A stretch of DNA of 64,000 bases from Dyadobacter beijingensis DSM 21582 (GTDB lineage: Bacteria > Bacteroidota > Bacteroidia > Cytophagales > Spirosomataceae), in NCBI RefSeq assembly GCF_000382205.1, contig NZ_KB907786.1, positions 310,001-374,000 on the forward strand, written 5' to 3'. Within the stretch, counting starts at the first letter, position 1. The number at the start of each line of letters is the position of its first letter. Under the pieces are notes generated by a model that searched no databases, had not been told where the DNA came from, and saw only the letters and a list, made by a program, of their open reading frames with translations. The translations under genes and the position numbers were made by a program. Below are positions 1 through 64,000 of this stretch, one piece after another.

Positions 1-2
1 CG

Positions 3-1799
3 AAGGAAGGCGGTGCATTGCCCGATGCGGGCGAAAAAAACGGAAAAAGCAGCCGGGAGCATTATAAACTGACCGTGTCGGGCGCGGGCGTGCGGGTGGA
101 GGCGGAAACGTCGGCCGGATTGTACTATGCCGTGCAGACATTGCGCCAGCTGGTAAGTGGTGCAGGCAAAAATGCATTTATCCCCGGCGTGATCATCGAG
201 GACCGTCCGAAACTGGCCTACCGCGGCGTGATGATGGATTTCGCACACGGCGGCTTGCTGACGGTCGACGAGATCAAGCGGCAGATCGATTTCCTGGCGA
301 TGTGGAAAACCAACCAGTACTACTTTTACAATGAGGTCAGTATCGAGCTGAAAGGTTACCCGACTGTCGCCTACCGCGCGGGCTACTCGAAGGCGCAAAT
401 CCGGGAGATTGTCGCATACGGAAAGGAGCGTCATATGGATGTGGTGCCGTTCCTGAATCTCTACGGGCATTTGCACGAGCTGCTGCGGAGCGAGCAATAC
501 GCCGATCTGGCTATCGGTCAATACGGCCACGAGCTCGACCCGCGCAAGCCGGCGATCAATGCAATGCTGCAAGACTGGATCAAACAATATACCGACCTCT
601 TCCCAAGCCCTTTCATCCATGTCGGTTTCGATGAAACCTGGGAAACCAAGCGCATTGCCGACGACCGGGACGGCCGGATCAGCTCCGAAAACCTTTGGGT
701 ACAGCAGCTCACATTCGTCCAGAAAGAGCTCGAAAAGTACGGCAAAACCGTGCTGGCGTGGACGGATATGAACAACTACTATCCCGACATTATTAAGAAA
801 ATCCCGAAAGAGGTCATTCCCGTCATATGGGAGTATAAGCCTGATACGGTGGAGATTAACCGCTACCTGAACCCGGTGCTGAAAGAGAAAAAACCATTTT
901 TTATCCAGCCGGCGGTGTCGGGCTGGGGCCATATTTACCCCGACGCGGATTACACCTATACCAACATCGACCTCTGCCTGCAGGCAGGCATGCGCAACAA
1001 CACATTAGGGTTTATTCACTCAGTATGGACCGATCCCGTGGAGCCGTTTGTGCGGGCGTCGTGGCTGTTTATGGCTTATGGCTGCATTGGTGCCTGGCAG
1101 GGTAAAGTGCCTGATAAAAAGGATTTTACCGAACGTTATTCGCAAATCATGTACCCTTCGGTAGCGGCCGGCATGGGGAAGGCATTCGATTACCTGGCCG
1201 CGTCGAACGCGGCGCTCGATAAATGCCTCGGCCGCAATACCGCCGGCATGCCGCGGGGAACGATCATCGAAAGCTGGTCGAACCCGTTTTTGCCTTACTA
1301 CCTGAAAAACACCACCGAACACGTTGCCGATTTCCGGAATGCCCGCAAACTGAGCGAGTTGGCCCAGGGCGAGCTGATCACCGCATTGCATACTGCAAGT
1401 CCGAAAGACACGGCGTTCATCCATTCGATGATCGTCACGGCGCGGCTTATGGCTTACTCGGCAACGCGTTTCCTGTGGGCAAAAACGATTAGCGACCGGT
1501 GGGACGAATCGATGCTGCAGCGGAAGAAGAACGACTTCGTGGTATACGACATTACCCATCTCTGCCACGGCCTGCTGATCGACGTAATGGACGAGAATGG
1601 AGAGCTGAAAACGGCCTATTCGGAAGCGTGGAAGTCGGAATACCTGCCTTACCGGATGAATACGATGCTGGGCCGCTTCGATGTCGAATATGCGCTGTGG
1701 CAGAAGCTGTTCCTCAAAGTGATCGACTACCGCATTGAAAATAAACCGGAACACGTAGCTGATCAGTCATTCGAGGCATTGTTCAAACCTGATTTTTAA
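3..1799 (+). CDS. GH20 beta-N-acetylhexosaminidase, N-terminus cut by window edge
   Basis: The reading frame is open to the left edge, so the true start lies outside the window and about 598 residues are visible. The first 60 residues look like the GH20b domain that precedes the catalytic barrel, followed by a TIM-barrel region. The hallmark Asp-Glu pair of retaining, substrate-assisted hexosaminidases is visible in HVGFDETWE, with the Asp codon at 630-632. The family releases terminal beta-linked GlcNAc or GalNAc from glycans, normally in the periplasm or at the cell surface. The missing N-terminus prevents a signal-peptide check. A GH109-like glycosidase lies downstream in the same orientation, which suggests that the locus handles N-acetylhexosamine-containing glycans. 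The family call is firm; the linkage specificity is not known. Confidence 0.88.
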   Translation, partial: KEGGALPDAGEKNGKSSREHYKLTVSGAGVRVEAETSAGLYYAVQTLRQLVSGAGKNAFIPGVIIEDRPKLAYRGVMMDFAHGGLLTVDEIKRQIDFLAMWKTNQYYFYNEVSIELKGYPTVAYRAGYSKAQIREIVAYGKERHMDVVPFLNLYGHLHELLRSEQYADLAIGQYGHELDPRKPAINAMLQDWIKQYTDLFPSPFIHVGFDETWETKRIADDRDGRISSENLWVQQLTFVQKELEKYGKTVLAWTDMNNYYPDIIKKIPKEVIPVIWEYKPDTVEINRYLNPVLKEKKPFFIQPAVSGWGHIYPDADYTYTNIDLCLQAGMRNNTLGFIHSVWTDPVEPFVRASWLFMAYGCIGAWQGKVPDKKDFTERYSQIMYPSVAAGMGKAFDYLAASNAALDKCLGRNTAGMPRGTIIESWSNPFLPYYLKNTTEHVADFRNARKLSELAQGELITALHTASPKDTAFIHSMIVTARLMAYSATRFLWAKTISDRWDESMLQRKKNDFVVYDITHLCHGLLIDVMDENGELKTAYSEAWKSEYLPYRMNTMLGRFDVEYALWQKLFLKVIDYRIENKPEHVADQSFEALFKPDF

Positions 1800-1913
1800 A
1801 GATTGGCGAATTAGACCGCTGCCTTCACGGGCGCTGCCGGATATTTTAATGTTCCCGTGAAAAAGCAGGATTAAAACAGGTGAATTTATTTTTGTAAACT
1901 ATTTTATATAAAT

Positions 1914-1944
1914 TTTGTAAACAAAAAATTAAGTCATACATTTG
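1914..1944 (+). promoter_or_regulatory. Bacteroidota-type promoter of the catabolic operon
   Basis: A TTTG element at 1914-1917 and TACATTTG at 1937-1944 are separated by exactly 19 bases. This fits the Bacteroidota consensus TTTG-N19-TANNTTTG. Transcription would start near 1950, about 20 bases before the ATG at 1971. The surrounding 60 bases are very AT-rich. The site marks the probable start of the operon that begins with the creatininase-family gene. Confidence 0.75.
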
Positions 1945-1970
1945 AACAACAGCTCTTGTACGAACCCGCT

Positions 1971-2756
1971 ATGCTATTTGCCGACCTGAACTATCCTGCA
2001 ATCCGTGAACAAGCCGGCAGCGCCGTGGTGGTACTTCCGCTAGGTGCCATCGAGCAGCACGGGCCGCATATGGCCGTGGCAACGGATACGGATATCGTGA
2101 CGCACCTGGCACGTGAGGCGGAGAAATCGCTGCCGGGCGAAGTGCTGCTTTGCCCGACGATGCCGTTCGGTTCGAGCCATCACCATTTGTCGTTCGGCGG
2201 TACGATCAGCATCAGCCCCGCATTATACACGCAGGTGGTGGTGGATATGGTCGGCAGTTTGCTGCAAAACGGCTTTCGCCGGATCGTGCTTTTGAACGGC
2301 CACGGCGGTAACATCACGCCGGTGAGGCAGGCGCTGGCGGTCCTGAGCAAGGATTACGATCACACTATGCCAGCCAACATTGCATTGGTGACCTACTGGG
2401 AGCTGGCCGGAAAGCCTTTCGCGGGCGAGTTGCCGATGGAAAGCCCGGCCCTGAGCCACGCCTGCGAATACGAAACGAGCATGATGCTGCACCTTTTTCC
2501 GGAAAAAGTATGGATGAATAGGGCAGAACGCGCATCAAGGCCCGCCAGCAACGGCTACATTCCCTGGGAGGACGACGAGCCCTACCGCGGCGTGACGCTA
2601 TTCAAACAGACCGCTTTCATTTCCAGCAACGGCAGCAGCGGCGAACCCCAAAAAGCCACCCCCGAAAAAGGCGCACACCTGATCGCTAAGGCGACGCAAG
2701 CATTGGTAACGTTCCTGCGGGCGTTTGGGGCATGGGAGATTGGAGGAAGGCTGTAA
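1971..2756 (+). CDS. Creatininase-family amidohydrolase
   Basis: This 261-residue protein carries the metal-binding signature of the creatininase family: PLGAIEQHGPH near the N-terminus, ATDTD shortly after, NGHGGN in the middle and CEYETS in the C-terminal half. Family members are metal-dependent hydrolases that open cyclic amides or hydrolyse amide bonds, including creatininase, formamide hydrolases and mycofactocin MftE. An in-frame TTG lies upstream at 1956, but the promoter at 1914-1944 places the transcription start near 1950, so the ATG at 1971 is preferred. It is the first gene of a run of nine same-strand genes. A role in removing an amide, lactam or acetyl group from the pathway substrate is an inference; true creatininase activity is unlikely in this context. 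Confidence 0.85.
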   Translation: MLFADLNYPAIREQAGSAVVVLPLGAIEQHGPHMAVATDTDIVTHLAREAEKSLPGEVLLCPTMPFGSSHHHLSFGGTISISPALYTQVVVDMVGSLLQNGFRRIVLLNGHGGNITPVRQALAVLSKDYDHTMPANIALVTYWELAGKPFAGELPMESPALSHACEYETSMMLHLFPEKVWMNRAERASRPASNGYIPWEDDEPYRGVTLFKQTAFISSNGSSGEPQKATPEKGAHLIAKATQALVTFLRAFGAWEIGGRL

Positions 2757-2783
2757 GCGATAGGCTGTAAGCTGTAAGCGATA
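2750..2783 (+). repeat. Short imperfect tandem repeat after the creatininase gene
   Basis: GCTGTAAGCGATA occurs at 2750-2762 and again at 2771-2783, with GGCTGTAA between the copies. The first copy overlaps the stop codon of the creatininase-family gene. A related AT-rich palindromic stretch (aagcttatagct) follows near 2836. No function is evident; slippage-generated intergenic repeats are the simplest explanation. Confidence 0.6.
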
Positions 2784-2854
2784 ACCAAGGATCTGATTCT
2801 GTATGATGTTTCACTAAATATAGCCTAAGGCTTAAAGCTTATAGCTACTTCAAC

Positions 2855-3235
2855 ATGCCGAAACAAGAAATAAAGCACCCTGATAAAAGTGTCAGCACCG
2901 GCGCGTATTCTGCCGGTGTTTTGAAAAACGGACTGCTGTTCGTGAGTGGCCAGGGGCCGCTGGACCTTGCTACCGGCGAGGTGAAGCGCGGTACCATCGA
3001 GGAAGAGACGTTGCTCACGCTCGAACATGTGAAAAAGGTGGTGGAGGCGGCGGGCGGTACCGTGGACGATATTATGAAATGTACGGTCCATTTGCTGGAT
3101 ATCAACGATTTCGACCGCTACAATGCGGCTTACGCGTCTTTTTTCAAGGGCATTTTACCCGCCCGCACGACTGTACAATCGGTACTCGGCGACGGCATTA
3201 AAATCGAGATCGACGCCATCGCGCTGATCGGTTAG
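2855..3235 (+). CDS. RidA-family (YjgF/YER057c/UK114) enamine/imine deaminase
   Basis: The 126-residue length and sequence match the RidA family, which hydrolyses reactive enamines and imines such as 2-aminoacrylate to keto acids and ammonia. The conserved arginine lies in PARTTVQSV near residue 107 and the conserved acid in IEIDAIA near the C-terminus, so the protein should be catalytically competent. Members form trimers with active sites at the subunit interfaces. The gene sits 98 bases after the creatininase-family gene and 23 bases before the dehydrogenase gene. In a locus with dehydratase-type enzymes, it may clear an imine or enamine formed from an amino-containing intermediate; that role is inferred. 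Confidence 0.92.
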   Translation: MPKQEIKHPDKSVSTGAYSAGVLKNGLLFVSGQGPLDLATGEVKRGTIEEETLLTLEHVKKVVEAAGGTVDDIMKCTVHLLDINDFDRYNAAYASFFKGILPARTTVQSVLGDGIKIEIDAIALIG

Positions 3236-3258
3236 TGAACTGTTTTAGGATTGATACC

Positions 3259-4212
3259 ATGAGTTTGAAACAACGCATCGGCACCGTGGGACTTGGATTG
3301 ATGGGCAGCAGCATTGCTACCTGCATCCTCGCGGCCGGGCATGCGGTAACATCGCTTGTCAGGGACGCCAGCGAGGCCGAACCGGCCCGTAAACGTATTC
3401 TAGGCTTCCTGACGGAGCTTTCGGAAGAAGGCTTGCTGAATGAAACACCGGAAATAGTGGCACAGCGCATTACCGTTACAACCGATGTGAACGACCTGGC
3501 CGGCATTTCGGTCGTGATCGAATCCATTACCGAGGATGTGGAAGCCAAAAAGGCGGTGTACCATGCATTGGAAACCGTGCTTTCGCCCACGGCGATTATC
3601 GGCAGCAATACGTCGGCCATTCCCGTGTCGGTGTTGCAGGACGGCTTGCAGCATCCCGGCCGGCTGCTGGGCATTCACTGGGCTGAACCGGCGCATATTA
3701 CCCGGTTTATGGAGGTGATTTGCGGGAAGGATTCGGAGCTGTTGTACGCGCAACAGATCGTGCAGCTGGCCGAAAGCTGGGGCAAGGAGCCGTCGCTGCT
3801 GCGGAAGGACATCCGGGGGTTTATCACCAACCGCATTATGTACGCCATGCTGCGGGAAGCGTTCAACCTGGTCGAGAATGGTTATGCGACGGTGGAGGAC
3901 GTGGACCGCTCGCTGCGCAACGACCTGGGTTACTGGATCACATTCGCCGGACCGTTCCGGTTTATGGACCTCACGGGCATTCCGGCCTACCTCACCGTGA
4001 TGAAAGACCTCTTCCCCGACCTCGATAACCGCCAGTCGACCCCTGAAATGATGGAAAAGCTGGTAGCCTCGGGCGCGAAGGGCGTGAGCAACGCGCAAGG
4101 ATTTTACCCTTATACACACGAATCGGCGGAAGCCTGGGAAAAAGCATTTATCGATTTCAGCTACGACATCCGAAAGCTGGCTGAAAAGTACCCGCAGCAT
4201 TCAGGAGCATGA
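3259..4212 (+). CDS. 3-hydroxyacyl-CoA dehydrogenase-family NAD-dependent hydroxy-acid dehydrogenase
   Basis: This 317-residue protein has an N-terminal Rossmann fold with GLGLMGSS, the SNTSAIP serine motif, and the catalytic histidine in GIHWAEP, where classical family members read HFFNP. The C-terminal helical domain contains DIRGFITNRI. Besides fatty-acid enzymes, the family includes L-gulonate 3-dehydrogenase (lambda-crystallin type) and L-carnitine dehydrogenase. With no other beta-oxidation gene nearby, a small hydroxy acid or sugar acid is the more likely substrate. A frame-compatible GTG at 3235 touches the ridA stop, but the ATG at 3259 follows a purine-rich TTAGGA and gives a normal N-terminus. 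The stop overlaps the next start as ATGA, indicating translational coupling. Confidence 0.85.
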   Translation: MSLKQRIGTVGLGLMGSSIATCILAAGHAVTSLVRDASEAEPARKRILGFLTELSEEGLLNETPEIVAQRITVTTDVNDLAGISVVIESITEDVEAKKAVYHALETVLSPTAIIGSNTSAIPVSVLQDGLQHPGRLLGIHWAEPAHITRFMEVICGKDSELLYAQQIVQLAESWGKEPSLLRKDIRGFITNRIMYAMLREAFNLVENGYATVEDVDRSLRNDLGYWITFAGPFRFMDLTGIPAYLTVMKDLFPDLDNRQSTPEMMEKLVASGAKGVSNAQGFYPYTHESAEAWEKAFIDFSYDIRKLAEKYPQHSGA

Positions 4213-5342
4213 CAACTATTACAGCCATCCGCGCCACCGAGGTGATCGTGCCTGCCAAACCGGGTAGCCTCAATTCCGAGACGGTGCTCGACAAGGACAG
4301 CGCATTTGCCCAAAAGTTCCTGACCGGCGAAAGCTGGACGGAATTTGCCAATCAGCCGAAGTGGATCGTCGAAATGACGCTTTCGAACGGGCTCACGGGC
4401 ATTGGCGAAACCTACCGCAGCGCATCCGGCGAGCAGATCCGCGAAGCGATGCAGGCATTTGCCGGACAGGATGTGCTGAAACTGAACTGGCGCCGCCTGC
4501 CGGTCATCGATCAGCGGATTTACGAGGCATTCGAAAGCGCCGTGCTCGACCTGGTAGGCAAGCTCCTGCACGTGCCCGTATACCAGCTGCTTGGCGGAGG
4601 TTACCGCGCTACCATCGATTGCATGGGCTGGACCGGCCGCCGTACCCCCGAAGATGCCGCGCAAAAGGCATTCGAAGCGATGCGGAAAGGGCATAAGGTG
4701 TTCAAATTCAAATGCTCCGACGAAGATCCTGTGCGGCTCTGGACGGAAGAAATTAAACGCAAATGCGGCGATGGCATCAAAGTCCTGCTCGACCCGAACC
4801 AGCGCTGGAACGACGTGGATACGACGATGAAACTGATGGAAGGCGTGGAAATGGACGTGATGCTGGGCCTCGAAGATCCTATTCTGCATGCGGATGTGGA
4901 AGGTTTTCAGTATTTGAAACAAAAACTGGGCATCCCGATATACCGCCACATTTCGCTGCCCTACACGCAGGATATCCGGGACATGATCACTTTCGTGCGT
5001 GCAGATGCCGCCGACGGCTACAATTTCAATGGCTCGGCTTACAATTGCGTGCTGCTGGCGGAGATCGCGCACCTGGAAGGCAAAGCATGCTGGCGGGGAT
5101 CGGAGGTGGATCTGGGCATTTCGGAGACGATGGGCCTGCATATCGCCGCGGCGAGCATTAACTGTACGATTCCGTCGGACATTTTCGGCGAGCTGGTGCG
5201 CGTCGACGACCTCATCTCCGAACCCATTGCATTCGAAAACGGGGCGGCCAAAGTGCCGCAGGGCCACGGGCTGGGCATAACGCTCGACGAAGAAGCGATT
5301 AAAAAATTTCAAACCGGAAAAATCATCACCGCGCATTCATGA
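4209..5342 (+). CDS. Enolase-superfamily (mandelate racemase/muconate lactonizing type) enzyme
   Basis: This 377-residue protein has the capping domain plus modified TIM barrel of the superfamily. The KFKFKC segment near residue 161 resembles the K-x-K base of the MLE branch. Metal ligands are visible in LLDPNQRW and GLEDPI. The segment where a second catalytic lysine often sits reads DGYNFNG, so the chemistry may differ from standard dipeptide epimerases or muconate enzymes. The superfamily abstracts the proton alpha to a carboxylate and includes many acid-sugar dehydratases. The gene overlaps both neighbours by ATGA junctions, so it is part of one translationally coupled unit. The exact substrate cannot be read from the sequence. 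Confidence 0.85.
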   Translation: MTTITAIRATEVIVPAKPGSLNSETVLDKDSAFAQKFLTGESWTEFANQPKWIVEMTLSNGLTGIGETYRSASGEQIREAMQAFAGQDVLKLNWRRLPVIDQRIYEAFESAVLDLVGKLLHVPVYQLLGGGYRATIDCMGWTGRRTPEDAAQKAFEAMRKGHKVFKFKCSDEDPVRLWTEEIKRKCGDGIKVLLDPNQRWNDVDTTMKLMEGVEMDVMLGLEDPILHADVEGFQYLKQKLGIPIYRHISLPYTQDIRDMITFVRADAADGYNFNGSAYNCVLLAEIAHLEGKACWRGSEVDLGISETMGLHIAAASINCTIPSDIFGELVRVDDLISEPIAFENGAAKVPQGHGLGITLDEEAIKKFQTGKIITAHS

Positions 5343-6277
5343 AGAAAGCCGTTTTCTCCTGGACGATCCTTTTCCTGTGCAACCTGATATGGTCGTTCCA
5401 TTTTACGTGCATTAAGCTCACCCAGGACCAGGTGGGGCCGTATTTTACGGTGTGGCTGCCCATGCTGCTGGCCACGGTATTCCTGGCGCCGTTCGTATGG
5501 CGGGATTTCAAAAAAGGCGGTAAAAAACTGAAAGACGTACTCATTTTCGTACAACTCGCGGCCGTCGGGGCATTTCCCTCGCAGGTACTTATGACCTGGG
5601 GCACGCAGTATTCGCTTGCCAGCAATGCAGCCATCCTGATCCTCGCATTACCCGTCGTCACAGCCGTGTTTGCGTTTTTTATACTCAAAGAAAAAATGAA
5701 CCGCATCCGCTGGATCAGCTTTGGGATCGCGATCGTGGGCGTACTCCTGTGCTCGACGGACGACATCCGGAATATGGACATGAGCTCGCAGTACGCGCTG
5801 GGTAATATCCTGATTTTCCTCGCGATCCTCGGCAATGGGTATTACAATGTCGGCTGCAAAAAAGTGGCCGAGCAATACACCGAAATGGAAATGGTTTTTT
5901 ACACCTACCTCGTGATGGTGATCCTGCTGGCACCGCTGGTATGGTATTACGAGCCCGGCATGTTCGCCGTGATTCCGCATTACACCGCGCAGACGTGGAC
6001 GGGTATGATCGCCCTTACGCTGTTCCACAACTTCCTGTCGATGCTGATGTTTTTTAAAGTGCTCAAATACCTCGATGCCACGCAGGTAGCATTGTCCAAT
6101 TACCTCATCACCTTCATGGGACTGCCCATTGCGGCATTTGTATTGGGGGAAACCTTAAAAACGCAGGCCATTATCGGCGGCATCCTCGTGCTGGCCTCGA
6201 CATTGATACTCACAATTGTAGATAGCAAAGCAGCCCGGCAAAAGGCTGCGGAAGAACTGGTTAATGTCAATCCATAA
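5339..6277 (+). CDS. EamA/DMT-family transporter
   Basis: This 312-residue protein has about ten hydrophobic segments arranged as two homologous EamA halves, typical of the drug/metabolite transporter superfamily. The N-terminus reads straight into a membrane helix (FSWTILFLCNLIWS), and the C-terminus ends in a charged tail (DSKAARQKAAEEL). The start codon overlaps the stop of the enolase-superfamily gene. Members move small metabolites such as amino acids or sugar acids across the inner membrane, often as exporters. The operon position suggests that it carries the pathway substrate or a by-product. Confidence 0.85.
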   Translation: MKKAVFSWTILFLCNLIWSFHFTCIKLTQDQVGPYFTVWLPMLLATVFLAPFVWRDFKKGGKKLKDVLIFVQLAAVGAFPSQVLMTWGTQYSLASNAAILILALPVVTAVFAFFILKEKMNRIRWISFGIAIVGVLLCSTDDIRNMDMSSQYALGNILIFLAILGNGYYNVGCKKVAEQYTEMEMVFYTYLVMVILLAPLVWYYEPGMFAVIPHYTAQTWTGMIALTLFHNFLSMLMFFKVLKYLDATQVALSNYLITFMGLPIAAFVLGETLKTQAIIGGILVLASTLILTIVDSKAARQKAAEELVNVNP

Positions 6278-6289
6278 ACCCTGACTAGT

Positions 6290-7246
6290 ATGAATGAAGC
6301 AAATGAATTGTTCGGCGTGGTACCCATTATCCCGACGCCGTTCACGGAAGACGAGGAGATTGACGAGCCCGCACTCCGTAACCTGATCGACTTCGCCGTC
6401 TCGTGCGGCGTGGAGGCCGTGTGCCTGCCCGCGTATGCGAGCGAATTTTACAAACTGACGGACGACGAGAAGTTGCAGGTCGTACGGGTAGCGGTGGCCC
6501 ATTCGGCGGGGCGCGTGAAAATCGTCGCGCAGTCCAACCACCCGTCTCTGAAACAGGCGATCCGGCTCGCGCAGGCCAATGTGGAGGCCGGTGCGGACGT
6601 GGTATCGCTCGCCGTGCCGCGCATATTCAGCCTGCCGGAAGAATCGCTGCGGGAGTATCTTTCCGGGTTTTTGCAGTCGGTACCGGATACGCCGGTGCTC
6701 GTGCAGGATTTCAACCCCGGCGGTGCGTCTATCAGCGTCGGGCTGATCAGCGAGCTGATGGCCCGGCACCCGAATTTCAAATACCTCAAACTGGAAGAGC
6801 CGCTTTGTGCCCCCAAGTTTGAAAACATTATCAAAGAAACCGGCGGGAAGATCGGCCTGTTCGAGGGCTGGGGTGGATTGTACATGCTGGAACTGATCCC
6901 GCTGGGCATTCGCGGCGTCATGCCAGGTCTGGCGGTGTCGGACATTTTGCAAAAGGTATTTACGCTCCGTAACCAGGGCGAACACCGCCGGGCGTTCGAT
7001 TTGTTTGAAAAAGTGATGCCGCAGATATTCTTTTCCCTGCAAAACATGGAGCTATTCCACTACGCCGAAAAGGAGCTTTTGATCGCACGCGGCGTGCTCA
7101 GGAACAGCATTGCGCGCAAGGCTGCGTATATCCCGGACCCTTCTTCTATTTCTTATATTAAAGAATTGAACCAGAGGATTTTGGATATAGTAAATGACGA
7201 AACGTGGGAAATCAAGTCACTCGAAACAACCTTGTCAAAAGCGTGA
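6290..7246 (+). CDS. DapA/NAL-family aldolase or dehydratase
   Basis: The 318-residue protein opens with GVVPIIPTPF, the N-terminal signature of the dihydrodipicolinate synthase / N-acetylneuraminate lyase family. The Schiff-base lysine should be in KYLKLEEP near residue 166. The tyrosine region is replaced by VLVQDFN, a form closer to keto-deoxy sugar acid enzymes than to lysine-biosynthetic DapA. The family cleaves or dehydrates 2-keto-3-deoxy acids through a lysine imine. It starts 12 bases after the transporter gene. Downstream of an enolase-superfamily enzyme, it plausibly acts on the resulting 2-keto-3-deoxy acid, which is an inference. Confidence 0.87.
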   Translation: MNEANELFGVVPIIPTPFTEDEEIDEPALRNLIDFAVSCGVEAVCLPAYASEFYKLTDDEKLQVVRVAVAHSAGRVKIVAQSNHPSLKQAIRLAQANVEAGADVVSLAVPRIFSLPEESLREYLSGFLQSVPDTPVLVQDFNPGGASISVGLISELMARHPNFKYLKLEEPLCAPKFENIIKETGGKIGLFEGWGGLYMLELIPLGIRGVMPGLAVSDILQKVFTLRNQGEHRRAFDLFEKVMPQIFFSLQNMELFHYAEKELLIARGVLRNSIARKAAYIPDPSSISYIKELNQRILDIVNDETWEIKSLETTLSKA

Positions 7247-7311
7247 TACAGAACGGTAAAAAAAGTACATTTAGAACCAGCAATAAACCCACTAACAAAA
7301 AAGCTGGTAAG

Positions 7312-8055
7312 ATGAACACTTTCGAGAATCAGGTCGCCGTGATCACCGGCGCCGCTTCCGGGCTAGGCCTCGTAATTGCCCATAAAATGCTGAATGAAGG
7401 AGCTCGGATAGGCCTGCTGGATTTAAACGAGAAAGCGTTGAACGAAGAATTTGTAGGAAATGCCGATCGCGAAGAGCTGATCGGCGTGGATGTTACCGAC
7501 GAAGCGCTGGTTGCTCAGGCAGTGGGCCGCGTCGTGGAACGCTTCGGGAAGATCGATATCCTGATCAACTGCGCGGGCATCACCGGCGCGACGAACATCA
7601 AAAGTCACGAGGTAGATACCGCCAATTTACAGAAGGTATTCAATGTCAATTTTATGAGCAGCTTCTTTACGGCCAAAGCCGTGCTGCCCCATATGCTCAA
7701 AAACAATTACGGCCGCATATTGCATATCGCCTCCATTGCCGGTAAGGAAGGAAATGCCGGTATGCTCGCCTACTCGGCTTCGAAAGCGGCGGTGATCGGG
7801 ATGGCCAAAGTGCAGGGCAAGGAATATGCCGAAACGGGCATTACGGTGAATGCGCTGGCCCCGGCCGTGATCCAAACGCCCCTCGTGGATGCCATGCCCG
7901 ACGCACAGGTGAAATACATGACCGACAAAATCCCCATGAAACGCTGCGGCACCCTCGAAGAAGCCGCCAACATGGCAGCATTCATCGTCTCGCCGGACAA
8001 CAGTTTTACGACAGGGTTCTGTTTCGATCTTTCAGGGGGCAGGGCCACGTATTAG
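7312..8055 (+). CDS. Short-chain dehydrogenase/reductase (FabG-like)
   Basis: This 247-residue protein shows the complete classical SDR set: TGAASGLG cofactor motif, NCAGITG, a catalytic serine in IASIAG and the YSASKAA Tyr-Lys pair. The frame continues upstream to 7204, overlapping the DapA-family gene, but those residues do not resemble an SDR. The ATG at 7312 places the first beta-strand (QVAVITGAA) at the proper distance. Such enzymes oxidise or reduce hydroxyl/keto groups with NAD(P). Within the operon it probably handles a sugar-acid intermediate rather than fatty-acid synthesis. Confidence 0.9.
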   Translation: MNTFENQVAVITGAASGLGLVIAHKMLNEGARIGLLDLNEKALNEEFVGNADREELIGVDVTDEALVAQAVGRVVERFGKIDILINCAGITGATNIKSHEVDTANLQKVFNVNFMSSFFTAKAVLPHMLKNNYGRILHIASIAGKEGNAGMLAYSASKAAVIGMAKVQGKEYAETGITVNALAPAVIQTPLVDAMPDAQVKYMTDKIPMKRCGTLEEAANMAAFIVSPDNSFTTGFCFDLSGGRATY

Positions 8056-8239
8056 GGCGGGGTTGCCCAGGAGGGGCTTCCTGCGGCACGTCACAGGACA
8101 CCCCGCGGGGGTGAGGGTGGTAATCCGGCTGGTTGCTAGAAACAGAATGCCCCTCCGGAGCTACGCAGGTCCCGACAAAACCATTGTAAAAATCATCGGC
8201 GGTCAGCGGTCGGCCGTCGCCGGTCAAAAACGCATTACG

Positions 8240-9307
8240 ATGAATATCAACTTCCTTTCTCCCCTCGAAGGAGACGTTTTTCATGCCTTTGACGGCCATT
8301 TGATGGACGGTAAATTGCAAATTGCCGTGCAGATCGCGGCGTCAACCGACGCTGAAATCGCGGTGAACGGAGCACCGGCCACCTGGCGGGGCGACCATTT
8401 CGAAGCAGAGGTGATTTTGGATGCGTATGCCAATACATTACGTGCCGAAAACCTCAAAACAGGGGAATCTGCGGAGGTCAGGGTGTTTTTGCTCCAAGAT
8501 TTCGCCGGGCACTACCGGCTGTCGATCGACGATAATATCTGGTTCCTGCGCGACATTCAGCAGAACCGTTATGCGTCGCTTTTCGAGAATCCTTATTTGG
8601 GTTTTTTGAAAGAAATCAACGTCGGGTTCGGTACCAAAATCCACCTGAACCTCTTTTACCAGACCGACGGTTTCAACCTCTCCGATTTTACGGACCAATA
8701 CAAAGCCGAATGGAAGGCCAATGCCGACTGGCTGCGGCTGAGCTTTCACGCCTACCAGGAATTCCCGGATATGCCTTATGTGAATGCGGGATATGACGAG
8801 GTAAAGCGTGATTGCGACCTCATTATGGGTGAAATCCGGCGGTTTGCGGGAGCAGAAGTAATGCATTCGGTGACGACCATTCACTGGGGCGAGGCCACCG
8901 TTGAAGGCTCGCGTGCGATGCGCGACGCGGGTTACGTGGGGCAGGTGGGGTATTTCAACGTGGATGATCACCTGCCGTCTGCTTCCTATTACCTCACTGC
9001 CGACCAGCGCAGGCACCTCAAAAAGCGCTTCGTATGGCACGACACGGCCGAGGACATCACGTTCGTGCGGGCCAGCATCGTGATCGACACAAAAAAGCTG
9101 GAAGACATCCGCCCGCACCTCGACGCACACGGGCAGAACGGCCACAAACCTCCCTACCTCGATCTGCTGGTGCATGAGCAATATTTCTATCCGTTCTATT
9201 TCAATTATCAGCCGGATTTTCGAGATAAAATCCGCACTGCCGTGCAATGGGCGAAGGACAACGGCTACACGCCCCAGTTTTTGACCGAATCGATTTCCCA
9301 TTCCTAA
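8240..9307 (+). CDS. Polysaccharide-deacetylase-like protein with N-terminal beta domain
   Basis: This is a 355-residue protein without a signal peptide. Residues 1 to about 85 read like a small beta-sandwich (SPLEGDVF, then AEIAVNGAPATWRGDHFEAEV). Residues 95-350 resemble a NodB/CE4-type deacetylase barrel, with a possible metal Asp-Asp in SIDDNIWF and a histidine in LSFHAYQEF. The match is by pattern only and the family is not certain. The frame is open back to 8063, but the 5' part is unlike protein and the ATG at 8240 is the natural start. The 184 bases upstream hold no gene. A deacetylase next to GH20 and GH109-like genes would fit amino-sugar processing. Confidence 0.55.
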   Translation: MNINFLSPLEGDVFHAFDGHLMDGKLQIAVQIAASTDAEIAVNGAPATWRGDHFEAEVILDAYANTLRAENLKTGESAEVRVFLLQDFAGHYRLSIDDNIWFLRDIQQNRYASLFENPYLGFLKEINVGFGTKIHLNLFYQTDGFNLSDFTDQYKAEWKANADWLRLSFHAYQEFPDMPYVNAGYDEVKRDCDLIMGEIRRFAGAEVMHSVTTIHWGEATVEGSRAMRDAGYVGQVGYFNVDDHLPSASYYLTADQRRHLKKRFVWHDTAEDITFVRASIVIDTKKLEDIRPHLDAHGQNGHKPPYLDLLVHEQYFYPFYFNYQPDFRDKIRTAVQWAKDNGYTPQFLTESISHS

Positions 9308-9318
9308 CCACGCTTTCA

Positions 9319-10758
9319 ATGCATCACGACCGCAGAGATTTTATCAAAAAAGCAGGGTTTGGGGTGACAAGCCTCGGGATGGCCGGTATGGGCATAAATG
9401 GCTCTGGTACAGCTGATTTTTCGTCTGAAGTATTGTCGGACCGGGTGGGACAACATGCCGGGCACCGCGCCGGAGCGCAGCAGTTCAATATGTGCAATTA
9501 TGCGGCGCCGAAGCTGGAAACGGTTCGCATTGGCTTTATCGGCGTGGGTAACAGGGGAATGGCGGCGGTGGAGCGGATGAACAAGATCGCCGGCGTGGAA
9601 ATCAAGGCCGTTTGCGATTTGCGGGAAAGCAAAGTCAACGAGGCGATTCAATTGACGGCCCGCAACGGGCATAAACCGCAAGGTTACCACACCGACCCGA
9701 ATGCCTGGAAAAAGCTGTGCGAAAGGACAGACCTCGACCTGATTTACATCGTGACGCCCTGGGCATTGCATACGCCGATGGCGGTTTTTGCGATGAACCA
9801 CGGCAAGCACGTTTGCGTGGAAGTACCCGCCGCGAAGACGATCGACGAATGCTGGGAGCTCGTGGAAACGTCGGAAAAAACGCGCAGGCATTGTATGATG
9901 ACCGAAAACTGCTGCTATGATTTCGCTGAGCTGCTTACCCTGAACCTGGCCCGGCAGGGTTTTTTCGGCGAGATTACCCACGCGGAAGGCGCTTACATCC
10001 ACAATTTGCAGGAATATGTGTTTGATAAAGAGCGTTTTTATCAATTCTGGGAGCTGAAAGAGCTCTCGCAGCGGACCGGTAACCTTTACCCCACACACGG
10101 CCTGGGCCCGATATGCCAGGTGATGAACATCAACCGCGGCGACGCGATGGATTACCTCGTATCGATGTCTAACAACGATTTTGTGATGGCCGGCACCGCC
10201 CGGCGCCTGGCGTCCAGCGACGCGGATTTCAAACCGTTCGTCGGTAAGCCGTTCAATGGCATGATGAACACCTCGACGATCCGCACCAAAAAGGGCAAGA
10301 CTATTATGGTGCAGTTCGACGTGGCGTCGCCGCGGCCTTACTCACGCATTCAGCTGGTAAGCGGCACGAAAGGCGCCGCATTGAAATACCCGGAGCCGGC
10401 CCGCATTGCCAAAGGGCATGAATGGCTATCGCCGGAGGAATATCAAACACTTGAAAGGCAGCACACACCGCCCATTGTGAAGAAAATAGGGGAGGCGGCC
10501 AAGCAGGTCGGTGGCCACGGCGGCATGGATTTCCTCATGGACTGGCGCACGATCGACTGCCTGCGCAACGGCCTCCCGCTGGATCAGGATGTGTATGATG
10601 CCGCTTTATGGAGTTCCGTCGGCCCGCTCAGCGAATGGTCGGTATCGCACCGTTCCAATTCGATCGACGTTCCCGACTTCACCCGCGGCGCCTGGAAAAC
10701 CAACATGCCGATCGATATTTCCATGGAAAAAGGCGGTACTACCGGCGTGCGGCTCTAA
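9319..10758 (+). CDS. GH109-like Gfo/Idh/MocA family protein (NAD-dependent glycosidase)
   Basis: This 479-residue protein starts with a Tat-like signal (DRRDFIKKAGFG), followed by a Rossmann fold with GFIGVGNRG. It carries segments typical of GH109 alpha-N-acetylgalactosaminidases: TPWALHTPMAVFAM, HGKHVCVEVPAA, EGAYIHNL and GNLYPTHGLGP with MNINRGD. GH109 enzymes use tightly bound NAD to cleave alpha-GalNAc by transient oxidation. The start at 9319 gives the complete twin-arginine leader; an upstream in-frame extension overlaps the previous gene and was discarded. It starts 11 bases after the deacetylase-like gene and closes the cluster. Other Gfo/Idh/MocA activities cannot be excluded, but family resemblance to GH109 is strong. 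Confidence 0.85.
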   Translation: MHHDRRDFIKKAGFGVTSLGMAGMGINGSGTADFSSEVLSDRVGQHAGHRAGAQQFNMCNYAAPKLETVRIGFIGVGNRGMAAVERMNKIAGVEIKAVCDLRESKVNEAIQLTARNGHKPQGYHTDPNAWKKLCERTDLDLIYIVTPWALHTPMAVFAMNHGKHVCVEVPAAKTIDECWELVETSEKTRRHCMMTENCCYDFAELLTLNLARQGFFGEITHAEGAYIHNLQEYVFDKERFYQFWELKELSQRTGNLYPTHGLGPICQVMNINRGDAMDYLVSMSNNDFVMAGTARRLASSDADFKPFVGKPFNGMMNTSTIRTKKGKTIMVQFDVASPRPYSRIQLVSGTKGAALKYPEPARIAKGHEWLSPEEYQTLERQHTPPIVKKIGEAAKQVGGHGGMDFLMDWRTIDCLRNGLPLDQDVYDAALWSSVGPLSEWSVSHRSNSIDVPDFTRGAWKTNMPIDISMEKGGTTGVRL

Positions 10759-10791
10759 TAACAGGGCGCCCCCGGGTAGTAGAATGCAGAC

Positions 10792-11130
10792 CTAAGACTG
10801 CTTTTCGAGCTCGATAAAATCCTGGCGGGCAGGCGTAAAGCAATCGATCACCTTGCATTGCGTATGCGCAACGGCCGAGTGCGGTACGTGCGGGGGAATA
10901 TGAGCGGTCATCCCGGGCGTAAGCAGCATAGTCTCGCCATCGACGGTAAATTCTAGCTCGCCTTCGAGTATATGGCACCATTGTTCATGGAAATGGCTGT
11001 GTTCCGGCAGCACCGTTCCGGCATCGATAGTAAAATGCCCGAAAGTCTGCTGTTCCGAATGCCCCAGCGTCCCATAAATACCATCCCAGATTTTGACTAC
11101 TTTATTGGTCTTGAAATTGACGAAAGGCAT
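10792..11130 (-). CDS. Small cupin-domain protein
   Basis: This 112-residue protein has the single-cupin pattern: EHSHFHEQWCHILEGELE gives the first metal-binding histidine set and glutamate, and HIPPHVPHSAV gives the second histidine motif. Such stand-alone cupins bind a metal or a small ligand, and several are sugar-acid isomerases or sensors. An ATG 15 codons further upstream exists, but the start at 11130 gives the normal length. It is convergent with the GH109-like gene, with only 33 bases between the stops, and may be functionally linked to the catabolic cluster. Confidence 0.85.
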   Translation of the reverse strand: MPFVNFKTNKVVKIWDGIYGTLGHSEQQTFGHFTIDAGTVLPEHSHFHEQWCHILEGELEFTVDGETMLLTPGMTAHIPPHVPHSAVAHTQCKVIDCFTPARQDFIELEKQS

Positions 11131-11225
11131 GGTGTTGGTTGGGTGTTTGGATGTTTGATGGGCAAAGGTAGCCAATCAACGAGCGCCGTCCTGATATTTT
11201 CTGGTGAACGGATGTCATTAACACT

Positions 11226-11699
11226 TTACAGGCTTGGACTTCCGTTTGTCCTCACCTGTATAAATGGCTGGGAATGTTTTAACACACTGTCTTTTTGGAC
11301 GAAACCTTTCAGGCTGTCCAATAAGAGCTTCAAGCTGGCGAGTCGCTGAAGTTGTGCTGTACTCACATTCGTAACCTGTCCCGACCATCCGCTGCCGGGA
11401 TCTGTGCAGTAGGTTAGCAACTCGCCGGTGGGGTAATAATTGAGAATAAACCTGCCATTTCTCTTCGCCAGTACTTCATAATACACTTTGGACTTGTCGG
11501 AAGTGGAATAAAACTGGTATAGCTCACGCAATGCCTGGCGTCGTTGTTCTTCGCGGGTACCATCGGGACGTAAATACTGAGAAGCAACAGTCGGTTCTAC
11601 ATCACCCGAACAAGATAGCAGCAGCGTCATTCCAAAGAGCGGCAAACGGACAAAGAGGTTCTTTTTCAAAATATTAGCGTCTGGTTTTAAGTTTATCAA
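11226..11699 (-). CDS. Hypothetical lipoprotein
   Basis: The 157-residue protein has a positively charged N-terminus, a hydrophobic stretch (LFGMTLLLSC) and a lipobox-like LLLSC at about residues 26-30, so it is probably a lipoprotein. The mature part has no domain I recognise. It contains a helical stretch rich in Arg and Gln (REEQRRQALRELYQFY) and a segment that could be a small beta sheet. An internal methionine next to the hydrophobic stretch could be the true start. It stands alone between the cupin gene and two gene relics. Confidence 0.6.
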   Translation of the reverse strand: MINLKPDANILKKNLFVRLPLFGMTLLLSCSGDVEPTVASQYLRPDGTREEQRRQALRELYQFYSTSDKSKVYYEVLAKRNGRFILNYYPTGELLTYCTDPGSGWSGQVTNVSTAQLQRLASLKLLLDSLKGFVQKDSVLKHSQPFIQVRTNGSPSL

Positions 11700-11766
11700 T
11701 TTGTTAAAAATACAATTTGGTGCCCAATAGTGATCATGCGGTGACTAACTTTTTTGCTTTGCAATG

Positions 11767-12066
11767 TCATTCCAGAAGCACCCGGATTTTCTCTTGGCTT
11801 TTGTTGACGATCCTTCCGTGAACGATGTGCAGGAAATAGATGCCTCTGGGCAATTTTATCTGCATTTATACCCATTTGAATCGACATGCTCCTACTTTAC
11901 TGGGGCTGCAACCCGAAAAGCTCGCATCGGTTGCGACGTATTCGTGCTCCGTGCCATTAGGTAACGCTGCGTTGCAGCCAGATGTGCAGCCAATGGTTAC
12001 CTGGGCTTTGGCAAATTGAAATGCCAGCAATAAAATGACGAGCGATGTACATACAATTTTTTTCAT
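11767..12066 (-). pseudogene. Collapsed T9SS-secreted protein gene
   Basis: The frame starts with a clear signal peptide (MKKIVCTSLVILLLAFQFAKA) and runs 66 residues to a TAA at 11866-11868. After that stop, in the same frame, it continues as LPRGIYFLHIVHGR and ends at 11767. The second part has the form of the last strands of a type IX secretion sorting domain. An N-terminal signal and a C-terminal sorting tag with almost nothing between them, split by a stop, is best explained as a remnant after a large internal deletion. The alternative is a genuine 66-residue secreted peptide whose downstream similarity is accidental. Confidence 0.55.
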
Positions 12067-12077
12067 AAGTTAAAATG

Positions 12078-12357
12078 TTAAAAGTGATACACTACGCGAA
12101 GTGATTTGAATGGATTGAATCCCGCGCCAACTTTGCGGGAGTAGCCTTCACTCCGATTTTCAACATGATCCCAGGTTGATTGTTGACAGACCATACAAAT
12201 CCATACTCACATCCCACGGACGGACTTGGGCGGTGCTATCCGCTCGCGATTTGGGTTTGGCCGCGCTTTTAACCTGTGCATCGGTTGTATGGCTGATTGT
12301 CAGCGCGAAAATGATGGCCAGAAAACGGATTAACAGGCGCGGATAGCTGTTTTTCAT
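12078..12357 (-). pseudogene. Collapsed outer-membrane beta-barrel protein gene
   Basis: The first part is a 65-residue frame with a signal sequence (LIRFLAIIFALTISHTTDAQ) and a segment like the start of an outer-membrane protein (PWDVSMDLYGL). It ends at 12160. In the neighbouring frame the sequence continues as GYSRKVGAGFNPFKSLRVVYHF and stops at 12078. That ending, with a terminal aromatic residue, is typical of the last strand of an outer-membrane barrel. The combination suggests an internal deletion plus a frameshift. It lies directly upstream of the T9SS relic on the same strand, so both may derive from one lost operon. Confidence 0.5.
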
Positions 12358-12661
12358 TGCATCGTTGTAAAATAGTGTGGCACAAAAGCATCTGCTATTT
12401 ACAATCCCGTTTTCAATGTATTTCCATACAAAAACCCCTCAATGTCCAAGTGGTTGGAGCGGAATTATTCTGCGGCGGGAAACCCGGGACGAGCGGTTGG
12501 GTGGGTAACCATAATTAGTATACGTTAGATGTTAATGAGCAAGTGGATCAGGTTGTTGATCTATCGGAGTCGGGAGCAAAAAATTTGTCCGACCATTTCT
12601 CGCATTTCAGCTTCATTTCCATACATTTGTGTAAACTGCTTAAAATTTCAATATTTCAACA
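12358..12661 (+). other. Intergenic region with a lone -7 promoter box
   Basis: No gene is visible in these 304 bases. A TACATTTG match to the Bacteroidota -7 element lies at 12622-12629. A proper TTTG at the usual distance is missing; TTTC at 12596-12599 with a 22-base spacer is the nearest. If active, transcription would start near 12636, 26 bases before the TTG proposed as the start of the next gene. Confidence 0.4.
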
Positions 12662-13216
12662 TTGCGCAGGATCATTTCCATATTGCTGCTGGGGCTGCTG
12701 CTTTACAATATGGTAGGCTATTCGATAGTCTACTTGTCGGAGGAGCGTCGTAGCATCAGTGCTGCCGGGAAGGACCTTGTGGAGCAGTCTGCCGGCTCTG
12801 CCGATATCGTGATCAAAGTGCCTGTGGCGGTCCCTTATCAGAACAACTGGGATGCGCCGGAGCCGGTGCAGGGGCAGATTGAGCATGAAGGGCAGTTTTA
12901 CCAAATGAAAAGCCAGCAGCTCATCAATGACACCCTGTACGTGCATTGCGAATTCGATCAGAATGCCCGTGACCGCTTTTCAGACCTGGTATCGAAGATC
13001 AACGACCAGGTGACGGGGCAATCGACCAACCCGCAAAATGATACGCATTCAAGTATTTTAAAACATTTTCTCAAAGAATACATGACCGCCGGGCGCCAGC
13101 ATGTCTTTTATGTGCTGGAATGGGAGCCTTCCCTCGCGACCGTGCCGTTTCCCGTCAGATCTATCCTGCCAGAAAGATATTCTTCGATACCATCCCCGCC
13201 GCCAGACCTGGCCTAG
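12662..13216 (+). CDS. Hypothetical single-pass membrane protein
   Basis: The 184-residue protein has an N-terminal hydrophobic segment (ISILLLGLLLYNMVGYSIVYL) that would anchor it in the inner membrane with the rest in the periplasm. No domain is recognised in the remainder. The start is uncertain: an in-frame stop lies just upstream, the first candidate is TTG at 12662, and the first ATG at 12710 would remove half of the membrane segment. The -7 box at 12622-12629 agrees with the TTG start. It precedes the AhpD-like gene by 149 bases on the same strand but shows no obvious functional link. Confidence 0.6.
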   Translation: MRRIISILLLGLLLYNMVGYSIVYLSEERRSISAAGKDLVEQSAGSADIVIKVPVAVPYQNNWDAPEPVQGQIEHEGQFYQMKSQQLINDTLYVHCEFDQNARDRFSDLVSKINDQVTGQSTNPQNDTHSSILKHFLKEYMTAGRQHVFYVLEWEPSLATVPFPVRSILPERYSSIPSPPPDLA

Positions 13217-13365
13217 TTAATCCTTTCCATTCTTCCTGATTTTTCCGGACGTTCCTACGTATGCGCCTTGCGTATCCGCGTTATGCGAATAGGCATGCAA
13301 TGACGACTGCGAATGCCCGTATGCAGGAGGAAAGACCGATTTACTAACCAGAAATCTTCCCTTAG

Positions 13366-13932
13366 ATGGCGCATATTGCCCTGCCTGACGAATCGCTTCC
13401 CGGCATTGTCGGCCTCTTCAACTTCCGGCCGGAAACGGCCGCACCGCTGCAATTGCTGGCGGAAACCCTGCTTCGTGGCGAATCGCCCCTTACCAGCGGC
13501 GAGCGCGAGCTGATCGCTTCCTATGTGTCGCTGCTCAACGACACGCATTTCTGCCACACCTCCCACGGTTCGGCCGCGATGGCACACCTGGGCTATGACC
13601 TGAGCCTGATCGACGACATTAAGAATGGCTTTCAGCAAATCGAAGTGTCGCCGAAGTTGCGCGCATTGCTGCATATTGCCGGCAAAGTGCAGAAAAGCGG
13701 CAAAGCGGTGACCGATGAGGACGTTGCCGCCGCACGGGCCGAAGGCGCCGGCGACCGCGATATCCACGACACGGTACTGATCGCCGCGGCCTTCAGCATG
13801 TTCAACCGCTATGTAGACGGGCTGGGTACCTGGGCGCCGCAGGAAAACGAAGCATACCGCGAAATGGGCCAGCGCATGGCATTTACAGGTTATGTACGGT
13901 TTCCGGTGAAGGCCGATACCGCGGAAGTTTAG
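13366..13932 (+). CDS. AhpD/carboxymuconolactone decarboxylase-family protein with altered redox motif
   Basis: This 188-residue protein belongs to the AhpD-like peroxidase-related family: the helical core contains GERELIASYVSLLNDTHFCHTSH and later DIHDTVLIAAAFSMFNRYVDG. In active AhpD-type proteins the site is CxxC followed by a histidine. Here the first cysteine is a threonine (THFCHTSH), so disulfide chemistry needs another partner or is lost. The gene lies 20 bases before a paralog that keeps both cysteines, and the two may form a mixed oligomer or a functionally split pair. It is the first gene of an apparent operon with a TonB receptor and an MFS carrier. Confidence 0.88.
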   Translation: MAHIALPDESLPGIVGLFNFRPETAAPLQLLAETLLRGESPLTSGERELIASYVSLLNDTHFCHTSHGSAAMAHLGYDLSLIDDIKNGFQQIEVSPKLRALLHIAGKVQKSGKAVTDEDVAAARAEGAGDRDIHDTVLIAAAFSMFNRYVDGLGTWAPQENEAYREMGQRMAFTGYVRFPVKADTAEV

Positions 13933-13952
13933 CAAAATCACTACCAAGCACC

Positions 13953-14528
13953 ATGCCACATATCCCACTACCGGAGCATTTGCCCGGCATTACCGGCTTA
14001 CTGGAATACAGCCGCGTAACTGCCGAGCCTATACGTCAGCTTACCCAGTTCATTCTGCGGGGCGAAAACTCGCTGTCGCCGGGTGAGCGCGAGCTGATCG
14101 CGACCGTCGTGTCGCATCACAACGAATGCCGCTTTTGTACGGCCGCGCATACCGCCGCCGCCGATTTGCTGCTGGGCGATACCGAAACCTGCCGGATCAT
14201 GAAACAGGATATCGACGCCACACCGGTGAGCGACAAGATGAAAGCATTGCTCAAAATCGCGAAACTGGTGCAGGTGAGCGGTAAAGCCGTGACGCCCGAA
14301 GCCGTTGCATTCGCGAAGCAGCAGGGTGCTACGGATGTGGAAATCCACGATACCGTGCTCATCGCCGGACTTTTCTGCCTCTATAACCGCTATGTCGACG
14401 GGATGGCGACCGTCGCACCGGCCGATTCGCAATTTTACAGAGGCCTTGGCCAACGTTTAGTGGACAACGGTTATAACCGCCTTCCGAATGGTTACGACCA
14501 TTTGAAAAAACAAAACCAGCCAGCCTGA
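13953..14528 (+). CDS. AhpD-like peroxidase-related protein (intact CxxC)
   Basis: This 191-residue paralog of the preceding gene retains the complete redox site ECRFCTAAH, i.e. CxxC with the downstream histidine. The shared segments PGERELIATVV and EIHDTVLIAGLFCLYNRYVDG show that the two arose by duplication. AhpD-type proteins reduce peroxides or act with a thiol partner; carboxymuconolactone decarboxylases of the same fold act in aromatic catabolism. It lies 20 bases after its paralog and 20 bases before the TonB receptor gene, so co-transcription is likely. Confidence 0.9.
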   Translation: MPHIPLPEHLPGITGLLEYSRVTAEPIRQLTQFILRGENSLSPGERELIATVVSHHNECRFCTAAHTAAADLLLGDTETCRIMKQDIDATPVSDKMKALLKIAKLVQVSGKAVTPEAVAFAKQQGATDVEIHDTVLIAGLFCLYNRYVDGMATVAPADSQFYRGLGQRLVDNGYNRLPNGYDHLKKQNQPA

Positions 14529-14548
14529 CCGCTCATTAAATCGAACCT

Positions 14549-17320
14549 ATGAAGAAACTTATACCCATCCTCCTCCTGATGATCAACCTGTGCTTCTCGC
14601 TGGCAGCAGTCGCGCAGAGTACGATAATTTCCGGCCACATTTTTGACAACGACTCCCAAAAACCCGTTCCGGGCGTCTCGGTTTCTGTAAAGGGCAAGAA
14701 CACCGGCACGATCACGAATACGGAAGGTTTTTTTGAATTAAAAACCAATACCCCTGCGACGCTGGTCATCTCTTTTGTAGGCTATGCGCGGCAGGAAAAA
14801 GAAGTGGCGTCGGCGGAAGCGCTGCGCATTAACCTGGCACCGGCCATCGAGGAACTGAACCAGGTGGTGGTAACGGCTTCCCGCGTGGAAGAGAACATTT
14901 TACGCTCGCCGGTGAGCATCGAAAAAATGGATTCGCGCGCGATCCAGCAGACACCTTCGGCGAATTTTTATGATGGTTTGGTCAATCTGAAATCGCTCGA
15001 TATGGTGACGAGCAGCCTCACTTACAAGCAGATCAATACCCGCGGGTTCAACACGACGGGCAACAGCCGCTTTCTGCAACTGGTCGACGGCGTGGATAAT
15101 CAGCCTTCGGGGCTTGGCTTCGCGATGGGTAACCTCTTCGGGCCGCACGATATCGACGTGGAAAGCGCGGAATTGATCCCCGGCGCTGCTTCTGCCCTGT
15201 ACGGGCCGATCGCATTCAACGGAATGCTCAATACACGCACCAAAAATCCATTTGAATACCAGGGACTTAGCGCACAGACGAAGTTTGGCGTGAACCACAT
15301 CGGCGACGGCACCGGCCTGGGAGCCAAGCCGATGTACGACCTCGCCGTTCGTTATGCGAAGGCATTCAATAACAAGTTTGCATTCAAGGTCAATGCTTCC
15401 TACCTGAAAGGCACCGACTGGTATGCCAACGACTACACGGACATTGACCCTAATACGAACCCCGAAAACCGCGGCCCCAACAATCCCGGCCGCAATGCCT
15501 TGAATATCTATGGCGACGAGGTGGCGCAGACATTGCCGAACATCGGCCGCGTGTCGCGCACGGGCTATGAGGAAAAAGACCTGGCGACGTACGGCGTGTA
15601 CAGCCTGAAACTCAATGCAGCCCTGCATTATCGCATTACCGACAAGCTGGAAGCCATTTATCAGGGTAATTACAATCAGGGTACGGCGCAATACACCGGC
15701 TCCAACAGGTTTGTGATCAACGATTTCAAATTCGTACAGCACCGGCTCGAATTGCGCGGCAGCAATTTTTACGTGCGCGCTTATACCAATCACGAGTATT
15801 CGACCAATTCCTATAATACCCGTGCATTGGGCCAGCAGATCAACCGGACCTGGGTGAAAGACCTGGCAGGCAACACGGTAGCGCCGAACAAGGCCGATTC
15901 GGTTTGGTTTGCGCGCTATACAGCCGCCTACACCGGCGCGATCTCAGGCGTGACGCAGCAGAGCCACACGGCGGCGCGCTCATTCGCCGACCAGGGGCGC
16001 ATTCTTCCCGGCTCGCAGGCGTTTGACTCCGCCCGCGACCAGCTGATCAAAACGCGGGGACTGGCGGGTGCGGGTATTCTGAGCCAATGCAGCCTGAACC
16101 ACATCGAAGGCATGTACGATTTCAGCTCCGCATTGAAAGTGGTCAATTTCCAGGTGGGCGGCAATTACCGCAAATACTTCCTGAATACTGGCGGTACGCT
16201 ATTTGACGATAAGGACAAGAACCTCGCCAACGAAGAATACGGCGTGTTCGCGCAAGCTTCGAAATCGGTATTCAAAGATCATTTGAAACTGACGGTATCG
16301 GGTCGTTACGACAAAAACGAGAACTTCGACGGCCGCTTTACGCCCCGTGCGTCGGCCGTTTTCTCACCCAATGAAAATCACCATTTCCGCGCTTCTTACC
16401 AAACGGGCTTCCGTAACCCGACGATCGGCGACCAGTATATCAAGCTGAATGTAGGGCCGATCATCATTCTCGGTGGTGCGCCGGTGAATTCCACGGAGCT
16501 GAATGCCTATTCCAATTCGGTGACGATCGCTTCGTTTTCGGCATTTGCCTCGGCATTTGGTGCGGATATGGCCAAAGGAATTCCTTTTCCGCAGGCGGTG
16601 GCGAACAACAAGGATAAACTCGTGAAATCGAATGTGCCTTATATCAAATCGGAAAAGGTAAAAAGCTACGAAGTGGGTTATAAGGGATTGATCGCCAAGA
16701 AATTATTGCTGGATGTCAATTACTATTACAGCCAATACACCGATTTTATCATCAACACCGTGGTAGCTGCGGCACCGTCCGGCATCCTGGCCGCCGATGG
16801 CTCGGTGAACCAGGCGGCGGCAATGGAATTGCTCGGCTCCGGCCGTCAGTTGTATCAGTTGTATACCAATGCCAAAGACAAAGTGTCGATCCAGGGTGTA
16901 AGCGCCGGTTTGACTTACGCTTTGCCTAAAAGCTATAAACTGTCTGCCAATGCGACCTGGATCGATTTCAACATGGGCGAAGCCGATCCGAACAACATCC
17001 CCGCATTTAACACCCCGAAATGGAAAACGAATGTGATGTTCGGTAATGGAAAACTGACCGACCGCCTCGGTTTCAACGTGGCGTGGCATTGGCAGGAAGC
17101 ATTCGACTGGTACGGCACATTCACCGAAATGCGCCCCGGCCGTGTGAATGCCTACAATCTGCTCGACGCACAGGTGAGCTACCGCATCCCGAGCCTGAAA
17201 ACGGTGGTGAAACTGGGAGGTTCCAACATCACCAACAAGTATATCGTGCAGGCCTACGGCTCGCCCGCTGTTGGGGGACTGTATTATGTGAGTCTGAATT
17301 TTGACGAAATTTTCCGCTAG
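14549..17320 (+). CDS. TonB-dependent outer-membrane receptor with CarboxypepD-like N-terminal domain
   Basis: This 923-residue protein starts with a signal peptide (ILLLMINLCFSLAAVAQ). Residues 24 to about 105 form a CarboxypepD-regulatory-like beta domain (SGHIFDNDSQKPVPGVSV). A plug domain begins at ELNQVVVTASRVEE, and the rest is a 22-strand barrel by length and pattern. No SusD-like partner gene is adjacent, so it is a stand-alone importer rather than a SusCD pair. The MFS gene starts 6 bases downstream. The pair could bring one compound across both membranes, possibly an aromatic or oxidised molecule given the AhpD-like genes; the ligand cannot be read from sequence. Confidence 0.92.
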   Translation: MKKLIPILLLMINLCFSLAAVAQSTIISGHIFDNDSQKPVPGVSVSVKGKNTGTITNTEGFFELKTNTPATLVISFVGYARQEKEVASAEALRINLAPAIEELNQVVVTASRVEENILRSPVSIEKMDSRAIQQTPSANFYDGLVNLKSLDMVTSSLTYKQINTRGFNTTGNSRFLQLVDGVDNQPSGLGFAMGNLFGPHDIDVESAELIPGAASALYGPIAFNGMLNTRTKNPFEYQGLSAQTKFGVNHIGDGTGLGAKPMYDLAVRYAKAFNNKFAFKVNASYLKGTDWYANDYTDIDPNTNPENRGPNNPGRNALNIYGDEVAQTLPNIGRVSRTGYEEKDLATYGVYSLKLNAALHYRITDKLEAIYQGNYNQGTAQYTGSNRFVINDFKFVQHRLELRGSNFYVRAYTNHEYSTNSYNTRALGQQINRTWVKDLAGNTVAPNKADSVWFARYTAAYTGAISGVTQQSHTAARSFADQGRILPGSQAFDSARDQLIKTRGLAGAGILSQCSLNHIEGMYDFSSALKVVNFQVGGNYRKYFLNTGGTLFDDKDKNLANEEYGVFAQASKSVFKDHLKLTVSGRYDKNENFDGRFTPRASAVFSPNENHHFRASYQTGFRNPTIGDQYIKLNVGPIIILGGAPVNSTELNAYSNSVTIASFSAFASAFGADMAKGIPFPQAVANNKDKLVKSNVPYIKSEKVKSYEVGYKGLIAKKLLLDVNYYYSQYTDFIINTVVAAAPSGILAADGSVNQAAAMELLGSGRQLYQLYTNAKDKVSIQGVSAGLTYALPKSYKLSANATWIDFNMGEADPNNIPAFNTPKWKTNVMFGNGKLTDRLGFNVAWHWQEAFDWYGTFTEMRPGRVNAYNLLDAQVSYRIPSLKTVVKLGGSNITNKYIVQAYGSPAVGGLYYVSLNFDEIFR

Positions 17321-17326
17321 ACCGCT

Positions 17327-18544
17327 ATGGAGACATTGGAAATACATCGCGTGGAAAGTATTAGCGTAAGCCGGAAATGGCTGGCGTTCGCGCTGTGCGT
17401 CGTGGCGTACACGCTGAGCGGCACGGTATCGACATTGATGTCGGTGTACCTGCCCGTGGCCATTCCGGAGCTGAAAGGCGCGGCGGTAAGCGAGGCGGAA
17501 CTGGGTGAAATAGGGGCTTATGTGAATGCGATCTACCTCTACGGCTGGATGTGCGGCGGCCTGCTGTTCGGCGTGATCAGCGACCGTATCGGCCGCAAAA
17601 TATCGCTCACGCTCGTGACGGCATTGTACGGTCTTTCTACCTGCCTCGTCACCATCGTGCCCGACTGGTACTCTTTGCTCGCCATCCGCTTCACGGCCGG
17701 TATGGGCGTAGGCGGCGTGCTGCTGATCACGACGGTGTACATTTCCGAAATCTGGCACGACCGCGGCCGGGCGGTAATCCTGGGCGTGCTGGCCGTCTGC
17801 TTCCCGATCGGGATTGTGACCACCGGCAGCCTCAACCTGCTGTTTTCCAACTGGCGTACCGCATTCGGTATCGGGCTTATCCCGGTCGTGGCGGCGCTGC
17901 TGATTTTCCTGCTGTTGCCGGAATCGGATCGATGGAAGGGTGTAAAACAAGCTCGCGGAAGCCAGGAAAGCATTTTTGACGCCCATAACCGACCTAATGT
18001 GCTCAAAGGCTCGCTGATTTTCGGCGCTGTGCTGATCGGCCTTTGGGGAATATTCTCGTGGCTGCCTACGTGGGCACAGACGTTGCTCGCGAGCGGGCAG
18101 GACGGCCAGAAAGAGCGCGGCCTGCTCATGATCCTGCTGGGTATGGGCGGCATTACGGGCGGCGTTTTCTCGGGTATTCTCATGAACCGTTTCGGGAAAC
18201 GCAGCACATTAATGGGCACCTTCGCGACCTGCGTCGTGATGTGCGGTATCCTGTTCGTCACCAACCGTACCTTTTCGAACATCATTTATTTCGAGACGGC
18301 GGTGCTGGCATTTTGTTTCGGGATCAGCCAGGGCGCATTGTCCAGCTACATTCCCGAGCTGTTCCCGGTGGCGGTGCGCGGCACGGCTACCGGTTTTTGT
18401 TTCAACGTCGGGCGGTTCTTTACGGCCACGGCGGTGTTTTTCATTGGCTCCCTGGTGACGGTGCTGGGCGGGTTCGGGAATGCCTTGCTGGTATTCTCAC
18501 TGCCGTTCGCAATTGCATTGATCGTCACGTTCAGAAGCAAATGA
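17327..18544 (+). CDS. MFS transporter (acid/sugar-acid symporter type)
   Basis: This 405-residue protein has about 12 hydrophobic helices and the MFS motif A, GVISDRIGRK, between helices 2 and 3. A second conserved region, RFTAGMGVGGVLLITTVYISE, resembles helix 4-5 of aromatic-acid and sugar transporters. It begins 6 bases after the TonB receptor, which strongly suggests one transcript and a shared substrate. A terminator-like hairpin follows the stop. It should move its substrate across the inner membrane, coupled to proton flow. Confidence 0.9.
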   Translation: METLEIHRVESISVSRKWLAFALCVVAYTLSGTVSTLMSVYLPVAIPELKGAAVSEAELGEIGAYVNAIYLYGWMCGGLLFGVISDRIGRKISLTLVTALYGLSTCLVTIVPDWYSLLAIRFTAGMGVGGVLLITTVYISEIWHDRGRAVILGVLAVCFPIGIVTTGSLNLLFSNWRTAFGIGLIPVVAALLIFLLLPESDRWKGVKQARGSQESIFDAHNRPNVLKGSLIFGAVLIGLWGIFSWLPTWAQTLLASGQDGQKERGLLMILLGMGGITGGVFSGILMNRFGKRSTLMGTFATCVVMCGILFVTNRTFSNIIYFETAVLAFCFGISQGALSSYIPELFPVAVRGTATGFCFNVGRFFTATAVFFIGSLVTVLGGFGNALLVFSLPFAIALIVTFRSK

Positions 18545-18586
18545 ATTGGTTTTGCGTATTATCATAGGTTAATATATTAGGCAAAC

Positions 18587-18619
18587 GGGTTCGCCGCTTG
18601 GTGAACCCATTTCTTTTTT
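18587..18619 (+). terminator. Rho-independent terminator after the MFS gene
   Basis: A 9-base stem GGGTTCGCC / GGTGAACCC with one G-T pair and the loop GCTT is followed by a T-rich run (ATTTCTTTTTTT). It lies 42 bases after the MFS stop and closes the AhpD-AhpD-TonB-MFS unit. Confidence 0.75.
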
Positions 18620-18670
18620 TAACTTGAAATACGCTTCGCCTCCCTCTCCTGATTTCTTTCAAACCTACTT

Positions 18671-19813
18671 ATGAAGAAGCTCTTCTATCTCGGAATCATC
18701 GGCATTATCCTTTACGAAATCGCGAAAGTATACTTTATTATGCCTATGCCCGGCAGCCAGCGGATGAACAGCATCGATGCCGCCTATTTCCTGCATACCT
18801 GGCGCTGGCCGCTGCGGATGTTGTTCTGGGTAATGGTCGTCGGCGGGGCATTTTCCGTGTTTTCGGGTAAAATGAAATGGCTGCCGGCTATTTTTCTGCT
18901 TTTGGCCGCCGGGATTACCTATGCTACCAACTACGAAATGGCGGCAGATACGATGTTTTACCAGCCCTCTCAGGTGGTCCATCATAATGCGGCTGCCAAT
19001 AAGGTGGATATGGACCGCCTTGTGATCGGCGTGGAGGCGAACGGCGAGGCCAAAGCGTACCCGATTCAGTACATTGGTTACCATCACCAGGTCCGCGATG
19101 TACTCGGCGGCAAACCCATTATGGTTACCTACTGCACCGTTTGCCGCACCGGCCGGGTTTTTGAGCCGGTGGTGGATGGCAAGCCGGAGGTGTTCAGGCT
19201 TGTGGGAATGGACCATTTCAATGCAATGTTCGAAGACGGCGAAACGGGAAGCTGGTGGCGGCAGGCCAATGGCGAGGCGATTGCCGGTCCGTTGAAAGGC
19301 AAAATGCTCCCCGAGCTCGCCAGTACGCAAACGTCATTGAGCCAATGGCTGAAATTGCACCCTAACAGCAAAATCATGCAGCCCGACCCGGTATACCAGG
19401 CCAAATACGATTCCATGAGCCGTTACGAATCGGGCAGGGGCAAGTCGGCGCTTACCCGCACGGATACCTTGTCGTGGAAGGATAAATCGTGGGTAGTGGG
19501 TATTCAGTCCGGCAGCGCCGCGAAGGCATTCGACTGGAACCGGCTCAAAAAAGAGCGCATCATCAACGCGCAGGTCGGTGCTACACCCGTTGCATTGGCC
19601 ATCAGCGCCGACAACAACAGCTTCTTCGCATTCGACAAAGGTGCCGACCAGCCGTTTACCATTAAAAACGACACCATTTTCACACCCAACGGTGCCTATG
19701 ACCTGCTCGGCAAACGCCTTACCGGCGCGGGCAGTGACCTGAAACGCATCAATGCCTACCAGGAATTCTGGCATAGCTGGCGCACATTCCACCCGGGTAC
19801 CGGGCAGTACTGA
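18671..19813 (+). CDS. DUF3179 domain-containing membrane protein
   Basis: This 380-residue protein has three or four hydrophobic segments in the first 100 residues (LGIIGIILYEIAKVYFI; MLFWVMVVGGAFSVFS; AIFLLLAAGITYA). The DUF3179 region then begins near VDMDRLVIGVEANGEAKAYP. A cysteine pair, YCTVCRTG, is the hallmark of this domain and could bind a metal or cofactor. The domain function is not established. It is separated from the upstream operon by a terminator, so it is likely transcribed alone. Confidence 0.85.
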   Translation: MKKLFYLGIIGIILYEIAKVYFIMPMPGSQRMNSIDAAYFLHTWRWPLRMLFWVMVVGGAFSVFSGKMKWLPAIFLLLAAGITYATNYEMAADTMFYQPSQVVHHNAAANKVDMDRLVIGVEANGEAKAYPIQYIGYHHQVRDVLGGKPIMVTYCTVCRTGRVFEPVVDGKPEVFRLVGMDHFNAMFEDGETGSWWRQANGEAIAGPLKGKMLPELASTQTSLSQWLKLHPNSKIMQPDPVYQAKYDSMSRYESGRGKSALTRTDTLSWKDKSWVVGIQSGSAAKAFDWNRLKKERIINAQVGATPVALAISADNNSFFAFDKGADQPFTIKNDTIFTPNGAYDLLGKRLTGAGSDLKRINAYQEFWHSWRTFHPGTGQY

Positions 19814-19815
19814 CG

Positions 19816-19847
19816 GCGTGAACGCAGACGTTCGCGCAATTATTTTA
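19816..19847 (+). terminator. Weak terminator hairpin between convergent genes
   Basis: GCGTGAACG at 19816-19824 pairs with CGTTCGCGC at 19829-19837 around the loop CAGA (one G-T pair) and is followed by AATTATTTTA. It starts immediately after the DUF3179 stop and runs into the end of the opposing gene. The tail is only moderately T-rich, so efficiency is doubtful. Confidence 0.4.
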
Positions 19848-21540
19848 CTAAAAACCTTAACGAAAGCTGCATATTAGGCGACCTGACACTCCTGAACCCG
19901 CTATTCGACAGGCTCGATACGGGAACAATCACCGTCCACCCCACCTGAACCCGGTTATCCAGCAGCTGCGGCAAATGTAACAGCACACCCGCACGGAGGT
20001 TCCATTGCTGAGGACGAATGTAAGTTTTCAGCGACTCCTGCCCTTTCACCTCCAGATGCGACTCGTCGACGACGGTCCCGGTGGAATAGGAGGTCTCTCG
20101 GCGAAGCAATGCGGACGAGTACCGGGCGTAGGAAACGCCGCCGACGAGCGACACCCAGCGCAGGGCCTGGTACTGGTATTGCAGAGAGAAATTCAATCCG
20201 AATGATTTGATAAAATTGGTATTGTGGGTAATCGTGTGAAAAAGCGAATCCGTAACACGTACCGTATCCACGCGCTGCGCGACCTGCTCTTTTTTGCCGA
20301 AATACGAATGCAGCGGATTGAGAATCAATGTTACCGAATGCCGGTTCCAGCTTTGGGACACAAACAGGCCGGGTATCGCTATCCGCCACGGATGCTTCAC
20401 GCTGTCGGCGCCGGCAAAGAGGTAGTCCGTAGAGGCAAATCCCCGCGTGAGGTTCCATTCCGGCCCGAAATGCAGGCTGCTCAATACGGGCCGGCGCGCT
20501 TTCGGCAGCGGCTTCGCCACGGGTATGGCAGGTTTCTGAATGTATGGACCAAAATCTTTGACCGCACTGCTGAAATGTCCCGGAAGCGGGCTCAGGCTGC
20601 TGAGGGATATGGATTTTGCTGCCGTTGCCGGCGTGTTTTCCTGGCTAAATGATGCATTTCGTGCCGCTGGCAGCGTGCTGGGATCGACGGGGTTTTGATC
20701 GGGTGAATTGGCTCGGCCGCCCGGATTGATCTTGCCCTCCGCATTACGCCCGTTACCAAGGTTGTTTCGGCTGCCGGGCGTGTTTTCGCTGCCCGGGTTA
20801 CGAGGGACTACCGGAGGGTTTTGACTGTTATCATGGTCGGTAATGCGCTCGTTGACGGTACTGCGCGAGTTTTCAATGCTGCCGGAATTTGCCGGCGTCG
20901 GCTGGACATTCGTTGCGCGCCTGCGTGCAGGTACATAGGTGTCTCGTGCAGGCGTAGCGCGGGCGAGCGCACTGGCGCTACGCGGGTTCGTGCGATGATT
21001 TTCAGCCCGGCCGGTATTAGTCAAGCGGCTGTCGGCTGCCTGTTGATGGTTAGCATTGTTTTTAGCTGATTGATGGTCAGGGGTATGTGGGTTTGTGTTT
21101 TCATTTGAGGAATTACCTGCATCAGAAATATCCTGTACCTTGGAATCCCCCGCAAGCGAATGCGCATTGGCTGAATCCCCATTCATCAAATTTTCCTCCA
21201 CAAAACTTTCCCCGACAGAATCTTTCGCAGTCGCCAGAGCCGATTGCTTTTGGACAGCCTTCCCAACCGGCGCTTCCTGCCGGACGAGGATCAATGCAAT
21301 CATCACCGACGTAACAACAGCGGAAGCGGCGATCAGGAAACCTTTGAATTGGGCAATTATTTTCAGCGCCTGTGTCAATTGGCCGGGATTGGGTGCTGGT
21401 TGGCCCGGATCAGGTACCGCCTGGCCTGCTGCCGCGCCCAGCATATCGTTCATCTCCGCCCAGGCGTCGTCCGCCGGCACTTCCGGGTCGGGCAGCGGGG
21501 CTTGGAGATATTTGTTGATATGTTTGCCTTTCCTGTTCAT
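19840..21540 (-). CDS. Predicted dual-membrane-spanning anti-sigma factor with C-terminal outer-membrane barrel
   Basis: The 566-residue protein has four visible parts. Residues 1-65 are hydrophilic and lie before a hydrophobic helix, so they should be cytoplasmic. Residues 68-90 (FKGFLIAASAVVTSVMIALILV) form one membrane helix. Residues 95 to about 330 are low-complexity, rich in Asn, Ser, Thr, Pro and Ala, like a disordered periplasmic linker. Residues 350-566 alternate as in an outer-membrane barrel (PEWNLTRGF, LNFSLQYQYQ, VSLVGGVSYARY) and end in LSLRFLVK. The start overlaps the stop of an ECF sigma gene as ATGA, the usual layout of sigma/anti-sigma pairs. This matches the architecture of the Dma proteins described in Bacteroides thetaiotaomicron. 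Function is inferred from architecture and context. Confidence 0.75.
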   Translation of the reverse strand: MNRKGKHINKYLQAPLPDPEVPADDAWAEMNDMLGAAAGQAVPDPGQPAPNPGQLTQALKIIAQFKGFLIAASAVVTSVMIALILVRQEAPVGKAVQKQSALATAKDSVGESFVEENLMNGDSANAHSLAGDSKVQDISDAGNSSNENTNPHTPDHQSAKNNANHQQAADSRLTNTGRAENHRTNPRSASALARATPARDTYVPARRRATNVQPTPANSGSIENSRSTVNERITDHDNSQNPPVVPRNPGSENTPGSRNNLGNGRNAEGKINPGGRANSPDQNPVDPSTLPAARNASFSQENTPATAAKSISLSSLSPLPGHFSSAVKDFGPYIQKPAIPVAKPLPKARRPVLSSLHFGPEWNLTRGFASTDYLFAGADSVKHPWRIAIPGLFVSQSWNRHSVTLILNPLHSYFGKKEQVAQRVDTVRVTDSLFHTITHNTNFIKSFGLNFSLQYQYQALRWVSLVGGVSYARYSSALLRRETSYSTGTVVDESHLEVKGQESLKTYIRPQQWNLRAGVLLHLPQLLDNRVQVGWTVIVPVSSLSNSGFRSVRSPNMQLSLRFLVK

Positions 21541-22073
21541 CAGAGGGATTTTTCAAAAATGATTCTCAGCCGGTTGCGGCTTTCACTCAAATGCCATTTC
21601 ACGGTGCCTTCGCTGATCGTCAGCGCGTCCGCGATTTCCTTTACCGAGAACCCGTCCATATAATACAAGCTGCAAATGCGGCGTGTGGCAATGGGCAGCT
21701 GCATGAGGTACACGTGAATGTCGGTCCCTGAAAGCTGTTCGAAGGGGTTTTCCTGTGAAACGAAGCCCATTTTGTCCTCGATTCCCACGTAATCGAATGC
21801 CTGCGTCTTGCGGTCGCGGAGCATGGTGAGCGCCGCGTTGCGGACGGTGGTGTACATCCAGTTGAAGAACTCGCCCTTGGACGCGTCGTACTGCCCGATG
21901 TTGGCGAACACTTTGAGCATCCCGTTGTTGACCGCCGTGACGATATCGTGCTTGTCGTCGAAGAAATTTTTGCAAAGCGCGAACAGGACAGGGTAAAATT
22001 GCCGGTACAATTTTTCCTGACTCTGGCGTTCCTGACGCCTGCAACCCGCCAATATATCCGTTAATGGATTCAA
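21540..22073 (-). CDS. ECF-type RNA polymerase sigma factor
   Basis: This is a sigma-70 family protein of about 177 residues. Region 2 is visible in YRQFYPVLFALCKNFF and GEFFNWMYTTVRNAA, and region 4 in SLYYMDGFSVKEIADALTISEGTVKWHL. There is no region 3, as expected for the ECF group. The start is uncertain: the frame is open to a GTG at 22115, but those codons lie in a strong hairpin, and homologous-looking sequence begins at NPLTDILAGCRR, so the TTG at 22073 is proposed. The last base of the start codon region of the downstream anti-sigma gene overlaps this stop, so both are coupled. It should direct transcription in response to the partner protein. Confidence 0.85.
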   Translation of the reverse strand: MNPLTDILAGCRRQERQSQEKLYRQFYPVLFALCKNFFDDKHDIVTAVNNGMLKVFANIGQYDASKGEFFNWMYTTVRNAALTMLRDRKTQAFDYVGIEDKMGFVSQENPFEQLSGTDIHVYLMQLPIATRRICSLYYMDGFSVKEIADALTISEGTVKWHLSESRNRLRIIFEKSL

Positions 22074-22090
22074 ATAGTACGCATAAGAAG

Positions 22091-22114
22091 TGTGGCCGGC
22101 CAGCCCCGGCCACA
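22091..22114 (-). terminator. Hairpin between lipoprotein and sigma genes
   Basis: A perfect 9-base GC-rich stem (TGTGGCCGG / CCGGCCACA, loop CCAGCC) lies 20 bases after the lipoprotein stop. On the minus strand it is followed by the weakly T-rich CTTCTTAT. It may attenuate read-through into the sigma gene or stabilise the upstream message. It also argues against translation starting at the GTG at 22115. Confidence 0.4.
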
Positions 22115-22133
22115 CGGATTTTACACTAAACGC

Positions 22134-22973
22134 TTACAACTCTTTTTTGGTAAACACCACGCCGGTTTGATAAGGCCATTCGAATGTGTAGCCGGATTTT
22201 CCTTTTCGTGTCATCGTGCCTGTATAGACCTGGTCGTTGAAATGGATTTCCACCGTGCCGCTGAAATCAGCCGGAATGTTGTAAATCGACTGAAAGCCGG
22301 TACCAGGCGATTTTTCAGGCGAGTAACATCGAGCCCCCGTCAGCGTTTTGCCGATTTTGATCTGATACGAATTCCCGATTTTGCTCCACACGGCCGAAAG
22401 ATAGTTTTGCGAACACGGATAGCTTTGGACGGTGGCAAATTTGAGGCCGATCATGTTTTCGACCGTATCCCCGAATGCTACGGGCGCCACATTCAAAACG
22501 TCGTTGGCCGCGAGCGGTTTCTCGGATGCGGGCAGCTGATACACCTGGTCGCTCACCTGTACGTCGATGAATGTCGTGTCATTACTCAGGCTGTCGATCG
22601 CCAAAACGCGGTATTTGCCGGCTTTTTGGAAATAGATAGTGGTTTTGATGCCCTTGTTGTGAGTTACTTCCTGCGGTAATACCCGCCATTTTACGAATGG
22701 GCTTTTGCCGTTGATCAATGTAAAAACTGCGGGGAATTTTTGCTCGATACCGGTCGTTTTTTCCGTGTAAATACGTCTTGTCAGGGAATCGGGCACGGCG
22801 GTGCTGTCAGTACCGGTGCTGTCGGTATGCGTGCTGTCCGCCCCCAGCGAGTCCACCCCCGTCCGCGCCGAAACCGGTGCTGGCGCATTTTCTTCCATTT
22901 TACTCCGCTCGCAGGCAACCATTTGGATCAGTATCAGCACAATGCCCCATACCAGCCATTTTTCTTTTCTCAT
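22134..22973 (-). CDS. Hypothetical lipoprotein with Ser/Thr/Asp-rich linker
   Basis: The proposed 279-residue form starts MRKEKWLVWGIVLI and has a lipobox MVAC, so it should be lipid-anchored. Just after the anchor is a flexible linker rich in Asp, Ser and Thr (GADSTHTDSTGTDSTAV). The C-terminal 200 residues appear all-beta, with two cysteines (SYPCSQN and GARCYSP) that could form a disulfide. The open frame extends upstream to 23120, but the ATG at 22973 (or 22982) directly precedes the signal. No family is recognised. It lies upstream of the sigma/anti-sigma pair on the same strand and may be a regulon member or an envelope input to that system. Confidence 0.65.
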   Translation of the reverse strand: MRKEKWLVWGIVLILIQMVACERSKMEENAPAPVSARTGVDSLGADSTHTDSTGTDSTAVPDSLTRRIYTEKTTGIEQKFPAVFTLINGKSPFVKWRVLPQEVTHNKGIKTTIYFQKAGKYRVLAIDSLSNDTTFIDVQVSDQVYQLPASEKPLAANDVLNVAPVAFGDTVENMIGLKFATVQSYPCSQNYLSAVWSKIGNSYQIKIGKTLTGARCYSPEKSPGTGFQSIYNIPADFSGTVEIHFNDQVYTGTMTRKGKSGYTFEWPYQTGVVFTKKEL

Positions 22974-23118
22974 GACCATCATTTGTTTAAGATTTTGAAA
23001 GATGTAATCAGGAGGCCTCCCTGTCAATAAAATAAACTGCAAGGAATGGCCGGAAGGTTGGGTATAGGGGAAAAAAAATCGTTTTACATTTACAATGAGT
23101 GACCTGACTAACCGCCTC

Positions 23119-24306
23119 ATGAAAAAAATACTTGTCTATTCCCTGATGTTGCTGCTGTCGCAGTCCGTGGCTTTTGCGCAGAATTACGATGAATCCAAAG
23201 TGCCGCGTTACGTGCTGCCCGACGTGCTGAAAACCGCCGGAGGAAAAGTGATCCGCAATGAAGATAAATGGGAGAAACTGCGCCGGCCGGAAGTTTTAAA
23301 ACTTTTTGAAAATAATATCTATGGCCGCATGCCGACGGATTACGATAGCATCCGCTACTCGCTCACGCAGGACGACGTGCCTGAAATGAATGGTAAGGCG
23401 ACGTTGAAGCAGGTGGCGGTGACGGTTTTCCGTAACAGGCAATCGGTGCAGATCAATGTGGTACTTTTTGTTCCTACCCAGGCACGCAAGCCGGTGCCGG
23501 TGTTTTTGCTGATCAACAACCGCGGAAAGGAAAATACCGATCCGACGCGCGTGAAAAAGAGCGAATTCTGGCCCGCCGAAATGGTGATCGACAGCGGTTT
23601 CGCCATTGCCGCATTCCAGGTGAGCGACCTAGCGCCGGACAACAAGGACACTTATGCGAGCGGCGTTTTGCAAAAACTTTATCCCGAACAATTGAAAATG
23701 GACAACGGCATGAAAGCGATCGGCGCCTGGGCGTGGGGCGCGAGCCGGGTGATGGATTATTTTGAAACGGACAGGGATATCGACTCGAAAAAGGTGATCG
23801 TGGTGGGGCATTCGAGAGGAGGTAAAACATCGCTGTGGGCGGCGGCCGAGGACCAGCGTTTCGCGGCATGCATTACCAATTGCTCGGGCAACACGGGGGC
23901 AGCATTGTCCCGCAGGCAGTTTGGCGAGCGGATCAGCCGCATTAACGCCACGTTTCCGCATTGGTTTAACAATACTTATAAAAAATACAACGACAAGGAA
24001 AATGCGCTGCCGGTGGATCAGCACATGCTCATCGCGCTCATCGCACCCCGGCCCGTATACGCAACCAATGCCTCGAAAGACCTCTGGGCTGATCCCAAGG
24101 GAACATTCCTGGCGATGAAGGCGGCCGAACCCGTGTATGCATTATATGGTGTCAGGCCCGAATTGCCTTCGGCGCAGCCGGGTATTAATATGCCGAGCAT
24201 AGGCGCGCATTTCGGCTATCATAACCGCGAGGGCGAGCATAATATGACGGTTTACGATTGGGGCAATTTCGTCCGGTTCGCGAAGAAATTCACTTCGGAC
24301 AAGTAG
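23119..24306 (+). CDS. CE15-like carbohydrate esterase (glucuronoyl esterase family)
   Basis: This 395-residue protein begins with a signal peptide (MKKILVYSLMLLLSQSVAFA) and has an alpha/beta-hydrolase fold. The nucleophile elbow GHSRGGKTSLW corresponds to the GCSRxGK motif of CE15. SGNTGAALSRR and the histidine segment REGEHNMTVYDW are also characteristic. CE15 enzymes cleave esters between lignin alcohols and glucuronoyl groups of xylan; bacterial relatives also act on other esters. The longer frame from 23095 was rejected because the ATG at 23119 gives the ideal signal. It is transcribed away from the sigma locus. Confidence 0.85.
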   Translation: MKKILVYSLMLLLSQSVAFAQNYDESKVPRYVLPDVLKTAGGKVIRNEDKWEKLRRPEVLKLFENNIYGRMPTDYDSIRYSLTQDDVPEMNGKATLKQVAVTVFRNRQSVQINVVLFVPTQARKPVPVFLLINNRGKENTDPTRVKKSEFWPAEMVIDSGFAIAAFQVSDLAPDNKDTYASGVLQKLYPEQLKMDNGMKAIGAWAWGASRVMDYFETDRDIDSKKVIVVGHSRGGKTSLWAAAEDQRFAACITNCSGNTGAALSRRQFGERISRINATFPHWFNNTYKKYNDKENALPVDQHMLIALIAPRPVYATNASKDLWADPKGTFLAMKAAEPVYALYGVRPELPSAQPGINMPSIGAHFGYHNREGEHNMTVYDWGNFVRFAKKFTSDK

Positions 24307-24377
24307 CAGGTACGAAATTTTGACATTTAGAATGAATGGGGCCCGACGCGGGGCGCAAGACTTTAACCGGTACAGCA

Positions 24378-24605
24378 ATGAAAGATAGAAAACTCCCCGA
24401 AGACCAGTCGCTGGTTTTGTTTACGGATATGAACGGTGTGCCCCGGGAGGGGACTTACAAAAAGGCTTCAAAAGCATTTATCGAAGCCATCGGCGACGAG
24501 GGGCCGGAAGATACGGGCAATATTTACCCGGAAGAGGACATTGTATCCTGGGAATACCTCGAAAAGAAGGACCGTCCGAACCCGGACATTATGGTCATCC
24601 TTTAA
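24378..24605 (+). CDS. Small acidic hypothetical protein
   Basis: This 75-residue protein (start ATG at 24378) is rich in Asp and Glu, has no signal or membrane segment and shows no family I recognise. The repeated ED pairs and WEYLEKKDRP look like a folded cytoplasmic protein rather than random sequence. It starts 71 bases after the esterase and its stop overlaps the stop of the convergent gene by 4 bases. Confidence 0.6.
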   Translation: MKDRKLPEDQSLVLFTDMNGVPREGTYKKASKAFIEAIGDEGPEDTGNIYPEEDIVSWEYLEKKDRPNPDIMVIL

Positions 24606-25000
24606 ATAGCGAGCAGCGAGTTTCCTTTCGAAGGCGATAGTGCCGATGGACGTGAAGACTTGCGGACGATCAGCACATTCCGCGGATCGGCCGGGTCGAT
24701 ATCGACGGTGATGACCTTGCCGACGACGAGCTCTCTTTGGGATTCGGGAAAGGAGGCATCGAAATCGAATTCGACTACGACGGGCGTTTCGGACAGGATC
24801 TGTACCTTGAGACGGATGTTTTCGGTATAAAAAACGGAAGGGTTAATGGGCCAGGCTTCGAGGATAATGGCCTCGTACTCCCGGCCGTTTTTCAGTACCC
24901 TTTTCAATTTGCGGCTTTCGCGCATTTGAAACCAGTTCCCTCCGCCAACCAGCATAACGGCAGCCAGTACAGGCAAGGCGATGATGTAAAGTGTGAGCAT
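24602..25000 (-). CDS. Hypothetical single-pass membrane protein
   Basis: This 132-residue protein has an N-terminal membrane helix (LTLYIIALPVLAAVMLVGG) followed by a basic linker and a beta-rich domain (YEAIILEAW, RLKVQILSETPVVVEFDF, GKVITVDIDPADP). The layout resembles DUF3592-type proteins, which have a helix plus a small OB-like beta domain, but the match is weak. The ATG at 25000 is preferred over the frame start at 25084, which would place the helix internally. Confidence 0.6.
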   Translation of the reverse strand: MLTLYIIALPVLAAVMLVGGGNWFQMRESRKLKRVLKNGREYEAIILEAWPINPSVFYTENIRLKVQILSETPVVVEFDFDASFPESQRELVVGKVITVDIDPADPRNVLIVRKSSRPSALSPSKGNSLLAI

Positions 25001-25278
25001 AAGTATCTTGCAAATAGTGTAAAGGAGATACGAAAATGCAGGCTTGCAGGTGTAATGCCAAGAAACAGTTAGCGAACGGATCAAATAGGCTTATCAATCG
25101 GCAGGGATTTACCTTTGTCCTTTTACTCCCCACTTTTTTAAACCGGTATTTCAAATAACTCCCTATTTCCATCGGTGAATAGCTGAGTCCTGCCGGTTAC
25201 ACATTACGTGACCGATACGGCATGGCAGCGCACGTTTTTATTGGGTTGGAAGGTAGTACCAACCAAACCAATAGTCCT

Positions 25279-25674
25279 ATGAATACTGCTCAAAAATTAG
25301 CCGCTTTCGCAGCATTGTGCTTCATGCTGGTATTTTCATGCAAGGAGAAGGAATTTGATTCGCCATACATTTCGATCGAATCACCGATGAAAAAGCAGTC
25401 GGTTGCAGGGAGTGACAGCGTGCGGATCAGGGCCACCATTACGCCGTCGGATTCAAGTGTGGCGAATTGGCGCATTATGGTTCAGGATAAGAAGGGAAGC
25501 GATATTTACGCTGCCACCGGTTATTGTGAATGCAAGGGCAAGCAGCCGCTGGACATCGAGAGGGCATTTGCGTATCCGGTGAATAAAACAACGGACATGG
25601 TAATGACCATCTGTGCCAATTTTACGAACGGCACCGAAGCCTGCGAAACAGTGCGTTTCGAAGTCACAAAATGA
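25279..25674 (+). CDS. Hypothetical lipoprotein
   Basis: The 131-residue protein (start ATG 25279) has a signal with lipobox LVFSC at residues 16-20, followed by an acidic sequence and one beta-sandwich-like domain. Two further cysteine-containing segments, GYCECKGKQ and TICANFTNGTEACE, could form disulfides. The pattern ESPMKKQSVAGSDSVRI resembles an Ig-like fold. No known family is recognised. A terminator follows 33 bases after the stop. Confidence 0.65.
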   Translation: MNTAQKLAAFAALCFMLVFSCKEKEFDSPYISIESPMKKQSVAGSDSVRIRATITPSDSSVANWRIMVQDKKGSDIYAATGYCECKGKQPLDIERAFAYPVNKTTDMVMTICANFTNGTEACETVRFEVTK

Positions 25675-25707
25675 CAGAGATTTCATCCAATGCATCTCCC
25701 GCAAACG

Positions 25708-25735
25708 AAAAAAGCACCGGTGACGGTGCTTTTTT
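25708..25735 (+). terminator. Strong Rho-independent terminator
   Basis: GCACCG / CGGTGC form a stem around the loop GTGA, flanked by AAAAAA upstream and TTTTTT downstream, so the hairpin extends to 12 pairs and could act on both strands. It ends the lipoprotein transcript. Confidence 0.88.
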
Positions 25736-25971
25736 GTGGGCCTGCTGGTTAACCGAGGCCAGCTTAGAGGAAAGGATAAAAATTCGTTACGAGCTGGCAG
25801 ATCAGATTAGAATGGCCGGCAAATCGGCAGTGAATTGGAAACAATTGGAAGGTGCGCTTTCATCGAGCGGAATTGCCCTCATCTACAAATTTCTGCATAA
25901 CAGTTCCCAAATAAATTCCTTGCACTAGGAGTTAGTTATGGTGGCAATAAAAGGTCCGTCACATTAATGAC

Positions 25972-26015
25972 AAAAAACCCCGGTGGCAACTATACGGTGA
26001 TAGTTGCTACCAGGG
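25972..26015 (-). terminator. Rho-independent terminator of the large surface-protein gene
   Basis: CCCCGGTGGCAACTAT at 25978-25993 pairs with ATAGTTGCTACCAGGG at 26000-26015 with few mismatches. On the minus strand the hairpin is followed by six T residues. It lies about 25 bases after the stop of the 1655-residue surface-protein gene. Confidence 0.88.
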
Positions 26016-26037
26016 TTGCAAATACTAACAATTTGCC

Positions 26038-29000
26038 TTATGGGATAATGAATGTCTTTTCATAAACTTGGCCATTCCTTGAAACTGTTCGGAGAACGTA
26101 TTTGCCCGATGAAAGTCCTTTCACGTTCAGAACACGACCGCTTTGTTTGAAAGTTCTCACCTGCTGGCCCGAGAGATTAAAAATCTTCACTTCGAGCATA
26201 CCGTTTTCCGGCAAATCTAGGTTAATGTTGCCATCCGTAACCGGGTTTGGATACAGCACCAGACTCGTCGTAGCCGTCGGAAAATCTACGACGACAATAC
26301 GGCTGTATTGATAGCTGCCATCCCAATCCAGTTGTTTCAGGCGGTAGTAGTTCTTGCCTGCTTGTGGAGTCTCATCCGAAAATCTGTATTGCAGCAGTGC
26401 GTTGCTGTTACCATCTTCTGTCTGACCTCCCACGAAACCTACGGTCTGCCAGCCAATGTTCACGCCGCCGCGTTGGATTTCAAAACCTTTATTGGACGAT
26501 TCTTCAGAAGTATCCCACGTTAACAATACAGAGTTGCCTCTTTTCGCCGCGTCGAATCGTATGAGTGTGACAGGTAGCGCCGTTTCATTCGTTGTTGAAA
26601 TGTAGACGAATGAAGAAAATGAGGTAATGTTATCAAACTCAACGTATTTAATACCATCCTCTACACCAGTGCGACTTGGAACGAGCTCTATTGCATTTGC
26701 CGGGTTCAGGAGGCCGTCTGCATTGATGTCCGCACGGGCAGCGTTGGCATCGCCTTCAAACTTGAACCAGCCATTTCTTTTAGCTCCTCCAACAATGGTT
26801 GCATCCAATTCGCTCTGGCTGTAATACACCCGCACTTTTACGCCTGTGTACGTGCCAGTTCCCGCATCGACCACCGTGGCGACGCGAGGCATTAATCTGG
26901 TATGGATTGTACCATTAAACTCTGCACCTGCCGGGTCTATGATTACGTTGAGGTTGTTCAGCTGGGCAGGTGTCATACCTTGGACAGCAAGGTATTTGTC
27001 GGTGCCCGCTGTTTGTTTCGCATAGTACCAACTATTGGAAGCACAAGTCGAGAAGTCTGGCGCAGCAGTGACCGTGGCGGGAAGTTGTACCACGCCCGGG
27101 GCCCATCCGTTTACCTTACCAAAAGCGAAATAACTGACCCCTGCCGGGAATGTATGTCTCACCTCGTAATCGGTCCCGTTTTGTGTCAGCGCCACCACGT
27201 ACTGGTTTGTAGTAAACCCGGCGTCATCGGCCAGAATCAAGACAAATTGACTGCATCCTTCGCTAGGGAAAGTTGTGCTACCTACCGACGCCTGCGGGAA
27301 GCGGATCAGCACTTCCTGCCCCATAGCGGTATTCTGGACTTTCCACGCCCGTTTCGTCATGCGGCCGTTGTCCGTGCTTCCATTGTACAGAAATGCGGAA
27401 TAGCTGCTGCTACTGTTGGTCATCGCCTGCGTTTGGCCATTATCGCCCCAGATCAGGAATTGGCGGTTGGCGATTGTGCCAGGGTTTGCAGTGTTGGTGG
27501 CAGCAATTTGTCCCAATCCGATAGTAACCTGGTTGTTGGTATTGGCATGCTGGCTGCGGCTTTGTTTCTGGTGCAAATCCGAGATGTCGTCTCTACCTAA
27601 ACCTGCCACGTTGTTGTAAAACGAAGCGCTCGAAGCGGCATACCATATTGTGTCTCCGGCAGATGTAATGTAGTTGTTGGTGTTGCTAAGCGTAACGCCA
27701 TATTTAACCGCCAGGTAGGAATCCACTTTATTACGTTCGGCCGCGGTAATGATACCTGCACCGTAAATAATGGTTTCTCCTATGCTACCAATGAAGCCGC
27801 CATCGTCCCCCGAAGACCCCGCACCATTGTTGGCGCCGAAGATGTGGCCTCCAGTGACTTCGCCTATTGCACCATGGACGTAAGGGGTTCCGTTGTTCGC
27901 TCCGTTAAGTCCTTTACTTACACTGGTGTTGGTGAAAGTATGGTACATGATGCTTGGGGCGTTGGTAGCAAAATTTGGATTTCCGCCGCCAATGCCGCCG
28001 TTTACTACCAGATTACCGGTGTTAGTGCGTCTGGCAAATGCCCCACTTTCGTATAACCCGGGCTGATCCCAGTTGGTGCCGTTGAAAGTGGTGTTATCCA
28101 TTCCTATATTGAAGAATCTTCCGCCTCCACCCATGCCTTCTTTGGTCAAGGTAAAGATGTCGAAATTCAGTGATGACAGCGTTTGAACACCGATGTTACC
28201 GATCTTTTGGTTAGTCGCCGTGAAGTTTGCTCCCGGATTGAAGTTGAAATAATCTGCTGCTCCCGTTTTGAATTTGGGAAGCGGAGAACCTGCGATTTGT
28301 GTTGAAATTACACCTGATGCATAGTCCGTCCAGGAAGTCAGATCCGTCGCGTCACCCGTATTTACCGCGTCTATATCGGCACGGTACCAATGAGAAAGTC
28401 CAGCGAATACGCCACCCGGCGCATGTTCAACAGCCGTCGCGAAAGTGAAATACTGGGCGTTTGACAAAGTGACATCCGCGTAGTTATAAGTTACCCCGTT
28501 GATCGTTTGACTATTAGAAGCCATTGGCGTAAAGGTATCCGAACCGTCGAATGTTTCGTCACCGCTTTGCACGAGTGTCAGGTTATTCAAGCCGGTGGGC
28601 CAGGCAATCCTGACAGTTCCAACACTGCTGGTATTCTGCACCTTCCAGATGGCTTTAAAAAGCAAATTAACGCCGTGGCCTAGTCCCGCACTGTAATTAC
28701 CCGGAGCTTTGGCTAGGCCATTGTCGCCCCAGATCAAAAACTGGCCTTCGGTAAGGCCTGCTGTATTGCCTTCATTGGTATTGCCTAAGCCGGTAGTCCC
28801 GATGGTCACTTGCTGGCCTGCATTGGCGCTGAAAGATTGCTTCTGATGCAAGGCACTGTTCTCGTCCCTGGCGATACCGGCGATGTTGTTATTGTAACCC
28901 GCATTGGTCGCAGCATTCCAGATTACCGCAGATTTACTACTGAGGTAATTGGGCACACCCGTTTCCGCATCGTTGCTCAGCGTAATGCCGTACTTGATGG

Positions 29001-31005
29001 CCAGGTACGAATTAATCCGCTGCTTTTCATCACCTGCGGAGTTCTGATGATCTGTGCTGTACGCAAAGACCTCGGAAATTCCTCCTTGATACAATTCGTT
29101 ACCGTTTCCGGTCAGGCTAATGCCTTCGGAACCAATTGCGAAATTATTGGCGTCGTTAATATTGCCGATATTCGTGTTGGTACTGCTGTAAATCTTGCCG
29201 TTCAGATTGAGGTACATGCCATTGTTCGCAGCGCCGCTGCCTTTCCATGCCATTCCCCCTATGTGGGCAGGGGTTGTATTCAAGCCTACATTCTCATTGA
29301 TCGTCACTCCGTTGTCGCGGGCCACATAATAATTGTTATCGCCACGCACGAGGTTCGGGTCATCGTCGCCCCAGCCGTAAGCTGTCCGGAAACCGCCCGA
29401 AGCCGAGTTGTACATGACGCCATAAGTTGAGCCTGGACTGGTCTGCGACGGAAAATAGGCATCGTTGTCGCGATAGAGAAAGTCGTTGGAACCGTCGAAG
29501 TAATAGAATGGATTGAAATTGAATGAATAGGTTTTGCTGTCAGCAGCATGTGTTGCATCTGTTATCAGGCTTGGCTGGTAGGCTGCATTATTATTCTGGG
29601 AAACGTCCCTCCCATTAACGGACATGTCTTTCCATACATTTTTAGGACCGGCCGGGTTAGCACCGTCGTTGGCTTTATGCCACATCAGAAGGTTTGCTGC
29701 TACTCCGCCCGGAGCCTGTACGAAGGCTGCGAATGTGAAAAACTGCCCGTCTGCTAGGCTGACATCCGCATAATTGTAAGAGATACCGTTAACAGTCTGC
29801 GTTGCGCTCATGTCGGTCGAGGGATCGGAGCTATCGATAGTCTCATCAGAGCTCTGGATCAGTTTCAGATTTGTCAATCCTGCCGGCCACGCAATGCGGA
29901 CCGTACCAACGCTTCCGGTCCGCTGAACTTTCCAGATCGCGGCAAACCGGAAATTGATGCCCGGACCAGAAAGGGCTACTGCTGGGGCTTTAGGCAGACC
30001 GTTATCACCCCATGCCAAAAACTGGCCCGGGGCGAGCTCCACAGAATTCACGGCATTCGCGTCGGCCAGGCCGGTTGTGGAAATCAGCACCTGTTTGCCG
30101 TCGTTGACACTTTTTGACTGCTTCTGGTTTTGCAGACTCCCCGCATCACGGGCTATACCTGCAATGTTATTGTTGTAGCCTGTGTTCGTGCCCTGGTTCC
30201 AGAAAATGGTCGTACCATCGCTGGCAATATAGTCATGGGGCAATGTGAGGCCGTACTTGATAGCAAGATAACTCCTTACGCGGATCTTTTCTGCTTCGGT
30301 CAGATCGCGCTCGTAGGCAATCACTTCGCCTATCAGACCGTTTCTGACCTCCGGCTGAGAGCCCAGCACAGCGCCATTGGCGTGATCTGCATTGCCGGCG
30401 GTGAACGTGTTGTTCACTGTGCCGTTCTGCCCGTTCTGCCCATATTTAATCCCCGCTGTACCCACGGTGAAGGAGACGTCATTCAGGTACATTTTCCCGA
30501 CCTCTACCTGCGGTAATCCCGCATTGGTAATGTAAGGATAAATGACAACGTTAGAAGACAGATTAGTAAAAACCGGCGAATTTGCATTGATAAGCCCGGT
30601 GCCTGTTGTTGTTGCGCCAAAGCCGATGATGTCCGAATAACCCGAAACATTTCGATTGAGCGACATGGTAAAGAGTGTACTGCTAGTGCCATTTGCGCTA
30701 TAAGGCCTCCCTGCCGGTACTACCATAAACCGGGCGTCGGAGCCGGTCGTACCAAAGTCAACGGCCGAATTGAAATTGTACAATTCTTGAGACGATGCCA
30801 GGAATGGCTGCCGGCTGGCATTGGATTGCGTGAAATCGTTGCCTGATCCTGACGCATCTGTCCAGGTGGACGGGGAGAAAGTCTCTGGTCTGAGCCAGAT
30901 CTTCAAGTTGGCGGAGATGCCCCCGGGTGACTGTGCCTTGGTCCCGGAAAGGCCAAGCATCGTCAGTGCAAGAGCCGCCAAGCCACTTCGTAACTTTTTG
31001 TTCAT
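26038..31005 (-). CDS. Giant T9SS-secreted surface protein with three repeated modules
   Basis: The 1655-residue protein starts with a signal peptide (SGLAALALTMLGLSGTKAQ). Three similar modules of about 430 residues follow, starting near residues 28, 432 and 865. Each opens with PGG...ANL..W-type sequence, contains a LamG/concanavalin-like region, then a conserved SYLAIKYGxTL segment, and ends with an immunoglobulin-like portion (WKVQ...GTVRIAWP). After a short bridge, a fibronectin-like region (LPVTLIRFDAAKRGN) leads to a C-terminal type IX sorting domain (LYPNPVTDGNINLDL to the end). It is probably displayed on or released from the cell surface as an adhesin or carbohydrate-binding protein. 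A terminator follows the gene. Confidence 0.88.
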   Translation of the reverse strand: MNKKLRSGLAALALTMLGLSGTKAQSPGGISANLKIWLRPETFSPSTWTDASGSGNDFTQSNASRQPFLASSQELYNFNSAVDFGTTGSDARFMVVPAGRPYSANGTSSTLFTMSLNRNVSGYSDIIGFGATTTGTGLINANSPVFTNLSSNVVIYPYITNAGLPQVEVGKMYLNDVSFTVGTAGIKYGQNGQNGTVNNTFTAGNADHANGAVLGSQPEVRNGLIGEVIAYERDLTEAEKIRVRSYLAIKYGLTLPHDYIASDGTTIFWNQGTNTGYNNNIAGIARDAGSLQNQKQSKSVNDGKQVLISTTGLADANAVNSVELAPGQFLAWGDNGLPKAPAVALSGPGINFRFAAIWKVQRTGSVGTVRIAWPAGLTNLKLIQSSDETIDSSDPSTDMSATQTVNGISYNYADVSLADGQFFTFAAFVQAPGGVAANLLMWHKANDGANPAGPKNVWKDMSVNGRDVSQNNNAAYQPSLITDATHAADSKTYSFNFNPFYYFDGSNDFLYRDNDAYFPSQTSPGSTYGVMYNSASGGFRTAYGWGDDDPNLVRGDNNYYVARDNGVTINENVGLNTTPAHIGGMAWKGSGAANNGMYLNLNGKIYSSTNTNIGNINDANNFAIGSEGISLTGNGNELYQGGISEVFAYSTDHQNSAGDEKQRINSYLAIKYGITLSNDAETGVPNYLSSKSAVIWNAATNAGYNNNIAGIARDENSALHQKQSFSANAGQQVTIGTTGLGNTNEGNTAGLTEGQFLIWGDNGLAKAPGNYSAGLGHGVNLLFKAIWKVQNTSSVGTVRIAWPTGLNNLTLVQSGDETFDGSDTFTPMASNSQTINGVTYNYADVTLSNAQYFTFATAVEHAPGGVFAGLSHWYRADIDAVNTGDATDLTSWTDYASGVISTQIAGSPLPKFKTGAADYFNFNPGANFTATNQKIGNIGVQTLSSLNFDIFTLTKEGMGGGGRFFNIGMDNTTFNGTNWDQPGLYESGAFARRTNTGNLVVNGGIGGGNPNFATNAPSIMYHTFTNTSVSKGLNGANNGTPYVHGAIGEVTGGHIFGANNGAGSSGDDGGFIGSIGETIIYGAGIITAAERNKVDSYLAVKYGVTLSNTNNYITSAGDTIWYAASSASFYNNVAGLGRDDISDLHQKQSRSQHANTNNQVTIGLGQIAATNTANPGTIANRQFLIWGDNGQTQAMTNSSSSYSAFLYNGSTDNGRMTKRAWKVQNTAMGQEVLIRFPQASVGSTTFPSEGCSQFVLILADDAGFTTNQYVVALTQNGTDYEVRHTFPAGVSYFAFGKVNGWAPGVVQLPATVTAAPDFSTCASNSWYYAKQTAGTDKYLAVQGMTPAQLNNLNVIIDPAGAEFNGTIHTRLMPRVATVVDAGTGTYTGVKVRVYYSQSELDATIVGGAKRNGWFKFEGDANAARADINADGLLNPANAIELVPSRTGVEDGIKYVEFDNITSFSSFVYISTTNETALPVTLIRFDAAKRGNSVLLTWDTSEESSNKGFEIQRGGVNIGWQTVGFVGGQTEDGNSNALLQYRFSDETPQAGKNYYRLKQLDWDGSYQYSRIVVVDFPTATTSLVLYPNPVTDGNINLDLPENGMLEVKIFNLSGQQVRTFKQSGRVLNVKGLSSGKYVLRTVSRNGQVYEKTFIIP
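27090..30935 (-). repeat. Three-fold internal module repeat in the surface-protein gene
   Basis: Approximate module limits are 29711-30935, 28413-29710 and 27090-28412. Shared landmarks in each are an APGG opening, the segment GEVIAY / SEVFAY / GETIIY, the SYLA[IV]KYG motif, a short GIARD-like or GLGRD element with the K-Q-S pair (HQKQS), and FLIWGDNG. The DNA is not identical between modules, so the duplication is old. Confidence 0.75.
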
Positions 31006-31075
31006 ATGTTGGTTGTTTAATTGAAAAAATCAATCCGTTGCGTTGGATGAGGGGGATTTTGAGCAGTAACTAAGT

Positions 31076-31137
31076 GTATATAGCGAAAAACTAGGGCAAA
31101 AAAGGCTCATGCATATGGCAAACGAATTGCTATATAC
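31076..31137. promoter_or_regulatory. Perfect 9-base inverted repeat, widely spaced
   Basis: GTATATAGC at 31076-31084 is matched by GCTATATAC at 31129-31137, with 44 bases between. It lies 71-132 bases upstream of the surface-protein start. The arms are AT-rich, so chance is possible, but a paired operator for a dimeric regulator is plausible. Confidence 0.4.
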
Positions 31138-31272
31138 GTAGGTGCGTTAAGATCGGTGTTTAGTAGAATCTTTTCGAATCCAACAAGGCAATCATGGCAA
31201 GGGACGTCGGATTGGGGCGTTTATAGTTATGTAGACATAGTTATATTTGAAACTTTGAAATTTGTTGATCGT

Positions 31273-31303
31273 AGTTGCAAATATTTCTGCATTGTTTGCA
31301 ACT
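31273..31303. promoter_or_regulatory. Perfect 9-base inverted repeat with helical spacing
   Basis: AGTTGCAAA at 31273-31281 and TTTGCAACT at 31295-31303 are perfect inverted copies. The arm centres are 22 bases apart, about two helical turns, as expected for a dimeric DNA-binding protein. It lies about 270-300 bases upstream of the surface-protein gene and 12 bases before the ATCTTGTCAA element. Confidence 0.5.
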
Positions 31304-31314
31304 GGCGTGTGGTA

Positions 31315-31350
31315 ATCTTGTCAATGATGTGCGTTTTTTTGTTCAAACTG
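31315..31350 (+). repeat. ATCTTGTCAA element, copy 1
   Basis: This 36-base stretch matches 32402-32438 at about 30 of 37 aligned positions, starting with the identical ATCTTGTCAA and ending with AAACTG. It lies 310 bases upstream of the surface-protein start. A shorter relative lies at the same distance upstream of the second T9SS gene. Confidence 0.6.
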
Positions 31351-31392
31351 ACCTTCGAAGTTGGATGTTGCCCCCTAACCATCCGGCGGAGC

Positions 31393-32076
31393 TCATTTGT
31401 CGACCGAAATTTCCAGCGAAGTATCCTGGTTTTTGAGCGTTTCGGCAAGGTCTATGATATTATGCACTTTTGTCTTTCTGTAAATGTTCGATTTGACAGT
31501 GCTGATCGTTGAGCTTCTCCGATCCAATGTATGGGCTATTTCGGAGGTGGTCATTCCCCTTATCAGGCAGCCGGCAACCTTTCTTTCCAGCCCTGAGAGC
31601 GCCATTGTACGCGGTTGTTTATGACTGGAACGTTTTTGGGTAATAAGCCGGTAGGCTATTTCGCTGTTAACATAATGCAGCCCGGCCGCTAGTGAATTGA
31701 TGCACATATCCAGGTCACGCTCATCGAAATCTTCGGGCAGGTATCCTCCGATACTGTCCTGAAAAAATGTAATAAGGAAGTCCAGGGACCTGCGGTTATC
31801 GTAAACGGCAATCCCCGCGAACTGGCTATATCGCCTCAGTCGGTTGGCCAGGTTAATGATTTCCAAGTCTGAGTGACCTGCCCCCGAGAAAAAAATGATT
31901 TCCGGTTCTTGTCCGGCGTACTTTTTTTCTAGCTCCTGACAACTGGACGCTTCGATTACAGTCAAGGATTTACGTGTTTTGGACAAAATATACCTGAAAC
32001 CTTTTCTGAACAAAGGCCGGTAATCAACAACAGCAATTAAGTCTACGTTTACGTAGACGGGAGATGAGCTCATCAT
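31393..32076 (-). CDS. LuxR/NarL-type regulator with degenerate receiver domain
   Basis: The 227-residue protein has the layout of a NarL-type response regulator. Residues 10-130 look like a receiver fold, but the phospho-acceptor aspartate is not present: the strand reads PEIIFFSGAG, with Ser64 where the Asp should be, and only one of the acidic pair is kept (VVDYRPLF). Residues 157-215 form a LuxR-type HTH (LSGLERKVAGCLIRGMTTSE and TISTVKSNIYRKTKVHN). The protein therefore probably binds DNA independently of phosphorylation, or responds to another signal. It lies between the surface-protein gene and the HTCS-like genes, and it may control one or both. Confidence 0.82.
   Translation of the reverse strand: MMSSSPVYVNVDLIAVVDYRPLFRKGFRYILSKTRKSLTVIEASSCQELEKKYAGQEPEIIFFSGAGHSDLEIINLANRLRRYSQFAGIAVYDNRRSLDFLITFFQDSIGGYLPEDFDERDLDMCINSLAAGLHYVNSEIAYRLITQKRSSHKQPRTMALSGLERKVAGCLIRGMTTSEIAHTLDRRSSTISTVKSNIYRKTKVHNIIDLAETLKNQDTSLEISVDK
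32041..32058. promoter_or_regulatory. Near-perfect palindrome inside the 5' end of the LuxR-type gene
   Basis: GTCTACGT TT ACGTAGAC is an 18-base inverted repeat covering codons 7-12 of the LuxR-type gene. It could be an autoregulatory operator or a hairpin that limits translation near the start codon. Confidence 0.45.
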
Positions 32077-32541
32077 TCAAAATACATTTTATCTTGTATT
32101 AATTGGCATCGCAATATTTCTATTTCATTGGAAAGGGAATGATTGAAATGTTGTCAATTTTGTACGATTATATTATCGGCACTTTATCAGGAAATCTTCC
32201 GCTTTACTATAATATCCGTGTTGCACGGCGACAGCTAGTGAAACTTACCCCAATCACGCCTATTTGCTGGGCTATACCTTATTGAGTATTTTCTACTACC
32301 AGGTGAGTCTCATGTATCGATAAGGATGCCGCAAAAAAACGGATGGCTATAACGTTTTAGGACCCGTGTCTTGGCGCGTCGCGCTACATATCTTGGTCAT
32401 TATCTTGTCAATTATGTGCATGTTTCTTGTATAAACTGGTTTGCACCATAAACCACTAAATGCAAATTGATTCGAGGTGTTTAAGTTTGCCCTACCTCAG
32501 TTGAATGAGAAAAAATTCGACACACCATCCGACTACCTGCA
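32077..32541 (+). other. Intergenic region between divergent regulator genes
   Basis: No gene is supported in these 465 bases. A 60-codon frame at 32103-32285 and a shorter one ending near 32325 have no recognisable features. A -7 box, TAAGTTTG at 32482-32489, could drive the downstream regulator gene, but the -33 element is missing. The second copy of the ATCTTGTCAA element is at 32402-32438. Confidence 0.5.
32390..32438 (+). repeat. ATCTTGTCAA element, copy 2, with partial tandem copy
   Basis: ATCTTGTCAA at 32402-32411 begins a 37-base stretch matching copy 1. Directly before it, ATCTTGGTCA at 32390-32399 is a partial second copy, giving a 12-base repeat period. It lies about 105-150 bases upstream of the truncated HTCS-derived gene. 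Confidence 0.6.
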
Positions 32542-33930
32542 TTGAAATCTGTCTATTTCATCGAATTGTTGCTATGCATCTTCTGCTTGCAATACGAGCA
32601 GGTTCCTATCGGAATTTTACGACAGGTTGTAGAAGGCGATAGCATACGATTTTTGAGAGCTCATTCCCCATGGTGGCAAGAGTGGTATTGGGTGTTTTGC
32701 TGCGTTGTGGTTTTGGGAGGCGTTATTCACTTGCACTTACGGTTACTTCGAGTGAAGGCAGCCCTAAAGGAAACGAGCGAGCGCTACGAAACCAAGGTAG
32801 ACCATTTCGCAAAAATATCCCGGGATGCACGCACACATCTTTCACTCATCGACGCGCGTATCGAAAAGGCATTTCGTCTGGTGACAGATGATCAGATGGC
32901 AAGACATCATTTGGGGCAAGCCAGGAGTAACTCGCAGCAGCTCATCCAGCTTTTGAACGGGTTCCTCGCCTACGAAACGATGGAAAACGGGGGCCTGAAC
33001 AATGATGGAGAATGGGATGGCCAAACTCTTTTCCCGCCGGGCGCCACAACGGGCAGCAGCCGTTTTTCTCGCAACGAACTCGCTATGGACGAAGCCGTTT
33101 TCAAAGATTCCCCGGGCTTTCACGACGACGAAATCAACGAGCCGGAGCCTTCGGCGCGGGCGGAGAAACGTTATAGCGTATTGCTCATTGAGGATAATGA
33201 GGAACTCAGAGCGTTTGAGTCTGAACTGCTTTCCCGAAAGTATCAGGTGATGGAAGCTTCGAACTGTCCCGACGGTTTAAAGTTGGCGCTTATCAATCTC
33301 CCTGACCTAATTTTATGTGATGTGGAACTGCCGCAACAGGGTGGGATACAAATTTGCAGCCAGTTAAAGGCGGATACGCGTACAGCTCATATTCCGATTA
33401 TCCTTCTGACCGGACAAAATGCATTGGGCCAGGTAATTCAGGCACTTCGGGCTGGGGCGGATGACTACCTGGTTCAGCCTGTCGACATCAACATTTTGTT
33501 ACTAAAAATACAAAATTTGATCAATGCCCGTACGGTAACCAAGGGTTTAAATGGAAATGGCCAGTCTGCTGGTTCAAATGAATGGATAACGTCCGGTGCC
33601 AACGAAGAATTTATTGAAAAGCTTCGTAGTTTGCTGATACAAAACATCTCTCAGCCCAATTTTGGTGTTAACGAATTGGCATTTCAAGTCGGCATGAGCG
33701 TGTCGGTTTTGTATCGCAAAGTACGATCGTTAACGGGTATGACCGTTAACGATTTTATGAAGACTGTTAAAATGGAGAGGGCCCTTCAGCTTTTAGAGTC
33801 AGGTGGTTACCAGGTAAATGAGGTCGCGTTGATGGTAGGTTACGAGAGTGTCCGCTATTTCAGCAACGAATTCAAAAGGATTCATGGGAAAAACCCTAGT
33901 AAAGTTCGAAATCAGTCCGGAGGTAATTGA
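32542..33930 (+). CDS. Membrane-anchored receiver-AraC regulator, degenerate derivative of a hybrid two-component system
   Basis: The 462-residue protein has a membrane helix at about residues 50-68, preceded by PWWQEWYW, the remnant of the end of a Y_Y_Y domain (PWWKTWY in the neighbour). Residues 84-148 align to the HisKA domain of the next gene, but the phosphorylated histidine is an arginine (SRDARTHLSL instead of SHEIRTHLSL), and the ATPase domain is missing. A full receiver follows (LLIEDNEE; Asp260 in LCDVELP; the lysine position of the receiver is replaced by VQPVD), then an AraC HTH at about 366-458. The start is TTG at 32542, because an in-frame stop lies upstream and there is no earlier ATG. 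It likely accepts phosphate from another kinase or acts as a membrane-tethered competitor. Confidence 0.82.
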   Translation: MKSVYFIELLLCIFCLQYEQVPIGILRQVVEGDSIRFLRAHSPWWQEWYWVFCCVVVLGGVIHLHLRLLRVKAALKETSERYETKVDHFAKISRDARTHLSLIDARIEKAFRLVTDDQMARHHLGQARSNSQQLIQLLNGFLAYETMENGGLNNDGEWDGQTLFPPGATTGSSRFSRNELAMDEAVFKDSPGFHDDEINEPEPSARAEKRYSVLLIEDNEELRAFESELLSRKYQVMEASNCPDGLKLALINLPDLILCDVELPQQGGIQICSQLKADTRTAHIPIILLTGQNALGQVIQALRAGADDYLVQPVDINILLLKIQNLINARTVTKGLNGNGQSAGSNEWITSGANEEFIEKLRSLLIQNISQPNFGVNELAFQVGMSVSVLYRKVRSLTGMTVNDFMKTVKMERALQLLESGGYQVNEVALMVGYESVRYFSNEFKRIHGKNPSKVRNQSGGN

Positions 33931-33957
33931 CTGCTGTCTTTCTCGCGACTAAGCTTC

Positions 33958-33989
33958 TTTCGACCATCTGCGAACTTAACATATATTTG
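33958..33989 (+). promoter_or_regulatory. Candidate promoter of the complete HTCS gene
   Basis: TTTC at 33958-33961 and TATATTTG at 33982-33989 with a 20-base spacer are close to the Bacteroidota consensus; the -7 element is an exact match. Transcription would start near 33996, which excludes the ATG at 33995 and supports the ATG at 34058. Confidence 0.5.
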
Positions 33990-34057
33990 CCACTATGAAT
34001 TTGTGTGGTCTCTGCTTGCTCGTCCTAAGAAAGATCCCCTACAGCCGCCCTTTCAAT

Positions 34058-37000
34058 ATGCCGGTCTATCAGCGTGTAATGTCAATAATGGTCTGCTCGT
34101 TAGTGTTTTTTGCTAGTGCATACGGACAGGTTTTTAAGAATTTCCGGGAAGTAAACGGAGTTGCGTTGTCCACCACATTAGGGATTACGCAGGATGAACA
34201 GGGATTTATGTGGTTTGGTACCGAAGCGGGACTTTACAGGTACGATGGCCGAACGTTCAGCGTATACCGGTCCGACAAGCTGAACAATCCGAAGTTTATA
34301 AGAGACCTGCTGACTGATCCCGAGGGAAATCTCTGGATCGCTTCGACGACATCCGGTTTATTTCGCTATGACCCGAATACAGACAGTTTTAGGCAGTTTG
34401 AACATGATTCATCGAACATTAATTCCCTCTCGCACAGTTCTGTAAACTGCGTTTTGGTAGACCGGAAAAAGCAAATCTGGGCAGGTACCCAGCATGGCTT
34501 GTCACGAATTATAAACGACCACGGTAAGATAAAGATCACGCGGCATTTGCTAACTGAATTCTCCGGCCTAACCTTGCTGGTAAGATCACTTTCCGAAGAT
34601 AACGCCGGCATGATCTGGATGGCAACTGCTGATGGACTGGTGAAGATGCGAAATGACGGGAGCAAGCCGAAGCTGTACCGAATTCCGACACAAAAGTCAG
34701 AAGTTCAGGTAAATGAACTCATTTTCGCCTACGCGGACAATAAGGGTACCATATGGGTGGGAACAAATGGGGGGGTATATCAATTTGACCCGAATTCTGA
34801 GGAGTTTAAATTCCTGGAAACCCTCCGGGCTCCCAACGGGGAATTTCCCCGTGCCTCCAAAATGGTGCCTGATGGCAGAGGCAAATACTGGATAGCGACG
34901 TATTCAGGTCTTGCGCATGTAGACCCCGTCACTTTGAAAGCCGATTGGTACACTAATCGACCCGGCGACCCCAATACCATAGCCAACACCTCGATTTTCT
35001 CCTTGTTCAGGGACCGGCAGGGTGGCGTGTGGAGTGGTTCCTTTTACACCGGTGTCAGCTATCTCCATTTTGACTCCCCCAGATTCACTACCTGGCCATT
35101 CGGCCCCGATGATTTGCGCATTCGTTCGTTCTCTAACGCTTGGCTGGGAAAAGGCAAATCCAAAAAAATTTGGGCTGTTTCTGCTAACCAGGATAAGCTT
35201 CTGGTCTTCGATATTTACGGTAAGAACCCCTCAGTATTCACATTAAAACTTCCCGTAGGCGCCGATTATTATTCATTCTATCTCGATGAAAATGATGTGT
35301 TTTGGGCCGCAGGCAATGCGGTATTGACAAGTTTTAACCTACGCACAGGAAATTACAAGCATTACTCGCTTACGATTGAAGGTGCCACTACCCCTGTAAA
35401 TGCCAGGACTTTCACCATTTTAAAGGATAGCAACGGACGTTTCTGGATCGGGGGGTATTATGGCCTGCTTCTGTTTGATGAAAAGCGGGGAACATTTGTT
35501 AAGCAAACCCGGCCGGACATCAGCGTCCGTCATATTTTCGAAGATTCGCGGCGGAATATCTGGATCGGTTGTGCGAACGAAATTTATCGGATCAATCCAG
35601 GCAATGGTTCGGCACAAGCGCCACCGCTGGAGAAAATCTCTGTTGGGCAGGAGATAACCAACTACTTTTGGCGGATAGCCGAAGATCAGTATGGAGACAT
35701 CTGGGCGGCGGGAACCTCCTCACTTTTTTTATATTTACCCAAAGGCAACCGGTTTGAACCAAACAAAGACGTTCCCGGAGGCAATATAAAGGACGTGGTA
35801 CCGGATAATCAGGGTTACCTGTGGCTCAATTCTGCCCAACAGCTTCTGAGGTACAACCCCAAGAATAGGAGGGTTCAGTCTTATGGCTACGATGACGGTT
35901 TACCCCAAAATAGCCAGTTGATCCAAGCTACCGGCGTTCATGACGCGGATGGGCGCCTTTATTTTGAGACAAATCAGGAAATGTTCTCGTTTGACCCGGC
36001 GGCTATTGCTTTGAATGAAAATATTCCTCCCATCAGGCTGACTTCTCTAAAACTGTATAACAAGGAAGTTGTCACCGGCGACAGTACCGGGCTTTTGCCG
36101 GAACCTTTCTGGAAAACCAAGGAGGTTACATTCCGGCATGACCAGAGTATTTTTACGATCGATTTCGCGCTGCTGGATTATGTTCGCTCTGCTCATAACA
36201 ACTATGCGTACAAAATCGACGGCATAGACCGAGATTGGAATTACGTCAGGATACCTTCCGCTACCTACACAAATTTGCCGTCGGGAACTTATACTTTTCA
36301 GGTCAAAGCTGCCAATGGAGATGGTTTCTGGGTAAAAGAACCATTGCAGTTGAGAATCACCATCCTGCCGCCCTGGTGGAAAACCTGGTATGCCTATCTT
36401 TTTTATTTCATTGCAGCAGCCGCGAGCATATATGCGGTCAACCGTTTCTTCTGGTTACGGTCTTCATTTAGGCAAGAAACGGCGATGAACCAGGCCAAAC
36501 TGGACTTCTTTACGAACGTTTCGCACGAGATCCGGACTCACCTTTCGCTGATCAGCGGGCCATTGGAGCAGGCCCACCAGCAACTGAACGAAGGGGAAAA
36601 TCCTGCTGATTACGTAAATTATGCCAGGGACAGCTCAGACCGGCTGATGTTGCTGGTCAACGAATTGCTAGATTTTCGTAAAATCCAGAGCGGCGGCGTC
36701 CAGCTCCGGGTGCAACAACACGACGTGATCAGGATTGTAAACAGTGTTATAGCTGCATTTGAGCATATCGCCAGGGAAAAGGGAATCAACACATCACTTG
36801 TTTGTCAGGATACCCCCGTCCTTCTTTGGTTGGACATCGCCCAAATGCAGAAGGTGTTCTATAATTTGCTGAGCAACGCCTACAAGTTTACGCCTGAGGG
36901 TGGGCAGGTGACGGTACGAATTGTTGAAATGTCCAATGAAGTAGCCATAACCATAGAAGATACCGGAAAAGGTATTTCAGAGGAGCATTTGAAGAAGCTG

Positions 37001-38050
37001 TTTACCTATTACTATCAGGCCGACTCTGGGAAGCCGGGTTACGGAATAGGGCTTGCCCTGTCTAAAAGTATTGTAGAGCAACATCACGGTTATCTTACCG
37101 CCGAAAGTCGGCTTGCCACTGATTCAAGGCCTGGAAGTACTTCGTTAACGATCCGTTTGCTGCGAGAAAACCGCCATTTCTCTCCAGATCAGATTGGGAT
37201 GCAAGATACTGGCCTTCTGAGCGGTGAACTAATCAATGCCACGGGGGTACCTGCCAGAACCGACATTGTATCTGCGAAACGATCTAACACGATCCTGATC
37301 ATTGAGGACAACGAGCAGCTGCGCGCATTTATCAGGGATCTTTTTCACGCAAATTACAACGTTCTGGAAGCAGAAAATGGGCTTCGGGGTCTGGAATTGG
37401 CCGAAGAACATCTTCCCGATATTATTTTATCCGATGTGATGATGCCCGAAATGAATGGTCTGGATTTGAGCATGCGGCTGAAAACCAATTTAGCGACCTC
37501 GCACATCCCGGTACTCTTGCTGACGGCCCGGATGCAAAGCGAGCAGGTCATCGAAGGTTTGCGGGCAGGTGCAGACGACTATCTGATCAAACCATTCGAC
37601 TCACGGGTTTTACAATTAAAGGTCAACAATCTGATCCGCTTACGGGATGAGCAAAAAGAGCGGTATAGAAGTTCGATTTCTGCAGAAGATCCGGATCCCG
37701 GCCGCAGCATCGCACAGGATGTAAACGAAGCTTTCATTGTGAAGCTGAAATATATGGTCACGGAAAGTATATCCGATTCAGACTTTGGGGTCAACGAACT
37801 GGCGAAACAGGCTGGGATGAGTGTGTCAGTTCTGTACCGGAAGGTTCGTTCGCTGACAGGGATGACGGTCAACGATTTTGTGAAGACGATCCGGTTCAAT
37901 GAGGCGAAAAAATTACTGGAATCGGGTGTTTACAACGTCAGTGAAGTAGCTTCAATAGTTGGATATGACAGCGCAAGGCATTTCAGCAACGAGTTTAAAA
38001 AGGTTTTTGGTCTAAATCCCAGCGAAGTTAGGAAGAGCAACTCCGTGTAA
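34058..38050 (+). CDS. Hybrid two-component system sensor-regulator (HTCS)
   Basis: This 1330-residue protein (start ATG 34058) has a signal peptide (VYQRVMSIMVCSLVFFASAYG), then a long periplasmic propeller region of repeated sensor units (GLWIASTTSGLFRYDPN-like; residues 25-690), a Y_Y_Y domain to about 770 and a membrane helix (YAYLFYFIAAAASIYAVNRFF). The kinase follows: His823 in SHEIRTHLS, the ATPase N-box NLLSNAYKFTPEGG and G-boxes DTGKGIS and GYGIGLALS. A receiver with Asp1126 in ILSDVMMPE and the lysine in LIKPFD follows, then an AraC HTH from about 1227. Typical HTCS control polysaccharide-utilisation loci; here the neighbours are T9SS surface proteins instead. It shares a 20-residue identical stretch in the HTH with the upstream truncated protein. 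An upstream ATG at 33995 was rejected because it coincides with the predicted transcription start. Confidence 0.93.
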   Translation: MPVYQRVMSIMVCSLVFFASAYGQVFKNFREVNGVALSTTLGITQDEQGFMWFGTEAGLYRYDGRTFSVYRSDKLNNPKFIRDLLTDPEGNLWIASTTSGLFRYDPNTDSFRQFEHDSSNINSLSHSSVNCVLVDRKKQIWAGTQHGLSRIINDHGKIKITRHLLTEFSGLTLLVRSLSEDNAGMIWMATADGLVKMRNDGSKPKLYRIPTQKSEVQVNELIFAYADNKGTIWVGTNGGVYQFDPNSEEFKFLETLRAPNGEFPRASKMVPDGRGKYWIATYSGLAHVDPVTLKADWYTNRPGDPNTIANTSIFSLFRDRQGGVWSGSFYTGVSYLHFDSPRFTTWPFGPDDLRIRSFSNAWLGKGKSKKIWAVSANQDKLLVFDIYGKNPSVFTLKLPVGADYYSFYLDENDVFWAAGNAVLTSFNLRTGNYKHYSLTIEGATTPVNARTFTILKDSNGRFWIGGYYGLLLFDEKRGTFVKQTRPDISVRHIFEDSRRNIWIGCANEIYRINPGNGSAQAPPLEKISVGQEITNYFWRIAEDQYGDIWAAGTSSLFLYLPKGNRFEPNKDVPGGNIKDVVPDNQGYLWLNSAQQLLRYNPKNRRVQSYGYDDGLPQNSQLIQATGVHDADGRLYFETNQEMFSFDPAAIALNENIPPIRLTSLKLYNKEVVTGDSTGLLPEPFWKTKEVTFRHDQSIFTIDFALLDYVRSAHNNYAYKIDGIDRDWNYVRIPSATYTNLPSGTYTFQVKAANGDGFWVKEPLQLRITILPPWWKTWYAYLFYFIAAAASIYAVNRFFWLRSSFRQETAMNQAKLDFFTNVSHEIRTHLSLISGPLEQAHQQLNEGENPADYVNYARDSSDRLMLLVNELLDFRKIQSGGVQLRVQQHDVIRIVNSVIAAFEHIAREKGINTSLVCQDTPVLLWLDIAQMQKVFYNLLSNAYKFTPEGGQVTVRIVEMSNEVAITIEDTGKGISEEHLKKLFTYYYQADSGKPGYGIGLALSKSIVEQHHGYLTAESRLATDSRPGSTSLTIRLLRENRHFSPDQIGMQDTGLLSGELINATGVPARTDIVSAKRSNTILIIEDNEQLRAFIRDLFHANYNVLEAENGLRGLELAEEHLPDIILSDVMMPEMNGLDLSMRLKTNLATSHIPVLLLTARMQSEQVIEGLRAGADDYLIKPFDSRVLQLKVNNLIRLRDEQKERYRSSISAEDPDPGRSIAQDVNEAFIVKLKYMVTESISDSDFGVNELAKQAGMSVSVLYRKVRSLTGMTVNDFVKTIRFNEAKKLLESGVYNVSEVASIVGYDSARHFSNEFKKVFGLNPSEVRKSNSV

Positions 38051-38178
38051 GCAGATCAATTTTCTTGGAGTTCGAAGACTTGCAAGCTTCGATATATTGC
38101 TTTGTATTACTTGTTCAGAAGAAGCTATCCTGGTTTACATTAATGATAAGCTCGGCAACAGTAGATTCAAATAGAAAA

Positions 38179-38210
38179 TAACCCCAGAAAATACACATTT
38201 TCTGGGGTTA
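38179..38210. terminator. Bidirectional terminator between HTCS and T9SS genes
   Basis: A perfect 14-base stem (TAACCCCAGAAAAT / ATTTTCTGGGGTTA, loop ACAC) lies between the two convergent genes. On the minus strand, where the T9SS gene ends, it is followed by TTTTCTATTTG. It probably serves mainly the minus-strand gene. Confidence 0.8.
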
Positions 38211-38225
38211 CTCGATATGTTGGTT

Positions 38226-40502
38226 CTATTTGCTTTTGATCAATTTTTGTGACACCGAAGTGCCGTCCGGCATTCTAATATTGATCAGGTATGTTCCATT
38301 TGGAAGATGCCTGATGTCAAGTGTTTTTCTGACTTCTGCTTCGTTGTTAGAACTTTCTACCAATGTACGCCCGAAAATATCCAGGACCTTAACCGTCTCC
38401 GAGCCGGTTAAGCCGTCGATAGTCAACTCATCCATAGCCGGATTCGGAAAAGCATGGACGGACGCGCCATTTTCAGCGGTGATCACTCTTACTGAGCTGT
38501 GGGTGTATTTACCGTCAAAATCGATCATCTTCAGACGATAATAGCTCTTACGTTGCAGAGGGGCAAGATCTGTGAAGCGATAGTCAAGTTGATTCGTGCT
38601 GCCTGCTTCGGGAGAAATGGATTGTACAAACCCTATCCGGGCCCAGACGGATGCGTTGGTGCTCCGCTCGATCTCAAAACCTTTGCTGTTTTCTTCGCTG
38701 GATGTAATCCATGTCAAATTCACGGTGTTGCTCTCCAGACGGGCTTTGAAGCTGACCAGTGTTACCGGCATCGGGCTTTCCGTCTCAATGGAGTAGGCCG
38801 CGCTGGAACTTGTTGCTCCGGCGTTGTCTGTAAGGGAATAGGTGAAACCAATGAGGTTACCGCCTGTGCCACTTCCGGTTATTCCGTAGATCACTAGTTT
38901 CGCAACGTCGAAGTTTGAAATACTTACGGGGCCGCCAGAAACATCTATGGCTACTGGGCCTGCTCCAAAGTCGTAATACAATTCAGTAGATCCGTTGATG
39001 GTCTCGATATTGAAAGTGGTACCCGTCCCGGTGTTACAGGTGCCGGGGCCTGCACAGTCTTCCGGATCGGAACCCGAAAGTGCGCCGCCAGTGGGGTAGC
39101 CCGTCAAATTTGCCGAGGATGCCGGAATAGACTGGTAACCTGGTAAAGACGGATACCCGGCAATTGGGGTGGCGCTAAACGCCGCGTTGGGCACCAGATA
39201 CGATTTGACATCGGCAACTGGGGGCTGCTGGATTCCGAAGTTAATGTCGGTACTATTTCCGCCTACCGTAAACACAGGGCTTATTCCATCTGCTGGGGCT
39301 GTGTTTCCTGTATTTTCAGGTCCGATAAATTCTCCCGTATTTGCCCAGCCTGCCGGAAGTTCAGGCAGTGGGGCAGGGGTTCCCGGCGTACCATTTGTTG
39401 TGCTTAGGACTACGTAGTAATTTCCGACAGGAATATTATTAAATCCGTAAAATCCGGATGAGTTTACAGGAGCGACAGCAACAACATTTCCGTCAGTGCC
39501 GATCAGATTGGCATAAAGCCCGGAGGGAACTGAATTGGCGTTCCCTGTGCTGTTGTTAACGTTTCCTCCATCCGGGTCATGCAATACCATACCCGAAATA
39601 GAGGTTACCAGGAGCGCATTAGGGCAGCTCGCCCCGTCATTATTGTTTGCTCCCCCGGTTAAAGCCGTTGAAATGAGTGTGGCGGTATTGGTTGTTACAT
39701 CGACCCGGTAGAATCCTCCCAATGTATTGGCAAACACATAAAATGTATTGGGCGTCTGATCAATAAAAATTGAACCAAAAGCTACCTTTTCATTATTTTG
39801 TATCCCGCCTCCGGCGACGGTGGTTGGGGTGATTGTTACCTGCTGCGTTACCGGGTTGATGGTAAATCTGCGGTATGCGTTGGTTGCACTTTGGGCGTCG
39901 ATAATACCATGTAACAGCCCGTTTGAAGCGTCATAGACAATATCTGATATATCCAGACTGCTTACGCCGGCAAAAGTATTTCCGAACGGAGCGGTATCCA
40001 ATGCATAAGAAGCTGTGGGATCAACCAATTGCAGATAAGTCGATGTTCTGGCGGGATTAATATCGATTACGTAATATCTCGCTGCCAGCCTGCTGTATAT
40101 GAATAGATAGCCGTCTCCAAAAACCTCTCCGACATTGTAGTATGGGGTGACCGTCGGAGCAGGTAAATTAGGAACTGAATACGTGGACAGGGCGGCATTC
40201 GCTCCGATCTTCACAACCTGATTAGTCAGGACATTGATACCCCAAATGTAATTGTCGAGCGTGTTGTAACCGATAGCATTAATTCTTGCCGGCAATGCAC
40301 CTATTATCGTTTGAGTGCCCGTTGATACGTTGTAAGAGTAAAGCGTGGAGTTGCCGGTGTTTGGCCCGCTCACCTGATACGCGCTGCTGGTGCAGGTAAA
40401 TGCCGTAGGTTCTTGTCCCCAGCTAACGGGAACGCCCATCAAATACGTACAAATTGCCAATGCACCTTTAAAAAATGGTTTAATACAATAGACTTTTTTC
40501 AT
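38226..40502 (-). CDS. T9SS-secreted surface protein with propeller-like and SdrD-like domains
   Basis: The 758-residue protein has a signal peptide (KGALAICTYLMGVPVSWGQ). Residues 30-290 contain repeated short beta units (STLYSYNVSTGTQTIIGAL; RYYVIDINPARTSTYLQL) like a DUF6923-type propeller. Residues 297-425 resemble a SdrD B-like fold (GMVLHDPDGGNVNN; GFYGFNNIPVGNYYVVLSTTNG). A fibronectin-like segment (MPVTLVSFKARLESN) leads to a C-terminal sorting domain (HAFPNPAMDELTIDGLTG). It probably ends at the cell surface. The gene lies downstream of, and convergent to, the HTCS. A motif shared with the other surface-protein upstream region occurs at the same distance upstream (about 310 bases). 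Confidence 0.85.
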   Translation of the reverse strand: MKKVYCIKPFFKGALAICTYLMGVPVSWGQEPTAFTCTSSAYQVSGPNTGNSTLYSYNVSTGTQTIIGALPARINAIGYNTLDNYIWGINVLTNQVVKIGANAALSTYSVPNLPAPTVTPYYNVGEVFGDGYLFIYSRLAARYYVIDINPARTSTYLQLVDPTASYALDTAPFGNTFAGVSSLDISDIVYDASNGLLHGIIDAQSATNAYRRFTINPVTQQVTITPTTVAGGGIQNNEKVAFGSIFIDQTPNTFYVFANTLGGFYRVDVTTNTATLISTALTGGANNNDGASCPNALLVTSISGMVLHDPDGGNVNNSTGNANSVPSGLYANLIGTDGNVVAVAPVNSSGFYGFNNIPVGNYYVVLSTTNGTPGTPAPLPELPAGWANTGEFIGPENTGNTAPADGISPVFTVGGNSTDINFGIQQPPVADVKSYLVPNAAFSATPIAGYPSLPGYQSIPASSANLTGYPTGGALSGSDPEDCAGPGTCNTGTGTTFNIETINGSTELYYDFGAGPVAIDVSGGPVSISNFDVAKLVIYGITGSGTGGNLIGFTYSLTDNAGATSSSAAYSIETESPMPVTLVSFKARLESNTVNLTWITSSEENSKGFEIERSTNASVWARIGFVQSISPEAGSTNQLDYRFTDLAPLQRKSYYRLKMIDFDGKYTHSSVRVITAENGASVHAFPNPAMDELTIDGLTGSETVKVLDIFGRTLVESSNNEAEVRKTLDIRHLPNGTYLINIRMPDGTSVSQKLIKSK

Positions 40503-40562
40503 TTAATTGAGAAGTTTAAAGTGGTGTGTAAATCAATAGCCTTGATTCATTTATAGAAGGGC

Positions 40563-40595
40563 TCAACATCAGAATTAAGTCAAGTCTGATGTTGA
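40563..40595. promoter_or_regulatory. Perfect 11-base inverted repeat upstream of the T9SS gene
   Basis: TCAACATCAGA at 40563-40573 and TCTGATGTTGA at 40585-40595 are perfect inverted copies with an 11-base spacer; centres are 22 bases apart. It starts 61 bases upstream of the start codon at 40502 and could be an operator or a hairpin in the 5' untranslated region. Confidence 0.55.
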
Positions 40596-40790
40596 TTTGA
40601 TTCTGGATTTTAGCGGTAGTTTCGACTGCGTTACAGGGGTCAGGCAAAGCGGCCGTTTAAATTAAATCCTCCTCGCATTGCAAAATGCTTTTATTTCACA
40701 TGCCGGCAGTTTTGTTATTCTCCAGGGCGCAGGGTGACTATTTTGAATCATTGTAATATTCAAAAAATGTTAGGACATGGATAGGCAGTG

Positions 40791-40822
40791 ATCTTATCAA
40801 AGAACCGGCACAATCTTGTCAA
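40791..40822 (+). repeat. ATCTTRTCAA direct repeat, copy 3
   Basis: ATCTTATCAA at 40791-40800 and ATCTTGTCAA at 40813-40822 are two copies spaced 22 bases apart, two helical turns. The second is identical to the core of copies 1 and 2. It lies about 290-320 bases upstream of the T9SS gene. Confidence 0.55.
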
Positions 40823-41092
40823 AAAGTAAATTGAGACGGGCTGAATTTAGATTGACCGTGAAAATGATGAGGCCGCATTTAACCAGACGCAATGTTTTAA
40901 CTTCATAAATAGAACTTGCCACCGAGCAGGTTCAAGCCAAAGAATATGAGGTGAAAGCATATAAGCCAGCAGGTTATTCTCACTTGACAGAATAACTACC
41001 GTTATGAGGCAAGATTTCAATACCACTCCTTTAATAGATTGATGGACTTTTATATCAAAAGTTTTCCGTTCCATCAACAGAGCATTCAGCAA

Positions 41093-41182
41093 ATGAGATA
41101 CAATTTACTTTTGGCATATGTTTTAGCGCTGACCACTTGTGCCGATAGATTGGGGCCAAAGTTTTATCCAGATCAGGAATAA
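41093..41182 (+). CDS. Possible tiny lipoprotein or truncated gene start
   Basis: A 29-codon frame (MRYNLLLAYVLALTTCADRL...) reads as a short lipoprotein signal with a lipobox-like LTTC and only 13 residues after it. The following 250 bases contain protein-like fragments in several frames, interrupted by stops, until a strong terminator at 41429. It is best regarded as the front of a decayed gene; a genuine micro-lipoprotein is possible. Confidence 0.3.
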   Translation: MRYNLLLAYVLALTTCADRLGPKFYPDQE

Positions 41183-41428
41183 GTCTTCTAAAGTGAAGTA
41201 ATCATGGAGGATTGTTCGCAACTGCCAACACCAAAGATTCGTGATCAGTGAACCCATGCAATATTTACTACAAACCCTCAGGGGCCAGCCCTGGGGTCGA
41301 ATACAGGAGTTCCGGCACAAAGCTCGAGCCACACAGGTACCCTTGTGATAGAATAGGGGACTACGTTGAGACTCAATGGATGATCCGAAAGTCTTAGCCG
41401 AGGCTTCGGGAAACGTTGAGTGAAGGTC

Positions 41429-41462
41429 AATCTCCCGGACTTTCCGGGAGATTTGATTTTTT
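41429..41462 (+). terminator. Strong Rho-independent terminator without a recognisable gene
   Basis: An 11-base perfect stem (AATCTCCCGGA / TCCGGGAGATT, loop CTT) is followed by TGATTTTTT on the plus strand. No intact gene lies upstream on that strand within 3 kb of coding sequence in the right orientation except the decayed region 41093-41428, so it ends either a relic gene or a small RNA. Confidence 0.75.
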
Positions 41463-41575
41463 ATTGGGGCTGTTTGCACCTCTGGCATACCCCACACCTG
41501 TTAACGTTTTCAGGACAACAGAAGCTGGATTGTTTCTCTTGACTTGCTAAAAACTTCCCATCAAAATGTTTGCAA

Positions 41576-41614
41576 ATAAAAAAGCACTTAGCGAGGTCTA
41601 ACTCGTAAGTGCTT
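41576..41614 (-). terminator. Terminator downstream of tRNA-Met
   Basis: AAGCACTTA at 41582-41590 pairs with TAAGTGCTT at 41606-41614, with an inner CGAG/CTCG stem. On the minus strand it is followed by a run of T residues. It lies 10 bases after the tRNA 3' end. Confidence 0.8.
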
Positions 41615-41624
41615 GATTTTCAAG

Positions 41625-41698
41625 TGGGCCCACCTGGGATCGAACCAGGCACCTACTGATTATGAGTCAGTTGCTCTAACCGAATGAGCTATAGGCCC
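41625..41698 (-). tRNA. tRNA-Met (CAU)
   Basis: The minus strand folds into a complete 74-base cloverleaf. The acceptor stem is GGGCCTA / TGGGCCC, followed by discriminator A. The D arm contains the segment AGCTCATTCGGTTAGAGC, the anticodon stem is ACTGA / TCAGT around CTCATAA with anticodon CAT, and the T arm is CCTGG TTCGATC CCAGG. CCA is not encoded. The CAU anticodon means either elongator Met or, if modified with lysidine, Ile2; initiator features (three G-C pairs in the anticodon stem) are lacking. Confidence 0.93.
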
Positions 41699-41725
41699 TT
41701 TTCAATATTCAAATGAGGCGCTGGT

Positions 41726-41741
41726 ACCTGCTGATTATGAG
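41726..41741 (-). repeat. Partial copy of the tRNA-Met anticodon arm
   Basis: ACCTGCTGATTATGAG matches the tRNA-Met anticodon-arm segment at 41651-41666 in 15 of 16 positions and lies 60-75 bases away in the same orientation. It may be the remainder of a second tRNA copy or of an element inserted at the tRNA gene. Confidence 0.5.
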
Positions 41742-41899
41742 CGGCTGCCGTGCGGTCAGTCGCTGTTGCTGACTGGACAAACGCTTTGTGAGCTGCTGGC
41801 CCGTTTTTAACGCCCATTTGGAATGCAAAATTAGCGAAACGGTTCAAATCTCCAAACGAATACAATAAGAATAGCTTCTTTTGTCCGTTGGTTGTTTAT

Positions 41900-41907
41900 T
41901 ACTTTTG
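41900..41907 (+). promoter_or_regulatory. -7 promoter box of the HD-domain gene
   Basis: TACTTTTG fits the TANNTTTG -7 consensus. A TTTG at 41880-41883 is present but only 16 bases away rather than 19. Transcription would start near 41914, in agreement with the TTG start at 41922. Confidence 0.45.
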
Positions 41908-41921
41908 CCAAAAAACTGATT

Positions 41922-43154
41922 TTGAATAAAAGGAAAATCATTAACGATCCGGTTTACGGGTTTATTTCCATCGGGTCGGACCTGCTCTACGACCTGGTCG
42001 ATCATCCTTACTTCCAGCGCTTGCGCCGGATCAGGCAGCTGGGATTGGCCGACATCGTTTACCCGGGGGCCTTGCACACACGTTTCCATCACGCATTGGG
42101 CGCCATGCACCTCATGAGCCAGGCTTTGCGGGTATTGCAGGAGAAAGGAAATCTGATCTGGGAACTGGAAATGGAAGCGGCCCAGGCGGCCATTCTGCTG
42201 CACGACCTCGGCCACGGGCCTTTTTCCCACGTACTCGAAAGCGTGGTGATCCCCGACGTGCCGCACGAAGCGATCACCCTCGCCATGATGAAGGACCTTA
42301 ACCGCCAAATGAACGGCCGGCTCGATATTGCCATCCAGATGTTCGAAGGCACTTATCCCCGCAGGTTTTTCCATCAGATGATTTCCAGTCAGCTCGATAT
42401 GGACCGGATGGACTACCTGAACCGCGACAGTTTCTACTCCGGCGTGGTGGAGGGTGCCATCGGCGCCGACAGGCTGATCAAAATGCTGGATGTGAGCCAG
42501 GACCAGCTGGTGGTGGAAGAAAAAGGGCTGTTAAGCATCGAAAATTTCCTGCATGCGCGCCGGCTCATGTACTGGCAGGTGTACCTGCACAAGACGCTCC
42601 TGAGCGCGCAGGCCATGCTCACGCAGATCATGCACCGCGCCCGCGAGCTCGCCGCAAATGGCGACCAGCTATTTGCCACGCCGGACTTCGCACGCTTTCT
42701 CTATAACCGTTTTACCCTCGCTGATTTCTACCAGCAGCCCGATTTGCTGGAAGCATTCAACGGATTGGACGATAACGACGTATGGGCATCTGTGAAAGGA
42801 TGGAAAAATCACCCGGACCTTGTATTGTCGACCTTGTGCGAGATGCTGCTTAATCGTAACCTGTTTAAAATCAGTTTTTTCAATGAACCTCCGGGCGAGG
42901 AGGTGCTGGCGCCGTTGAGAGCACATCTTACGGCGGCCGGCGTGCCTGCGGAGCATATGGACTACTTCCTGATCACGGGCGAAACCACCAACTCCGCCTA
43001 TGCCAAGGAGCAGGACCCTATCCGCGTGAAAATGAAAAGCGGGGCTTTGCTCGATACTGCCGATGCATCCGATCTTCCGACCATCGAGGCCCTGACTAAG
43101 ATTGTACGCAAGTACTATGTATGTTGGGGTAAAAATGTATCTTTGCGTGGTTAA
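41922..43154 (+). CDS. HD-domain phosphohydrolase
   Basis: The 410-residue protein has the HD metal-binding motifs: HTRFHHALGAMHLM with the first histidine, then LLHDLGHGPFSH carrying the His-Asp pair and a further histidine. N-terminal IINDPVYGFI and YFQRLRRIRQLG are characteristic of the dGTPase-like YdhJ group. Members hydrolyse nucleotides or related phosphates. The start is taken as TTG at 41922 because the family usually starts with the short MNKRKII segment and a -7 box lies just upstream; the frame is open to 41892. The gene lies upstream of the lpxD cluster in the same direction, with an 81-base gap. Confidence 0.9.
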   Translation: MNKRKIINDPVYGFISIGSDLLYDLVDHPYFQRLRRIRQLGLADIVYPGALHTRFHHALGAMHLMSQALRVLQEKGNLIWELEMEAAQAAILLHDLGHGPFSHVLESVVIPDVPHEAITLAMMKDLNRQMNGRLDIAIQMFEGTYPRRFFHQMISSQLDMDRMDYLNRDSFYSGVVEGAIGADRLIKMLDVSQDQLVVEEKGLLSIENFLHARRLMYWQVYLHKTLLSAQAMLTQIMHRARELAANGDQLFATPDFARFLYNRFTLADFYQQPDLLEAFNGLDDNDVWASVKGWKNHPDLVLSTLCEMLLNRNLFKISFFNEPPGEEVLAPLRAHLTAAGVPAEHMDYFLITGETTNSAYAKEQDPIRVKMKSGALLDTADASDLPTIEALTKIVRKYYVCWGKNVSLRG

Positions 43155-43235
43155 TCAGGACGCTAAAAAGAAAAGCCGAATTAATAATTTTTACAACGTA
43201 CTCGAATACCATTACCCGAAATTAGCCGATAAAAT

Positions 43236-44276
43236 ATGAAATTTACTGTCAGCGAGATTGCTCAGATGCTGAATGGAACTGTTGTTGGAAATGATCAGAT
43301 TACAATTAATTCGGCTGCAAAAATTGAAGAAGGCCTGCCGGGTTGTATTTCTTTTCTGGCCAACAGCAAATATGAGCCTTATATCTACTCCACACTGTCT
43401 TCGGCTGTAATTGTCAATAAAGATTTTGTTCCCAAAAAAGATATTTCCGCGACGTTGATCTACGTCGATAATGCCTACACCGCTTTTACCATCCTGCTTG
43501 AAGAATACCAGAAACGGATCGCCGGCAGCAAGTCGGGCGTAGAACAGCCCAGCTTTATCGGAGAAAACAGCGAGACCGGGGAGAACTGCTACCGCGGTGC
43601 CTTTTCGTATATCGGCAAGAACTGCGTAATCGGTAAAAATGTAAAGATTTACCCTCAAGCCTGGCTGGGCGACGGCGTCGAGGTGGGCGACTATTCGGTG
43701 ATCCATCCCGGTGTTAAAATTTACGATAACACCATCATCGGGAAGAATTGCACGATTTTTGCCAATACCGTCATCGGCAGCGACGGCTTCGGCTTCGCAC
43801 CGCAGCCCGACGGAAGCTATAAAACCATCCCGCAGCTGGGAAATGTGATCATTGAAGATAATGTCAGCATCGGGTCGAACGCAACGATCGATTGCGCGAC
43901 GATGGGCTCGACCATTATCCGCCAGGGAGCGAAAATTGATAACCTGGTTCAGATCGCACATAATGTAGAGATTGGAAAAAATACCGTAATTGCGGCCCAG
44001 TCCGGCGTATCCGGCTCCACCACCGTGGGCGAACAATGCGTGATCGCTGGCCAGGTAGGATTGGTAGGCCATATTACGGTGGCAAACAATACTAAAATCG
44101 GAGCACAAAGCGGCCTCGGCAAATCCATTAAAAAGGAAGGCCTGTCGCTGTCCGGCTCCCCGGCCAGGGACCTGAACGAACATTTGAGGTCCATGGCATT
44201 GGTGCGAAGGCTGCCCGAACTGGAAGAACGGTTGAAAGACCTGGAACGCAAGCAGGAAACGTCCGACTTTCAGTAA
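43236..44276 (+). CDS. lpxD: LpxD, UDP-3-O-acyl-glucosamine N-acyltransferase
   Basis: This 346-residue protein has the N-terminal uridine-binding domain ([18 protein letters not shown]) and a left-handed beta-helix of hexapeptide repeats ([37 protein letters not shown]). It also carries the conserved [19 protein letters not shown] segment with the catalytic histidine. It transfers the second R-3-hydroxyacyl chain from ACP to the glucosamine nitrogen, the third step of lipid A synthesis, in the cytoplasm. A C-terminal helix ([16 protein letters not shown]) supports trimerisation. It is the first lpx gene here, followed by lpxC-fabZ and lpxA, the common Bacteroidota order. Confidence 0.97.
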
Positions 44277-44327
44277 CATCGTCCCGCATGCCCGAGCGCA
44301 CCTTATTTAGAAAAGGAAATAGATATA

Positions 44328-45719
44328 ATGAACGAAAAACAACAAACCATTTCTAAGTCTGTATCCGTAACTGGAGTGGGTTTACATACCGGTGTCGTGG
44401 CTACCATGACATTCGTGCCGGCGCCAGCCAACCACGGATACAAGTTTCAACGTGTTGATTTACCCGACCAGCCGATCGTCGATGCGGATGTCGACAACGT
44501 GGTGGACCTTTCCAGGGGCACGACCATCGAACAGAACGGCGCGCGCATTCATACCGTTGAGCACACACTCGCTGCATTGGTAGGATTGCAGATCGACAAT
44601 GTGCTGATCCAGCTCGACGGTCCCGAACCGCCGATTATGGACGGCAGCTCGATCAAATTCGTGGATGCATTGCTCGATGCGGGCATCGAGGAGCAGAATG
44701 CCTACCGCAACTATTTCGAAGTACCGGAATACGTACATTATAAAAATAAGGACAAGGATACCGAGCTGGTGGCATTGCCGCTCTCGGACTACCGCCTTAC
44801 CGTGATGGTGGACTACAACTCTACCGTCATCAGCAGCCAGCACGCTTCTTTGAATGATATTACACTCTTCAAAGACGATATCGCATCCTGCCGGACATTC
44901 GTGTTCCTGCACGAACTCGAAACGCTCTACAAGCAGAACCTGATCAAAGGCGGCGACCTGACCAATGCGATCGTGATCGTGGACCGTGAGGTGCAGGACG
45001 GTGAGCTCGACCATTTGTCGCAATTACTGAACAAGCCGAAAGTTAGCGTCGACAAATCGAAAGGCATTCTCAACAATGTAGACCTGCATTATTCCAATGA
45101 AATGGCGCGGCACAAGCTGCTCGACCTCATTGGCGATCTGGCGCTCGTAGGACGGCCTATCAAGGCGCAGATCCTGGCGGCACGTCCGGGGCACGCTGCA
45201 AACGTGGCGTTGGCTAAAAAGATCAAAAAACTGATCAAATCGGGCAAAGGCGACATTCCGCAATACGATCCGAACAAAGCGCCGGTATTCGATATCAACC
45301 AGATCGGCCAGCTGCTCGCGCACCGCTACCCGTTCCAGATGATCGACAAGATCATCGCCCTGGACGAAAACAGCGTCGTAGGGGTAAAGAATGTGACGAT
45401 CAACGAACAATTTTTTCTGGGCCACTTTCCGGGTAACCCGGTAATGCCCGGCGTCTTGCAATTGGAAGCGATGGCACAGACGGGCGGTATCCTGGTATTG
45501 TCCAGCGTGCCCGATCCCGACAATTACTGGCCGTACCTGATCGGAATCGACGCATGCCGTTTCCGTCGTAACGTGTTCCCGGGGGACACCGTTATTTTCA
45601 AATGTGAGTTTACATCCCCGATGAAGAGAGGGATCGTCAAAATGAGTGGCCGGGGATACGTAGCCGGACAGCTGGTATGTGAAGCGGATATGATAGCAAG
45701 CCTGGTAAAGAAAAAATGA
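44328..45719 (+). CDS. lpxC-fabZ: Bifunctional LpxC-FabZ (UDP-3-O-acyl-GlcNAc deacetylase / 3-hydroxyacyl-ACP dehydratase)
   Basis: The 463-residue fusion has LpxC in residues 1-305 and FabZ in 320-463. LpxC shows the zinc ligands in HTVEHTLAALVG and HKLLDLIGDLALVG. FabZ shows HRYPFQMIDKI, HFPGNPVMPGV with the catalytic histidine, and EAMAQTGG with the catalytic glutamate. LpxC commits the pathway to lipid A by removing the acetyl group, and FabZ dehydrates 3-hydroxyacyl-ACP in fatty-acid synthesis, so the fusion couples both uses of 3-hydroxyacyl-ACP. Fused genes of this type are typical of Bacteroidota. Its stop overlaps the lpxA start (ATGA). Confidence 0.97.
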   Translation: MNEKQQTISKSVSVTGVGLHTGVVATMTFVPAPANHGYKFQRVDLPDQPIVDADVDNVVDLSRGTTIEQNGARIHTVEHTLAALVGLQIDNVLIQLDGPEPPIMDGSSIKFVDALLDAGIEEQNAYRNYFEVPEYVHYKNKDKDTELVALPLSDYRLTVMVDYNSTVISSQHASLNDITLFKDDIASCRTFVFLHELETLYKQNLIKGGDLTNAIVIVDREVQDGELDHLSQLLNKPKVSVDKSKGILNNVDLHYSNEMARHKLLDLIGDLALVGRPIKAQILAARPGHAANVALAKKIKKLIKSGKGDIPQYDPNKAPVFDINQIGQLLAHRYPFQMIDKIIALDENSVVGVKNVTINEQFFLGHFPGNPVMPGVLQLEAMAQTGGILVLSSVPDPDNYWPYLIGIDACRFRRNVFPGDTVIFKCEFTSPMKRGIVKMSGRGYVAGQLVCEADMIASLVKKK

Positions 45720-46528
45720 CTCAATCATTAGCATATATCCATCCTGACGCCAAGATCGCTCAGAATGTAACCATTGAACCTTTCGCGATGATCCACGGCG
45801 ATGTGGAGATCGGCGAAGGCTCGTGGATCGGTTCGCATGCCGTAATCAATTCGGGAGCGAGGATCGGTAAAAACTGTAAGATCTATCCCGGTGCGGTCGT
45901 TTCGGCTACCCCGCAGGATTTGAAATACAATAACGAATACACACTGACCATCATCGGCGACAATACGACCATCCGTGAGTACGCGACCATCAGCCGCGGT
46001 ACCGAGGAGCATTGGAAAACCGTCGTCGGTTCCGACTGTCTGATTATGGCCTACGCACACGTAGCGCACGACTGCCGCGTGGGAAGCAACTGCATTATCG
46101 GGAACAATGTACAAATGGCTGGTCACGTCCACGTGGGCGACTGGGCTATTGTAAGTGCGTTAAGTGCTGTACATCAGTTTGTTAAGATTGGTATTCACGC
46201 ATTTGTGTCCGGTGCTTCACTGGTGCGCAAGGATGTCCCGCCATTTACAAAAGCCGCGCGTGAGCCTATTTCCTATGTAGGGATCAACTCGGTGGGTTTG
46301 AGAAGAAGAGGGTATAGCAATGAGAAAATTGTGGATATCCAGAACATCTACCGGTACATCTATATGAGAGGCCTCAATAATGCGGAGGCGCTGCAAAAGA
46401 TCGAACTGGAAATGCCGCCTTCGAATGAGCGCGACGAGATTATTAACTTTATACGCAACTCGGAAAGAGGGATCATGAAAAGTCCGTTTCAAACGAACGG
46501 CACTACGGATACCGAAGCCCAGTCGTGA
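45716..46528 (+). CDS. lpxA: LpxA, UDP-N-acetylglucosamine O-acyltransferase
   Basis: The 270-residue protein starts with IHPDAKIAQNVTIEPFAMIHGDVEIG, the standard LpxA beginning, and continues as a hexapeptide-repeat beta-helix. The catalytic histidine is in AHVAHDCRVGSNCIIGNN, and the C-terminal helical region (SNEKIVDIQNIYRYIYMRG) is present. It performs the first acylation of lipid A synthesis. The start overlaps the lpxC-fabZ stop, so translation is coupled. A strong terminator follows. Confidence 0.97.
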   Translation: MTQSLAYIHPDAKIAQNVTIEPFAMIHGDVEIGEGSWIGSHAVINSGARIGKNCKIYPGAVVSATPQDLKYNNEYTLTIIGDNTTIREYATISRGTEEHWKTVVGSDCLIMAYAHVAHDCRVGSNCIIGNNVQMAGHVHVGDWAIVSALSAVHQFVKIGIHAFVSGASLVRKDVPPFTKAAREPISYVGINSVGLRRRGYSNEKIVDIQNIYRYIYMRGLNNAEALQKIELEMPPSNERDEIINFIRNSERGIMKSPFQTNGTTDTEAQS

Positions 46529-46557
46529 TCATTTAGATATTAATGCCTCCACTACGT

Positions 46558-46598
46558 TGCCCCCCAAAAGCTGAAATGCTTTGCGGGGGCATTTTTTT
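46558..46598 (+). terminator. Rho-independent terminator of the lpx operon
   Basis: A long stem with TGCCCCC / GGGGGCA and an inner CAAAAGC / GCTTTG part is followed by seven T residues at 46592-46598. The T run overlaps the stop codon of the opposing MOSC gene. Confidence 0.88.
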
Positions 46599-47394
46599 AT
46601 GCCTGTACCTGAAGAATATCCCCCTCGCTGATCTCCCCGAAATCCTGCGCCGTCACATTCTGGCCGAACAAAATCTTGTTGCCCGCCCGGCGGTAGCTCG
46701 CCAGCGTTTTCAATGGTTCCGGGCCTTTTTCGGCAGTTTCAGGGTTAATGGTCGTCAGTACGCACCTGGCGCAGGGTTTCACCACCTCGAAGCGCAGGTT
46801 TCCGATGGTAATGTGCTTCCATTGATCTTCTGCAAAAGGCTCCGTGCCGCTGATGACAAGGTTGGGCCGGAAGCGCCTCATCGTGATCGGTTCGGCGAGG
46901 CGGCTATTCAGCTCGTCGAGCGATGCCTGTGAAATGACCAGGTAGGGAAAGCCGTCGGCGAAGCTCACATTTTCATTATGTTGGGCGTAGCGCGGATCGG
47001 CCTTTCTTTCGGTCGAATCGGGCATCATCACGAGGCGTAAATTCAGCCCCAGATGCCGGCTGAGCCATTCGTCGGCTTCCGCGGATACCGTCACGGCTTC
47101 TGCCACATCGTCCCAGACGGTCACCTTCACGGGCACTGCCGCAATGGGCTGGTAAGGCGCGATGACGAAGTCCGCCGGGTCATTACGGAGGAAGATTTTC
47201 AGGCCGCTGTCCTGCAATGCCACGTCGATAAGCGCCATTTGGTGATGGGCACGCTGGGTGATAAATACATTGTTTTCGTCGATGATCATCCACCGGCGGT
47301 CGTATTGCAGGCCCCTTTCTTCGGTCAATGCTTTGGGGAGACGAATCCCGCCCAGCGATTTGACGGGGTAGATCCAGATTTCAGACAGTTTCAT
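46597..47394 (-). CDS. MOSC-domain protein (YcbX-like)
   Basis: The 265-residue protein has an N-terminal beta-barrel domain (IWIYPVKSLGGIRL) followed by the MOSC core. The conserved cysteine is in EVVKPCARCVLTTIN, close to the site used for sulfur or molybdenum-cofactor chemistry. YcbX-type proteins detoxify N-hydroxylated compounds with molybdenum cofactor. Two further ATG codons lie at 47400 and 47403; the ATG at 47394 starts exactly at the conserved domain. It follows tsaD on the same strand by 16 bases. Confidence 0.9.
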   Translation of the reverse strand: MKLSEIWIYPVKSLGGIRLPKALTEERGLQYDRRWMIIDENNVFITQRAHHQMALIDVALQDSGLKIFLRNDPADFVIAPYQPIAAVPVKVTVWDDVAEAVTVSAEADEWLSRHLGLNLRLVMMPDSTERKADPRYAQHNENVSFADGFPYLVISQASLDELNSRLAEPITMRRFRPNLVISGTEPFAEDQWKHITIGNLRFEVVKPCARCVLTTINPETAEKGPEPLKTLASYRRAGNKILFGQNVTAQDFGEISEGDILQVQA

Positions 47395-47410
47395 GGCCAT
47401 CATTCTTTGA

Positions 47411-48409
47411 TTAAAATTCCATTCGGGCGAGCGGGCTCACGGTCTGGTCGCAGAACTCGCCCGCTTCAAACTTGTAATGCGCCGCAATGGCGATCATCGC
47501 CGCATTATCGGTACAATATTCAAATGCCGGGATATACACGTTCCAGCCCAGCTGCGCGCCCAGTTCTTTCAATGAAGCACGTAAACCCGAGTTGGCCGAA
47601 ACGCCGCCGGCAATGGCGATTTCCTTAATCCCCGTTTCACGGGCCGCTTTTTTCAGCTTTTTCAGCAAAATATCGATGAGGGTATATTGAATGCTGGCGC
47701 AAATGTCGGCGGTATTTTCCCTGATGAAATCCGGGTTTTGACGGACTTGTTTTTGCAGAAAATACAGGAATGAGGTTTTGATACCACTGAAAGAAAAGTC
47801 TAGTCCGGGCATTTCCGGGAGCGGGAACGGATAGGCCTGTGGATTTCCCTCAGCCGCATATTTGTCGATCAGCGGACCGCCCGGGTAGGGCAGATCGAGC
47901 AGTTTGGCCGTCTTGTCAAATGCTTCCCCCACGGCGTCGTCGCGGGTTTCGCCGATGATTTCCATGTCGAGCGGGCCGGTTACCTTCACGATCTGCGTAT
48001 GCCCGCCGCTCACCGTGAGGCAGAGGAACGGGAATGCAGGTTTCGGGTCATCGATGAAGTGCGCCAGCACGTGCGCCTGCATGTGATTGATCTCGATCAG
48101 CGGAATATCCAGGCCCAGCGCCATCGACTTCGCGAAGGAAGTGCCTACCAGCAATGCACCTAGCAAACCGGGTCCCTTGGTAAAAGCAATGGCATCCAGG
48201 TCTTTTTTTCCTATTTTTGCATCATTCAGTGCTTTGTCCACCACTGGCAGAATGTGTTGCTGGTGGGCTCTCGAAGCCAGCTCGGGCACGACGCCGCCAT
48301 ACTGGGTATGGATCAGTTGCGTGGCAACAACATTGGAGCGGATATGGCCGTTTGATATTATCGCTGCGGAGGTTTCGTCGCACGACGATTCGATGGCGAG
48401 GATGTTCAT
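47411..48409 (-). CDS. tsaD: TsaD, tRNA N6-adenosine threonylcarbamoyltransferase
   Basis: The 332-residue protein has the ASKHA fold with ILAIESSCDETSAA, the metal-binding HMQAHVLAHF, SGGHTQIV and, near the C-terminus, GGVSANSGLR and TDNAAMIA. It transfers the threonylcarbamoyl group to A37 of tRNAs that read ANN codons, in a complex with TsaB and TsaE. The frame is open upstream to 48445, but the ATG at 48409 starts at the conserved first strand. A TAATTTTG -7 box lies at 48427-48434 on the minus strand. It is divergent to the TamB-like gene. Confidence 0.96.
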   Translation of the reverse strand: MNILAIESSCDETSAAIISNGHIRSNVVATQLIHTQYGGVVPELASRAHQQHILPVVDKALNDAKIGKKDLDAIAFTKGPGLLGALLVGTSFAKSMALGLDIPLIEINHMQAHVLAHFIDDPKPAFPFLCLTVSGGHTQIVKVTGPLDMEIIGETRDDAVGEAFDKTAKLLDLPYPGGPLIDKYAAEGNPQAYPFPLPEMPGLDFSFSGIKTSFLYFLQKQVRQNPDFIRENTADICASIQYTLIDILLKKLKKAARETGIKEIAIAGGVSANSGLRASLKELGAQLGWNVYIPAFEYCTDNAAMIAIAAHYKFEAGEFCDQTVSPLARMEF

Positions 48410-48478
48410 ACACTGGAAAATATTCGCAAAATTAAGCATTAACAATAAGATAAGCAGTATGGCACTGCGAAGCTATAT

Positions 48479-51400
48479 ATGTTAAAATTCCTGAAGGCGC
48501 TTGGTAATGGTCTGATCGTAACGGTGATCTTCGTGCTCCTGGCGCTCGGGATTGCTACCACGGCTTTACAGCTCCCTTCGGTACAAACATGGGCCGTAGG
48601 CTACCTGACGGCCAATATCTCCGGCAAACTCGGCTATCCTATTACGATCGATAAGGTCAACATCAAATGGTTCGATGTGGTTTCGCTCGAAGGCGTTTCG
48701 GTGAAAGATTCGTCGGGCGCGGACATGATCGACGTCGGGCGAATCGACGTGAACCTGAATGTGAACAACATTATCCGCGATTCGGCCAAGGAGATTTTTC
48801 TCGATGAGGTGAATGTCTTCCAGCCGAATGTGCATCTGGTGATCGTTCCCCAATCGGGCGACCTCAATATCGACGGGTTCATTGCCCGCATCAACGAACT
48901 CACCGCCCCCGCCGTACCCCGGCCGCCCAATGCGCCGGAGAACAATACGCCATTCATTATCGGTAAAGCCAAGGTTATCGACGGCACTTTCGGTTACGAC
49001 GATCCCCGCCGCCCCCGCGACCGGGGCGCGCGCGTGTTCGACTACTCGCATTTTCGGCTCGACCATCTGTATGGCGAGCTGAACGACTTTCTCGTCCGGG
49101 GCGATACCATTTCGTTTCTGGCCAAAAACCTGAAAACCGTCGATAAGCAGACGGGCCTCGAAATGCACGACCTCGATACGCGGTTCCTTTTTTGCCAAAA
49201 GAAAATGGAGCTGAAAGAGCTCGACGCGCATATCGGCAAATCGCATTTGAAGGACGAGGTAATATTCTACTATAACCGCTCCGGCGAGCTGGGCGACTTC
49301 AACCACAAAATCCGCATGAAAGGGCACCTCGTGGGCAGCCGCGTGGACTCGCGCGACCTTGGGCTGTTTTCGAGCTATATCGATGCATTGAATGAAACCT
49401 GGCTTATTTCGGGCGACTTCAATGGGAAAGTCGATGATTTTGTACTGTCCAACACGGATTTGCAATTTGGCAAAAACAGCCGCCTCGTCGGCGACATTGG
49501 TTTCAAAGGCCTGCCTACGATCGAGGGCGTGCTGATGGACATCCGGCTGTCGGCTTCGAAAATCGATCCGACGGACCTCGTGCAGTATTACCCCGAATGG
49601 GACATGCACCCCGATTTGCAAAAATTCGGCTATACCATTCTTGATGGTACATTCAAAGGTACTTTGGAGGATTTCGCGGTAAATGCTTCGTCCTCTTCCG
49701 AGCTCGGCGAGCTCTCCGGCGACCTTGTTTTCCACATTGCCGATGCCAAAACGACGACCTATTCAGGCGAGGTGAAAACGGCTGCATTCGGGCTGGGGAC
49801 TTTGCTGGAAGACGAGGATAACTGGCAGGAGCTGGATTTCGAAGGAAAAGTGTACGGAAAAGGTTTCGAACTGGCCTCGGCATCCACGGATATGAATGCG
49901 ATGGTGCACCGCATAGGCTTCCGGAATTACGATTACAAGAATATCCGGTTGAAAGGCAACCTGCAAAACCAGTATTTCAACGGCCTCGTGAGCGCGCGCG
50001 ACAGCAACCTCGCGGTCACGCTCGACGGCGAGTTCGACCTTTCGAAGCAGCAGAATATGTTCGATGTGAAAGGGATCATCGAAAAGGCGAATCTGAAAGA
50101 GCTCGGTTTCAGCAAAGACCCCATTACGCTGCGTACGGAACTGAATGTGAATGTGGTCGGCAATACCGTGGACGAGCTGACAGGCGATGCGAAACTGCTC
50201 GATACCTACCTGGTCATGACCAGTAAGGAGCGGAATCTCGTGGTGGACACGCTCGTACTGTCTTCCCGGAACCATGCCGGCAAGCGCCGTTTGCAGCTCG
50301 ATAGCGAATTCCTGACGGCGCGCGTCGACGGGAACTTCCTGCCCACGCAGGCCTGGAAGGACGTGAGCCAGGTGCTGGACGAGTACAAGCTCTATTTCTT
50401 CGAAAACGAAGCCGCGCGGAACGACTATTATGCCCGGAAGCCATTAAAGCAGCTGGCCCGACGGTACCAGATCGACTACACGGTGGAGACACACAACCTT
50501 TCGCGTTTCCTGGCATTTCTCAGCCCCGATATCTACATTTCAAAGGGTGCCAAGGCCGAGGGGATATTTAAAATGGATAATACCGCCGTGCTGACTTTCA
50601 ATGCGGTGTCGGATACCGTGAGGTATGGTAAAAACCAGTTTATGAAGGCCGAGGTGGACGTTACCACCTCTAAATTCGTGAATAGCGCCGAGGTACTGGC
50701 TTCCATTCTGGTTACTTCGGACAAGCAGCAGATCAGCAAAATGGTGCCTTCCGAAAAGATGGAACTGGAAGGGACCTGGGACGTGGACCACATCGATTTC
50801 AACGGGGCGATCCACCAGGTGAAAAGCACCAACCGCGCCAATCTCGCGGGCGAGATCCGGTTCCTGCCGGCTGGCCTGGATATCGGGTTTAAAAATTCTA
50901 AAATGTACCTGCTCGACGAGGAATGGAACGTGCCGTCGGAGAGCCTGATTTCCATTGTGGGCGATGACATTACCATGTCGAACCTCGGGCTGGTAAGCGG
51001 CAAGCAACGCATTTTTCTCAGCGGAACAGCATCGGAAGATCCGGAGAAAAGCCTTTTGCTGGACATCAAGAACTTCAAACTGGCGAGTTTGAACCCGGTT
51101 TTCAGTACCAAGCTGTCGGGTATTATGGACGGCTCGGCCAAGGTGAAGGATATTTACAACAGCGTGATCCTCGACGCCGGTTTCGCGATCGAAGGGCTCG
51201 GCTACGGACAATACGAGTTTGGTAACCTCTCGGGAACGGGCGACTGGGACCAGACGACGAGCGAGTTGCAGATCGACGCGCAGCTCAACAAGAATGCGAG
51301 GCGCGTGTTCAACCTCGTGGGTTCCTACCGCCCGAAACTGGAAACGAATACCCTGAATTTGAAGGCGGTATTCAACCAGGCCGATTTCAAGGCGCTGGAA

Positions 51401-53074
51401 CCGTTCGCGGAAGGGCTTATTTCGGGCGTGAGCGGCACGGCGCAAGGCGTGGTGTCGATTAAAGGCGTGGTGGATGCGCCGGTGCTGGAAGGCTCGCTCA
51501 CGGTGGATAAGGGGCGCATGAAGTTCGATTACCTGCAATCGGTATTTACGTTCAGTGACAAGATCAATTTTACGGAAAGTGAGATCACCGTGAACAACAT
51601 CCTCGTTACCGACTCGGACGGCAACACCGCCACCTTGCGCGGCGGGGTTTTCCACGATGGGTTCAAGTATTTCTCACTCGGGTTCAATGCCGACCTTCGC
51701 AATTTTAAAATACTGAATACCAATGCGAAGGATAACGATATGTTTTACGGAACGGCCTACGTGACGGGACCTGTGGCCGTGTTCGGGCCGATTAATAACC
51801 TCAATATCGAGGCCAATGTGACCAGTAACAAGGGCACGCGTATCTACATCCCGCTCGACGGCGCTACCGAGGTGGCAACGCAGGATTATATCCAGTTTGT
51901 AAGTAAAATGGTGGCCGTCGACAGCACTTCCGAAGCCCGCCCCGACTCCGTCGCCCGCAGCCAGATCGCCGGCGGGATTAAAATGGATTTCAATTTCAAC
52001 CTCACCCCCGACGCGACCTGCGAAATTATTTTCGACCGCCAAACCGGCGACGTGCTCCGCGGAAACGGCAGCGGCCGTCTCAACCTGAATATTGACACTC
52101 AGGGCGATTTCACGATGGCCGGTACTTACGAAATCGAAAAAGGGGAGTATAATTTCACGCTGCAAAACGTGATCAACAAGAAGTTCAGCATTAAGCCCGG
52201 CAGCCGGATCGTATGGGCAGGCGACCCGTACGGCGCGCAGCTGGACATTAAGGCCGGGTACACGCAAATGGTATCCCTCGCAGGAGTGCTCCCGAACACG
52301 AGTAACCTGGGTACCAACAGCGGCGACGCATTGTCGAGAAGGTACCCCGTGGAGGTGACGATCGGGCTGTCGGAGCGATTGATGTCGCCGACCATCAAAT
52401 ACGACCTCAAAATCCTCGATAACCCCTCATTGAGTACCTACCGGGGCCAGTTGGAAGCATTTCAGAACAAATTGAAATCCGACGAACAGGAGCTGAGCCG
52501 GCAGGTGAGCAGCCTGCTCGTCGTGAACCAGCTGCTGCCCGAAAGCAGCCTCGCCGCCGTGGGCAGCCAGAACTTCCTCGGAAGCAGCATCAGCGAGCTC
52601 GTTTCGAACCAGATCAGCCGCTGGGCGTCAGGGATCAACGAGAACCTGGAAGTGGGGGTATCGGGCCTCTCGCTCGACCAGAATGCCTGGAACAACCTGC
52701 AACTCCGTTTCTCCTACCGGTTCCTGAACGACCGTTTCCGCGTCACCCGCGACGGCCGCTTTACTTCCGGTGCGCAATCGCAGACGGGCGCATCACAGTA
52801 CGACGCGGCCAGCCTGCTCGGCGAATGGACATTGGAGTACTGGCTGAATGCCAAAGGTTCGGTTCGGGTGAAGGCCTACAACCGCAATATCCAGAACAAC
52901 CTCATGTTCAACAGCGGTACATTTACGACGGGCGGTGTGAGCATGCAGTTTACCCACAGCTTCAACCGCTTCACCCGCGCGCCGAAGCCGGGTGTAAGGG
53001 TGCCGTTCCTGCCGGATTCGACCCGCCAGGACACGACCGGCAAACTCATTTCGGAGAAACAACCTACGCACTAG
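48479..53074 (+). CDS. tamB: TamB-like / AsmA-family inner-membrane protein (DUF490)
   Basis: The 1531-residue protein starts with a membrane helix (GLIVTVIFVLLALGIATTALQ), followed by a long periplasmic beta-taco region of repetitive hydrophobic strands, and ends with the conserved TamB (DUF490) domain in residues 1100-1480 (YEIEKGEYNFTLQNVINKKFSI; LDIKAGY; YPVEVTIGLSERLMSPTIKYDL). Such bridging proteins span the periplasm and move phospholipids, or assist barrel assembly. The N-terminal AsmA-like features (KLGYPITIDKVNIKWFDVVSLEG) also support the family. It overlaps the end of the opposing thioesterase gene by 11 bases. Confidence 0.93.
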   Translation: MLKFLKALGNGLIVTVIFVLLALGIATTALQLPSVQTWAVGYLTANISGKLGYPITIDKVNIKWFDVVSLEGVSVKDSSGADMIDVGRIDVNLNVNNIIRDSAKEIFLDEVNVFQPNVHLVIVPQSGDLNIDGFIARINELTAPAVPRPPNAPENNTPFIIGKAKVIDGTFGYDDPRRPRDRGARVFDYSHFRLDHLYGELNDFLVRGDTISFLAKNLKTVDKQTGLEMHDLDTRFLFCQKKMELKELDAHIGKSHLKDEVIFYYNRSGELGDFNHKIRMKGHLVGSRVDSRDLGLFSSYIDALNETWLISGDFNGKVDDFVLSNTDLQFGKNSRLVGDIGFKGLPTIEGVLMDIRLSASKIDPTDLVQYYPEWDMHPDLQKFGYTILDGTFKGTLEDFAVNASSSSELGELSGDLVFHIADAKTTTYSGEVKTAAFGLGTLLEDEDNWQELDFEGKVYGKGFELASASTDMNAMVHRIGFRNYDYKNIRLKGNLQNQYFNGLVSARDSNLAVTLDGEFDLSKQQNMFDVKGIIEKANLKELGFSKDPITLRTELNVNVVGNTVDELTGDAKLLDTYLVMTSKERNLVVDTLVLSSRNHAGKRRLQLDSEFLTARVDGNFLPTQAWKDVSQVLDEYKLYFFENEAARNDYYARKPLKQLARRYQIDYTVETHNLSRFLAFLSPDIYISKGAKAEGIFKMDNTAVLTFNAVSDTVRYGKNQFMKAEVDVTTSKFVNSAEVLASILVTSDKQQISKMVPSEKMELEGTWDVDHIDFNGAIHQVKSTNRANLAGEIRFLPAGLDIGFKNSKMYLLDEEWNVPSESLISIVGDDITMSNLGLVSGKQRIFLSGTASEDPEKSLLLDIKNFKLASLNPVFSTKLSGIMDGSAKVKDIYNSVILDAGFAIEGLGYGQYEFGNLSGTGDWDQTTSELQIDAQLNKNARRVFNLVGSYRPKLETNTLNLKAVFNQADFKALEPFAEGLISGVSGTAQGVVSIKGVVDAPVLEGSLTVDKGRMKFDYLQSVFTFSDKINFTESEITVNNILVTDSDGNTATLRGGVFHDGFKYFSLGFNADLRNFKILNTNAKDNDMFYGTAYVTGPVAVFGPINNLNIEANVTSNKGTRIYIPLDGATEVATQDYIQFVSKMVAVDSTSEARPDSVARSQIAGGIKMDFNFNLTPDATCEIIFDRQTGDVLRGNGSGRLNLNIDTQGDFTMAGTYEIEKGEYNFTLQNVINKKFSIKPGSRIVWAGDPYGAQLDIKAGYTQMVSLAGVLPNTSNLGTNSGDALSRRYPVEVTIGLSERLMSPTIKYDLKILDNPSLSTYRGQLEAFQNKLKSDEQELSRQVSSLLVVNQLLPESSLAAVGSQNFLGSSISELVSNQISRWASGINENLEVGVSGLSLDQNAWNNLQLRFSYRFLNDRFRVTRDGRFTSGAQSQTGASQYDAASLLGEWTLEYWLNAKGSVRVKAYNRNIQNNLMFNSGTFTTGGVSMQFTHSFNRFTRAPKPGVRVPFLPDSTRQDTTGKLISEKQPTH

Positions 53075-53591
53075 CGCCCTGCGCGAGCTCCTGCTTGATC
53101 GCGTGAATGCGATCGTTGAAATGCAAATGCTGGAAATCGACGCCCGGCACGCAGGTAGCGCCCAGGTAATCCATAATTTCCTGTACATGCGGCACGCGCT
53201 GGCCGGTGGTGACATTAATGTGCTTCGACGTTGTCCAAAGCACGGTTTTGAGCTCCGTACGGAGGTCGTTCGTCATGAAATACTCGGTCACCATCGTGTC
53301 CTCGTTATAATAAATCACGCGTGACGTAATGCGTACCCATTCGCTGATGCGCGCGGGCCGTACGTACGCGATCTGGTGCTGGTACACGACCCAGCTCGTC
53401 CGCAGCTCGCGGAACATCGCTTCAAAACTGAAACCGTACAATTTAGAAACCTGGTCCTCCCGCGCATTGAAGAAGTAATCGAAGTATTTGGAGTTATTCA
53501 AATGCATCAGCGGGTCGCAGTCCTGGAAACGGATGATCACCCGCGATTCCGCTTCGACGGGCATGTCGGATAGTTTGGCAGTAAAGAGCAT
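53064..53591 (-). CDS. Acyl-CoA thioesterase (hotdog fold)
   Basis: The 175-residue protein fits the 4-hydroxybenzoyl-CoA thioesterase-like branch of the hotdog fold: IRFQDCDPLMHLNNSKYFDYFFNAR has the catalytic aspartate and the usual HLNN segment, followed by YQHQIAYVRPARISEWV and a C-terminal extension. Such enzymes release acyl groups from CoA or ACP in the cytoplasm. It is convergent with the TamB-like gene, overlapping by 11 bases. Confidence 0.87.
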   Translation of the reverse strand: MLFTAKLSDMPVEAESRVIIRFQDCDPLMHLNNSKYFDYFFNAREDQVSKLYGFSFEAMFRELRTSWVVYQHQIAYVRPARISEWVRITSRVIYYNEDTMVTEYFMTNDLRTELKTVLWTTSKHINVTTGQRVPHVQEIMDYLGATCVPGVDFQHLHFNDRIHAIKQELAQGASA

Positions 53592-53621
53592 GGTTTGAAG
53601 TTATGTTTTGTCAGAAGCGTA

Positions 53622-54017
53622 TTATTCCCCGCGGTAGCGCACGGCCAGCCCACTCAGCATATAGCCTTCCTTGTTCACGCTTGTGTAGTATTTGTATTTG
53701 ACATTGATAATGGCGTCGGCGCCGATCTTCTGGGCTTTCATGACGAGCTTGGCCGTCAGCAGTTCCTTGGTTTTGGCGTCGTTCCCGCGGAACATCATCC
53801 GCTTGTCCTGCGTCTGGCGCTCGGTCAGCGTGTCCTCGCTGCCGATTTCCACAATTCCGATCTCGGAATAGGGGCGTTCCAGCGGCTGGCTATCGTACAG
53901 GACCTCAATAGGATATTTGGTATTCGACGAAATGGGGATGCCGTTGCCGGCGCAGGCCGAGAGCATGGCGGCAACAAAAAAGCAATGCAGGTAGCGGGTA
54001 CTCTTGATATTGATCAT
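53622..54017 (-). CDS. Small lipoprotein with YbjQ/DUF4156-like fold
   Basis: This 131-residue protein (start ATG 54017) has a lipobox (MLSAC) and a mature domain with KAQKIGADAIINVKYKYY, resembling YbjQ or DUF4156-type proteins, in which a conserved GADAI strand follows a helix. The function of these is not established. It lies 30 bases upstream of the thioesterase gene on the same strand. Confidence 0.7.
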   Translation of the reverse strand: MINIKSTRYLHCFFVAAMLSACAGNGIPISSNTKYPIEVLYDSQPLERPYSEIGIVEIGSEDTLTERQTQDKRMMFRGNDAKTKELLTAKLVMKAQKIGADAIINVKYKYYTSVNKEGYMLSGLAVRYRGE

Positions 54018-54179
54018 TTTCTTCCAACGAGGGATATGTTTGAAACTGCAACCATTACACCGCGGATGCGACATGATGTTGCAACGTATATTATTTTTCC
54101 ATTTGTCACCAATCCATTGCTAAATGCGATATTCTGCATTATTTTCAAGGATTGAAAATCTAAACTAATTGATTTTAGC

Positions 54180-56990
54180 ATGGTCATGAAATCTAAAAGA
54201 ACAAATTTGTTCAGGCAGGGTTCGCTGGTCGGAATGGTGCTTGCTGCATTGCTGGCAGGGCCTTCGGAAGCGCAGCAACTGCCGAAAGGTGTTACCAAAA
54301 TCACTTCGGTTGAAGGGATTACGGAATACAGCCTGGAAAACGGTTTGAAAGTACTCATGTTCCCCGATCCTTCGAAACCCACCATCACGGTGAACGTGAC
54401 CTACCTCGTAGGGTCGCGCCACGAAGGCTACGGCGAAACCGGGATGGCCCACTTGCTCGAACACCTTGTATTCAAAGGATCGCCGAAGCATACCAATATT
54501 CCCCAGGAGCTCACCGAGCACGGCGCACGCCCGAACGGGACTACCTGGTACGACCGGACCAACTATTTCGAAACCTTCTCGGCCAGCGACGAGAACCTGA
54601 AATGGGCGCTCGACCTGGAATCGGACCGGATGGTGAACTCGTTCATTGCCAAAAAAGACCTCGACAGCGAATTCAGCGTCGTGCGGAACGAGTTTGAATC
54701 GGGTGAAAACAGCCCGTTCCGCGTGCTCATGCAGCGCGTGATTTCGGGCGGTTACCTGTGGCACAATTACGGCAAATCGACGATCGGGAACCGGTCGGAC
54801 ATCGAGCGGGTGCCCATTGAAAACCTGCAAGCATTTTACAAAAGATATTACCAGCCCGACAATGCGGTACTGACCGTGGCCGGGAAGATCGACGAGCCGA
54901 AAACATTGGCGCTTATCAATGATTATTTCGGCAAAATTCCGAAACCGACCCGCGTATTGCCGAAATCCTACACCGTGGAGCCTACCCAGGACGGCGAGCG
55001 CTTCGTGGAGCTGAAACGGACGGGCGATGTGCAGATGCTGATGGCCATGTACCATATTATGCCCGGCTCTCACGCCGATTACCCGGCCATGGAAGTGCTT
55101 ACCGAAGTGCTGACCACCGAGCCGAACGGCCGTTTGTACAAGAATTTGGTGGATACCAAAAAAGCGTCTTCGCAGTTTGGATACACCTTCCAGCTGTACG
55201 ATCCTGGGTTTGTATTGTTTGGGGCGGAGGTATTGAAGGAAAAATCGCTGGATGAAGCGAAAAAGGCATTTACCGCCACGCTCGATTCCACGGCCAGCTT
55301 CAAGCCCTCCAAAGAGGATGTGGAACGGGCAAAAACGACCATTCTCAAAAACTGGGACCTGGAATTCCGGAATTCCGAACGCGTAGGGCTCAGCATCAGC
55401 GAATCCATCGCGACGGGCGACTGGCGGCTCGCATTCCTTTTCCGCGACAATATCCGCAAGGTAACGCCGGAAGATGTGGCCAAAGTAGCCCAGTATTATT
55501 TCAAACCATCGAACCGGACGCTGGGAACGTTTGTACCGGAGTCTAACCCGCTGCGTGCGGAAATCCCGGATGCGCCCAATGTGGCCGACCTCGTGAAGAA
55601 TTACAAGGGCGAGGCCGTGGTAGCGGAAGGCGAGGCATTCGACCCTTCACCGGCGAATGTGGAAAGCCGTACGGCCCGTGTGGAGAAAGCCAATGTGATC
55701 GAAACGGCTTTACTGCCTAAAAAGACCCGTGGAAACGTGGTGGCAGCACGCATTACCCTGCGTTACGGCGATGAAAAGAGCCTGCAAAATAAGGCGACGA
55801 TCTCCGATCTGACGGGTTCGATGCTCGATAAGGGCACGAAAACGAAAACGCGCCAGCAGGTGAAAGACGAATTTGACCGCCTGAAAGCGCGCGTGAGCTT
55901 CTTCGGAGCAGCCAACCAGGCCGGCGCCAGCGTCGAAACGACGAAAGAAAACCTGCCCGCCGTGCTGAAACTCGTGGCCGAAGTTTTGAAAACACCTGCA
56001 TTCGACGAAAACGAGTTCGACAAACTGAAACAGGAAGAACTGGCGGGCATCGAATCGCAGCGCAGCGAGCCGCAGGCGATCGCATTCAACCAGTACCGCC
56101 GCATTACGTCGCCTTATGCCAAGAGCGATATCCGCTATGTGGGGACGTTCGACGAGGATGTGGAAAGCATTAAAGCCACGACGATCGATCAGCTGCGCCA
56201 GTTCCACAAGGATTTTTATGGTGCGAACAATGCGTCGGCGACGGTGGTAGGTGATTTTGATAAAGAACAGGTCCAGAAAATCCTGACCGACGAATTCGGA
56301 AGCTGGAAAAGCGCGAAGCCGTTCACCCGCATTGCATCGCCCTACCAGGCAGTGAAGGCCGAAAACAAGGCCATTGAAACGCCGGATAAGGCCAATGCAA
56401 TGTTCGTTGCCGGCCTGAATATGCCATTGCAGGATACGGACCCCGATTACCCGGCGCTCATTATGGGCAACTATATGCTCGGCGGCGGCTTCCTGAACTC
56501 CCGCCTCGCGACCCGCATTCGACAGAAAGAGGGGCTAAGCTATGGCGTAGGATCGCAATTCTCGGCCAGCCCGCTGGATAAGAACGGTACCTTCACGTCG
56601 TACGCTATTTATGCGCCGCAAAATGCCGAGAAGCTGGAAGCGGCATTCAAGGAGGAAATCGAGAAGGTGATGAAGGAAGGCTTCACGGCCGACGAGCTGA
56701 AAGCGGCGAAATCGGGTTACCTGCAATCGCGGCAGGTGGCGCGCTCGCAGGACGCTTCGCTCGCGACCACGCTCACAAGCAATCTTTACCTGAACCGGAC
56801 GATGCAATGGGATGCCGATTTTGAGAAGAAAATCGAGGCGCTTACGCCCGATCAGATCAAGGCTGCATTCAACAAGCATATCGATTACAACAAGTTGGTG
56901 ATCATCAAGGCAGGTGATTTCGAGAAGGCCAAAAAAGGCGCTCCGACCGCCGGCGCACCGGCCCAGCTTGGCGGAAGCGAGAAGAAATAA
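54180..56990 (+). CDS. M16-family zinc metallopeptidase, two tandem domains
   Basis: The 936-residue protein has a signal peptide (SLVGMVLAALLAGPSEAQ) and two M16 halves. The first half has the inverted zinc motif HLLEH at residues 91-95, followed by the distal glutamate in RNEFESGEN. The second half, from about 480, has a normal fold (ARITLRYGDEKSL) but no HxxEH, as in other pitrilysin/PqqL-type proteases. The last segment has the substrate-binding Arg-Tyr region (SRLATRIRQKEGLSYGVG). It probably degrades peptides in the periplasm or at the cell surface. A terminator follows. Confidence 0.93.
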   Translation: MVMKSKRTNLFRQGSLVGMVLAALLAGPSEAQQLPKGVTKITSVEGITEYSLENGLKVLMFPDPSKPTITVNVTYLVGSRHEGYGETGMAHLLEHLVFKGSPKHTNIPQELTEHGARPNGTTWYDRTNYFETFSASDENLKWALDLESDRMVNSFIAKKDLDSEFSVVRNEFESGENSPFRVLMQRVISGGYLWHNYGKSTIGNRSDIERVPIENLQAFYKRYYQPDNAVLTVAGKIDEPKTLALINDYFGKIPKPTRVLPKSYTVEPTQDGERFVELKRTGDVQMLMAMYHIMPGSHADYPAMEVLTEVLTTEPNGRLYKNLVDTKKASSQFGYTFQLYDPGFVLFGAEVLKEKSLDEAKKAFTATLDSTASFKPSKEDVERAKTTILKNWDLEFRNSERVGLSISESIATGDWRLAFLFRDNIRKVTPEDVAKVAQYYFKPSNRTLGTFVPESNPLRAEIPDAPNVADLVKNYKGEAVVAEGEAFDPSPANVESRTARVEKANVIETALLPKKTRGNVVAARITLRYGDEKSLQNKATISDLTGSMLDKGTKTKTRQQVKDEFDRLKARVSFFGAANQAGASVETTKENLPAVLKLVAEVLKTPAFDENEFDKLKQEELAGIESQRSEPQAIAFNQYRRITSPYAKSDIRYVGTFDEDVESIKATTIDQLRQFHKDFYGANNASATVVGDFDKEQVQKILTDEFGSWKSAKPFTRIASPYQAVKAENKAIETPDKANAMFVAGLNMPLQDTDPDYPALIMGNYMLGGGFLNSRLATRIRQKEGLSYGVGSQFSASPLDKNGTFTSYAIYAPQNAEKLEAAFKEEIEKVMKEGFTADELKAAKSGYLQSRQVARSQDASLATTLTSNLYLNRTMQWDADFEKKIEALTPDQIKAAFNKHIDYNKLVIIKAGDFEKAKKGAPTAGAPAQLGGSEKK

Positions 56991-57014
56991 GATTAAAATA
57001 ACATTAAGATTCGG

Positions 57015-57044
57015 AAAGCCGGCCGCGAAAAGCGCGCCGGTTTT
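57015..57044 (+). terminator. Terminator after the M16 gene
   Basis: AAAGCCGGC and GCCGGTTTT can form a nine-base stem with one G-T pair around an inner CGCG-like loop, followed by TTTTCTGCTTTT. It lies 25 bases after the M16 stop. Confidence 0.55.
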
Positions 57045-57068
57045 CTGCTTTTAACGGTAGTACATCTT

Positions 57069-57076
57069 TATCTTTG
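57069..57076 (+). promoter_or_regulatory. -7 promoter box of the tandem phosphatase genes
   Basis: TATCTTTG fits TANNTTTG. The upstream element is not a clear TTTG at the usual distance. Transcription would begin near 57083, leaving a 38-base leader before the ATG at 57121. Confidence 0.4.
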
Positions 57077-57120
57077 CCCCGTATTAACAACGAACTTCAC
57101 TGCTGTCATTAGCTTCAACG

Positions 57121-58794
57121 ATGAAATTGATATACCACCCGCTTCTCAGAGTTTTGTTCGCCGGACTGGTTCTTTCCCAGCCGGTTTTCAGTCAAACCAA
57201 ATCCAAAACCGCAGCGCCTGCTACCAAGCTGGCCCGCCCGAAACTGGTGGTGGGCATGGTCGTGGACCAGATGCGCTACGATTACCTGTACCGCTATTAC
57301 GACAAGTACAAGGAAGGCGGCCTGAAAAGACTGATCAACGACGGTTTCAACTGCCGCAATAACCATTACCACTACGCATTGACGGTCACGGCCGCGGGCC
57401 ATTCGGCGGTGTACACCGGTTCCATGCCGGCCATTAACGGCATTGTGGGCAACGACTGGTACGACGTCGCGCAGGCCAAAAATGTGTATTGTACGGATGA
57501 TAACACCGTGGCAACGGTGGGCAGCAGCAATGTAACGGTAGGCAAAATGTCGCCGAAAAACCTGCTCGTCAGTACGGTGACCGACCAGCTCCGCATTGCG
57601 ACGAACTTTCGTTCGAAGACGATCGGTGTGGCGATCAAGGACCGCGCGTCCATCCTCCCTGCCGGCCATGCGGCGTCCGGCGCCTACTGGTTCGATTCCA
57701 AAACGGGCAATTTCGTAACGAGCACCTACTACCGCGATGCTTTGCCGCAATGGGTGACGGATTACAATACTTTGAAAAAACCGGCGGAATATATGGGCAA
57801 GGGCTGGAACACGCTGCTGCCGATTGACCAATATACCCAAAGCTCGCCCGACGACGTGGCCTGGGAAGGTAAATTGTCTTCCGCAACGAAACCCGTGTTC
57901 CCGCACGACCTCACAGGCAATGCAGGCGATGCCTACGGCCCGATGACGACTTCGCCCTGGGGTAACACCATCACGAAGGAAATGGCGATTGCCGCGATCA
58001 AGGGTGAAAACCTGGGAAAAGGCGCAGATACCGACTTTCTGGCGGTAAGTTTCTCTTCCCCGGACCGGATCGGACACATGTTCGGCCCGAACTCGGTAGA
58101 GCAGGAGGATGACTACCTGAAACTCGACATGGAATTTGCGGATTTCTTCAACTTCCTCGACAGCTGGGCCGGAAAAGGCAATTATACGGTATTCCTCACC
58201 GCCGACCACGGCGCGATGGACGTACCGGCATTCTGGCAGGAGCACAAACTGCCCGCGGGCCTCATGAGCGCGACCACGCTCACGCGCACGATCGTGAAGG
58301 CATTGAACGATGCCTACGGCGAAGCGGAATATGTAACTGCATTCGAAAACTATCAGATTTACCTGAACAAGGCCATTTTGAAGGATAAGAAAATCTCCGT
58401 CGCCGACGTACACCAGACTCTCCGCGACGCCTTGCTGGCCGTTGACGGCGTGGCCGACCTCATTAATCTCCGCGATATGGGCCGGGCGCCGCTGAACACC
58501 TACCAGTTGGAGCTTTTCAAAAACAATGTCAATGCCAAGCGCAGCGGCGATTTGCAGGTACTCGTGCAGCCGGGCTGGTTTGCCTCTACGATGAGCACTG
58601 GTACCGACCACGGCACGCCTTACAACTACGATACGCACGTGCCGTTCCTGCTGTACGGCTGGGGCATCAACAAGGGCGAAACGCTCCGCCGCACGACGAT
58701 CGCCGACATTGCGCCTACCATTTCCGCATTGCTGCATATCCTGCCGCCAAGCGGTAACGTCGGCAATCCCGTGGAAGAGGCGTTGAAAAAGTAA
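57121..58794 (+). CDS. PafA-type alkaline phosphatase-superfamily enzyme, copy 1
   Basis: The 557-residue protein has a signal peptide (LIYHPLLRVLFAGLVLSQPVFSQ) and the alkaline-phosphatase-superfamily core. The metal-binding aspartate is in VVDQMRYDYLYRYYDKY and the nucleophile threonine is in TVTAAGHSAVYTG, near residue 90. The K-x-R pair typical of PafA is in AIKDRASI (residues 173-175), and FLTADHGAMD and GTDHGTPYNYD carry the remaining metal ligands. PafA enzymes are secreted, calcium-stimulated phosphomonoesterases. A close paralog follows after 31 bases. Confidence 0.88.
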   Translation: MKLIYHPLLRVLFAGLVLSQPVFSQTKSKTAAPATKLARPKLVVGMVVDQMRYDYLYRYYDKYKEGGLKRLINDGFNCRNNHYHYALTVTAAGHSAVYTGSMPAINGIVGNDWYDVAQAKNVYCTDDNTVATVGSSNVTVGKMSPKNLLVSTVTDQLRIATNFRSKTIGVAIKDRASILPAGHAASGAYWFDSKTGNFVTSTYYRDALPQWVTDYNTLKKPAEYMGKGWNTLLPIDQYTQSSPDDVAWEGKLSSATKPVFPHDLTGNAGDAYGPMTTSPWGNTITKEMAIAAIKGENLGKGADTDFLAVSFSSPDRIGHMFGPNSVEQEDDYLKLDMEFADFFNFLDSWAGKGNYTVFLTADHGAMDVPAFWQEHKLPAGLMSATTLTRTIVKALNDAYGEAEYVTAFENYQIYLNKAILKDKKISVADVHQTLRDALLAVDGVADLINLRDMGRAPLNTYQLELFKNNVNAKRSGDLQVLVQPGWFASTMSTGTDHGTPYNYDTHVPFLLYGWGINKGETLRRTTIADIAPTISALLHILPPSGNVGNPVEEALKK

Positions 58795-58825
58795 CCTGAA
58801 TATCTTTAATCTTAAATCCTTTACC

Positions 58826-60499
58826 GTGAGAAAATTGACTTGCTGGGTGTTGGCTGCAATGGCGTCTACGGGCGTCTATGCGCAAACTCCCAAGAAAGCT
58901 CCCGCGAAAGCTGCTGCAAAGCCAGCTACGCAGACGATTGCCCGTCCAAAATTGGTAGTAGGCATTGTAGTGGACCAGATGCGCTACGACTACCTCTACC
59001 GCTATTACGACCAATACACGGAAGGTGGCTTTAAACGCATGATGAATGAGGGTTTCAACTGCCGCAACAACCATTACAGCTATGCATTGACGGTCACCGC
59101 AGCGGGCCACGCTTCGGCTTACACCGGCTCTATCCCGGCCATCAACGGCATTGTGGGCAATGAATGGTACGATCCCATTGCAAAGCAGGAAGTGTATTGC
59201 GTGGAAGACAGCACCGTGAAAACGGTAGGCAGCAATAATTTGGCGGTAGGTAAAATGTCGCCTAAAAACCTGCTGGTAAGCACCGTGACCGATCAGCTCC
59301 GCATTGCCACCAACTTCCGTTCCAAAACGATCGGCGTGGCGATCAAAGACCGCGGTTCGATCCTGCCTGCCGGCCATGCCGCCAATGCAGCCTACTGGTT
59401 CGATTCTAAAACGGGCAACTGGGTGACTAGTACCTATTATATGGACGACCTTCCCCAGTGGGCCAAGGATTATAACGCCAAAAAAATGCCTGCCGAATAC
59501 CTGAAAAAAGGCTGGGAGTTGCTGCTGACGGCCGATGCCTACACGCAAAGCTCGCCGGACGACGTGGCGTGGGAAGGCAAATTGCCGGGTGCGAAAAAGC
59601 CTGTTTTTCCCTATGAACTGATGGGTATGTCGGGCGACGCATTCGGCGTGGTGACGGATACGCCCTGGGGCAATACGCTCACCAAGGAGATCGCTATTGA
59701 AGCCATTAAAGGCGAGCAGTTAGGCAAAGGCAAGGATACCGATTTTATCGCGATCAGCTTTTCATCGACGGACAAAATCGGTCACCGCGCGGGCCCGAAC
59801 TCCATCGAGCAGCAGGACGACTTCCTGCGCCTCGACCGCGAATTCGCCGATTTATTCAACTTCCTCGACGGCTGGGTGGGCAAAGGTGAATATACCGTGT
59901 TCCTCACGGCCGACCATGGCGTAGTGGACGTCCCCGGCTTCGCGCTGGAACACAAGCTGCCGGCAGGCTTGGTAGACCGCAGATTGCTGACGGCTTCCGT
60001 GACCGAGGCATTGAACGGCGCATTCGGCAAAGACAAATATGTGGTAGCAACGGATAACAACCAGCTCTATTTCGACCATGCTTTGCTGAAAAAGAAAAAC
60101 ATCAACATCGCGGCCGTACATAGCGTGGTGCGCGAAGCGGCATTGACGGTACCCGGCATCGCCGATGTGATCGACCTGACGGATATGGGTAAGGCACCGC
60201 TGAATACCTATCAGCTGGAATTATACAAAAACAATGTGAATGCGAAGCGCAGCGGCGATTTGCAGGTGATTTCGCAGCCGGGCTGGTTCTATGGCACTTC
60301 CACCGGCACTTCGCACGGTACGCCTTACAATTATGACACCCAGGTGCCGTTCGTGATGTTCGGATGGGGCATTAAGCATGGCGAGACGGTGAAGAGAACG
60401 TCCGTTTGCGACATTGCGCCTACCATTGCCGCTCTGCTGCACATTTTGCCGGGCAGCGGAAATATCGGCCTTCCGGTAGAGGAAGCGCTGAAGAAATAG
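58826..60499 (+). CDS. PafA-type alkaline phosphatase-superfamily enzyme, copy 2
   Basis: This 557-residue paralog has the same layout as the preceding gene: signal peptide (LTCWVLAAMASTGVYAQ), VVDQMRYDYLYRYYDQY, TVTAAGHASAYTG with the nucleophile, AIKDRGSI, FLTADHGVVD and GTSHGTPYNYD. Identity is high over the whole length, so it is a recent tandem duplication. The start is GTG at 58826, since no ATG is at the right place. A strong terminator follows. The two copies may differ in substrate or regulation. Confidence 0.88.
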   Translation: MRKLTCWVLAAMASTGVYAQTPKKAPAKAAAKPATQTIARPKLVVGIVVDQMRYDYLYRYYDQYTEGGFKRMMNEGFNCRNNHYSYALTVTAAGHASAYTGSIPAINGIVGNEWYDPIAKQEVYCVEDSTVKTVGSNNLAVGKMSPKNLLVSTVTDQLRIATNFRSKTIGVAIKDRGSILPAGHAANAAYWFDSKTGNWVTSTYYMDDLPQWAKDYNAKKMPAEYLKKGWELLLTADAYTQSSPDDVAWEGKLPGAKKPVFPYELMGMSGDAFGVVTDTPWGNTLTKEIAIEAIKGEQLGKGKDTDFIAISFSSTDKIGHRAGPNSIEQQDDFLRLDREFADLFNFLDGWVGKGEYTVFLTADHGVVDVPGFALEHKLPAGLVDRRLLTASVTEALNGAFGKDKYVVATDNNQLYFDHALLKKKNINIAAVHSVVREAALTVPGIADVIDLTDMGKAPLNTYQLELYKNNVNAKRSGDLQVISQPGWFYGTSTGTSHGTPYNYDTQVPFVMFGWGIKHGETVKRTSVCDIAPTIAALLHILPGSGNIGLPVEEALKK

Positions 60500-60516
60500 G
60501 ATGCTATCATCAAAGA

Positions 60517-60557
60517 GAAAGCCGTGGGGATGCATTAACGTCACCCACGGCTTTTTT
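60517..60557 (+). terminator. Rho-independent terminator after the second phosphatase gene
   Basis: AAAGCCGTGGG at 60517-60527 pairs with CCCACGGCTTT at 60543-60553, followed by T residues to 60557. It lies 18 bases after the stop. Confidence 0.88.
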
Positions 60558-60578
60558 TGTTATACAGTATTTCAAAAA

Positions 60579-61013
60579 TCAGGACTCTTCAACGATCAGC
60601 ACAATGCCTTCTGTTTTCTTGATCACAACTTTGCTGCCGGCGGGAATATGCTGATGTGTTTCCGAAACGGCTTTCCATTCGGCGCCGCGGTAGTAAATGC
60701 GGCCTTCGCCGTTACCCGGAATATCCCTGATCACCATGGCGGTTTCGCCTGTGAATTCGCTGTATTCGGGGTGAGTACGGCGATTGAGTAGAATGCGGGC
60801 CTGTTTGCGCAGGATCAGCAGCGAAACCAATGAAATGGCCGAGAATGCGAGGATCTGGCTTTCGGTGGTGGGTAGCAGCCCGATGGAAGTGAGCAGGGAT
60901 GTGAGCAATGCGCCTACCGCGAAGAATACAAATACGAGCAGGACACTGACCAGTTCTGCGAGCAGCATTACCAGCCCAACGATGAGCCAAATCTGTGGTA
61001 AGGTCAAATCCAT
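60579..61013 (-). CDS. NfeD-like membrane protein
   Basis: The 144-residue protein has two or three N-terminal hydrophobic helices (IWLIVGLVMLLAELVSVLLV; ILAFSAISLVSLLIL) and a C-terminal OB-like beta domain (GETAMVIRDIPGNGEGRIYY) typical of NfeD. NfeD proteins work with SPFH partners in membrane-microdomain organisation or proteolytic control. It begins one base after the stop of the SPFH gene, so the pair is co-translated. Confidence 0.9.
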   Translation of the reverse strand: MDLTLPQIWLIVGLVMLLAELVSVLLVFVFFAVGALLTSLLTSIGLLPTTESQILAFSAISLVSLLILRKQARILLNRRTHPEYSEFTGETAMVIRDIPGNGEGRIYYRGAEWKAVSETHQHIPAGSKVVIKKTEGIVLIVEES

Positions 61014-61014
61014 G

Positions 61015-61926
61015 CTATTTCTTAGGTTCAGATTTGACGACGGTTAATGCGGTCGCGATGAGTGAGCCCATATCGGCGAGGTTGGCCGGGAGAATGAGTG
61101 TGTTGCCGGCTTTGGCCAGCTTTCCGAACTGCTCCACGTAGTTTTCAGCCACTTTCAATTGCACGGCCTCGGCGCCGCCTTCCTCGCGGATCGCCTGAGC
61201 TACCAAACGGATACTTTCGGCCGTCGCTTCTGCAACCGATTTCAATGCGGAAGCCTCCCCTTCGGCCTCATTGATCTGTCGTAAACGGATACCCTCCGAT
61301 TCCAGCACGACCTTCTGTTTCTGACCTTCGGCCACGTTAATCGCCGCCTGTTTTTCACCATCCGATTGCAGGATCACGGCGCGGCGTTCGCGCTCGGCCT
61401 GCATTTGTTTTTCCATCGCATTCAATACGCTTTGCGGTGGGGTAATGTTCTTGATCTCGTAACGAAGCACTTTCACGCCCCAGCCCGTAGCGGCCTCGTC
61501 AATGGATTCCACCACGGCACGGTTGATGGTCATACGTTCCTCAAACGTCTTGTCCAGATCCAGCTTACCGATCTCGCTCCGCATGGTGGTCTGGGCCAGC
61601 TGGATCACGGCAAATGTATAGTCCGAAATACCATACGCCGCTTTCCGCGGATCGATGACCTGGATGAATATGACGCCGTCCATGCGTACCTGCACATTGT
61701 CGCGGGTGATACAAATCTGTTCGGGAATGTCGACGGCCGCTTCTTTAAGCGTGTATTTATATGCAATGCGGTCGAAAAACGGGATGATGAAGTTGACGCC
61801 CGGTTGCAGGACGGCGTAGAATTTTCCCAGACGTTCCAGAATGTAAGCACTTTGCTGCGGCACGACCTTCACGGTCATCAGAATGGTAAGGACTACCAGT
61901 ACTAGCAGGACAATTAAAGGGGTCAT
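61015..61926 (-). CDS. SPFH/stomatin-family membrane protein (QmcA-like)
   Basis: This 303-residue protein has an N-terminal membrane helix (TPLIVLLVLVVLTILMTV), an SPFH domain (QQSAYILERLGKFYAVLQPG to about residue 165) and a long coiled coil rich in Glu and Ala (RRAVILQSDGEKQAAINVAE). It closely resembles QmcA/stomatin and paraslipin proteins, which form ring assemblies in the inner membrane. The gene is immediately upstream of the NfeD-like gene, a classical pairing. Confidence 0.93.
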   Translation of the reverse strand: MTPLIVLLVLVVLTILMTVKVVPQQSAYILERLGKFYAVLQPGVNFIIPFFDRIAYKYTLKEAAVDIPEQICITRDNVQVRMDGVIFIQVIDPRKAAYGISDYTFAVIQLAQTTMRSEIGKLDLDKTFEERMTINRAVVESIDEAATGWGVKVLRYEIKNITPPQSVLNAMEKQMQAERERRAVILQSDGEKQAAINVAEGQKQKVVLESEGIRLRQINEAEGEASALKSVAEATAESIRLVAQAIREEGGAEAVQLKVAENYVEQFGKLAKAGNTLILPANLADMGSLIATALTVVKSEPKK

Positions 61927-62047
61927 AACAAGTCGTTTTAAGGTCTATGGCGAAAATAACAGGAAGCAACCTGCATTCCTACCGGTCTCGGATCAATGTA
62001 AGGTTACGGTGGCCGCCGGTCGATGTCCCGGATAAATGGTTACATGG

Positions 62048-64000
62048 TTAGGGGACCGCCAGCCGCCGGCTTCCATAGTCCTCTCCCGTGCGTGCCCGCA
62101 GCCGTGCAATGTACACGCCTGCGGGAAGGCCGCCGGTATGGAACGCGAGGCCCTGGCGCGACGTCGTTTTCCGCACCAGAACGCCTTGCAGGCTGTAAAG
62201 CCCAGCCCAGAGATGGTTACCGGACGGGTCCGCCGCACTTTTGATAAAAATCCTGTAAATCTGTGTATTAACCGGAGCGACGAACCATTCCAGCTGTTTG
62301 CAGGGGAGCATTACATGGCGTGTGGAAGAAAGCTCGGCTGTGCTATCCGCGTCGACGATGCGCAGCCGGTAGTAGTTGGCGGCTTGCGGGGAGACGTCTT
62401 CAAATGTGTAATGCCGTGCCGTACTGCTGGTGCCGGAGGCATTTACGCGGCCGATCTCAGAGAAAGCCCGGCCATCGCCGCTTCGCTGGATGCAAAAGTA
62501 TGCGGCATTGATTTCTTCGGACGTAGTCCATCGCAGCCCTACCTGGCAGGCTGTTTCTTTTGCTTCAAAATATTGGAGGCGAACTGGTAACGGATCGGCG
62601 ACAACGTTGCTGAAAAAAGCAAATACGGCAGCGGTGACGGCGATTTCCTGCACGGTGAATTCCGACATCTCTACTGCCTGCCGCGCATCGGTATAGCGTC
62701 GGAGCACCGGGTAGGGGTCTTCTTTGCGATAACCGGCGGGATACCGGTTTGACAAATCCTGGATCGCGAAACTGGAAGGCCGGTTCATAAGCAGGGAAGC
62801 CGCCGGCCCGAAAACCGGTACGCCCGGAACGGGTTGCTGAAACTTGCCGGGCACGGTGGACCAATGCAGCGGATATTGCGGGGAAATTTTGCCTACGCCA
62901 GTGATGAAACATTGTGAAAGCGGATTGTTGCCGAGCGGAATATCGAGCTGTATTTTGGCATAACCGAGCAATTCGGGCTTTTTGAGCAATGCGGCGAAAA
63001 GGATATAGTCGAATGCATAACTCTGCGCCATCCCGAATGAGCCGTAGCCGATATAACCTTTGAAATGATGGTAAGCGCCGTGATAAGCGTGAATGTTCAT
63101 GGTCCGGTTGTAATAGTTGACCAGCACTTCGCTGTTCAGCTTGTTTTTAAACTCATCAACAAATAACTGACTGGTCGGAAAAGGGCAGGTCGCGTAGGCC
63201 CATGCGGCTTTAAATGTATGCTGTTGCCAGCTCATGGTGGCGTGGAACTGGTGCGGGATCTGGCCGTACCATTGGTTGAAATCAGCATTATACTGTGCTT
63301 CGCCGGTGGTTTTGTACAGTTCTGCGGCAGCCCATGCGCGGTTGTCCGCGTCGATCGGGTCGGGGTAGGGGCCGGCCGAGATGCCCGGTACGTTGACGGG
63401 TGGCGTGGGAGTAGTATGACTTTTCAGGAACAGCCACGCTTTTTTGGCCTTTTCAAGGCATGATGCGGCGTACGTGCCATTGAATTTTTTGAAATTCCGG
63501 GCAGCCATCGCCATTGCGGCAGCGAACAGCGCAGTGGATTGGGTGGTTTTTTCCGAAATATAAAACGTGCCGTGTTCCTCGCCGGGCAAGCCTTGCGACC
63601 ATGTTGCGGGCGTAACGCGGAAATAAACGCCGCCATCGGGCGCCTGCATTTGCATGAGCCAGTCGGTTTCGTATCTGGCCTCGTCGAGCCAGTCGGGTAT
63701 GCCGTTGCCGCTTTCAGGGAGGTTCAGGTGGTTGTCGGGGAATTTTTGAGGATATAGTTCAAAGGCCGTGAACAGGCTGAACAATGCACTGGCAGCGGTA
63801 GGTACATAGCGGCCGTAGTCGCCGGCGTCGAGCCATCCGCCTTGCATGGGAAGTTGGGTGCCTGGGGGATAGTCCGTCGCCCCATACAGCGCAGAAGCTG
63901 TATGGGATGCGTGGATGACCGCCGTTTGGGCAGGCAAGCCAGCGCGTGCCCAGTTACCGCCATGCGGGGAGTCGATGGCACCAGACCGCTGGTAGTATAA
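62048..64000 (-). CDS. GH9 endoglucanase with T9SS sorting domain, N-terminus cut by window edge
   Basis: The frame is open to the right edge: the residues before the first recorded start continue as QRSGAIDSPHGGNWARAG, a normal GH9 N-terminal segment, so the gene extends beyond 64000. About 650 residues are visible. The catalytic aspartates are in GGWLDAGDYGRYVP, the histidine segment in GVGKISPQYPLHW and the acid glutamate in FTVQEIAVTAAVF. After the catalytic domain come a fibronectin-like region (LPVRLQYFEAKETACQVGL) and a C-terminal sorting domain (GLPAGVYIARLRARTG). The enzyme cleaves beta-1,4-glucans at the cell surface or outside. The minus-strand gene ends 121 bases from the SPFH gene. 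Confidence 0.93.
   Translation of the reverse strand, partial: LYYQRSGAIDSPHGGNWARAGLPAQTAVIHASHTASALYGATDYPPGTQLPMQGGWLDAGDYGRYVPTAASALFSLFTAFELYPQKFPDNHLNLPESGNGIPDWLDEARYETDWLMQMQAPDGGVYFRVTPATWSQGLPGEEHGTFYISEKTTQSTALFAAAMAMAARNFKKFNGTYAASCLEKAKKAWLFLKSHTTPTPPVNVPGISAGPYPDPIDADNRAWAAAELYKTTGEAQYNADFNQWYGQIPHQFHATMSWQQHTFKAAWAYATCPFPTSQLFVDEFKNKLNSEVLVNYYNRTMNIHAYHGAYHHFKGYIGYGSFGMAQSYAFDYILFAALLKKPELLGYAKIQLDIPLGNNPLSQCFITGVGKISPQYPLHWSTVPGKFQQPVPGVPVFGPAASLLMNRPSSFAIQDLSNRYPAGYRKEDPYPVLRRYTDARQAVEMSEFTVQEIAVTAAVFAFFSNVVADPLPVRLQYFEAKETACQVGLRWTTSEEINAAYFCIQRSGDGRAFSEIGRVNASGTSSTARHYTFEDVSPQAANYYRLRIVDADSTAELSSTRHVMLPCKQLEWFVAPVNTQIYRIFIKSAADPSGNHLWAGLYSLQGVLVRKTTSRQGLAFHTGGLPAGVYIARLRARTGEDYGSRRLAVP

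What the first reader, a model, noticed from the sequence alone, without database searches (positions are those of the whole stretch)
19840..22073. Sigma factor with a partner protein that appears to span both membranes
Seen: an ECF sigma gene overlaps by ATGA a 566-residue gene encoding a cytoplasmic head, one membrane helix, about 235 residues of low-complexity linker and an outer-membrane-barrel-like C-terminus. Known: dual-membrane-spanning anti-sigma factors (Dma) with this architecture are described in Bacteroides thetaiotaomicron, where they affect vesicle formation. Inferred: this is a Cytophagales version that senses the outer membrane directly and signals to RNA polymerase without a proteolytic cascade. 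The sequences here show no obvious relation I can confirm.
Basis: partly seen in the sequence, partly recalled or inferred. Interest (0 to 1): 0.82.

Follow-up and report, generated by a model that had tools for sequence, protein, structure and literature searches.

The report
Dual-membrane anti-sigma circuit in Dyadobacter
A Dyadobacter bacterium carries a protein predicted to reach from its outer membrane to the cell interior and hold back a gene switch, and that switch seems to control little more than its own operon and one lipoprotein: a distinct branch of a signalling design described in gut Bacteroides.

Summary
On the minus strand an ECF sigma gene (21540-22073) overlaps a 566-residue gene (19840-21540) whose product has a conserved head, one membrane helix, a disordered linker and an OmpA-like barrel. 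The genome is a Dyadobacter; 43 of 48 genus genomes have a match. Bacteroides Dma proteins share this architecture and the head is related by profile, but the barrels are not detectably alike and the sigma lies beside, not inside, the Das branch: a divergent Dma-like branch. New here: the pair ends a lipoprotein-sigma-anti-sigma operon behind a strictly conserved ECF-like promoter, CCCAACCY-N14-GYAGTTTAT (window 23032-23062). In 42 of 48 genomes there is exactly one exact copy, always at this locus; the five genomes without the gene have none within one mismatch. In three genomes where the lipoprotein gene is inverted, moved or duplicated, a copy stands before it. Best reading: a self-amplifying envelope sensor whose one conserved output is that lipoprotein. 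Vesicle control is not supported here. Sigma binding, topology, signal and activation step are untested.

The parts
19840..21540 (-). Dma-like anti-sigma gene, 566 aa: head about 1-40, membrane helix 68-86, disordered linker 89-330, barrel 353-566
   Evidence: ORF, conservation by segment in 39 sequences, AlphaFold, fold searches
21421..21540 (-). cytoplasmic head, residues 1-40, with LPDPEVPADDAWAEMNDML
   Evidence: 64% mean majority identity in 39 sequences; W27 invariant; profile match to Bacteroides Dma-like heads
21283..21339 (-). single membrane helix, residues 68-86
   Evidence: hydropathy 2.70; one such helix in 39 of 39 sequences
20551..21276 (-). disordered linker, residues 89-330
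   Evidence: mostly pLDDT below 50; 19% conservation
19843..20484 (-). outer-membrane-type beta barrel, residues 353-566
21540..22073 (-). ECF sigma factor gene, 177 aa, TTG start
   Evidence: Pfam and NCBIfam; 51-87% identity to 20 orthologues
22090..22115 (-). conserved hairpin (10-bp stem, 6-base loop), 16 nt before the sigma start
   Evidence: 29 of 41 loci have a perfect stem with 9 or more Watson-Crick pairs in the 60 nt before the start; 0.4% of mononucleotide shuffles
22134..22973 (-). lipoprotein gene, 279 aa, lipobox MVAC, two predicted beta sandwiches
   Evidence: same-strand homologue upstream of the sigma in 39 of 41 loci by phmmer, the other two recognised by lipobox, one of them inverted; AlphaFold mean pLDDT 84.4
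23032..23062 (-). ECF-like promoter CCCAACCT-N14-GCAGTTTAT
   Evidence: same spacing in 36 of 36 upstream regions examined; only match at up to 3 mismatches in the window; only exact match in the own genome

Best explanation
This is a trans-envelope sigma/anti-sigma circuit. The 566-residue protein is anchored by one helix in the inner membrane and by a small barrel in the outer membrane, joined by a disordered tether across the periplasm (predicted). Its N-terminal head holds the adjacent ECF sigma inactive (inferred from operon layout, head homology to Dma proteins and sigma kinship). A change at the outer membrane, felt by the barrel, lets the sigma go (inferred; whether by pulling, failed barrel insertion or proteolysis is unknown). 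The free sigma then starts transcription at CCCAACCY-N14-GYAGTTTAT (inferred), raising a predicted lipoprotein together with more sigma and anti-sigma. The conserved output is that lipoprotein, so this is a dedicated self-amplifying and self-limiting loop rather than a broad regulon.
For: Head and barrel conserved but not the linker: 64%, 50% and 19%. Barrel fold. Sigma beside the anti-sigma in 38 of 40 loci plus the window, and in G021 and G031. Head homology to Dma-like proteins. Sigma tree: window family, Das-type sigmas and six Dma-like-linked sigmas of the same genome on one side of a supported branch with 39 rows, 97/84. Promoter: -35 box 99% and -10 region 94% conserved, spacer and upstream flank 55% on average. 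One exact site in each of 42 of 48 genus genomes, each checked to lie at the operon or, in G006, before its inverted lipoprotein; none within one mismatch in the five genomes without the anti-sigma. Rearrangements: G006 lipoprotein inverted, a motif before each unit; G021 lipoprotein on another contig with a one-mismatch copy, sigma operon with a two-mismatch copy; G044 second lipoprotein paralogue with a one-mismatch copy. Published precedent: in a B. thetaiotaomicron dma2 deletion das2 and neighbouring bt_1557 rise (log2 4.54 and 6.00); in P. vulgatus a similar pair is induced by an envelope-damaging toxin.
Against: Nothing here shows head-sigma binding, sigma-promoter recognition, membrane placement or a signal. 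The head match is modest: probability 21 against one Dma2-like sequence alone and 30 with the head cut out by itself. AlphaFold confidence in residues 1-90 is only 49-66 in 10-residue means. Of the six own-genome Dma-like partners, two show no helix above my cut-off and only one passes a Pfam barrel cut-off. The other-genus orthologue G050 lacks the motif. Three further one-mismatch sites (G004, G012, G024) have no lipoprotein gene after them. Weaker target sites of a different shape would be missed. Absence of the motif from the five genomes lacking the operon is expected if the operon was lost or never gained whole.
Confidence: 0.68

Rival explanations
1. The pair is a broad envelope-stress or vesiculation regulator like Dma1/Das1 of Bacteroides, with many targets that the motif search misses.
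For: Same architecture and a neighbouring sigma branch; dma deletions in Bacteroides give more vesicles and many expression changes. A sigma may accept degenerate sites.
Against: Own genome at up to 3 mismatches: 13 sites against 26 for the reversed control pattern, only the operon exact. Across 48 genomes at up to one mismatch only five sites lie away from the sigma operon, two of them before lipoprotein homologues, while the reversed control gives 16.
Confidence: 0.2
2. The barrel protein is not an anti-sigma but a partner that the sigma needs, or an outer-membrane protein merely co-transcribed with the sigma.
For: No binding shown; some anti-sigma proteins are known to be needed for sigma activity (recalled).
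Against: Head related to Dma-like heads; in Bacteroides the vesicle effect of losing Dma2 needs Das2, and Dma1 is reported to repress Das1. A membrane helix with a conserved head before it is hard to explain for a plain outer-membrane protein.
Confidence: 0.1
3. The conserved motif belongs to another sigma (housekeeping or a second ECF), and the operon's own sigma acts elsewhere.
For: Recognition was not tested; a conserved TTATTGACA stretch follows the -10 box.
Against: The AAC and GYA elements have ECF-like spacing (recalled consensus); the exact motif is unique per genome and stands before the lipoprotein when that gene is moved. A housekeeping or shared sigma would be expected to have many such sites.
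Confidence: 0.15

Closest known systems
Dma2/Das2 (BT_1558/BT_1559) and Dma1/Das1 of Bacteroides thetaiotaomicron
   Same: Sigma beside anti-sigma; head, one helix, disordered tether, C-terminal barrel (PMC13088901 section 6, read). Related head. Small secreted-protein genes in the operon. Own-promoter logic: GCAGY-N15-CGTCT before the das2-like gene in 10 of 16 loci and with N14 in one more.
   Different: The sigma forms its own long branch beside Das; the barrel matches no Pfam family at E 1 while two Dma-like proteins tested match PF13505; tether 174-270 residues in 39 sequences against 97-161 in 19 Dma-like ones, by my boundaries; lipoprotein gene first in the operon; different promoter sequence; no vesicle link.
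M0N98_03760-61 of Phocaeicola vulgatus, and EcfO with its anti-sigma in B. fragilis
   Same: Large anti-sigma predicted to span the periplasm with an outer-membrane barrel; induced with envelope damage; only 15 genes change in the anti-sigma mutant (PMC9308784 passages).
   Different: Bacteroidales pair whose activation lengthens O-antigen. The EcfO paper was not read, only cited in the papers above.
FecR / TonB-dependent cell-surface signalling
   Same: Carries an outer-membrane event to an ECF sigma (recalled).
   Different: There the barrel is a separate receptor (recalled). FecR is the commonest partner type in this genome (39 of 67 downstream ORFs) but is not found here.

Membership tests
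[quoted passage not shown]
   hhalign, 39 Dyadobacter against 19 Dma-like sequences: E 2e-6, probability 89.5 over head and helix; without the nearest row L091, head plus helix 88.5, head alone 29.6; against one Dma2-like sequence 21.4. Binding itself not tested.
[quoted passage not shown]
   39 of 39 sequences
[quoted passage not shown]
   pLDDT below 50 over most of 89-322; 19% conservation
[quoted passage not shown]
   AlphaFold and fold searches
[quoted passage not shown]
   hhalign probability 18.6 over 45 columns
[quoted passage not shown]
   Outside the branch with Das and the other Dma-like-linked sigmas (90/92, not starred) but within the joint group of 39 (97/84, starred); no ECF21 model was at hand
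[quoted passage not shown] mutant makes more vesicles | not testable with these tools
   needs experiments
FecR-type anti-sigma | FecR and FecR_C domains | tested here: not met
   no Pfam family at E 1

The most novel reading that the evidence does not exclude
A closed homeostatic loop: the barrel reads how much of the lipoprotein reaches or occupies the outer membrane, and the only job of the sigma is to adjust that lipoprotein, so that sensor, tether, switch and output form one self-contained trans-envelope thermostat in Dyadobacter.
Probability: 0.25. Interest if true: 0.78.

Novelty: new variant of a known kind. Interest (0 to 1): 0.62.

Why it matters
How outer-membrane events reach RNA polymerase through a single polypeptide is an open question raised by the Dma proteins, whose effects in Bacteroides are broad. 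Here the predicted direct output is one lipoprotein from one promoter, so signal, release and output could be followed with a single reporter. It also indicates that the design extends beyond Bacteroidales, with a separate sigma branch and promoter sequence, and that one Dyadobacter genome may run several such channels.

Tried and rejected

Distribution beyond the genus: a phylum draw of 395 genomes with the full profile gave 9 with matches, one being the window's own genome; of the other eight, G233 matches over head and helix and has a Dma-like pair, the rest are short or linker-region matches. One of 13 same-family genomes outside the genus (G050) has an orthologue. Sigma profile over 291 genomes of the order: 11 genus members above 300 bits, the next best genome 118 bits.

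Hairpin: no Rfam match at E 1 in 19000-25500. As a plain gene-end terminator of the lipoprotein gene it is doubtful, because two loci where the lipoprotein gene is no longer directly upstream still carry a hairpin there (G021, folded; G006, imperfect, read by eye from the sequence printed), and no clear T-run follows it in most loci as I read them.

Lipoprotein identity: no Pfam match at E 0.01 for a 305-residue version; in the 29-row alignment only weak hits, PKD in 10 of 29 members, best E 9e-4; no PDB sequence relative at E 1. So no NigD match was seen. The FecR motif script undercounts FecR (20, against 39 by Pfam) and is used only for direction.

Literature: searches listed no description of such a pair in Dyadobacter or Cytophagales (listings only, each capped). 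PMC13088901: abstract, section 6, part of the references and passages seen. PMC9308784 and PMC12596196: passages only. The PNAS 2024 Dma1 paper is not held and was known only through citing papers.

Full report
What is there. The window is part of a 7.4 Mb genome (G000) of the same genus as genomes whose contigs match D. endophyticus and Dyadobacter sp. SG02 in length. On its minus strand, reading from high to low coordinates, lie an ECF-like promoter (23032-23062), a lipoprotein gene (22134-22973), a hairpin (22090-22115), an ECF sigma gene (21540-22073, TTG start) and the 566-residue gene of the finding (19840-21540). The sigma stop and the next start overlap as TGATG.

Relation to Dma. The published Dma2 operon layout (PMC13088901) let me find Dma2-like loci through the DUF4943 neighbour, then further Dma-like loci in relatives of one of those genomes. 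I aligned 19 chosen Dma-like sequences. Profile comparison with the 39 Dyadobacter sequences aligns head and helix (E 2e-6, probability 89.5); G233's protein alone gives 93.5, the first Dma2-like protein alone 21.4. With domains cut out and G233 left out, head plus helix gives 88.5, the head alone 29.6, the barrels 18.6, and mismatched domains at most 0.31. E-values are for one comparison.

Sigma kinship. The own genome has 75 sigma region-2 hits. I examined 71 loci, leaving out the window's own and three with long frames. Four had no downstream ORF by my rule; of the 67 others, 39 match FecR. Six look Dma-like by eye (L139, L143, L148, L153, L154, L155): head-like start, linker, beta-rich end. 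A helix passes my cut-off in four of them, not in L148 and L155; only L139 passes a Pfam barrel cut-off (PF13568, 2.5e-8), and L143 is weak (PF13505, 0.02). In a tree of 98 sigmas (one own sigma under 150 aa left out) the window family (9 rows, 100/100), the 19 Das-type rows and the six Dma-like-linked sigmas lie on one side of a branch with 39 rows (97/84), together with five other own sigmas; 47 own sigmas form the other main group and 12 branch outside both. A crude FecR motif is found with 20 of those 47, 0 of the 11 own sigmas inside and 0 of 13 others. The window family sits on a long branch (1.81), so its exact place is unsure.

Reach of the promoter. In the own genome only the operon matches exactly; at up to 3 mismatches there are 13 sites against 26 for the reversed pattern. 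Across 48 genus genomes at up to one mismatch 43 have a site, 42 of them exactly one exact site, and the five without are the five without the anti-sigma gene. Checked loci: 39 of 41 have one same-strand motif within 1.3 kb of the sigma, and G031 and G032 have one too. In G006 the lipoprotein is inverted with an exact copy, and the sigma unit has a one-mismatch copy. In G021 the lipoprotein is on another contig with a one-mismatch copy 93 nt ahead, and the sigma operon has a two-mismatch copy 200 nt ahead. G044 has a second lipoprotein paralogue with a one-mismatch copy 79 nt ahead. Three other one-mismatch sites (G004, G012, G024) have no lipoprotein after them; the reversed pattern gives 16 sites in the same 48 genomes. 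G050, of another genus, has genes but no motif. Co-absence in the five genomes is not independent evidence; the rearrangements are.

How it most likely works. Shown by computation: architecture, conservation, operon, promoter conservation and its presence before displaced lipoprotein genes. Inferred: the head holds the sigma; the barrel sits in the outer membrane and is the sensor; release lets the sigma transcribe this promoter; the lipoprotein is effector or feedback ligand. Bacteroides data make release and self-induction plausible: das2 rises log2 4.54 and bt_1557 6.00 without Dma2, and the vesicle effect of losing Dma2 needs Das2. In P. vulgatus a similar pair is induced by an envelope-damaging toxin. 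Das2-like loci show another upstream pair, GCAGY-N15-CGTCT, in 10 of the 16 loci whose sigma was found (of 30 scanned), with N14 in one more and not in five, so the loop logic may be shared while the promoter is not.

Verdict. The finding is real and its architecture reading right. It is a divergent branch of a known kind, found here in Dyadobacter and one other genus of the family; the added value is the likely one-lipoprotein regulon. Vesicle control has no support here.

Noticed in passing
window 22090-22115, minus strand, and 29 of 41 related loci: Strong hairpin with largely changed stem sequences, mostly 12-17 nt before the sigma start. A hairpin persists in G021 and, imperfectly, in G006, where the lipoprotein gene is no longer directly upstream. 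Terminator, attenuator or translation control is open.
   Followed up: partly
window 22073; 36 of 41 loci: By the length rule of my script the sigma gene starts with TTG in 36 of 41 loci and ATG in five, suggesting that a weak translation start is kept.
   Followed up: partly
L139, L143, L148, L153, L154, L155 (own genome): Six further sigma genes followed by Dma-like proteins (by eye), so one genome may hold seven such channels. L149 and L150, in the same sigma group, have a head-like start but are too short for a barrel.
   Followed up: partly
L033, L034, L036, L038, L039, L040 against window 22134-22973: In several close relatives the matching lipoprotein ORF is only 102-126 aa; in the three inspected (L033, L036, L038) it is a signal plus a D/S/T-rich stretch without the C-terminal domains.
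   Followed up: partly
L253 (G032), L057 (G022), L053 (G050): Broken or split sigma or anti-sigma frames; real decay or assembly errors. Described only.
   Followed up: no
window 22973-23032, minus strand: Just after the -10 box a conserved TTATTGACAGG-like stretch and short inverted repeats of changing sequence lie near the likely transcript start.
   Followed up: no
window 21540-22073, sigma region 2: The stretch that is usually acidic in region 2.2 (recalled) reads INNGMLKVF-like in this family; N49, N50, G51 and M52 are invariant in 21 sequences.
   Followed up: no
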